Of a stretch of 31,763 nucleotides of DNA, positions 1 to 31,763 are shown in pieces. The DNA comes from a virus, in IMG/VR virus record IMGVR_UViG_3300010430_000325, positions 1-31,763 of that record; one strand, written 5' to 3'. Below the pieces are notes generated by a model. The model was not told the DNA's origin. It did no database searches and worked only from the letters and a program-made list of their open reading frames with translations. Made by a program: the position numbers and the translations under genes. How positions within the stretch are numbered: the stretch's first letter is position 1; the number at the start of each line of letters is the position of its first letter.

Positions 1-100
1 GGTTGCCGTGGTTCCGGTGGGATATGTGTCACTTTCGTATTTCCGCTGTTAGGACCGAGTGAGATTTGTCGGGTGAAAATAAAATTGACGAGAAATTTAA

Positions 101-156
101 TTTCTTGTTGAAAATCCATTGAAACCAGGCGGCTTTCCATGTTATAATTAATTATA
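101..156 (+). promoter_or_regulatory. Promoter of the left plus-strand cassette with palindromic operator
   Basis: A -35 box TTGAAA (119-124) lies 18 nt before a -10 box TATAAT (143-148) that has an upstream TG (extended -10). The -10 sits inside a perfect 14-bp palindrome, TATAATTAATTATA (143-156), followed by GATAGAAG. The same palindrome plus GATAAAAG overlaps the -10 of the minus-strand promoter at 2127-2163, so one repressor may bind both. The imperfect dyad TTTCTTGTTGAAA (101-113) lies just upstream and recurs at 2178-2190. Bases 1-100 hold no gene I can support; one frame is open from base 1 to a TGA at 109-111, but its product resembles nothing I know. Confidence 0.7.
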
Positions 157-211
157 GATAGAAGTCAGATAATCTGACAGCTGAAACTAACGGAACAAAA
201 GGAGGTAACAA

Positions 212-637
212 ATGTATAGGATTAAACTTAGTAATATACCATTACGGGAAAAGAAACAACTTACTCTACAATTGGGAACTATGATCGCTGATTACATCAG
301 AATGGACGAATTGGACAAAGAATCGTGGGAATTCAAGATGTGGGACGCGTTACATTCAGAATACGTGTCACTAGGTGTTACAGATAAGGAATTTAAGGAA
401 GTCAACGATGTGTTCCCAGGAACATTCTATTCGGAAAAGAAAATGGATACTAAAGGTTTGATTATGTTAAGTCGTATGACAGACTTCGCATCGGACAAGT
501 TAATGATAGATAAAGAATACATGGAACATGATACTTATTTAGAGATGTACGGATATGTTGACTATGTACGTGAGTTCTTAAATGACACTTTAAAACATGT
601 GTCTTATGTATGGGAGGCTGATCATGAAACTAACTAA
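212..637 (+). CDS. Hypothetical phage protein, 141 aa
   Basis: This is the first gene of the left cassette. Its ATG follows an excellent ribosome site (AAAGGAGGT), about 60 bases after the predicted transcription start. The product is an acidic, soluble, probably mostly helical protein with several Tyr, Met and Trp residues and no signal peptide, membrane segment or cysteine cluster. I do not recognise a family. It overlaps the next gene by 14 bases, which suggests translational coupling. Small acidic proteins like this, close to phage control regions, are often expressed early and act on host processes, but nothing in the sequence shows that directly. Confidence 0.8.
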   Translation: MYRIKLSNIPLREKKQLTLQLGTMIADYIRMDELDKESWEFKMWDALHSEYVSLGVTDKEFKEVNDVFPGTFYSEKKMDTKGLIMLSRMTDFASDKLMIDKEYMEHDTYLEMYGYVDYVREFLNDTLKHVSYVWEADHETN

Positions 638-1010
638 TGAACAGATCGGTCTATTGATCGACTTGGTAGAGAACCACATAGAGTATTTGAACACTACGGA
701 AGAGTGGAAGACCCGAGAACAACTTGGGATCTTCACGGAATTCTTCCAAGAGGAACAGGGCAATACAATCATTGGTATATTACAATCGATGGAACCAGTT
801 GTATCATGGATGGATAGGTTGAAGAATTTGTATCCAGATATCGATGTGGAGCTTACAATAGTAGATGAATGTCCTGGAAACTTCTTCGACAACTGTAAAA
901 AATTTATTTGTTATGGTAGATCATGCACACAATGTTGGAAGGAAATAGATTGGAAGAGCGATTCGACATCGACAACGGAAGAAGGCAGCGATGCTGAAGA
1001 TAGTAATTAA
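624..1010 (+). CDS. Hypothetical protein with Cys-rich zinc-knuckle-like C terminus, 128 aa
   Basis: The start chosen is the ATG at 624, seven bases after GGGAGG; an upstream in-frame ATG at 597 lacks a ribosome site. The first 80 residues look helical. The segment 83-105 holds five cysteines (C83, C91, C96, C101, C104) and ends in a CxxCW motif, a pattern seen in small phage proteins that probably bind zinc. The last 18 residues are acidic and rich in Ser and Thr, so probably disordered. The function is unknown; binding to a nucleic acid or a protein partner through the metal site is an inference. The 3' end overlaps a candidate 23-aa membrane peptide. Confidence 0.8.
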   Translation: MKLTNEQIGLLIDLVENHIEYLNTTEEWKTREQLGIFTEFFQEEQGNTIIGILQSMEPVVSWMDRLKNLYPDIDVELTIVDECPGNFFDNCKKFICYGRSCTQCWKEIDWKSDSTSTTEEGSDAEDSN

Positions 1011-1062
1011 TGTGGTACTTTGGATATTGGCGGTATTAGTAATTATAATTTACGGACTATAG
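991..1062 (+). CDS. Candidate 23-aa membrane micropeptide
   Basis: A short frame, MLKIVINVVLWILAVLVIIIYGL, starts at an ATG eight bases after GAAGG, inside the end of the preceding gene. After one Lys the product is entirely hydrophobic and would form a single transmembrane helix. Its TAG stop (1060-1062) runs into the AGGAGG ribosome site (1061-1066) of the next gene, an arrangement that allows translational coupling. The frame is short enough to be chance, but a wholly membrane-compatible sequence filling the gap exactly up to the next ribosome site favours a real gene. No function can be named. Confidence 0.5.
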   Translation: MLKIVINVVLWILAVLVIIIYGL

Positions 1063-1072
1063 GAGGTCTATT

Positions 1073-1495
1073 ATGAAATCATATAACTTGGGAAATTTAA
1101 ACGAAGCGTCAGCTAAGGCTTACGGAAACGTTATGTATACATGTTGGAAGGAACACAACGCAGCACTTATCTTGTCAGAGACTTTGACAGCAGTAAAGAA
1201 AGATTGGTCTGACGATCTTCGGTTCAGTGAAGGTGTTGGAATGTTCCACATATTAACATTCGGGTTCAATTTAGCGAACTCATTTGGTCATGCTGAAATA
1301 GACGCACTAAGAGCCACTTCAATCGACACATGTCTATCGGAACAGTGGAGCGAAGTAGCAATGATCCAAGCATTCGGGTATTTCTTACAGGAACTTAGAC
1401 AAGCAGTTCTGGGTGAGGGATTTGATAAACAATTGATTATGGTGTCTAGGATGTTAGAAGTAACAAATGAAGCCCTTGAACAGTGGGGTATGTAG
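1073..1495 (+). CDS. Hypothetical phage protein, 140 aa
   Basis: The ATG follows AGGAGG with a six-base spacer. The product is soluble and appears largely helical, with two cysteines and several Trp and Phe residues (for example WSDDLRFSEGVGMFHILTFG near residues 45-64). I see no catalytic motif, signal peptide or membrane segment, and I do not recognise a family. It is the last gene of the left plus-strand cassette; the DNA after its stop becomes GC-rich and structured and includes a possible terminator at 1528-1550. Confidence 0.8.
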   Translation: MKSYNLGNLNEASAKAYGNVMYTCWKEHNAALILSETLTAVKKDWSDDLRFSEGVGMFHILTFGFNLANSFGHAEIDALRATSIDTCLSEQWSEVAMIQAFGYFLQELRQAVLGEGFDKQLIMVSRMLEVTNEALEQWGM

Positions 1496-1689
1496 TAACG
1501 GTTAGTTTCAGGGTAACCTCTGAATTCGCTCCTGGGAGACTGGGAGCTTTCTTTGATGCTAGACCGCCCGGGCTTCGTTTTATGGGGATATTCAAGTATA
1601 TTCTAGGGTTCGTGTGGGCGCTCGACAGCCCGGGAGAGGTTTTTTAGGGCATCCTCCAGTAAACACCGGGCCACGGGTGGACACTTAAA
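1496..1689. other. GC-rich structured intergenic segment
   Basis: About 190 bases without a convincing gene, clearly richer in GC than the flanks. A stem GCTCC (1528-1532) / GGAGC (1543-1547) followed by TTTCTTT could terminate the left cassette. The segment also carries a GCCCGGGC palindrome (1566-1573), a GCCCGGG copy (1628-1634), a GGGC/GCCC pair (1616-1631), a T6 run (1641-1646) and CACC...GGGTG (1664-1678). Similar CCCGGG and CCGGCC words recur at 2772-2799. It could be terminators, a structured RNA or a DNA-processing site; the sequence alone does not decide. Confidence 0.5.
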
Positions 1690-1720
1690 CAAAAAAAAAT
1701 CAAGGGAATTACCCCTTGAT
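1690..1720 (-). terminator. Rho-independent terminator of the double-HTH gene
   Basis: Read on the minus strand, an 8-bp perfect stem ATCAAGGG (1720-1713) / CCCTTGAT (1706-1699) with a six-base loop is followed directly by a run of T. The stop codon of the gene lies at the top of the first arm, so coding sequence and terminator overlap. Confidence 0.85.
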
Positions 1721-2071
1721 CTCCTTCATAATCTTCCATACGTAATTGTAATTCTTACCAAGTTGTTTCGATACTTCCGATACTTTGATGTCCGGATTCT
1801 CTCCGATTAGATTCTCAATAGTTGATTTAAGTTCCGATCCTTTGTTACTGTGTTTTTCGATTTGTGATTCGCTGATACGTTGTTCTAGACAATGACGTGA
1901 TATGATGTTGTATACGAAGTTGTATCTCACGTGTAATAAATTTGATATCTCCTTCACGTCTAATCCACCATTGAATAATTCTCTCATCTTAAACGATTTA
2001 CTTGTTGATTCATCAGATACGATTGAAGTGATTTGTGATTTTGTAATTATTTTCTTTACTGTTAGTTTCAT
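1709..2071 (-). CDS. Double helix-turn-helix DNA-binding protein, 120 aa (probable regulator)
   Basis: The start chosen is the ATG at 2071 with GGAG upstream on the minus strand; a further upstream in-frame ATG at 2107 lacks a good ribosome site. Two segments look like helix-turn-helix units: residues about 27-60, with a GLDVKEISNLLHVRYNFVYNI-type recognition region, and residues about 83-119, with VSEVSKQLGKNYNYVWKIM. Both share the pattern 'xEIS/VSxxLxxxYNxVxxI', which suggests an internal duplication. The gene stands alone behind a consensus promoter whose -10 lies in a palindrome shared with the promoter at 101-156. It is therefore a natural candidate for an autoregulated repressor of both, although binding is inferred only. 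Confidence 0.8.
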   Translation of the reverse strand: MKLTVKKIITKSQITSIVSDESTSKSFKMRELFNGGLDVKEISNLLHVRYNFVYNIISRHCLEQRISESQIEKHSNKGSELKSTIENLIGENPDIKVSEVSKQLGKNYNYVWKIMKEIKG

Positions 2072-2126
2072 GATAACTCCTTTATCTATTAGATATGATT
2101 GATACACTTTGTATCTATCTTTTATC

Positions 2127-2163
2127 TATAATTAATTATACTATATTTACGTGATGATGTCAA
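2127..2163 (-). promoter_or_regulatory. Consensus sigma-A-like promoter (minus strand) with palindromic operator
   Basis: On the minus strand, TTGACA (2163-2158), a 17-nt spacer and TATAAT (2140-2135) form a perfect match to the bacterial housekeeping consensus. The -10 overlaps the 14-bp palindrome TATAATTAATTATA (2127-2140) followed by GATAAAAG. It drives the double-HTH gene that starts at 2071. Confidence 0.88.
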
Positions 2164-2177
2164 CGGTAGAAAATAAA

Positions 2178-2190
2178 TTTCTTGTTGAAA
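2178..2190. promoter_or_regulatory. TTTCTTGTTGAAA dyad, candidate operator
   Basis: This imperfect dyad (TTTC-N5-GAAA) matches 101-113 exactly and resembles the perfect palindrome TTTCTTAAGAAA at 2539-2550. On the plus strand all three are preceded by AAATT/AAATAA-type AT runs, and each lies upstream of a predicted promoter, which suggests a shared binding site. Confidence 0.4.
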
Positions 2191-2195
2191 GGGTA

Positions 2196-2228
2196 AAATA
2201 AAAATAAAGGTTAAGATAACCCTTTATT
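2196..2228 (-). terminator. Rho-independent terminator of the 81-aa gene
   Basis: On the minus strand AATAAAGG (2228-2221) pairs with CCTTTATT (2210-2203), extended by TTA/TAA after a one-base bulge, with a three-base loop, followed by a TTTTATTTT tract. The stop codon of the gene (2213-2211) lies in the stem, as in the neighbouring minus-strand gene. Confidence 0.75.
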
Positions 2229-2456
2229 CTTATAATAATTATAAAACACCTTTACACACCTATCCTTACTATACCCCCTATATATTATAAGATCACTTAA
2301 ACACCACATATAGTCTACTAACCCATTACTTATGGGTAGGGTTAAAAACTTACTTTCCCCTATATTTAAAAAATTATTAATATACCCCATATCACAACCC
2401 TCTAATAAACCCTTACTTAATAATTCCCTTATTATACCCTTATAATTACCTACCAT
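2211..2456 (-). CDS. Hypothetical small protein, 81 aa
   Basis: Read on the minus strand, the ATG follows AAGGAGGTAAGGTA, a strong ribosome site. The product is rich in Tyr, Asn and Lys, with two or three cysteines (C21, C52, C67), and looks helical and soluble. I do not recognise a family. Local codon use is extremely AT-rich, with many CCC/CCT runs on the plus strand, compared with the late genes. The gene is isolated, with its own promoter and terminator, so it is probably a separately expressed early or accessory gene. No function is assigned. Confidence 0.65.
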   Translation of the reverse strand: MVGNYKGIIRELLSKGLLEGCDMGYINNFLNIGESKFLTLPISNGLVDYMWCLSDLIIYRGYSKDRCVKVFYNYYKNKGLS

Positions 2457-2495
2457 TACCTTACCTCCTTAAATTATATTATTTACTATATATTA

Positions 2496-2524
2496 ATTAT
2501 AACACACCTTAAGGGTTATTACAC
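2496..2524 (-). promoter_or_regulatory. Probable promoter of the 81-aa gene (minus strand)
   Basis: TATAAT (2501-2496) with an upstream TG forms an extended -10. The -35 position (GTGTAA, 2524-2519, spacer 17) is weak. As in the other early promoters, TATAATTAAT extends past the -10, though here the full palindrome is not kept. Confidence 0.5.
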
Positions 2525-2577
2525 GGGTATAAAATTAATTTCTTAAGAAAACTTTATTTAGGTAATCTCTCGTTACC

Positions 2578-2764
2578 TTATAATCATTATAAATTGATAC
2601 AGATTAAAAGATTATACAGATTATAACTTAATAAGTGTTACAATATTATTGTTAATATAAATATACAATAGGTATTAGTTTATACTCATTATAAATTTAT
2701 ACTCATTATAAAGTTAAAAAGGTTATAGAATTATACTCATTATACTTTAATATAAAAGTACTGA
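2578..2764. repeat. Degenerate 17-bp periodic repeat array upstream of the terminase
   Basis: Eleven consecutive 17-base units fit the frame 2578, 2595, 2612, 2629, 2646, 2663, 2680, 2697, 2714, 2731, 2748. The consensus is TTATACTCATTATAAAT. Units at 2680, 2697 and 2731 share the first 14 bases exactly; 2578 differs at one of these and 2612 at two; the others match at about 9-13 of 17. Within a unit, TTATA and TATAA form a small dyad. The array lies between the minus-strand gene pair and a GC-rich island ahead of the terminase genes, a position suited to a replication origin (iterons) or a terminase recognition site. No gene is present. Confidence 0.7.
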
Positions 2765-2768
2765 AAAA

Positions 2769-2803
2769 GCACCGGCCCGGGGGTCGTACCGGGGGCCCCA
2801 AGC
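2769..2803. other. GC-rich palindromic island, candidate cos/packaging site
   Basis: This 35-base island is almost all G and C inside very AT-rich DNA. It contains CCGGCCCGGGGG, the direct repeat CCGGGGG (2777-2783 and 2789-2795, 12 bp apart), and the inverted arms GGCCC (2774-2778) / GGGCC (2793-2797). It lies about 260 bases before the small terminase gene, where cos sites of many siphoviruses lie. The rest of 2457-3063 holds the repeat array, promoters and an untranslated leader but no supported gene. Confidence 0.35.
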
Positions 2804-2950
2804 TCCCTAGCCATCTCAACTCAACATTCTCTCGATCCTTACCTCCTTGACCCTCCTCACAGTACTCTATCCATCCTATATAAAGGCGATGAATGACATT
2901 CAAAATTTCTAAAAAATTTTTGCGAAATCCCGTGCTCTCTCACAGAATCC

Positions 2951-2960
2951 ATGTTATAAT
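2951..2960 (+). promoter_or_regulatory. Probable late-operon promoter
   Basis: TATAAT (2955-2960) with an extended -10 TG reads CCATGTTATAAT, the same ten bases or more as at the 143-148 promoter. No good -35 is visible at 17-18 nt, so it may need an activator, as expected for a late promoter. It is the last promoter-like site before the long structural operon and leaves a leader of about 95 nt. Confidence 0.5.
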
Positions 2961-3063
2961 ATAATTAAGAAGAACGAGAAATCTTTTTCAGATTACGACA
3001 CTGTCACATCATGCGCTCAGCGCTAAGTTACCAACATCGTGCAACATCAGATAGGAGTCCAAT

Positions 3064-3981
3064 ATGTCTATGGTAGAAGTAGTTGACCTTTATACATTAG
3101 AGCAACAATGGGAAAATACGAAGAAAATGGTCCAGCAACAAAATCAATGGGCTACCATAGTGTCTAGAGCACAGGCACAATTGCACAATGACCTCGCGTC
3201 TCCTATGATATACTTGATAGATCCTATGGTGATCTTCAGTGCAATGGTGTACGACAAGATCGAAACATATGAACAAATGTCCGCAGACACGTATACCATG
3301 AGTAAATTGAAGATAGAAGCGGTGGATGATCTACCTTGTTACGAAGGAAGACCTATCTGGGACAGATTAAATGGAGAGAATGTGGTACTTTACAAGGCTT
3401 TCGCAAGATACCGTGATATGGATGTACGTGATATATCTAAGTTAGCGGAGATCGAAGGTATAAAAGTACGTACTCTTGATATATTGAGCAGAATATGGCA
3501 TTGGAAACTTCGTGTTAAGCTATTCGACATGAATGAAGAAAGAATCATCGAGTTAAATCGTCATAGATTAGTAAGATCTATGCAAAACACACATCAGGAG
3601 ACAGCGAGTAAGTTATTCAAGAAGAGTACCGATTACTTATTAGCAAATATCAATGATATGGATCCTAAAGATGTAATAGCATTAATGGACAAAGCAGTTA
3701 AGTTGGAGCGTTTATCATTAGGTTTATCACCAGATAAGGTTGGTGAAGGCGAAGCTACTCCACTTAGTATAAATGTACACAGTAATACTAATTTACTTGG
3801 TGCTGGAACACCGGCGCAAGAAATTAAAAAAGAGATAACACCAGAAAATAAGAATGAAATAACTGAAGAAATGGCAAAAGTACTGGCAGTCATAAATCAA
3901 GTTGGTGGTTTAAGTAACGTGATTGATATTCCAGACGAGGAACTTGAAGAAGTCGAAGCTACGGAAGACGATGAGTCATGA
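3064..3981 (+). CDS. terS: Terminase small subunit (putative), 305 aa
   Basis: The small terminase recognises the packaging site and recruits the large subunit. The call rests on position (first gene of the late operon, two genes before an unmistakable large terminase) and on a segment at residues about 105-155 that fits the small-subunit helix-turn-helix pattern: AFARYRDMDVRDIS, then a recognition helix ending in IWHWKLRV and an F/W-D. The C terminus (about 240-305) is strongly acidic and probably disordered, as is common where TerS contacts TerL. A TAGGAG ribosome site precedes the ATG. At 305 aa it is longer than many TerS proteins. The stop overlaps the next start as ATGA. Confidence 0.7.
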   Translation: MSMVEVVDLYTLEQQWENTKKMVQQQNQWATIVSRAQAQLHNDLASPMIYLIDPMVIFSAMVYDKIETYEQMSADTYTMSKLKIEAVDDLPCYEGRPIWDRLNGENVVLYKAFARYRDMDVRDISKLAEIEGIKVRTLDILSRIWHWKLRVKLFDMNEERIIELNRHRLVRSMQNTHQETASKLFKKSTDYLLANINDMDPKDVIALMDKAVKLERLSLGLSPDKVGEGEATPLSINVHSNTNLLGAGTPAQEIKKEITPENKNEITEEMAKVLAVINQVGGLSNVIDIPDEELEEVEATEDDES

Positions 3982-4400
3982 TAGCTTCCTTAATATATAT
4001 TTTAACAAGTTGGGGTTGGAAAAAAATAGATGAGTTAACTTCACATGACTCACTATTTAACCCCGACGGAAAAGTTAGGAAAATAGTGGACTTCGAAAAG
4101 CGGAACCTTTCGCACAGCGAGAATTGTTTTGATGTGGTACTTATAAATGAAGACGGATTGTCAAGATCGGTCTTTAAAGTCAGTTCAGATCAAAGGTTTG
4201 TATTAAGCGATATGTGCAAAGTACAGGCTAAAGACCTTAAAAAAGGAGATCAGTTATTTCAATGTAAAATGTCTAAAGAGAAATGGTTCGTAAGTAGTAT
4301 TACAGAAAGTACCACATTAGTTTGGTATAGGTTAATATCGGAGAAGCATTTCTTTTTAATAAACGGTTGTTATGCAATATTAGGAGATGATTCAGAATGA
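3978..4400 (+). CDS. Free-standing Hint-domain (intein-fold) protein, apparently inactive
   Basis: The product (140 aa) reads like a mini-intein without its catalytic residues. Residues 3-20 (ASLIYILTSWGWKKIDEL) match intein block A, with the initiator Met two residues upstream where the nucleophilic Cys/Ser would be. Residues 69-93 match block B, but the usual TxxH is SSDQ. LKKGDQLF (87-94) is the conserved L-GD-L step. Residues 116-135 (WYRLISEKHFFLINGCYAIL) match blocks F and G, but GDD replaces the terminal His-Asn. Splicing is therefore not expected. The gene overlaps terS and terL by ATGA at both ends, so all three are probably co-translated. A structural or packaging role is inferred. 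A chance resemblance is possible, but the order of blocks argues against it. Confidence 0.6.
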   Translation: MIASLIYILTSWGWKKIDELTSHDSLFNPDGKVRKIVDFEKRNLSHSENCFDVVLINEDGLSRSVFKVSSDQRFVLSDMCKVQAKDLKKGDQLFQCKMSKEKWFVSSITESTTLVWYRLISEKHFFLINGCYAILGDDSE

Positions 4401-5776
4401 GTATTTACGACGACATTGCAAAACTTAATTACAATGACATGGCAACTTTACAACAGCTTTTAACCCCCAAGTTAAATGAGTTCATTCCCCATATGCCCAC
4501 ACCTAAACAAAAAGCTTTTATGTTACTTATGATCAGAGAGGCTTTTTATGGTGGGGCTGCTGGGGGAGGTAAATCGGATGCATTATTAATGGATGCTCTA
4601 CAAAATGTAGATGTAAAAGGATACGCCGCAATAATCTTTCGTAAAACGTTTGCAGACCTTAACAAGCCGGGTGCCTTAATCCCAAGAGCTCACGAATGGT
4701 TAGCTCCAGGAATGGATTTAGGTAAGGTAAAATGGAATGAGAAGAAGACACGTTTTGAATTTTTAGAAACCTTTGGTAGAAGAAAGGATATCAAATCAAT
4801 TCTTCAGTTTGGATATCTAGACACCGCCAAAAGTAGATTTAACTATCAGGGTGGAGAATATCAGTACATTGGTTATGATGAGCTTACACATATTTATGAG
4901 GTGTGTTATAAATATATGTTCTCTCGTCTAAGAAGATTAAAAGGATCTACTATCCCATTGAAAGTACGTAGTGCTTCCAATCCGCCAGAAGATGATTCTG
5001 GTATATGGGTATATGAAAGATTTGTTAAAATAGAAACAAAGCAGCCAGATGCAATATTTATTCCTGCGGGATTAGATGATAACCCATACTTAGATAGAGA
5101 AGAATATCTGCAATCACTTGAGATGTTGGATCCTGTATCTAGAGCCAGATTAAGAGATGGTGACTGGGAGATCAGAGCTACTGGTAATATGTTTAAGGAA
5201 GAATGGTTCCCAATTATAAATGGTAATCTTAATGACTACAGACAAAAGGTTAGATTTTGGGACTTAGCAGCAACAAAGAAGAAGAAGAGTGATGAGACGG
5301 TTGGATATTTGATGAGTCAGATAGATGGTCGATTTATTATAGAAGATATTGAGATACTTAAAGGTTCACCTAATGAAGTTAATGAACGTGTTAGAAACAT
5401 CGCTAAGATGGATGGGTATGCTACGTACATTAGGGAAGAGATTGAACCTGGATCTTCTGGTTTATTTACAGAGGAAGCACATAAATCGCTACTTAAAGGG
5501 TTTATGTTTGAAGGTATTAGATCACTGAATAATAAAGTTGAAAGAGCTAAACCTTTTAGTGCGGCGTGTGAAAAAGGAAAAGTAGGTGTATGGCATAAAT
5601 GTCGTAATATTGAAAGATTCTTTGCACAGGCTAAATCGTTCCCGAACGTAAATCATGATGATATTGTTGATGCCGGAGCAGGAGCTTTTAACTTCTTAAA
5701 TGGAAATATATTTACAGGAATGCCTGTTAATGTGTTTGATGAGAATAATGAAGATAGCTACTGGCACAGGATATAA
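4397..5776 (+). CDS. terL: Terminase large subunit
   Basis: This is the packaging motor and nuclease that pumps DNA into the prohead. The ATPase domain shows a P-loop, GGAAGGGKS (52-60), preceded by the adenine-motif-like TPKQKAF (35-41), a Walker B strand YIGYDE (157-162) and the coupling SN pair (194-195). The C-terminal RNase H-like nuclease shows RFWDLA with D289, a second acidic cluster REEIEPG (346-352) and the third acidic site HDDIVDA (420-426). The length (459 aa) is normal. The ribosome site is TAGGAG and the start overlaps the Hint gene by ATGA. The reading frame is uninterrupted, so no intein lies within it. Confidence 0.96.
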   Translation: MSIYDDIAKLNYNDMATLQQLLTPKLNEFIPHMPTPKQKAFMLLMIREAFYGGAAGGGKSDALLMDALQNVDVKGYAAIIFRKTFADLNKPGALIPRAHEWLAPGMDLGKVKWNEKKTRFEFLETFGRRKDIKSILQFGYLDTAKSRFNYQGGEYQYIGYDELTHIYEVCYKYMFSRLRRLKGSTIPLKVRSASNPPEDDSGIWVYERFVKIETKQPDAIFIPAGLDDNPYLDREEYLQSLEMLDPVSRARLRDGDWEIRATGNMFKEEWFPIINGNLNDYRQKVRFWDLAATKKKKSDETVGYLMSQIDGRFIIEDIEILKGSPNEVNERVRNIAKMDGYATYIREEIEPGSSGLFTEEAHKSLLKGFMFEGIRSLNNKVERAKPFSAACEKGKVGVWHKCRNIERFFAQAKSFPNVNHDDIVDAGAGAFNFLNGNIFTGMPVNVFDENNEDSYWHRI

Positions 5777-5791
5777 ATTGAGGAGGTGTAC

Positions 5792-7216
5792 ATGGGTTTA
5801 AAAGATTTGTTTAAAGGTAAAACAGCGCCCGAAGAAACACCTGTTGAGAAACAAGGAGTACCGAGTTTAGCTGAACTGGGCGGTACAGGACTACGTGCTT
5901 GGTCAGGTGAAGTGTATGAAGAGTTTCTTAACAATTTACGATATCCTCAAGCAGCTAAAGTATATCAAGAAATGGCAGACAATGATCCAGTTATCGGTGC
6001 CGTGTTATACATGTCAGAACAAATGATACGTAATACGTCATGGTCAGTAGAGCCAGCAAGTGATTCACCTTTAGATAAGGAAATTGCAGAATTTGTTGAA
6101 TCTTGTATGGATGATATGGATATGAGTTGGAATGATACGATTACAGAAATCTTATCTTATCTTGAATACGGTTGGAGCTTTCATGAAATTGTATACAAAA
6201 GACGTAAGGGTATATTTGCACCTAAAAAGTCAAGAAGTGTGCACAATGATGGAAAGATTGGTTGGAGAAGATTACCAATTAGATCACAACACTCATTTTG
6301 GAAATGGATCTTAGATGAGAAAAATGGTGATATAAAGGGATTTGTTCAAAAGCCAGCACCGACATATAGAGAAGTAACTATTCCTATGTCAAAAGGATTA
6401 TTATTTAGAACTAGAGTTGCTAGAAATAATCCAGAAGGAAAGTCGTTATTGAGAAATGCTTATCGTCCTTGGTATTTTAAAAAGAATATTGAGGAAATTG
6501 AAGGTATAGGTATTGAGAGAGACTTAGCCGGACTTCCAGTAATTCAACCCCCAGAAGGGATTGATGTATTTGGTAAAGATGTTAAGGCGAAACAATATTT
6601 AGCCGCTGCAAAAGATATTGTAAAAGCAATACGTCGTGATAAAAATGAAGGTGTAGTATTACCAGCTGGTTGGAAGTTAACTCTAATGAGTACTGGTGGA
6701 GCAAGACAATTTGATACTAACGGAATTATAAATCGTTATGATCAGAGAATTGCAATGACATTACTTTCAGATTTAGTTATGATGGGTGCTGACAAAGTTG
6801 GATCATTTGCACTAGCAGATGTTAAGAAGAGTTTGTTAGCAAGTGCTTTAGAAGCACAAGCAAAAAATATTGCAGATGTGTTTAATAAACATGCAATACC
6901 ACAATTGGTTAAAATTAATTTTACTGGATTTACTGGATTTCCAAAAATGGTACCTGGTGAGATTGAAACACCAGATATTAGAGAAATAGGTTTATTCTTC
7001 AGGAATGTCGGATTTGATATTAAATCGGATATTAAACTTTACAATTATCTACTTCAAATCATCGGTGGACCACAGGTTGATGAAGAAGCATTTGATAAGA
7101 TTATAAGTGCTGGGCAAACAGACAACAATACTCCAGCAGATCCTAAGGAGATAGATCCTAATTTCCAAACAGAACCGGTAGAGCCTAAACCAGGAGAGGA
7201 GAACAATAATGAGTAA
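5792..7216 (+). CDS. Portal protein (DUF935/Mu gp29-like)
   Basis: The portal is the dodecameric ring at the capsid vertex through which DNA enters and leaves. It directly follows terL. Residues about 50-120 (NDPVIGAVLYMSEQMIRNTSWSVEP, then DTITEILSYLEYGWSFHEIVYKRR, given in parts) match the N-terminal portion of DUF935-type portals, and the DLAGLPVI and long helical segments toward the C terminus fit the clip/stem and crown. The start chosen is ATG 5792, five bases after AGGAGG; the GTG at 5786 overlaps the ribosome site and is rejected. The product is 474 aa with a Pro/Glu-rich disordered end. It overlaps the next gene by eight bases. Confidence 0.85.
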   Translation: MGLKDLFKGKTAPEETPVEKQGVPSLAELGGTGLRAWSGEVYEEFLNNLRYPQAAKVYQEMADNDPVIGAVLYMSEQMIRNTSWSVEPASDSPLDKEIAEFVESCMDDMDMSWNDTITEILSYLEYGWSFHEIVYKRRKGIFAPKKSRSVHNDGKIGWRRLPIRSQHSFWKWILDEKNGDIKGFVQKPAPTYREVTIPMSKGLLFRTRVARNNPEGKSLLRNAYRPWYFKKNIEEIEGIGIERDLAGLPVIQPPEGIDVFGKDVKAKQYLAAAKDIVKAIRRDKNEGVVLPAGWKLTLMSTGGARQFDTNGIINRYDQRIAMTLLSDLVMMGADKVGSFALADVKKSLLASALEAQAKNIADVFNKHAIPQLVKINFTGFTGFPKMVPGEIETPDIREIGLFFRNVGFDIKSDIKLYNYLLQIIGGPQVDEEAFDKIISAGQTDNNTPADPKEIDPNFQTEPVEPKPGEENNNE

Positions 7217-7400
7217 AACATCAACAAATTTAGAGCATGATGTAAGTTACCATAAAATGTTAGCAGCCAATTTTACTGCTAGTGGTATAGGAGTAACTAC
7301 TTTGGCAGAAACGAAACAGAAAGAGACTGTATTATTGGTTGATGAATCTGCTTGGTATGTTTATCTTGAAGAGACTAATGAGTGGTACTTACAGACGTAG
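7209..7400 (+). CDS. Hypothetical small protein, 63 aa
   Basis: This small soluble protein begins within the end of the portal gene, after GGAGAGGAG. The C-terminal half (residues about 35-60) has alternating hydrophobic residues (TVLLVDESAWYVYLEETNEW), suggesting a small beta-rich domain like those in phage virion and neck accessory proteins. I do not recognise a family. Its place between portal and virion-protein genes suggests a minor structural or assembly role. Confidence 0.7.
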   Translation: MSKTSTNLEHDVSYHKMLAANFTASGIGVTTLAETKQKETVLLVDESAWYVYLEETNEWYLQT

Positions 7401-7409
7401 GAGGAAATT

Positions 7410-8951
7410 ATGGGATTAAAAAATGCGGGATTTCCTGATTTTAGGTTTAATCCCTTAGGGTTCAAAAAAAGTGGAAGCCTTATAGCAGACTTAATCGCTT
7501 GTGGTTTATTATCCTTAAATGAACCTGAGATAGACAAGATAGACTATGAATCAAGACCAGCTAAACAGGCTTTAGAGATTATTGGTGATGGTGTATCTTA
7601 TATAGAGTTAATAGGATTCGAAAACGAACCACTGTCATACGTAGATGCAACTACAGGTCTTACGGTAAATACAAACTGGGATGTTTCAGCGCAATTTCTG
7701 ATTCCGACTAATGGAATAGCATTTTTAACAACTGCAAAAGCTGGTATTGCTTATCATCTAGACCCAACATTCAGACAATCAAATGCTAAGTATCCACTAA
7801 CAACAGAATTAGGAAACGGACCAATATATGCTCAACAAGAATTTTCACCAGCGATACCGACTCAGGTTATATTAACTGAGGAATCACTTGCTGATACTCA
7901 AGGATATACGGTGGCTATTAGAAACGAAGTTGATAATTACGAGTATAAGAATGGTACAAGTCCTTGGAGTGGAATTGATTCAATAGTAGATGATGTCGCA
8001 TGTAAAATAGCAACAGCTCAATACCAAGGGATTACACAAAATATATTAGCTAGATATAATACAACAGACACTTTCCTTAACTGGGCTATAGTTCAAGCAG
8101 ATACAACAGATGTGCAGTTTTCAGTACAGACAAATTTAGGTACAGAATCAGAAATTTCACATAGTGGTAGTGGTGAATTTGAAGACCTTTATTACAAAGA
8201 AGATTTAAGTGGTGCAGCAGGATTAAACTTTGCACTTTTTAGAGTCAGAGATGAAAGACCTAGTGGATGGACTGAATTTTGTGTTAGTGAAACAGGTTCA
8301 TTAAATTTGTCTGCAATTGATAGAGCTAAAGGAACATCGTACGCTTCAATGACAGCTGAACAGGTATATGCTGAAAAAGATAATATATTAGCATTACAAT
8401 TGTTCGAAGATGTAACCGCATTAATACCATTTGAGACAGAACAGATAATTCCTAACTTCTTAAATTCTAGTATTACAATAGGCTTTGATAAAGAAGGTCT
8501 TCATCCAACAGCGCAATACTCAAAACGTATTAAGTATGATAGAGTTGTTTGCGATATAGCTGGAACACCTACGGGTGGAGCTTGGGAATCAGGAGCATAT
8601 ATTAGATGGGCTGATTTATACAACGGTATATTCATTACAGATTTAAATGATATAACAACTGACCATTTAGCTGGAACTAATAAAATACTGGCGCATGATG
8701 ATATGGCGAATATAACACTACAACAACAATGGGTATCTGAAGATAAACAACAAATATTATGGACGTCGGAACCAATAGAAAGACATTCAGAATGTGATTC
8801 TAAATTTAGAAAATTCCTAAGTATGAATGAACAATTCTATGTTCAAACATTTGAAGGAAGTGGAATATACGAGCCATACTTAGTTGATGATGGTACAGGT
8901 ACCTTTGTCCCATTCATGGTATTGAAGGATTGGGTGGAGGTGATTGAGTAA
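7410..8951 (+). CDS. Putative virion structural protein, 513 aa
   Basis: A TAGGAGG ribosome site sits upstream of the ATG. The protein is rich in Thr, Asn, Asp, Gln and aromatic residues with few Lys/Arg clusters, a composition typical of beta-rich virion proteins. There are no membrane segments. Residues 1-50 (MGLKNAGFPDFRFNPLGFKK and the following hydrophobic stretch) may form an attachment region; the rest has many short beta-strand-like stretches separated by Gly/Asp turns. I recognise no enzyme motif. It lies between portal and prohead protease, where head genes cluster, and is translationally coupled (TAATG) to a decoration-like gene. A head fibre, a large decoration protein or a head-attached enzyme are all possible. 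Confidence 0.6.
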   Translation: MGLKNAGFPDFRFNPLGFKKSGSLIADLIACGLLSLNEPEIDKIDYESRPAKQALEIIGDGVSYIELIGFENEPLSYVDATTGLTVNTNWDVSAQFLIPTNGIAFLTTAKAGIAYHLDPTFRQSNAKYPLTTELGNGPIYAQQEFSPAIPTQVILTEESLADTQGYTVAIRNEVDNYEYKNGTSPWSGIDSIVDDVACKIATAQYQGITQNILARYNTTDTFLNWAIVQADTTDVQFSVQTNLGTESEISHSGSGEFEDLYYKEDLSGAAGLNFALFRVRDERPSGWTEFCVSETGSLNLSAIDRAKGTSYASMTAEQVYAEKDNILALQLFEDVTALIPFETEQIIPNFLNSSITIGFDKEGLHPTAQYSKRIKYDRVVCDIAGTPTGGAWESGAYIRWADLYNGIFITDLNDITTDHLAGTNKILAHDDMANITLQQQWVSEDKQQILWTSEPIERHSECDSKFRKFLSMNEQFYVQTFEGSGIYEPYLVDDGTGTFVPFMVLKDWVEVIE

Positions 8952-9421
8952 TGGATAAGTATGAATCTAATTTAACAGGTGCATATCTAGATGAACAAAA
9001 CACACTCATGAGAATAACTCCTGAAGGTGGAATAGCTGTAAGAATGATAAATAATACAGGAGCGAATAGCGTAAAAGGAACATTACTAGAAGCTTCGTCC
9101 GTTGTAGATAATGCGGTAGTAATTCAAACTAATGAAGTTGACACAATTGGAATTATGTATTCTGACGGCGTTGCTAATGGCGAGGAAGTGTGGGTAGTAG
9201 TATCAGGTAAGGCACAAGTATTAATAAAAGATGGGATAACTGCAGTAAGAGATTATTGGGTATTTACATCAACTACAGATGGTAGAGCAGATATGTTAGT
9301 CGCTCCATCTGGCGGTACGATACAAGCATTAGAAGGTCACTTTAATGAAATAGGACATTGTGTGGAGGCTAAAGCAAGTGGAACAAACGTGTTGGCTTTA
9401 GTAGTCATACACTTTAATTAG
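8951..9421 (+). CDS. Putative head decoration protein, 156 aa
   Basis: The start overlaps the previous stop (TAATG). The sequence resembles small beta-barrel capsid cement or head-fibre-base proteins: a conserved-looking start (NLTGAYLDEQNTLMRITPEG), then repeated 'V.NGEEVWVVVSGKAQVLI' strands and Gly-rich turns. There is no catalytic motif and no cysteine apart from one at about residue 138. The product is probably displayed on the capsid or at the base of a head fibre. Together with the next gene it forms a pair of similar-sized beta proteins. The family assignment is by overall pattern, so the role is inferred. Confidence 0.55.
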   Translation: MDKYESNLTGAYLDEQNTLMRITPEGGIAVRMINNTGANSVKGTLLEASSVVDNAVVIQTNEVDTIGIMYSDGVANGEEVWVVVSGKAQVLIKDGITAVRDYWVFTSTTDGRADMLVAPSGGTIQALEGHFNEIGHCVEAKASGTNVLALVVIHFN

Positions 9422-9432
9422 GAGGTGAACAC

Positions 9433-9897
9433 ATGGCTTATGAATCAAATAACACGGGTAAAGATATGGATGGATTGAGATATACAGGCGCGATAGGTTT
9501 AACAGCACCTTTCTCAACTCCTATGGCTTTAGCAGATACTTACTATAAAATGCTAGGTGTATTTGGTATATCGGGCGTGAATAAAGAATTCACAGCTAAT
9601 GTAGATGGTTCATTAACATACAATGCTGAAGATGGTTGGCTAGAAGTAAACGGCACATCTGATGTAGCATTAACAAGTGCAGCTAAATTAACTTATGCAT
9701 TATTTAGAAACGATGTATTAATTCCAGAAGCACAATCACCACATGATTTTGTTGCAAATGACAAATCAGAAAATATGTCTATAACAGGACCAATATACGC
9801 AGAAACAGGAGATGTATTCCAAGTATATGGGCAAACAGACATTGTGGGAAATACCGTAACACCAGCAAATTTAAATGTTGTATTTAGAAAAGTGTAG
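9433..9897 (+). CDS. Putative virion beta-sandwich protein (head fibre/decoration), 154 aa
   Basis: An AGGAGGTG ribosome site precedes the ATG. The N terminus (MAYESNNTGKDMDGLRYTGA) resembles that of the preceding gene (YESNLTGAYLD), suggesting that both attach to the same surface or to each other. The rest is beta-rich, with patterns like VDGSLTYNAEDGWLEVNG and a C terminus LNVVFRKV typical of jelly-roll or TNF-like trimeric head-fibre tips. It has no cysteine and no catalytic motif. A surface protein of the head is the best guess. Confidence 0.5.
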   Translation: MAYESNNTGKDMDGLRYTGAIGLTAPFSTPMALADTYYKMLGVFGISGVNKEFTANVDGSLTYNAEDGWLEVNGTSDVALTSAAKLTYALFRNDVLIPEAQSPHDFVANDKSENMSITGPIYAETGDVFQVYGQTDIVGNTVTPANLNVVFRKV

Positions 9898-9906
9898 GAG
9901 GAGCTT

Positions 9907-10221
9907 ATGGACGAATTGTTACTAAATAACGAGTTAATGTATCAAGCGTTTTGTTTACAAATAGGCTCGGAACAAGATCTTTGTGATCCCTTGGTGGGTG
10001 ATGAAAATAAAACGTATGAAGAAGAGATTGGTAAGATATTCGAAATGAATGGCTTGAAGTGGTTTGTAGTATTTAGAGATGAATATGCTAATATGCCCCG
10101 ACCCATTGAACCTCTAGATTTTGAATTGATCTCAGAAATAAAAGTAAAATACGGTGCAAAATTTAAACAATATAAAGACATAATTAAGGAAGGAGAAACT
10201 GATGCCACTAATGAGATGTAG
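9907..10221 (+). CDS. Hypothetical protein, 104 aa
   Basis: The ATG follows GTAGGAGGAGCTT, a strong ribosome site. The product is acidic and soluble, with a central segment EEIGKIFEMNGLKWFVVFRDEY and a C-terminal helix with Lys/Glu alternation. I do not recognise a family. It overlaps the SOD-like/XkdF gene by 20 bases, so the two are probably translationally coupled, and a role linked to head assembly or to that protein is plausible. Confidence 0.65.
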   Translation: MDELLLNNELMYQAFCLQIGSEQDLCDPLVGDENKTYEEEIGKIFEMNGLKWFVVFRDEYANMPRPIEPLDFELISEIKVKYGAKFKQYKDIIKEGETDATNEM

Positions 10222-11269
10222 ATCCGATGGACAATCCGGATGGAAATTTGGAGAGTCGGGAACTTGTTTTGTCGGAGACGATGCAAGATCAAACGCAATA
10301 GATCAGATGCAGGCGATGTTCGCTTCTGGGTTTATAGAAAAACAAGCGATAGATGTGAAAAATGTTTTCTCAACAGAACAGTGGGAAATGCATTTATCTT
10401 ATTTTGATCATATCGAGGATATGGTTAGACTTGGTTGGGAGGAACATGAATGGGCACATACAGAAGATGTACATGATCTTTTATTCCATTCCAGTTTCTT
10501 TGAAGCTTTAGGGAAATCGGGCGAACCTAATACAGGTTTAATGACCAAAATTACGGAAACATTTGGATCGCTGGAGAATTTATTTGATTTGGTACTTTCA
10601 AGATCTATTTGGTCTGATCAGGATTGGGTAATCATAGCATTTGATTATAACTTTGGAAGATTAGTTGTTAGTTCTTCTAGAAATTATTTACCTGATGATA
10701 TGAAAATATTATTTGCACTTGATATGAAAGAGCATGCAAGGATTCTTGACTTTAAGTTTGATAAATTAGCTTATGTGAGACAAGTGCTAAATAATATCAA
10801 TTGGAATGTTGTAAATAGTAGATTTGATTCGATATTAGTGAAATCTAGGGAAAAAGTACACATCTGCAAGACCTCGGAAGAAGGGGATGAGCGATTAGTG
10901 TTTGGATGGGCAAATGTATCATTAAATGCTGAGGGCGACTATCCACTTGATTACGATGGTCATATTATGGAACCAGAAGTGCTTGAAAAAGCCGCTTATG
11001 AGTTTGTACTTGACTTTAGAGATATGGGTGAACGACATGCAGGTGAATCAAAAGGTACACTTGTTGAAAGTATGATGTTCACTAAAGAAAAAATGGATTT
11101 AATGGGTATTCCTGAAGGTACATTACCTGAGGGTTGGTGGATAGGTTTTCACGTAGAAGATGAAGTAGCTTTCCAAAAGATCAAAGATGGAGAGTATTCA
11201 ATGTTTTCAATCCAGGGTACAGGTACCGTAGAACCCATAGAGGATGAGGGAGGTGCGACTGATGAGTAA
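10202..11269 (+). CDS. Superoxide dismutase-like domain fused to XkdF-type prohead protease
   Basis: Three parts are visible in 355 aa. Residues 1-45 form a small domain with GWKFGESGTC and two cysteines (C6, C22), as at the N terminus of many phage head proteins. Residues about 55-212 align with Fe/Mn superoxide dismutase: STEQWEMH (57-64), LFHSSFFEAL (94-103), FGSLENLF (121-128), W142, ALDMKEHA (172-179) and NINWNVVNSRF (198-208). The four metal ligands are kept: H64, H96, D174, H178. The canonical second-sphere Gln and gateway Tyr are not obvious, and the hairpin between the first two ligands is about 15 residues shorter than in E. coli SodB. Residues about 218-345 resemble XkdF-type prohead protease, with candidate H279 and S336. 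It directly precedes the scaffold gene. Whether the SOD-like part is an enzyme or structural is open. Confidence 0.75.
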   Translation: MPLMRCRSDGQSGWKFGESGTCFVGDDARSNAIDQMQAMFASGFIEKQAIDVKNVFSTEQWEMHLSYFDHIEDMVRLGWEEHEWAHTEDVHDLLFHSSFFEALGKSGEPNTGLMTKITETFGSLENLFDLVLSRSIWSDQDWVIIAFDYNFGRLVVSSSRNYLPDDMKILFALDMKEHARILDFKFDKLAYVRQVLNNINWNVVNSRFDSILVKSREKVHICKTSEEGDERLVFGWANVSLNAEGDYPLDYDGHIMEPEVLEKAAYEFVLDFRDMGERHAGESKGTLVESMMFTKEKMDLMGIPEGTLPEGWWIGFHVEDEVAFQKIKDGEYSMFSIQGTGTVEPIEDEGGATDE

Positions 11270-11993
11270 TCCAGGGTTTGCTACTCACAAAATAAAGAAA
11301 GCAACATTTGATAGGGTAGATTTAGTTCCAGAGGGTGCTAATTCAGCTGCAGATATTGTTTTATTTAAGGCTAAAAAAGATGAAGGAGGACCAAAAATGC
11401 CTAAGACTTATGAAGAAATTGTAAAATCTTTGCCAGAAGAAGAACAAGCAGTCGTAACTGCTGAACTTCAAAAAGAGAAAGATACGTCAGTTGATCTTCA
11501 AAAACAGCTTGATAAGAAGGATGAAGAAGCCATCGAAAAAGCTAAAGAAGAAGAAATGACAGAGGATGAATTAATCCTTAAAAGTTTGACTGGCCCTGCA
11601 AAGGAAGCTTTCCTTAAGATGAAAAAGGAAAGAGATGATGAGAAGTTAGAAAAAGAGAAACTTGAAAAAGAAACTTTTGAAGCTTCATTGTCTAAAGAAT
11701 TAGAAGAGATTGACTTTGCTAAGACAATCGATGGATTCGAAGATAACTATAAAAAGTTAGCTAAAGAATCTCCAGAATTAAAAACTATGGTTCTTGACTT
11801 ATTAAAGCAAATGGATCAAGTTGTAGAAGTATCAGATTTATTTAAAGAGTTAGGTAGTTCTTCTGAAGAGGAAATGGATGATAGCGAACAGCTAGAATCT
11901 CTTACTAAGGAAAGAGCTAAAGCAGATGGAATTTCTTATGAGCAGGCTTACGCCGTAGTTCTAAAAGAAAATCCTGATCTATATGAAGGGTAA
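11262..11993 (+). CDS. Prohead scaffolding protein
   Basis: The scaffold shapes the prohead and is removed by the protease encoded just upstream. The start chosen is ATG 11262, nine bases after GGGAGG; the track-like upstream ATG at 11244 lies before that site. The product is 243 aa. The N terminus has a conserved phage motif, VDLVPEGANSAADIVLFK, seen where XkdF-type proteins meet their scaffold. Residues about 65-190 are strongly charged and predicted to form long coiled coils (Lys/Glu-rich with heptad-like Leu). The acidic C terminus may touch the capsid shell. It overlaps the protease gene by eight bases. An internal ribosome site could give a second, shorter product from 11397. Confidence 0.8.
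   Translation: MSNPGFATHKIKKATFDRVDLVPEGANSAADIVLFKAKKDEGGPKMPKTYEEIVKSLPEEEQAVVTAELQKEKDTSVDLQKQLDKKDEEAIEKAKEEEMTEDELILKSLTGPAKEAFLKMKKERDDEKLEKEKLEKETFEASLSKELEEIDFAKTIDGFEDNYKKLAKESPELKTMVLDLLKQMDQVVEVSDLFKELGSSSEEEMDDSEQLESLTKERAKADGISYEQAYAVVLKENPDLYEG
11383..11399 (+). promoter_or_regulatory. Internal ribosome site and in-frame start within the scaffold gene
   Basis: AAGGAGGA (11383-11390) is followed after six bases by an in-frame ATG (11397-11399). The predicted internal product is 198 aa (11397-11993) and consists of the coiled-coil scaffold without the N-terminal motif. This would parallel nested protease/scaffold genes in other phages. Confidence 0.55.
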
Positions 11994-12004
11994 GGAGGAT
12001 TGAA

Positions 12005-12361
12005 ATGCCTATTACAAAAGCTTATGAAATGCCAAAACTTAAGTTAAACGGAACTGCTGCAGCTGATTTCACTGCTAGTAGATTCCTAGCAGGTGTAAGA
12101 GATACCAATGGTGATATCGCATTAGCTGGCGCTGGTGTTGCTATTACTGGTATCATCCAAGATGGTGTTGATGTTGGTCAAACTTTAGGTGTGATCGCAT
12201 TAGGTGTATCATTTTGTGTATTCGGCGCTACTGTAGCTGCCGGTGAACAAGTGGAAGTTGATGCAGCTGGAAAATTCATTCCGTTGGCTGCAGGTATTGC
12301 TGTTGGAATTTGCGAAGTTGGTGGCGCTGCGGATGCTATCGGCTGTGTATTATTGAAATAA
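12005..12361 (+). CDS. Capsid cement/decoration protein (DUF2190-like), 118 aa
   Basis: A small Gly/Ala/Val-rich beta-barrel protein, such as those that bind and stabilise the capsid lattice. The pattern 'FTASRFLAGVRDTNGDIALAG', 'GIIQDGVDVGQTLGVIALG', then 'AGEQVEVDAAGKFIPLA' and 'GICEVGGAADAIGCVLL' fits DUF2190-type proteins, which usually lie just before the major capsid gene, as here. The ribosome site is AAGGAGG. The length is normal for the family. Confidence 0.82.
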   Translation: MPITKAYEMPKLKLNGTAAADFTASRFLAGVRDTNGDIALAGAGVAITGIIQDGVDVGQTLGVIALGVSFCVFGATVAAGEQVEVDAAGKFIPLAAGIAVGICEVGGAADAIGCVLLK

Positions 12362-12374
12362 GGAGGGTAAATAG

Positions 12375-13382
12375 ATGCCTAAGCAAATCAAGAAACAACA
12401 AAAAAACATAGGTACTCACATTGTGAGATCCTTAACGAATATTTCAGTTGCCTGGATGCAGACACAAGATATGTTCGTATCTGATAAGGTATTCCCAGTA
12501 ATTCCTGTTCAGAAACAAGCTGATTCATATTTCATCTATACTAGAGCAGATTGGTTCAGAGATGAAATGGCAGATAGAGCTGCTGGAACTGAATCAAACG
12601 GTACTGAGTACGGTGTTGAATCGGCTGATCCTTACTACTGTAAGAAGAAGTCATTACACTACGACATCACTGAAGAGGAAAGAGCTAACAGTGATGATCC
12701 ATTAGCTCCTGACACTGATGCTACTGAGTTCTTAACTCAAAAAGGCATGCTTCATAAAGAAGTACGTTGGGCAGATAAGTTCTTTAAAGTTAACGTATGG
12801 GCAACAGATGTTCAAGGTGTTGCTACAACTCCTGGTGCAAATGAAGTTTTATCATGGGCTGACTTAGTTAATGCTAATCCAATCGATGATATTCAAACAT
12901 ACATTATCACAGTTGCTGGCTTAACTGGTAAGAAACCTAATACATTAGTATTAGCGTCTGACACATTTAAAGCTGTTAAGAACAATGAAGTGGTACTTGA
13001 CAGAATTAAGTACACTCAAAGAGGTGTTGTAACTACTGATATTTTAGCTTCTTTGTTCGAAGTTCAAAACGTATATGTAGCTTGGGGAGTTGTTAATTCA
13101 GCTGCTAAAGGCGAAACAGAAAGTACTGGATTTATTATGTCTGGTGGAGCATTGTTATTGTACGTTGAAAAGAGTCCTGGTTTAAGAAAACCATCGGCTG
13201 GATATACATTCGCATGGACTGGCTTACTTGGCGCTGGTGCATTCGGAAATAGAATCAGAAAGATTCCAATGCCTAACCTTGGTGAAGGTACTGAGAGAAT
13301 CGAAATCGACAATGCATTTGATCATAAAGTAATTGCTGATGATTTGGGCGTATTCTTCTATGATTTACTTGTAACTGCGTAA
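12375..13382 (+). CDS. Major capsid protein (HK97-fold, gpE-like)
   Basis: The main shell protein. At 335 aa, it follows the scaffold and cement genes. The pattern is typical of this capsid group: ISVAWMQTQDMFVSDKVFPV (24-43), YFIYTRADWFRDEMADRAAG (52-71), the HYDITEEERANSDDPLAPD segment (about 95-113), then a DDIQTYI helix and the KPNTLVLASDTFKAVKNNEVVLDRIKYT region, and near the end the R-K-I-P-M segment. The ribosome site is AAGGAGG. No clear N-terminal delta domain is visible, consistent with a separate scaffold gene. Codon use is slightly less AT-rich than in neighbours, as expected for a highly expressed gene. Confidence 0.92.
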   Translation: MPKQIKKQQKNIGTHIVRSLTNISVAWMQTQDMFVSDKVFPVIPVQKQADSYFIYTRADWFRDEMADRAAGTESNGTEYGVESADPYYCKKKSLHYDITEEERANSDDPLAPDTDATEFLTQKGMLHKEVRWADKFFKVNVWATDVQGVATTPGANEVLSWADLVNANPIDDIQTYIITVAGLTGKKPNTLVLASDTFKAVKNNEVVLDRIKYTQRGVVTTDILASLFEVQNVYVAWGVVNSAAKGETESTGFIMSGGALLLYVEKSPGLRKPSAGYTFAWTGLLGAGAFGNRIRKIPMPNLGEGTERIEIDNAFDHKVIADDLGVFFYDLLVTA

Positions 13383-13389
13383 GTAGCTT

Positions 13390-13707
13390 ATGGGTTATAA
13401 ATTTAATACGTATACTCTCTTAGCAGATGCTAGAATTCCTAGACATGGTGTTAAGAGAAGAGGTGAAAAGGTAGAGATGTCAGAGATGGCGTTCTACCAT
13501 TTACCTATTTTAATCAGACGCAAATTAAAATTGATCGAATCAAAACCTCTTGGAGGTGGTGGTAAGAAAACCACTAAGAAGAAAAAAGTAACAGCCAAGA
13601 ATCCTACAGTCGCGAAACAGTCAACTACCACTGTGAAAGTAGCGAAAGTAGAGAAACCGGATAAACCGGTAGCGAAAAAGGTAGTAAAACCAATATCAGG
13701 AAAGTAG
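13390..13707 (+). CDS. Small protein with long Lys-rich tail, 105 aa
   Basis: The ATG comes just after the capsid gene with only a weak ribosome site (AAGTAG), so translation may depend on re-initiation. The first 50 residues look folded (MGYKFNTYTLLADARIPRHG onward); from about residue 53 the chain is disordered and very basic (KKTTKKKKVTAKNPTVAKQ and several further Lys-Pro/Lys-Val motifs). The position suits a head or head-tail minor protein, and the basic tail might contact DNA or the acidic capsid interior. I do not recognise a family. Confidence 0.7.
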   Translation: MGYKFNTYTLLADARIPRHGVKRRGEKVEMSEMAFYHLPILIRRKLKLIESKPLGGGGKKTTKKKKVTAKNPTVAKQSTTTVKVAKVEKPDKPVAKKVVKPISGK

Positions 13708-13715
13708 GTGATTAG

Positions 13716-14093
13716 ATGGCTTGGAACTATAGTGGTGACCCAGCAGCTTCTGATCTAGATTATGTAAGATACAAATGTGGAGACACAAATACATTAGATC
13801 AACTATTAACTGATGAGGAAGTCGCTTTTGAGATTTCCCAAACAGATTCTCTTTTAAAAGCAGCTTATAACTCCACCAGAGCTATACTTAAAGTATTAGC
13901 TAGAAGAGTCAATAAGAAAATTGGTCCTGCCAGACTTGATCTGGAGAAGCAATATGAACACTATCAAGGAGTTTTGAAAGAACTTCAAACAGAGATTATA
14001 GAAGATGGTCAAGGTGTACCTACACAATCTGACGATATTCATGATCCAATCTTTGATGTGGGTATGATGGATAACAAGTATGGAGTTTACTGA
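13716..14093 (+). CDS. Head-tail connector (adaptor) protein, 125 aa
   Basis: This is the adaptor ring that binds below the portal. Its helical pattern (DLDYVRYKCGDTNTLDQLLTDEEV, then a helical bundle with AAYNSTRAILKVLARRVNKK) and length fit the DNA-packaging connector group. An AAGTAGGTG ribosome site precedes the start. The gene overlaps the following stopper gene by one base (TGATG), a typical arrangement of the connector module. Confidence 0.82.
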   Translation: MAWNYSGDPAASDLDYVRYKCGDTNTLDQLLTDEEVAFEISQTDSLLKAAYNSTRAILKVLARRVNKKIGPARLDLEKQYEHYQGVLKELQTEIIEDGQGVPTQSDDIHDPIFDVGMMDNKYGVY

Positions 14094-14416
14094 TGGATCC
14101 TTGTCTAAAGGAATGGATGAACATAGATATTCTATGGGAGGCCGTAATATCAAAATCAAATACGGGTGATTACACGTATGCTGCTCCAGTTACTATTAAA
14201 GGGTATGTTGCTGAAGGTAAGAAGATTAGAATAACTGGTGAGGATGAAGAGATAATGGCAAAAAGTACCATATATCTTGACGAGACTCACGTAGATGTTC
14301 AAGAAGGTGATAGGTTAACTCCTCCTCATGATATTGCTCGACTTGTAAAGTTACGAAATATTTATTATGATCCACCTACAGGACTACCATATCTTGTAGA
14401 GGCATTTATAGTATGA
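14093..14416 (+). CDS. Head closure (stopper) protein, 107 aa
   Basis: A small beta-barrel protein of the head-tail interface, which plugs the portal after packaging. The pattern 'ILWEAVISKSNTGDYTYAAPVTIKGYVAEGKK', shown here only by its features (W-x-N-x-Y-x-P-x-x-I-x-x-Y), together with STIYLDETHVDVQEGDRL and a final LPYLVEAFIV strand, matches the stopper group. It lies second in the standard adaptor-stopper-neck-terminator order and overlaps the next gene by ATGA. Confidence 0.8.
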   Translation: MDPCLKEWMNIDILWEAVISKSNTGDYTYAAPVTIKGYVAEGKKIRITGEDEEIMAKSTIYLDETHVDVQEGDRLTPPHDIARLVKLRNIYYDPPTGLPYLVEAFIV

Positions 14417-14823
14417 GTGATTTTATTAAGTCGAGTGATATCAAGGAGTTTAGTGTTAAACTAACACGTTACCTTATTAAAGCAAAAACTCAAGGTAGGA
14501 AGACCAATAAAGATTTAGCTGAAGAAATATTAAGAGAGAGTGAATTAGAGGTACCTAAGGTGAGTGGTACATTAGCAAGTGCTCAGTTTATAATTGATAC
14601 TGAGAATGTTAATGGTAAGATACAATTTGGATATGGTGGTCCAAATGCTCAAGTAAATCCAAAAACAGGTATCTCAACAAATGATTATATGCTGAGAATG
14701 CATGAAGACTTAAGTTTAGAGCATCCCGTAGGAAAGTCAAAATTCCTGCGAGATCCTTTTATAAGGAACTTAAATAGATTAAGAGAAGGGTTAGCAAATG
14801 GATTGCGAAAGGTGAGACCATGA
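14413..14823 (+). CDS. HK97 gp10-like neck/tail completion protein, 136 aa
   Basis: The third gene of the connector module. An N-terminal helix is followed by the typical 'KVSGTLASAQF' step and a beta hairpin (KIQFGYGGPNAQVNP), then YMLRMHEDLSLEHPVGKSKF with the conserved histidine and Gly-Lys region, and a basic C-terminal helix. These features and the 136-aa length fit gp10-like proteins involved in joining head and tail. It overlaps both neighbours by ATGA. Confidence 0.8.
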   Translation: MSDFIKSSDIKEFSVKLTRYLIKAKTQGRKTNKDLAEEILRESELEVPKVSGTLASAQFIIDTENVNGKIQFGYGGPNAQVNPKTGISTNDYMLRMHEDLSLEHPVGKSKFLRDPFIRNLNRLREGLANGLRKVRP

Positions 14824-15194
14824 GAGATTTTATTCAAATATTATTAGATTTTTTGGTCGCTGAGGGATCTATTGTGGGAGATCCACAAAAAGATATCATT
14901 TTAGATGAACCTGATAGAGCTACAGCAATTTATGAAACTACTCCAGTACCGACTCCTGCTATTGCGAGGAGTCAAGTACGTTCTTTTCAAGTAGTTTGTA
15001 GGAGTAGTTATGATCAATCATTTAATGATAGTTGGAATTGTCATGATTCCCTAGATGCAGATGATGGGTCAGGAATTATCACTATTGATGGGTCTGATTA
15101 CAAATTTGTATTAGGTACCCCATTCAAGCTAAAAAAGGACGAACAACAACGTACTTACTTTGCTTTTAATTTAAACGTTTCTGTACCCAAATAA
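14820..15194 (+). CDS. Tail terminator protein, 124 aa
   Basis: This ring protein caps the tail tube on the head side and sets its length with the tape measure. Its position just before the major tail protein, its size and its alternating pattern fit the minor-capsid/terminator group: FIQILLDFLVAEG at the N terminus, then QVRSFQVVCRSSYDQSF, GSDYKFVLGTPFKLKKDE and a final FAFNLNVSV strand. The start overlaps the previous gene by ATGA. Confidence 0.78.
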   Translation: MRDFIQILLDFLVAEGSIVGDPQKDIILDEPDRATAIYETTPVPTPAIARSQVRSFQVVCRSSYDQSFNDSWNCHDSLDADDGSGIITIDGSDYKFVLGTPFKLKKDEQQRTYFAFNLNVSVPK

Positions 15195-15204
15195 GGAGGA
15201 TTAA

Positions 15205-16083
15205 ATGTCAAGAATAGGTTTAAAAGACGTCGTATATGCACCATTGACTAGTGATCCAGTTAGTGGAGTACCAACATATGGAACGATTGCTCCATTAGTA
15301 GGTGCCGCTGTGGCAAATATTAATCCTAATGCAAGTTCTGCAACAGACTTCTTAGACGATGGACCATCTGACGTAGCAGTTACGATTGGTCAATCTGAAT
15401 TCAACTTAGAGATAGGTGAGATTTCTTCAGAAGTAAAAGCAGTGTTATTAGGACATGAATACACTGGTGGTGTTTTATTGAGAAAGGGTGATGCAGTTCC
15501 TCCTTTCGTTGCTGTTGGTTTTAGATCACTAAAATCTAATGGTGAGTATCGCTACAAGTGGTTGTACAAAGTTAAATTCAGAGAACCTGAAGATAACAGT
15601 GAAACAAAAGGTGAAACTATTAACTTCCAGCACGACATGATGATTGGTACTTTTGTAAAATTAGAGAGTACGGGTGATTGGGAAGCTGAAGCTGATAGTG
15701 ACGATCCAAACGTACCTCAATCAACAATCGATGATTGGTTTAATAGTGTATATGGTACTTCTGGAGATACTACTGCACCAACATTCACAACTGTTCCAGC
15801 TGATGCTGCAACGGGCGTTGCTGTAGGTGATGATATTGTCATTACATTTAATGAGAATATGGATAAAGCAACATTGATTGATGAGAACTTCATCTTAACA
15901 GATTATGCAACAGGTACACCTGTTCCATATGAGTTAACTAAGACTGATACTGTGGTTACTTTAAATCCAGATAGTGCTCTATCTGCATTGACTGAGTACC
16001 AATTAATTATTACAACTGCTGTTACTGATTTATCAGGTAACCCAATCGCGGCTGTTGGAGTAGTTAAATTTACAACTGCATAA
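15205..16083 (+). CDS. Major tail (tube) protein with C-terminal Ig-like domain
   Basis: This protein forms the tail tube. Residues 1-190 fit phage tube proteins (RIGLKDVVYAPLTSD start; ATDFLDDGPSDVAVTIG; 'YRYKWLYKVKF'; 'GETINFQHDMMIGTF'). Residues about 190-292 form a Big_5-type bacterial Ig-like domain: DTTAPTFTTVPADAATGVAV, IVITFNENMDKATL, and the ending LSGNPIAAVGVVKFTTA. Such domains usually decorate the tail surface and bind weakly to cell-surface sugars. The ribosome site is AAGGAGG. I am confident of both the tube and the Ig call. Confidence 0.9.
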   Translation: MSRIGLKDVVYAPLTSDPVSGVPTYGTIAPLVGAAVANINPNASSATDFLDDGPSDVAVTIGQSEFNLEIGEISSEVKAVLLGHEYTGGVLLRKGDAVPPFVAVGFRSLKSNGEYRYKWLYKVKFREPEDNSETKGETINFQHDMMIGTFVKLESTGDWEAEADSDDPNVPQSTIDDWFNSVYGTSGDTTAPTFTTVPADAATGVAVGDDIVITFNENMDKATLIDENFILTDYATGTPVPYELTKTDTVVTLNPDSALSALTEYQLIITTAVTDLSGNPIAAVGVVKFTTA

Positions 16084-16107
16084 TTACTTTTGAGGAGGAG
16101 TTAAGTT

Positions 16108-16485
16108 ATGAGTAATCTAGAAGATGTAAAACCAAGAAAAACTAAGTTAAACTTAGGTGGAGAAGAAGTTGAATTGATCTTTGATTTTAATGCATTTGCA
16201 TTGATCGAAGATAAATATGAAAATATAGATGCTGTATTTGAAGCTATCGATTCCGGCTCAATTAAGAAGTTAAGAGATCTTATTTGGGCAGGCACATCTC
16301 ACAGATATCTTGATGAAGAGACTGAGAAGATGTCTATCACGCCTGTTGGTATTGGAAAGTTACTAAGACTTGATAATATCCAAGGTATTCAGCAGGCTTT
16401 AGTTGATGCTATTAAAACATCAATGCCAGAAGCTGAAGAAGTAGTTGACAGAGAAGTCGATGAGATAGTAAAAAAGCAGGATTAG
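16108..16485 (+). CDS. Tail assembly chaperone, short form (gpG-like)
   Basis: The 125-aa protein lies between the major tail and tape measure genes, where siphoviruses encode chaperones that coat the tape measure. The central segment VELIFDFNAFALIEDKYENID and the IWAGTSHRYLDEE region fit the family. It ends in VKKQD just after a slippery A AAA AAG, so most ribosomes make this form and some shift to the long form. The ribosome site is GAGGAGG. Confidence 0.9.
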   Translation: MSNLEDVKPRKTKLNLGGEEVELIFDFNAFALIEDKYENIDAVFEAIDSGSIKKLRDLIWAGTSHRYLDEETEKMSITPVGIGKLLRLDNIQGIQQALVDAIKTSMPEAEEVVDREVDEIVKKQD

Positions 16486-16694
16486 GTAAGTATGATGACC
16501 CGTGGGATTGGAGAGTTCTCTATTACACGGGTACAGTTGTACTTAAAATGTCAGAGAAAACCTTTTGGCAATGTACACCTAGAAAACTCAGCGCTTTGTT
16601 AGATGTGCATGGATATTTTAAAGATCCAAATAACAAAACCAAAGAAGCTGAAGCAGAAGAAGTGGTCTATATAGACCAAGTTAAGAACTTCTAA
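16108..16694 (+). CDS. Tail assembly chaperone, -1 frameshift product (gpGT-like)
   Basis: Ribosomes that slip back one base at 16470-16476 continue from GCA at 16476 and read 72 codons (AGLGKYDDPWDWRVLYYTG and on) to the TAA at 16692-16694, giving a fusion of about 195 aa. The extension contains KTFWQCTPRKLSALL, which matches the 'FW..TPRKL..L' signature of tail chaperone T domains, and ends in an acidic tail. No start codon with a ribosome site opens this frame independently, and it fills the 220-base gap before the tape measure, so frameshifting is the most economical reading. Confidence 0.88.
16470..16532 (+). promoter_or_regulatory. Programmed -1 frameshift site and downstream stem
   Basis: A AAA AAG (16470-16476) is in phase with the zero frame (GTA AAA AAG), the same heptamer used by E. 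coli dnaX. A 7-bp inverted repeat ACCCGTG (16498-16504) / CACGGGT (16526-16532) begins 21 nt later and could form a stimulatory stem, though the spacing is longer than usual. Confidence 0.85.
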
Positions 16695-16706
16695 GGAGGT
16701 GAATTA

Positions 16707-19700
16707 ATGGCTGATTTTTTCGTAAGTTCATTGATGTCAGAGCTAGGGTTAAATACCGCTAAGTTCTCTACGAATCTTAAAAAAGCCGTTTCAGATCTTA
16801 AAACAGCGTCCAAGACAATGTCAGGTCTGTGGAAGAAAAATGTTACGCCTTCGATAAAAAATTCTGAAAATGCTATGAAGGATTTCAATAATACAACAAG
16901 AAAGGCAGTAAAAGATATCTCAAGAGTAGTTACAGGAATCTTGATATCACAAGCATTCCATAATCTACTACGTACAATAAAAGATGTCATAAAGGCTGTC
17001 ACCGACTTCTCCATCGAAATGGAGAAAGCCGCTATTGCATTTGGGCAATTATTAGGTAGTGATACAAGAGCAAAAGAGTTCTTGTCTGCCTTAGAAGATA
17101 TGGCTGCAGTTACTCCCGTACAAATAGAACCGTTGAGACAAGGTGCTCAACAACTATTAGCTATGGGATTTTCTGCTAGAGAAGTCATCCCAGTATTGAG
17201 AACCTTAACTGATACAATTTCAGCCGCCGGTGGTGGAAATGAACAACTTGTGAAGGCAACACAAGTTTTTGGTAAGATTAGGGCAATGGGTAAATTATCT
17301 GCTAGAGAGATTAGGTCTTTAGCAGTTTTAAATATACCTATTCAAGATATATTAAAAGAGGAGTTAGAATTAACCGAAGATCAGATTCGTAATATTGGTG
17401 CTTTAAAGATACCTGCGGAGAAAGCAATAACTGCAATTTTGACAGGTATGGATAAAAGATTTAGTGGTTTAGCAGAACAAATGTCTAGAACATTAGGTGG
17501 ATTAATAAGTACCATTAAAGATAACTTGTTATTTATCGGTCGAGATATAACTGCTCCATTATTTGAGGATATCAAAGCTCGTGCAGAAGAATTTTTAGTC
17601 ACTGTACAGGGACTTAGAGAAATTACCAAAACACAAGGAGCTAAGGGCTTCTTTAGTGCAATATTCTCTCCGGCAGTAGCAAAAACTTTAGAAATATTTG
17701 TCAATAGTATAAAAGATGTAGGTAGAGCAGTTGGAGATTTATTGACTGCCATCAAACCTTTAATAAAAGCAGTAGGTGTTTCGTTTATAGCTGGACTTAC
17801 AGCCGTAGCGAAAGCATTGTCTATTGTAGTAACTGCTCTAGCTGAGTTGGCTAAGTTTGCATTACAGAATAAAGTATTTGTGGTACTTCTTTCAACAGCT
17901 ATAGCAAAACTAGTCATTTCTGCAACAGTCGCCGCAGCAGTAAACCTTTTAGCAAAAGCAATTGCAGCTTTGAAGGTTGCTAGTGTAGCAGCTACATGGA
18001 TAACAAGTTTAAGTGGTGCTATTAAAACATTAATAACATTCCTTACAGCACATCCAATTGTAGCAGTAATAACAGCAGTTGCAGTAGCACTACTCGGACT
18101 GGCATTATCTTCAGAGAAGGTAGTTCAATGGTTCGAGAAAATGAAAAATAAGATAGCCGAAGTATTTGGCTTAACTGTAGAAAATACAGATCAAATGGGT
18201 GATGTATCAAATGAATTTGGAGATTGGGCAGATCAAATAAACAACATTGGCGATGAGGCCGAAGACGCTGCTGACCAATTAGAAAAGTTCTTGGCACCAT
18301 TTGATGAATTAATTACAATCCCTGACCAGGCTGGATTAGGTGATATTGATTTTAGTGGTATCGTTGGACCAGTGTCAGAAGATATATTTGATGATAGCGT
18401 ATTTGACCAGGCGATTGAGAAAATTGATCGTTTTAAACTAGAATTAGAGGGTATGGTCATTGCATTACCTATGTTCGAATGGCCACCATTCCCACCATCT
18501 CCAGTAGCAGAATTAGATACAGCTTTATTAAGAATCAGTGAAGCGTTCCAAGTAGCTGAAGAAGGTATTGTTGTTGATTGGAAAGCTGCTTGGGATAGTG
18601 TAGCAGCAATATTTAATTTCAACATGGGAGTCATTAGTGATAAGGCTATAGATACAGAATTAGAACTAGCAACTATTTTTAAGTTTGCTACATCTATGGC
18701 AAATCTAAAAGGATTCATTGAAGAGTCAACTAATGAATTAACAGCTGGGTTTGGTAATTGGTTATTAGAGGCAGCTACCTTTGTTACAAATTTAGATACT
18801 AAGTTCTCTGAAGGTTGGGCAAAAGTGAAGAACACTACTACCTCAACTTTGGGTAATCTTGTACTTAACTTTACTGTAAAAACGGCAGAGATTAAAAATG
18901 GTGTTGATACCTTCTTTGATGATCTAGCAACTGCATTTGAGATGCTAGGTGTAAAAGAACAATTAGCACTAAGTCTTGAAAATATAAGACTTCAGTTCTT
19001 TGAGAACAATGCAGATATTAAATTATCTGTAGGTGTATTCTTAGAAACATTAAAGTCTATGTTCTCAATGCCTTTGGTTAAGGCAAGACTTCAAGAATCT
19101 TTAGATATAATGAAAGGTTATTGGACAGAGAATAAAGAAAACATCATAACTGGTTTCCAAGAACTTCCTGAAAGAATTTCAGAAATTATTTCAAGTATCC
19201 CCGATGCTATTAAAACTGGCATAGATAATATCTTTGAAGCGTTTGATATAAATCTATTTTCAAAAATTGAAGATTGGTTTTCGGGCTTAGGAGATATGGT
19301 AAGTGATGCATTCGGAGGTGCAATTGATGCGATGGAAGAAGCTGTAGATAATATGCCAAAATCAATATTTGATATATTGAATGCACCAGCATTTGGTATT
19401 GATGGAAATACTCCTGGATTTATTCCAGCTCCTGGAGTAGGCGTTCCAATAGGAATTCCGGCATTTGCTAATGGCGGGATAATCAACAAAGATTCTCTAT
19501 TCCGTGGTGGTGAAGGTAATCGACAAGAGGCCGTAATTCCATTACAAAATACCTCAGCTATGAAGCCTTTCGCAGAAGCTGTAGCGGCTGAGATGGGAGG
19601 AGCAGAAGGCGGACGTCCAGTAATGATGGTGCAGACGTTAGTTATTGATGATACTGACTTAAGGAAACTTAACCGACGTATGGAAGTTGTAAGAGTTCAA

Positions 19701-19724
19701 GAAGATAAGAGGAGGGATATTTAG
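16707..19724 (+). CDS. Tape measure protein
   Basis: This protein sets tail length and leads DNA into the cell. Residues about 100-280 contain the TMP_2-type domain (AFGQLLGSDTRAKEFLSALE, AAVTPVQIEPLRQGAQQLLA, IRAMGKLSAREIRSLAVL, FSGLAEQMSRTLGGLISTIK). A hydrophobic section at about 385-465 with Ala/Val/Leu runs could insert in the host membrane. The C terminus carries the common FANGGI...GEGNRQEAVIPL end. AAGGAGGTG precedes the start. At 1005 aa it predicts a tail of about 150 nm. No lysozyme or peptidase domain is seen. Confidence 0.95.
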   Translation: MADFFVSSLMSELGLNTAKFSTNLKKAVSDLKTASKTMSGLWKKNVTPSIKNSENAMKDFNNTTRKAVKDISRVVTGILISQAFHNLLRTIKDVIKAVTDFSIEMEKAAIAFGQLLGSDTRAKEFLSALEDMAAVTPVQIEPLRQGAQQLLAMGFSAREVIPVLRTLTDTISAAGGGNEQLVKATQVFGKIRAMGKLSAREIRSLAVLNIPIQDILKEELELTEDQIRNIGALKIPAEKAITAILTGMDKRFSGLAEQMSRTLGGLISTIKDNLLFIGRDITAPLFEDIKARAEEFLVTVQGLREITKTQGAKGFFSAIFSPAVAKTLEIFVNSIKDVGRAVGDLLTAIKPLIKAVGVSFIAGLTAVAKALSIVVTALAELAKFALQNKVFVVLLSTAIAKLVISATVAAAVNLLAKAIAALKVASVAATWITSLSGAIKTLITFLTAHPIVAVITAVAVALLGLALSSEKVVQWFEKMKNKIAEVFGLTVENTDQMGDVSNEFGDWADQINNIGDEAEDAADQLEKFLAPFDELITIPDQAGLGDIDFSGIVGPVSEDIFDDSVFDQAIEKIDRFKLELEGMVIALPMFEWPPFPPSPVAELDTALLRISEAFQVAEEGIVVDWKAAWDSVAAIFNFNMGVISDKAIDTELELATIFKFATSMANLKGFIEESTNELTAGFGNWLLEAATFVTNLDTKFSEGWAKVKNTTTSTLGNLVLNFTVKTAEIKNGVDTFFDDLATAFEMLGVKEQLALSLENIRLQFFENNADIKLSVGVFLETLKSMFSMPLVKARLQESLDIMKGYWTENKENIITGFQELPERISEIISSIPDAIKTGIDNIFEAFDINLFSKIEDWFSGLGDMVSDAFGGAIDAMEEAVDNMPKSIFDILNAPAFGIDGNTPGFIPAPGVGVPIGIPAFANGGIINKDSLFRGGEGNRQEAVIPLQNTSAMKPFAEAVAAEMGGAEGGRPVMMVQTLVIDDTDLRKLNRRMEVVRVQEDKRRDI

Positions 19725-20086
19725 TGGACATTTTAATTAATGGTACAAAGATAAAAACTCCCAATAATCCAGAAGGTATTAAACGAGGAAGATTTGAATT
19801 ATCTAAGGGTGGTAGAACTGCTGATGGTACCATGACAAAGGACAGAATTGCGCGGAAGCAAAAGTTCTTCTTCGTGTATGATATTATTAGTGGTACTGAT
19901 TTACAAACCATATTAGATTTAATTTATTTCTCAGATGATACCTTCTTTGAATTAACTATTGATAACCACACAGGTGTTGAGGTATTTACTATCTATGTAG
20001 GTGAATTAAATTCTACTTTGCATAGGCGGGGTGGATTAAGCGGTTGGTATTATAAGAACTTCACATTTAATTTAATTGAACAGTAG
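19724..20086 (+). CDS. Distal tail-like protein, 120 aa
   Basis: The start is GTG overlapping the tape-measure stop (TAGTG), with GAGGAGGG upstream. The small beta-rich product begins MDILINGTKIKTPNNPEGIK and shows KFFFVYDIISGTDLQTILDLI and a closing WYYKNFTFNLIEQ strand, as in short tail-tip proteins coded between the tape measure and the hub. It probably forms the ring joining tube and baseplate. It is much shorter than classical Dit proteins and lacks their galectin-like C domain. Confidence 0.7.
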   Translation: MDILINGTKIKTPNNPEGIKRGRFELSKGGRTADGTMTKDRIARKQKFFFVYDIISGTDLQTILDLIYFSDDTFFELTIDNHTGVEVFTIYVGELNSTLHRRGGLSGWYYKNFTFNLIEQ

Positions 20087-20095
20087 GTGATATAG

Positions 20096-22438
20096 ATGGC
20101 AGTAGTATCTAGAAGATTAGATCCAAGTGAATTAACAATAGTAGCTACAAACTACAACACTAATACAGATCCCGATCAGGCTATCGATACAGTCTTATCG
20201 CCTACTTATAAATGGTTTGATATGGGAGAAGATCTTACAGGTCAGTTACATTTCTTACCTGTAGACTTCTCTACAATATCAATGGGTGTGTGGAGTGAAG
20301 AATTTTCAGGTGCTGGAGGAGTTTTTTCATCACCTTTAACATTAACATTAACATTTTCAGCAAGAACAGTTGATTCTATTTTTCTTGATTTTGATGATAA
20401 GGCATTTAATTTCGCTACACAGCTTAGAGTGAGATATTTTGATTCAATTGACACAGAATTATTAAATATAACTGTTGCAAATAGTAAGCTACATATGGCT
20501 TATAATACAGGCTCGGTTGACAATGTAGCAAAAGTAGAGGTGCAGGTATTAGAACTGAATAAGGTAGGTTCAAGAGCTAAAGTCCTTGAATTTAATGTGG
20601 GGGTTATAGATGATTGGGCTTTAATGATTTCTCCGAGTAGAATCATTCAAAGTAAGGTCGAAATAACTTACTTAACTCCTTTCCAAGAAGAGTTACCCAG
20701 TACAGTAACAGCGCCAGATACAAATACAGCAGTTAATAAAGATCAGGTAGCAAACGGAATTTTAGAGGCAGACAGGAAGTGGTTTTCATTTGGTTCTGGG
20801 CCAATAGGTAGTGGATTTAGTTTTATATCTACAGATCCAGATGCACGTGAAATTGGTTGGTGGAGTAGTTCACTGAGTGACTTAAATGGTGAGTTTACAA
20901 CACCTCCTGTAATTACTTTAGATTACTCATCAAGACTTACACTATCAGTACAAATTGTAGGTGATGAGAAAGTAGGCGTTTATCCAGTAGACTTTACAGT
21001 AAAAGCCTTCGATGGTGTTACAGAAGTATATAGTAATACAGTAGTCGGAAATACTTTAGCAAACTGGATAGACAATTTAAGTGGTACTTCATTTGCAAGT
21101 ACCAAAATAGAATTAACAATCAATAAAATTAGTCGTCCTAATACGGTGGCAAGATTAGTTGAATTTGGTACTTCTGCAAAAGATTTATTCTTTGATGACA
21201 CTGTAGTTAGTATTAACTATCTTGAGGAATTATATTACACAGATGGTAATTTACCAATAGGTGCTGTATCTACGGATGAGATAACAATACAATTAAAAGA
21301 TGAGGATCGAAGATTTGATGTACAGAATCCTGATTCTCCAGTATCACAAGAACTTAAAAAGAACAGGCGAATTAAAGTTTGGTTCGGTGTTGATAGGGCT
21401 CCAGGAGATACAGTTTGGTATCCATTAGGAACTTTCTACTCATATAACTGGAAGGTAAAACGTCAAGAAAATATTGCACAGATAATTGCAAGAGATCTGT
21501 TAGAGGTATTACGCACTACAGAGTATAATATTAATGTACAAACAGATGTCACATTATATGATGCTTTCGAGAATATATTTATTGATTATGGTCTTTCTCC
21601 TTCTGAGTATTATATTGACCCAACATTTACTTCTATAATATTTCCTTTCTTATGGTTTGAAAAAGGCTCTCATAGAAGTGCATTACAAAAATTGGCAAGA
21701 AATAGTTTAGCTAATGTAACTGTAGATAGAGATGATAAATATATTATTGAGAATACTCAACCCACAACAGAAGTAAAATTTAAGTTTAGTGATAGTACGA
21801 ATATATTTGCAACCGATTATCCCTTAGGTTGGGTAGATCAAGCAAATCAGGTACAGGTGCAATATAGAACATATCAATACACAACATTACAGGAAGTATT
21901 TAATGATACAACTGTAGTTAGTATTCCGGCAAGTACCACAATACGTCAAGAGATTCAGTATAACAATAATGCAGTCAGATCTGATATAACTGTTAATTTA
22001 ACTGCAGGCCCAAATATTACACACAGTGTAGTTGAGACGTATTCTTGGGGCGTTGTAATAGACTTTACTAATGCTGGAGGAGTATCTGAAGATATTACTT
22101 TATTAACAATAGATGGATATTATTTACAGGAGACTTCCTTAAAAACAGTAACTGCATCAGATCCAATAGAGATAGCTGATGCTGGTTTAATTAATATTCC
22201 TGTAACAGATTTAACGTTAGTACAAAATGAAACATATGCAAGCGCTTTAGCGACAGAATTATTGTCTAGATATGGTTTACAGGAGCAGGATATTGATATG
22301 GATACTCGAGGACATGTTAATTTACTTCCGGGCAGTAAAATAGTTGCAAATGAGAAAGAATATATGTTGATTAGTCAAGAGTTATCTTATGCAGGAGGTC
22401 TTGAATCCGAAGTAAGAGGAAAGATAGTAAAGGAGTGA
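20096..22438 (+). CDS. Tail tip/hub protein with two tandem beta-sandwich domains
   Basis: A 780-aa protein. Residues about 5-185 and 195-375 look like two diverged copies of one domain: both show a K-W-F/S-G start (YKWFDMGEDLTG; RKWFSFGSGPIG), a W-S-x-x-x-S segment (GVWSEEFSG; GWWSSSLSD), an 'F.(S/T)(S/P)P...L.(F/Y)S(A/S)R' strand and an 'AR-x-(V/L)-x-(F)' end. They resemble carbohydrate-binding beta-sandwiches. Residues about 375-780 form the conserved hub part (QENIAQIIARDLLEVLRTTE, ALQKLARNSLANVTVDRDDK, VNLLPGSKIVANEKEYMLIS). No lytic motif is seen. Receptor or sugar binding by the N-terminal pair is an inference. Confidence 0.78.
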   Translation: MAVVSRRLDPSELTIVATNYNTNTDPDQAIDTVLSPTYKWFDMGEDLTGQLHFLPVDFSTISMGVWSEEFSGAGGVFSSPLTLTLTFSARTVDSIFLDFDDKAFNFATQLRVRYFDSIDTELLNITVANSKLHMAYNTGSVDNVAKVEVQVLELNKVGSRAKVLEFNVGVIDDWALMISPSRIIQSKVEITYLTPFQEELPSTVTAPDTNTAVNKDQVANGILEADRKWFSFGSGPIGSGFSFISTDPDAREIGWWSSSLSDLNGEFTTPPVITLDYSSRLTLSVQIVGDEKVGVYPVDFTVKAFDGVTEVYSNTVVGNTLANWIDNLSGTSFASTKIELTINKISRPNTVARLVEFGTSAKDLFFDDTVVSINYLEELYYTDGNLPIGAVSTDEITIQLKDEDRRFDVQNPDSPVSQELKKNRRIKVWFGVDRAPGDTVWYPLGTFYSYNWKVKRQENIAQIIARDLLEVLRTTEYNINVQTDVTLYDAFENIFIDYGLSPSEYYIDPTFTSIIFPFLWFEKGSHRSALQKLARNSLANVTVDRDDKYIIENTQPTTEVKFKFSDSTNIFATDYPLGWVDQANQVQVQYRTYQYTTLQEVFNDTTVVSIPASTTIRQEIQYNNNAVRSDITVNLTAGPNITHSVVETYSWGVVIDFTNAGGVSEDITLLTIDGYYLQETSLKTVTASDPIEIADAGLINIPVTDLTLVQNETYASALATELLSRYGLQEQDIDMDTRGHVNLLPGSKIVANEKEYMLISQELSYAGGLESEVRGKIVKE

Positions 22439-22442
22439 TATA

Positions 22443-24548
22443 ATGGCAAATATTTATTGGAGCTCGCCCAAAATTAATTGGACAGAGACAGATGTAACTA
22501 CAATAGATGATTTGAATAGGTGGGAATCAAATAGTCTAGCTATCTGGAATCAAGCCTCACCAACAGGGGATACTTCGGGTACGAGCTTAGCATATACCTT
22601 AACTATTCCAGATATTAGTTTATTGCAGGAGGGAACTGCAGTTACGGCAGTTATTCATGTAGATAGTGGAGATGACCCAACATTTAATTTAAACAGTTTA
22701 GGTGCGAAGCCATTAGTAAAATCTGATGGGACTAATGTTAAGGCAGGAGAATTCCCAACAGGTGCAGCCGTACAATTAATTCATATTAATAATACATGGC
22801 AGGCAATTATTCCCGTAAAAGATTTTGTAACAGTAGAACAGGGATTATATGGTACTGATACGGGAGTTGCTGATGCATACCTTGTAACCTTAAGTGGTAT
22901 AACTTCATATGATGAAGGCCTATCATTTAGTATGAAAGTAACAAACAATAACACTGGTGCCTCTACAATTAATATTAATAGTTTAGGCGTAAAAGATCTT
23001 AAAAATGTTGATGGTCAAGACTTATCCACTAATCAGTTAAAAAGTGGTGGTATCTATAAATTTGTGTATGATGGTACTAGTGTACAGTTAGTATCGAATG
23101 ACAATGGTTTAGCACAGCTTGCATTTTTTAGTCCTTACACATTATCATTACAAGAAATTTCAGTAACTACACCAACAGCTGACGATCCTAAATTTTCTAT
23201 CGATATTACATCACTGATAACTGGTGGTAATATTACTATGAAAAGAAATGGTGCGGGAGCACTAAATGTATATTCTGACTATGCCTTAACTGAACCAGTT
23301 ACAGAATTAGAAGCTGGTATGCATGATTTTATAGATCGTGGAACGGCTTTTTATTTCGCCGCTAGAGGCGGCGGATATACTGCGTGGGCACAACAATACA
23401 CTGGTGCCAATGAAATTATAAAAGATCCTAAGTTGAAAGATGTAGTAGTTGGTGTCGGAGAATATGTTTTAAATGAGCATTATAGTACTGTTGTTGATGG
23501 GTATGTAATCCCTAGTCTTACCAATGCAACATGGGATGAAGAATTAAAATTATTAACAGAGATACCAGAAGGAACAAAAGATACTATAGTTGAAAAATTA
23601 ATCAGTCATACTGTAATATTAGATGGCTCAGAAACTTACACAACGTTTGCCAGTGGTCAAGGATTAAACAACGACTTAGCTTTAATGAGATTACCTGCAT
23701 ACTTAGATGCGAATAATTACTATAATGATAATACCATAGCAATTGGTTTTGCAATTGGTAATGATGGTATTGGTGATTATGATGCTAGAAGTTCTACGGG
23801 TGCTTTAACAGGTAGAGGATTTACTATAAATGGTACTGACAACTTATTCATAGCTATTCCAGAATCGGCATTAAATACGGTTGATGCAGCAGGTTTTGTT
23901 GAGTACATTAAAAAGAATCCTATTAAATTTAAAGTGTTATTTGCTTCTCCGGTAACGTTAAATGATACTATTCTGAAAATGAATAATCCTGATGATTATA
24001 AAGTTTATGAAGGATTTATAACAAAAGAAAATTTATTTACTCCTGACATGAATAAAAATGGCGAACCAATAGCGACACCAGGTACGATATATACACAAGA
24101 GTTAATTTCTCATGTAGGAAGTGGGATTATACATTTTTATAAAACAGAAGGCGGAACATCATTAGAAGTAGATGGTGAATATGTAACGAATATATCAGGC
24201 GCAAGAGTAGAAATAAACTTTAACACTGGATATAGATTATTGTCTAACTCACTATCAAATGGGGCGATTATACAGCATACTGATAGAGATGAAAAAGCAG
24301 CAATACTTACGGCTAATCTATCTGCGGCAAGTGGATATTCATTACAGTTAAGTGACACTGGAAGAGGCGAGCTATCAACATTAGGTATACAAGCAAACAC
24401 GAAAATTATCATAGACACTGTTACCTTGCTTGACCACGATACAACAGTACTGGGGCTTGCGCTTGAATCATTAAAGATTCCATATTATGAAAGTTTTGAA
24501 ATATACGCAACGTCAGCATTGACACAAAATTACAGTAGGATAATTTAG
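22443..24548 (+). CDS. Tail fibre / receptor-binding protein
   Basis: A 701-aa protein directly after the hub gene, with an AAGGAG ribosome site. The N terminus has the attachment pattern INWTETDVTTIDDLNRWESN found in Bacillota phage fibre proteins. Two related segments follow: about 48-123 with TFNLNSLGAKPLV, and about 145-218 with TININSLGVKDLK, each ending in a Y/W-x-x-x-V-type strand. They read as tandem beta modules of a fibre shaft. The remaining 480 residues are beta-rich with Gly/Asn turns and no enzymatic motif, and probably carry host specificity. Confidence 0.75.
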   Translation: MANIYWSSPKINWTETDVTTIDDLNRWESNSLAIWNQASPTGDTSGTSLAYTLTIPDISLLQEGTAVTAVIHVDSGDDPTFNLNSLGAKPLVKSDGTNVKAGEFPTGAAVQLIHINNTWQAIIPVKDFVTVEQGLYGTDTGVADAYLVTLSGITSYDEGLSFSMKVTNNNTGASTININSLGVKDLKNVDGQDLSTNQLKSGGIYKFVYDGTSVQLVSNDNGLAQLAFFSPYTLSLQEISVTTPTADDPKFSIDITSLITGGNITMKRNGAGALNVYSDYALTEPVTELEAGMHDFIDRGTAFYFAARGGGYTAWAQQYTGANEIIKDPKLKDVVVGVGEYVLNEHYSTVVDGYVIPSLTNATWDEELKLLTEIPEGTKDTIVEKLISHTVILDGSETYTTFASGQGLNNDLALMRLPAYLDANNYYNDNTIAIGFAIGNDGIGDYDARSSTGALTGRGFTINGTDNLFIAIPESALNTVDAAGFVEYIKKNPIKFKVLFASPVTLNDTILKMNNPDDYKVYEGFITKENLFTPDMNKNGEPIATPGTIYTQELISHVGSGIIHFYKTEGGTSLEVDGEYVTNISGARVEINFNTGYRLLSNSLSNGAIIQHTDRDEKAAILTANLSAASGYSLQLSDTGRGELSTLGIQANTKIIIDTVTLLDHDTTVLGLALESLKIPYYESFEIYATSALTQNYSRII

Positions 24549-24558
24549 GAGGTGACAC

Positions 24559-25029
24559 ATGAGAATAGCAGTTAAATTTAACGAACCAGAAAAACATAAA
24601 GTCGGATGGTATGAATTAAAAAACGATGGAAAAACAATTGAAAAAATAATTGAAGAAGCGTTTGTTATGACATATCTAAGAGACGATCCTGTTATGATCG
24701 GTGATGAGCAAGCAACAGATGAAAATGGTGATCTTGTTTATATCTCAGTTTATACTATCGTTCCGTCTGAAAGTTATATCTTACAACAACAAGAATTACA
24801 AAGTGCTTTATTCAATAAACAAGAAGCGTATACCGAGTATCTAGAGTTAGAAAAAATGCTCGGCGCTGATAGTGTTGAAGCGTTGGCGGCGAAAGACGCA
24901 TACTTAAGGATTAATGAAACAAGTCCTGATAAGTGTAGATATGAGCTAGAGGTTGAGTTGGCTGATGCAAACACAGATCGCGACTATTACTTTGGTATGC
25001 TATTAGAAGATGGAGGGATGTGGGGTTAA
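24559..25029 (+). CDS. Hypothetical tail-module protein with coiled coil, 156 aa
   Basis: AGGAGGTG precedes the start. The N-terminal half (MRIAVKFNEPEKHKVGWYEL onward) looks like a small beta-rich domain; residues about 70-120 form an acidic helix with Gln/Glu/Leu heptads (QQQELQSALFNKQEAYTEYL), probably a coiled coil. Genes of this size and place, after the tail fibre, often code for fibre assembly factors or small baseplate proteins. I do not recognise the family. The TAA overlaps the next ATG. Confidence 0.65.
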   Translation: MRIAVKFNEPEKHKVGWYELKNDGKTIEKIIEEAFVMTYLRDDPVMIGDEQATDENGDLVYISVYTIVPSESYILQQQELQSALFNKQEAYTEYLELEKMLGADSVEALAAKDAYLRINETSPDKCRYELEVELADANTDRDYYFGMLLEDGGMWG

Positions 25030-25214
25030 TGACTACTAACGAAATGATGCAAAAACAAATTAAAGCGGAAGCTGTCATTACAAGACTTGAATTTATGCGC
25101 GACAATGGTCTAGATATGACAATTGTAAAATTTAAGGATTTTACAGAGGTGGATAAAGCTGAGTGTGTTGTATTAATCAATGAAAGAATTGTTGTATTAG
25201 GTGGTGGGGCGTAA
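25029..25214 (+). CDS. Hypothetical small protein, 61 aa
   Basis: The start is taken as ATG 25029, which overlaps the preceding stop (TAATG), with GGAGG 12 bases upstream; the GTG at 25020 is less likely. The product (MTTNEMMQKQIKAEAVITRL and on) is helical at the N terminus and ends in a hydrophobic VVLINERIVVLGGGA segment. It has the size of small proteins often found between the fibre and lysis genes. Function unknown. Confidence 0.6.
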   Translation: MTTNEMMQKQIKAEAVITRLEFMRDNGLDMTIVKFKDFTEVDKAECVVLINERIVVLGGGA

Positions 25215-25330
25215 TGGTAGATCTTGCTATTGTATTAACATGTTTATCTATAAGTACTTACTTTATTACAAGTACTTTTTTAGGGAGACCTATATTTCAA
25301 AAGATAAATAAAATAGTATTGGGGGTTTAA
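25214..25330 (+). CDS. 38-aa membrane peptide
   Basis: The ATG overlaps the previous stop (TAATG). It reads MVDLAIVLTCLSISTYFITS followed by TFLGRPIFQKINKIVLGV: one hydrophobic stretch of about 20 residues, then a basic tail, as in a small inner-membrane protein. It fills exactly the space up to the subtilase-like gene (stop 25330, next ATG 25332). The perfect coupling and membrane pattern support a real gene; a lysis-related role is possible given the neighbours. Confidence 0.65.
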   Translation: MVDLAIVLTCLSISTYFITSTFLGRPIFQKINKIVLGV

Positions 25331-25331
25331 A

Positions 25332-26270
25332 ATGAATCTTAGAGAACGTAATGAAAATAGAATTATTAAATCAGCTATCTTTGAACTATATGACAATGGT
25401 AATGAGGATGCAATTAAACCAGTTCCATTCTCTACTACCTACCCTGCTAGTAAACATTCAGAGAAAAGTGTTGAAGCATTTAGGATGGCAGTACCAAATG
25501 CGGAGATATATTTACTCCCTGCAGAAGTTAAAGGTTTTGAGTGGTTGATAGAATATAATCGTACACACGATGATAAAATTGTGTTAGTTAATATGTCTGC
25601 AACTAAGTCTTATTCTCCGTGGCTAGAGGATGATATCGCTGAACATGCATTTATGATGACCTCAGCAGGTAATGATGGTGATCAGGGAGAAGCATGGTCA
25701 GCGCGTCAAGAGTTCTGGTGTGCAATAGGTGCAGTTGATGAAAATTTAGTGCCAAGAGATTTTTCTAGTTGGAGTTATGGGGATGTAGTGTGTGTTGGTA
25801 TTGATAATTATTTAATACCAAGTATGGGTGTAAGATATAGTCAGACATCATCTGTATCGCCAAGAATACTAGGCCTAATTGCACAGTGGTATATTTGGTA
25901 CTTTGCAGAATTTGATTGTTACCCATCTATTAATCAGACTTATGATTTCATTAAGATGAATTCACATGACATTTTTGAAGATGGTCCAGATTTAAAAACA
26001 GGCTATGGTTATTTTAGATTGCCTAAAAAATTTACAGCTGAGAAGATAGTTGTAAGGGCAGGTGAAAGATATGCTAAGAAATATTATCATGTCGAGGGAC
26101 AAGAGCCTACTTGGAAACAGATTGATTTATTAATAGAGCCTATGATTATTAATGATAGGACTATGGTAGGAAGTAATGGATTAACAAGTAACTTAGCAAT
26201 AAAAGTTCATTGGGACCCCATTGCAAGAGAGAGTCATTATATAAGGACGGTGATGGAATGTATCCAGTAG
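25332..26270 (+). CDS. Subtilisin-like (S8) protein with C-terminal copper-amine-oxidase-N-like domain
   Basis: Residues about 10-235 follow the subtilase order: a first strand IKSAIFELYDNG (Glu18 where the catalytic Asp usually lies), H42 in KHSEKSVEAF, a PNAEIYLLP strand, VLVNMSA (84-90), the oxyanion SAGNDG (111-116), YSQTSSVSPRILGLIAQ (169-185) with S173 as the likely nucleophile, and a GYGYFRL ending. Residues about 262-310 (IEPMIINDRTMVGSNG; KVHWDPIARES) match the copper-amine-oxidase-N-like repeat of Bacillota surface proteins. There is no signal peptide. It precedes the endolysin and overlaps it. It may act on S-layer or wall proteins during lysis or entry; activity with Glu18 is uncertain. 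Confidence 0.68.
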   Translation: MNLRERNENRIIKSAIFELYDNGNEDAIKPVPFSTTYPASKHSEKSVEAFRMAVPNAEIYLLPAEVKGFEWLIEYNRTHDDKIVLVNMSATKSYSPWLEDDIAEHAFMMTSAGNDGDQGEAWSARQEFWCAIGAVDENLVPRDFSSWSYGDVVCVGIDNYLIPSMGVRYSQTSSVSPRILGLIAQWYIWYFAEFDCYPSINQTYDFIKMNSHDIFEDGPDLKTGYGYFRLPKKFTAEKIVVRAGERYAKKYYHVEGQEPTWKQIDLLIEPMIINDRTMVGSNGLTSNLAIKVHWDPIARESHYIRTVMECIQ

Positions 26271-26845
26271 ATGTTATTAGAGTTACATCTCCTTATGGAG
26301 AGAGAAAATCTGATTTATGGCATTACGGTGTAGACTTTGGGGCCACACCTGCTAATATAAACGGCAACAATGTTAAAGCCTACAGAAAAGGAATTGTCGA
26401 AGTATCAAAAGATAATCCCGATGGCTATGGTAATTATGTAGTACTTAATCATGGTGACCATTGTAGTGTGTATTGTCATTTAGATGTGAGGAAAGTAGTA
26501 GTTGGTGAAGAAGTTACAGAAGGTCAAATTATTGGTTTTATGGGCAATTCACCAACCTGGCGTAATATGGGAACGCATCTTCATTTTGAAATTCGAAATG
26601 TACCTTATGGAAATGATTTTTGGGAAAGGGTAACGGTTAATGGTAGAACTAATGTTCCTAAATACTGTGTAGACCCTATTCCATATTTAGAAGGTCTAGA
26701 AGATATTTCTGAATGGGCAATAGAACCACGTGCTTGGGCAATGCGAAATGATATCAGTGATGGTGATCGACCAAAAGATCCAGTTACGCGAGAAGAGATC
26801 TGGACTATGCTATATAAGTATGAGAAGGCAAAATATTTGAACTAA
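26258..26845 (+). CDS. M23 endopeptidase endolysin with SLH-like C terminus
   Basis: An endolysin that cuts peptide cross-bridges of peptidoglycan. The M23 fold is clear: TSPYGER (10-16), zinc ligands H22 and D26 in WHYGVDFG, H74 in VYCHLD, and H107/H109 in THLHFE. Residues about 153-186 (WAIEPRAWAMRNDISDGDRP, then VTREEIWTML) match part of an S-layer-homology motif, likely for wall anchoring. The start is ATG 26258 (195 aa), preceded by GGTGATGGA; it overlaps the end of the subtilase-like gene by 13 bases. There is no signal peptide, so release probably depends on the holin encoded downstream. Confidence 0.93.
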   Translation: MYPVDVIRVTSPYGERKSDLWHYGVDFGATPANINGNNVKAYRKGIVEVSKDNPDGYGNYVVLNHGDHCSVYCHLDVRKVVVGEEVTEGQIIGFMGNSPTWRNMGTHLHFEIRNVPYGNDFWERVTVNGRTNVPKYCVDPIPYLEGLEDISEWAIEPRAWAMRNDISDGDRPKDPVTREEIWTMLYKYEKAKYLN

Positions 26846-26856
26846 GGAGTGTGGGT

Positions 26857-27255
26857 ATGGATCATGATAAACTATTTACCATTCATGAACAGCGATTTAG
26901 CTCATTAGAAAAGGGGATGAAAGAGACAACAGTAATTGCTTTAGAAGCTAATGGAAGAAGTAAAATAAATTCTGAAAAATTAGATAACATAAATGAACTG
27001 ACTAAGGTAGTAAACTCAATTCATACGCAGGTAGCATTGACGAACAATTCCATTGAACAATTACTTAGTGCTGATATAGAGATATTTCAAATACAGAAAG
27101 AGCAGGGTGAAAAGATAATGGAATTACAAAATAGGCCAGCAATTACAGTTAACAAGGTAGTTAAATGGTTGGGATATACAATTATAGGATTAATGCTTGC
27201 TACAATATTTGGCATTATACAAGCCTATGTTATATCGCAATTCATTCCAAAATAG
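26857..27255 (+). CDS. Holin-like/XhlA-like membrane protein, 132 aa
   Basis: The start is ATG 26857, seven bases after AAGGAG; the GTG at 26851 is too close to the ribosome site. Residues about 1-100 form a charged helix with coiled-coil character (KINSEKLDNINELTKVVNSI); a single hydrophobic segment follows (WLGYTIIGLMLATIFGIIQA) near the C terminus. This layout is that of XhlA-type proteins, which help holins in Bacillota phages. It follows the endolysin and precedes the holin. Confidence 0.75.
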   Translation: MDHDKLFTIHEQRFSSLEKGMKETTVIALEANGRSKINSEKLDNINELTKVVNSIHTQVALTNNSIEQLLSADIEIFQIQKEQGEKIMELQNRPAITVNKVVKWLGYTIIGLMLATIFGIIQAYVISQFIPK

Positions 27256-27272
27256 AAACAAGAGGAGGAGTT

Positions 27273-27572
27273 ATGGAAATAAAAGATTTAATTGATTTAG
27301 TTTGGCAGTTCATTAAGGAACCAAGTATTCTAATTGGTATTGCACTATACATCGTAGGATGGTTAGTGTTGAAACCAACTAAGAAGTTACCAGACGAACT
27401 TATACCAGTAGTATTATTGGTACTTGGTATTTTATTGTCATTTGGTTATTACTCTCTAGGAAGTAAGCAGGAAATTACTGAGGTAATACTCCAAGGTATT
27501 TTAGCTTGTGGTCTAGCAACTCTTATAAGTCAGGGACAAATACAAATAGCCAAATTTAAGAATAAAGAATAA
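27273..27572 (+). CDS. Holin
   Basis: The start is ATG 27273 after GAGGAGGAG; a more upstream in-frame start at 27165 overlaps the preceding gene and lacks a ribosome site. The 99-aa product has an N-terminal amphipathic helix and three hydrophobic segments (ILIGIALYIVGWLV; LIPVVLLVLGILLSFGYY; ILQGILACGLATLIS), with 'KKLPDELIPVVL' as in the phage_holin_5-type family. Holins permeabilise the membrane to release the endolysin. It is the last gene of the late operon. Confidence 0.85.
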   Translation: MEIKDLIDLVWQFIKEPSILIGIALYIVGWLVLKPTKKLPDELIPVVLLVLGILLSFGYYSLGSKQEITEVILQGILACGLATLISQGQIQIAKFKNKE

Positions 27573-27589
27573 AGAATAAGACAAAAAAT

Positions 27590-27617
27590 AAGACCCTAAC
27601 ATAGGGTCTTTCTTTTT
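27590..27617. terminator. Bidirectional rho-independent terminator
   Basis: A perfect 9-bp stem AAGACCCTA / TAGGGTCTT (27590-27598, 27602-27610) with a three-base loop has a T-rich run after it (27611-27617) and an A-rich run before it (27582-27588). It ends both the plus-strand late operon and the converging minus-strand operon. Confidence 0.92.
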
Positions 27618-28224
27618 AATCAAATTTCTCATTGGGCGACCAACATATAGTGACTGTTTTTAAGCCAAATTGTAAGGTTTCTTCATATGTCTGCCGGAAC
27701 ACATCAACATGGTATAATTTACTATTTCTCATAGTTCCACCAGTATCGGCCGCGATCCCTTCCTCCACTGTTCCATCCCCATATATAATTCTAATCTTAC
27801 TACCGTAAGGTATACGTTCTGGATCAACTGCGAAGTAACCAGTTCCGGGAGCAACTCCTGTTGATGTAACATTTGGATTCTCATCTGCCTCAATGCCACT
27901 CTGATTATCATAAGGTGAGTATGATGTAACTACTCCTGTAACTTTGTACCAAGTCTCCGACACTTCTTTCTCATGTTCCAGGCTACCTACTTTTGCCACC
28001 ATTTCGTCAAGGCTAGCTTCCAAAGCGTTGATTTCAGTAGCTTTCAAAGCTTCTATTTCATCAATATTCTCTCTAAGTGATTCTTCTCTATCTTCTAATA
28101 CCTCTGTATAGACTATTAACTCCTCATTGTTCTCAATCATAATGTCTAGATTATGACGTAATGCAAAGTTATTAATGAAACACAGGATTAAAGAAAGTAC
28201 CACAATTAAAATAATCTTCCTCAT
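27616..28224 (-). CDS. 3D-domain cell-wall protein with membrane anchor and coiled coil
   Basis: An N-terminal signal-anchor (IILIVVLSLILCFINNF, residues 4-20) is followed by an acidic coiled coil (about 35-90, Glu/Leu-rich) and a 3D domain (about 95-200). The 3D domain contains the characteristic VTSYSPYDNQSG, STGVAPGTGYFAVDP, IPYGSKIRI, AADTGG and HVDVF segments with the three Asp residues. This domain occurs in MltA-like lytic transglycosylases, RpfB/YabE proteins and Bacillota wall enzymes. It lies in the replication operon, opposite the lysis genes, so it is probably expressed early. It overlaps the upstream gene by ATGA. Confidence 0.88.
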   Translation of the reverse strand: MRKIILIVVLSLILCFINNFALRHNLDIMIENNEELIVYTEVLEDREESLRENIDEIEALKATEINALEASLDEMVAKVGSLEHEKEVSETWYKVTGVVTSYSPYDNQSGIEADENPNVTSTGVAPGTGYFAVDPERIPYGSKIRIIYGDGTVEEGIAADTGGTMRNSKLYHVDVFRQTYEETLQFGLKTVTICWSPNEKFD

Positions 28225-28427
28225 CTTCTTGCCTTCTTTCTTGCCTTTCGTGCACCATCTTTAGTTATACAATCAAGTCTCCCAATTCGTTGAGATTTCA
28301 TGTTACGCATTTCACGTAATGCATTAAGTGATGCCTTCTCTGATATATAACTAGGACAGGTAGAATGGCAATCGCCACTCTCCGTCCTTAACTTACATTT
28401 CTTACAACATTCTATCTTACTGGACAT
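28221..28427 (-). CDS. Small Cys-rich, probably zinc-binding protein, 68 aa
   Basis: Residues 7-25 hold Cys at 7, 8, 11, 20 and 24 plus a His (ECCKKCKLRTESGDCHSTC), a compact zinc-binding pattern common in small phage proteins. The C terminus is very basic (KARKKARR), as for a nucleic-acid-binding protein. It overlaps nrdJ by 16 bases and the 3D gene by ATGA, so it is translated from the same message. The exact role is unknown. Confidence 0.75.
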   Translation of the reverse strand: MSSKIECCKKCKLRTESGDCHSTCPSYISEKASLNALREMRNMKSQRIGRLDCITKDGARKARKKARR

Positions 28428-30751
28428 GCGCCACTCTCACAATCACTACCTACATCATGTAGTTCTTCATGCTTCTCGTACTTACGAAGCATAGAAGGGG
28501 TAATTGGTACTAAATCCCTTGAACGCTGTTCAAATTCCTCTTTAGTAATTTCTTCATAAGGTAATAGTTGATAAACGGCGTCTGAGTAAGGTATTAACGT
28601 AATACCAATAATGTCGTCCCAATTATCATAGATAGCTTGTGTTAGTTCATTCCACTCATTATCTCGTACATGAATTGTAATTGAACAGTTATGATCTACA
28701 TAGTGCTCCATAAACATTAAGTAATTATCTAACTGAGCGAGTGCTGAGATATCAGCCTTAGTAATTCCTCCTGGTGCTTTAACTGGGAACTCAACTACTT
28801 TAGTGTCACATGTTTCTAACTCCTGGCCGACTTCGACATGTATTGGATAATTTAAATTCTCGCATACCTTTAATAATGGATCATCAGCACTAATTCTTAC
28901 TCTTCTTAAATAATAAGGTGAGTGTGAATAATGTACACCACTTGAAACTGTAGGTAGTTGTGATAATGTACCTTCCGGCTTCACTGTGGTCATTAATATT
29001 GGTACTTCCATTCTTAACTGTTCTGCATATTCAGTAGCTGATTCATGTACTACAGTTCTAAGTTCTTGCAATAAACTAACTTGATCAGCTGTATCTAAAC
29101 CAGTAGCATTTACCATATCTTGCCATCCAGTTAATGAACATCCAATAAGCTTATCTCTCTTCTGTACTTGATTCCACTCTGACAATTCTAAATCTACACA
29201 TGTCATTCTATAACCTGCTCTAGCACTAAGATAAAAAGCACGTTTTACCTTTTCTCTATTTAGCTTACCATCTACAACAAATGCCATAACATTAACTGTC
29301 GTTAAATTACATAAACCTTTTCTGTCTAACAAGATCTCACCACATGGATTTACACCATTAAAGTTTTGTCTTCTCTTACTAGCAGCGCTCTCATTTACTA
29401 TACCAGGTTCACCAGTATGTCGCATACGTTTAATGTGTTGCACTAATGCTTCGAATGTTGGTTTAGAGGTATAGTAAACAGAATTATTACTCATTTGTCT
29501 ATGTGCAATCTCTTTATCAATCTTATAGTTTGCATCATATAAATCTACCTTTGCATTTAACATTTCTTTATCATCATGATCAAACATAATCATTTCGGAA
29601 GTTCTTCTTACTCCTCCAGCGACTACATTCTCTCCGATGATGTTAGCGATATCTGCACAATCTATTGAGTGAGGCACTATCGTATCTGAACTTTCAAGTA
29701 TAGCCCTTCTTTGTAGGGTTTTCCATATCTTTTGAAACATTGTTAATATACTTTCATGACCACTAGCATAGCCACCAAAAGTCTTTAATCTTTCACCTTT
29801 AATTCTTATGTTATTGTAATCAATACTAATCATGTTAATTTTTCTATACATATGACTACTTAATAATTTGAAAAATATATCAATAGCTTCCGCCCATCCT
29901 TCTTTACTATCACCAATTACGATAGTTGCTAAAGTACCACATACATTGAGCGATGTATATTCTTCTCTTTTTATAGGTTCAATAGAATCAAACTCTTCGT
30001 GGAAGATATTTACATTTGTTCTGATAGGTGGTAACTTTGCTACATCATTCTTTCTTACCCTTAAACCTCCACCAACACCAACCATTAGTATATAGAATAA
30101 ATCTCTATATACACTATAACCATCAATAATATCAAAAGCACAGTTATAATTAGCAATAGGATATTTATTTGCAACTTCAGTACCTCCTACCCAATGAGTT
30201 CTACCTGATAAGAACTGTCTCAAGTTAAAGATGTTATCAAACAATTCTTCCGCTTCTGACTTAGGAGTAGCAGCTAAACTACAGTTATACTCTACTGATC
30301 GTTTAACTACCTCCCACCAGAATTCTCTTCTAGATTCCTCACTAAGGAACCTCGCGTATGTTCTAATATAAACAAAATTACCTAATACAGTCATAGGTGG
30401 TTGTTGTCGCTTATAGTAACTGTAAAAATCATCACTCAGCAACTGATCTTTATTTGTGGTACTTCTTCTCATGTCCTTGATATACATAAAGATCACATAC
30501 TCTTTAGCTACAAGTTTACTGAAGTCGTAATTCATTAAAGTAAATATCACTACTTCTTGGATGTCATCGATAGTCACCTTGTTATCAGCTTCATACATAC
30601 CTTCAACTGTTTCTTCTATTTCAGATAATAACATCTCCATATTATTATCTGTAAACGATTTACCTATCGCTACACAAGCGCTCTCAATAGCTCCTCGAAT
30701 CTTTTGTATATCAAAAGGTATTTGCCTCTCTTCTCTATTTGTTATGCGCAT
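28412..30751 (-). CDS. nrdJ: Class II (adenosylcobalamin-dependent) ribonucleoside-triphosphate reductase, monomeric
   Basis: Reduces ribonucleotides to deoxyribonucleotides without oxygen, using adenosylcobalamin. The five redox/radical cysteines of the Lactobacillus leichmannii-type enzyme are present in order: C204 in NYNCAF, radical C470 in NPCGEI, C481 in GLCNLT (11 apart, as in the L. leichmannii enzyme), and C771/C776 in DCESGACPVR at the C terminus (5 apart, as there). An N-terminal ATP-cone of about 95 residues (MRITNREERQIPFDIQKIRG) is present, which would allow allosteric control by ATP/dATP. It overlaps the DNA polymerase gene by ten bases, with an AAGGAG site before its ATG. It suits infection under anoxic or variable oxygen conditions, provided the host supplies B12. 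Confidence 0.95.
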   Translation of the reverse strand: MRITNREERQIPFDIQKIRGAIESACVAIGKSFTDNNMEMLLSEIEETVEGMYEADNKVTIDDIQEVVIFTLMNYDFSKLVAKEYVIFMYIKDMRRSTTNKDQLLSDDFYSYYKRQQPPMTVLGNFVYIRTYARFLSEESRREFWWEVVKRSVEYNCSLAATPKSEAEELFDNIFNLRQFLSGRTHWVGGTEVANKYPIANYNCAFDIIDGYSVYRDLFYILMVGVGGGLRVRKNDVAKLPPIRTNVNIFHEEFDSIEPIKREEYTSLNVCGTLATIVIGDSKEGWAEAIDIFFKLLSSHMYRKINMISIDYNNIRIKGERLKTFGGYASGHESILTMFQKIWKTLQRRAILESSDTIVPHSIDCADIANIIGENVVAGGVRRTSEMIMFDHDDKEMLNAKVDLYDANYKIDKEIAHRQMSNNSVYYTSKPTFEALVQHIKRMRHTGEPGIVNESAASKRRQNFNGVNPCGEILLDRKGLCNLTTVNVMAFVVDGKLNREKVKRAFYLSARAGYRMTCVDLELSEWNQVQKRDKLIGCSLTGWQDMVNATGLDTADQVSLLQELRTVVHESATEYAEQLRMEVPILMTTVKPEGTLSQLPTVSSGVHYSHSPYYLRRVRISADDPLLKVCENLNYPIHVEVGQELETCDTKVVEFPVKAPGGITKADISALAQLDNYLMFMEHYVDHNCSITIHVRDNEWNELTQAIYDNWDDIIGITLIPYSDAVYQLLPYEEITKEEFEQRSRDLVPITPSMLRKYEKHEELHDVGSDCESGACPVR

Positions 30752-31763
30752 AAAATCTCCTTCTTAACCTGCTTAGCAGTCATGCCACTTTTTAGATAAG
30801 GTCTTGCTTTCGCAAAATCTTCTAAGTCCACAATATCTTTCCAATTATAGCCTACCTCAACATCACTTCTAAATGGCAATGTCCAACCAGCTAATTTCTT
30901 AGGTTGTTCAGCCATAATTTCAGCAACCTGTGAAGTAATTCTTTCTAGCACTTCATCATCATCAAGTATTTCAAATAAAATACTATCATGTACTTCATCT
31001 ACAATATAGATCTCCTTATCAGAAATCATATCTCTCTTGTCAAGATCAATAATACTGCCAAGAATAAAATCAGATATGGTAGATTGCATTCTGTAGTTCT
31101 TGTACTCATTAACTACATTACCTACTGATTGTGAAGTAACTAAACCAGGTCTTTTAGCTCTACCAATAACAGTTCTTATCGTATTACCTTCTCTTGCATC
31201 GACTTCACATTGATCAAGATACTCCTGTGCTAATGGATAACGTTTAGCTAGTCCATCAAATATCTTTCTAGCTTCTGCTAATGGTATATCGTGCTCTTCA
31301 GATAATGACTCTGCAGTTCTACCATAAGCCCAACCAAATAATGCGGCTTTCGCTCTGATGCGCTGCTGTTTACTAAAATGCATACCATATAATACTAAAG
31401 CCATCTCATCATGTGGCGATGATTCAAGTAAATCGGTTCGTAGTTGTATATCACCACTATATTCTTGTAAGGCCCTAAGTTCAGCACCACTATAGTCAAT
31501 TTCACATAATACATATCCTGGTCTAGCAACTATTACTCTTCTAAAGTCTCTACCTTTTCTAGCAGGTAGATTTTGAATATTAGGCCCAGCAGAACTTCTT
31601 CTTCCAGTAGCAGTACCAAATAACTTAAAGTTAGAATGCACACGATCTTGTTCATCCATATATTCTAAGAATGCTACAACATACGTTGATAATTCTTTCT
31701 TTAATGACTGATACTTTAAAATAAGATTGATAATCTCTGGTGGGTTCTTTATCGATTCTAATA
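30742..31763 (-). CDS. polA: Family A DNA polymerase, C-terminal part (cut by the window edge)
   Basis: The frame stays open to the right edge of the window (about 339 residues visible), so the N-terminal part lies outside. Visible parts: KLFGTATGRRSSAGPNIQNL (substrate/primer contact), motif A DYSGAELR, motif B RIRAKAALFGWAYGRT and motif C EVHDSILFE, all with the residues expected for an active polymerase. It is the first visible gene of the minus-strand replication operon, followed by nrdJ with a ten-base overlap, so it and the nucleotide supply enzyme are co-expressed. Confidence 0.95.
   Translation of the reverse strand, partial: LESIKNPPEIINLILKYQSLKKELSTYVVAFLEYMDEQDRVHSNFKLFGTATGRRSSAGPNIQNLPARKGRDFRRVIVARPGYVLCEIDYSGAELRALQEYSGDIQLRTDLLESSPHDEMALVLYGMHFSKQQRIRAKAALFGWAYGRTAESLSEEHDIPLAEARKIFDGLAKRYPLAQEYLDQCEVDAREGNTIRTVIGRAKRPGLVTSQSVGNVVNEYKNYRMQSTISDFILGSIIDLDKRDMISDKEIYIVDEVHDSILFEILDDDEVLERITSQVAEIMAEQPKKLAGWTLPFRSDVEVGYNWKDIVDLEDFAKARPYLKSGMTAKQVKKEILCA

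Follow-up and report, generated by a model that had tools for sequence, protein, structure and literature searches.

A superoxide dismutase-family domain fused to an XkdF-type prohead protease in a phage head-gene cluster

Layout of the fusion gene and its neighbourhood

The window, by which we mean the whole stretch of 31,763 nucleotides analysed here (taken from an IMG/VR record), contains a cluster of head genes in the order terminase, portal, superoxide dismutase (SOD)-XkdF fusion, scaffold-like open reading frame (ORF), small head protein and major capsid protein (Table 1). The fusion gene comes after the portal gene and before the major capsid gene, the placement expected of a prohead protease, and its product is composed of a 45-residue phage module, an Fe/Mn SOD domain and an XkdF prohead protease, in that order. 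The gene starts 7 bases past a strong ribosome-binding site (GGAAGGAG), and its ORF and the preceding gene overlap by 20 bases. The N-terminal module (CRSDGQSGWKFGESGTC), which we take to be reminiscent of the N-termini of other phage proteins, had no family match in Pfam, and was modelled by AF2 with a pLDDT of about 81-83 over residues 1-30 in a run on the full-length protein. The protease domain (PF14550, E 1.2e-19, 71 bits versus a cut-off of 24) is approximately 50% identical to stand-alone XkdF members. An earlier, sequence-only reading of this DNA had described the ORF, an XkdF-type protease domain following the SOD part, and a scaffold gene coming next; the first two were recovered as described, while the ORF that overlaps the fusion gene's end resembles a scaffold in position and composition alone, with no confident family match, and the PHROG scaffolding match falls on the small head protein that follows it.

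Further downstream, the window encodes a tape-measure protein, a B12-type ribonucleotide reductase and a DNA polymerase A; PADLOC returned no match. The nearest relatives of the ribonucleotide reductase were found in Thermus phages, at about 40% identity. Directly before the terminase large subunit gene, at 3978-4400, a HINT domain scored weakly (E 0.0085, under the cut-off), possibly as an intein or Hint remnant.

Table 1. Coordinates of features in the window
Feature	Position	Strand	Evidence
Terminase large subunit	4397..5776	+	phrog_979, 2.5e-95
Portal protein	5786..7216	+	phrog_113, 3.3e-87
Shine-Dalgarno sequence	10188..10195	+	Read directly, 5' of ATG 10202
SOD-XkdF fusion gene (P0001)	10202..11269	+	Single ORF, 355 amino acids
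N-terminal 45-residue module	10202..10336	+	Two strands and a helix (AF2)
Fe/Mn SOD domain, residues 46-215	10337..10846	+	Pfam, phmmer against PDB, AF2/Foldseek, alignment
H64, metal ligand 1	10391..10393	+	Aligned with invariant His of phage SODs; conservation
H96, metal ligand 2	10487..10489	+	Alignment and conservation
D174, metal ligand 3	10721..10723	+	Alignment and conservation
E177, SOD-family dimer-bridging Glu, kept	10730..10732	+	Alignment and conservation
H178, metal ligand 4	10733..10735	+	Alignment and conservation
XkdF/Peptidase_S78_2 prohead protease domain, residues 225-342	10874..11227	+	PF14550; PHROG head maturation protease families
H279, invariant, likely catalytic His	11036..11038	+	21 XkdF domains; putative role
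S290, invariant, likely catalytic Ser	11069..11071	+	21 XkdF domains; putative role
Scaffold-like Glu/Lys-rich protein, overlapping the fusion-gene end	11244..11993	+	Position and composition
Small head protein, PHROG 'head scaffolding'	12005..12361	+	phrog_673, 2.3e-16
Major capsid protein	12375..13382	+	phrog_1005, 1.1e-81
B12-dependent ribonucleotide reductase and DNA polymerase A	28412-30751 and 30742-31659	-	

Fold and metal ligands of the SOD domain

The C-terminal SOD family Sod_Fe_C was matched by Pfam at residues 111-207 (E 4.8e-12; 46.3 bits versus a curated cut-off of 20.9), and Sod_Fe_N was undetected in the protein. When the PDB was searched with phmmer, the 60 matches listed were solely Fe/MnSODs or SOD-derived subunits, the plastid polymerase PAP4/FSD3 among them, and the best match listed was the Aquifex FeSOD 1coj (2.4e-12); identity to any cellular SOD found was about 25%. 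A model of residues 45-217 was produced by AF2 (pLDDT 88.2, pTM 0.85) from an input alignment that contained SODs, and a Foldseek search of the PDB with this model returned solved Fe/MnSODs with a probability of 1.00 and TM scores of up to 0.83. In a full-length AF2 run with XkdF rows only, the helices and strands were recovered in SOD order at low confidence. The E-values of the sequence match are independent of both models.

Residues H64, H96, D174 and H178 align with the ligands of 29 other phage SODs, with exact D174-x3-H178 spacing, and take the positions of H26, H73, D156 and H160 of E. coli SodB; E177, at the position of the dimer-bridging Glu of SODs, is kept as well. Judging by this alignment with true SOD ligands, the four residues would be expected to converge. 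The predicted structure passes the fold part of the refutation test set by the sequence-only reading, whose placing of the four metal ligands agrees with the alignment. Its further claim of a match at 'every landmark' holds for the aligned ligands, and fails for Sod_Fe_N, which gave no match, and for many conserved positions, which are changed. Altogether, the SOD fold and the four-ligand set are well supported, and are far surer than either of the two main readings of what the domain does, as head cargo or as a reused structural module.

Active-site residues kept and lost

In alignment columns conserved in at least 80% of the other phage SODs, the fusion protein has kept 4/4 ligands and 9/29 other positions (Fisher p=0.017, for a small sample and with columns chosen from phage SODs). 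The Trp of DxWEHA is replaced by Lys176, GSGW has become DQDW (the GSG before Trp142 now being DQD), and changes also affect the Tyr next to ligand 1 and the LPY motif of the N-terminal part; Y67 aligns with the conserved Tyr of phage SODs only across a gap, which makes any equivalents of the gateway residues Tyr34 and His30 ambiguous. At the second-sphere position, where compact phage SODs have His in place of Gln, no Gln or His counterpart was found in the alignment with the 29 phage SODs. In cellular SODs it is the second-sphere residue that holds the catalytic water, and one shift in metal preference came with its change from Gln to His (PMC13008324). These residues make a metal site likely and dismutation doubtful, because so few of the other conserved positions are kept and the second-shell residues are lost; the sequence-only reading had reached the same doubt from the missing second-sphere Gln and Tyr.

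Distribution and integrity of the fusion

Scans of IMG/VR and GTDB genomes with protein fragments (of the whole protein and of the SOD part), the capsid-gene relatives and a DNA pattern that covered both domains over a limited linker range yielded no second SOD-XkdF fusion, and none of the 80 further XkdF loci collected with an XkdF alignment had an SOD fused to the protease. The single match of the DNA pattern (L219) was rejected, being a phage SOD ORF that ends before any protease. Close relatives of the protease lack the SOD domain. The one near-identical contig (L007, 99.9% identical to the window) starts at window position 11134, past the SOD-XkdF junction. The synonymous codon score of the SOD segment was 0.233, compared to 0.18-0.27 for six head and tail genes, and fell to -0.11 and 0.10 off-frame.

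In the mainly open-access literature searched, neither a fusion of SOD to a prohead protease nor a packaged phage SOD was described, and viruses and phages go unmentioned in two large surveys of Fe/MnSOD evolution. Phage-encoded SODs are already known, as database entries annotated 'superoxide dismutase'; a domain that belongs to the SOD family by sequence and fold and sits on an XkdF protease is a combination seen once.

Other XkdF proteins with N-terminal enzymes

Most XkdF proteins have short N-termini without an enzyme. Exceptions are two proteins with an N-terminal NUDIX domain (L009:4707-5486 and L010:7951-8730), one with a 2H phosphoesterase that resembles AKAP7/2'-5' RNA ligase and has a sub-threshold Acb1 match (L043:2-1495), and one in which a D12 DNA methyltransferase is followed by a LigD 3'-phosphoesterase and then by XkdF (L237:1426-3390); a DUF5824 domain precedes XkdF in a further protein (L012:6702-7634). 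Several enzymes therefore occur at this position, SOD being one of them. PHROG 1530, labelled DNA methyltransferase, matches the fusion protein via its protease part. Two other proteins, RDJL phi 1 gp71 (L239:4013-4411, 132 residues) and one from a Rhizobium phage (L240:3647-4384, 245 residues), are labelled 'DNA methyltransferase' or 'DNA methyltransferase/prohead protease'; the former is too short for a methyltransferase, and the label of both seems to have been inherited via the common protease domain. Faecalibacterium phage FP_Brigit gp30 (L241:2435-4921), annotated as a portal protein, has a C-terminal NUDIX-like domain (tblastn match only) and is a possible further case of an enzyme on a head protein.

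Unfused phage SODs

Unfused SODs are common in IMG/VR phages (at least 80 loci by motif scan), and many are located in metabolic neighbourhoods that include ribonucleotide reductase and NifU-like genes. Compact SODs are approximately 185-215 residues long and are adjoined by nucleotide-metabolism genes in several loci. An [LI]xE motif is present within the first 16 residues in 19/19 of those examined (for example, MYNFIKQLQEG and MRNWIKLIEA), compared to a mean of 6.4 and a maximum of 13/19 when the leaders were shuffled in 2000 rounds; the leader-bearing proteins include L101, L107, L123, L127, L130, L134, L150, L172, L174 and L175. Long SODs (L103, L116, L131, L161, L178 and about 30 others), which are flanked by genes for a UvsW-type helicase and a head-tail adaptor and in many cases carry a C-terminal extension of ~310 residues, have [LI]xE in the linker just past the SOD domain in 37/37 distinct proteins, at a density of 0.051 versus 0.014 per residue elsewhere in the same proteins (3.6 times). 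These long proteins are ~515 residues in length, and their extension had no Pfam match in the one tested; a PD-(D/E)xK-like nuclease motif was noticed in it by eye.

Sites of the [LI]xE form are preferred by gp21, the prohead protease of T4. The internal proteins of T4 have leaders of 10-20 residues that are removed by gp21 (PMC7411985), and some of these proteins act against host defences (PMC3012670). The similar leaders of compact phage SODs suggest that these enzymes, too, may be packaged in heads. The T4-type protease family PF03420 (gp21 family) was detected in 5/30 SOD-bearing records, most of them fragments, and was absent from most of the records searched (many fragments), including all those with a compact SOD except possibly that of L137. 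Pseudomonas phage PA5oct and relatives, which exist as isolates, encode a compact SOD, the PA5oct protein beginning with the leader MNDSIKKYISIAEA. Its database record carries an 'ESI-MS/MS' note, which in PA5oct is attached to many structural proteins and also to ribonucleotide reductase, thymidylate synthase and UvsX; the note therefore indicates detection, not virion location.

Two candidate observations were set aside. For record G405 (171.6 kb), which has a compact SOD, a suspected T4-type capsid gene was not confirmed, its weak Gp23 match lying among unrelated ORFs. The SODs in the Enterococcus/Listeria 'phage' records H24-H26 resemble host DNA and carry no weight here as evidence, although two of them are rows of alignment A2. 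Separately, a protein encoded in G405 (L248:13406-14176) resembles PmoC by eye, which suggests that this phage may infect a methanotroph.

Possible functions of the fusion

The sequence-only reading had left two functions side by side, a packaged or assembly-time metal enzyme and a structural reuse of the fold; Pfam, PDB and AF2 results support the fold, the ligand set and the fusion to a head-maturation protease, and so bear that reading out in part. We consider that the gene encodes a cargo-protease fusion, in which the SOD domain is delivered into the head by its attachment to the protease, with a probability of roughly 0.47. Prohead proteases are located inside the prohead with the scaffold, as in HK97 and T4. 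The XkdF protease would co-assemble with scaffold inside the prohead, and the N-terminal SOD-fold domain with its Fe/Mn-binding site would be carried in along with it, at many copies per head. Upon activation, the protease would digest itself and the scaffold, and the metal-loaded SOD domain would be freed and stay in the head. The folded 18-kDa domain could then remain close to the DNA or travel out of the head with it, either protecting packaged DNA or entering the next host and blunting superoxide there. Metal binding, packaging, cleavage, superoxide dismutation and benefit to the phage are all steps that we infer.

The cargo reading draws on the SOD match and fold, the retention of every ligand, the position amid head genes, the other XkdF proteins with N-terminal enzymes, the head-targeting-like leaders on unfused phage SODs, that of PA5oct included, and the PF03420 protease of some SOD-bearing records. 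Against it stand the single known SOD-XkdF fusion, the eroded active site, the usual exit of prohead proteases from the head after maturation, the ambiguous PA5oct mass spectrometry note and the presence of PF03420 in few SOD-bearing records. Neither residues 1-116 nor the linker that joins SOD to protease contain [LI]xE, although XkdF's own specificity may differ. The main rival, which we rate as somewhat less probable, is structural reuse: the SOD fold, stabilised by metal, would help the protease to dimerise or to bind scaffold and would have no useful dismutase activity. Proteases related to herpesvirus assemblin are active as dimers, SODs dimerise via an ExxH-type motif, and this motif is kept in the fusion protein; the ligands and E177 have likewise been kept while substrate-funnel and second-shell residues were lost, and SOD-derived subunits of larger complexes exist, PAP4/FSD3 being one. 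A purely structural domain could, however, dispense with the four metal ligands, close XkdF relatives manage without any SOD domain, and the other N-terminal fusion partners are enzymes that share no dimerisation fold. The context, namely XkdF joined to other enzymes and T4-type capsid-targeting or cleavage sequences on unfused SODs, favours the cargo reading.

It is unlikely that the domain serves as a cytoplasmic antioxidant in the infected cell, with the fusion merely coupling its expression to the late head genes; this would suit the many phage SODs beside ribonucleotide reductase and NifU-like genes, but here the SOD is inside a head gene and fused to a prohead-destined protein, and free phage SODs have head-targeting-like leaders. 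A captured SOD domain that has lost its function and persists by chance, as the change of most conserved non-ligand positions and the single occurrence in scans might indicate, is very improbable, since the reading frame, the fold and all metal ligands are intact and phage genomes quickly purge useless sequence. Least credible of all is an assembly chimera of a bacterial SOD with a phage protease: the junction is not covered by the only near-identical contig, but the fusion is in frame, with a strong ribosome-binding site and an overlap with the preceding gene, the SOD part is far from any cellular SOD found, and its phage-like codon use, seen in frame only, makes such an artefact unlikely.

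Taken together, the observations suggest, though short of proof, that antioxidant or host-disarming enzymes are loaded into the particles of some phages. Tentatively, phages may load SOD into heads recurrently, both as separate proteins with T4-type leaders or internal cleavage sites and, in this virus, by fusion to XkdF, and XkdF may be a wider loading platform for enzymes that act on entry (NUDIX, 2H phosphoesterase, DNA methyltransferase). The fused NUDIX, 2H phosphoesterase and DNA methyltransferase domains resemble counter-defence activities, so XkdF N-termini may harbour new ones. If the cargo reading is true, the prohead protease has a second task, that of carrying an enzyme into the capsid, by a route distinct from T4-type leaders; the same route could be put to use for filling phage heads with proteins of choice. 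Antioxidant packaging by phages, and the part of superoxide in the fight between phage and host, would also become directly testable; the packaging question can be put to the test because PA5oct-like isolates with a leader-bearing SOD exist.

Comparison with known systems

With the Fe/Mn SOD family (SodB, SodA, 1coj) the fusion protein shares the fold, the order of elements, the four ligands, the bridging Glu and a C-terminal NW motif; it differs in a shorter stretch between the first two ligands, in the absence of the DxWEHA Trp, GSGW and second-sphere Gln/His, and in being fused to a protease. The short spacing between ligands 1 and 2, together with the ligand set, is also found in the compact phage SODs (PA5oct gp223, Vibrio phage 2.275.O and IMG/VR contigs), which unlike it are separate proteins that have kept the active-site Trp, with an [LI]xE-type leader and a second-sphere His in most. 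The protease half is a full XkdF/Peptidase_S78_2 (PF14550) domain with the invariant His and Ser, and the SOD domain sets the protein apart from the other members, most of which have no N-terminal enzyme. Closest in architecture are the PHROG 1530 'DNA methyltransferase' and the L237 protein, where one or more enzyme domains likewise precede the XkdF protease, although the enzyme differs. The outcome proposed here has its counterpart in the T4 internal proteins (IPI, IPII, IPIII and Alt), which are taken into the core of the prohead, undergo processing as the head matures and are later ejected along with the DNA (PMC7411985, PMC3012670). A T4-type N-terminal leader with [LI]xE is a property of all the compact unfused phage SODs examined and not of the fusion protein: the signal of the T4 proteins is a short leader cut by gp21, whereas the cargo described here would be fused to the protease itself.
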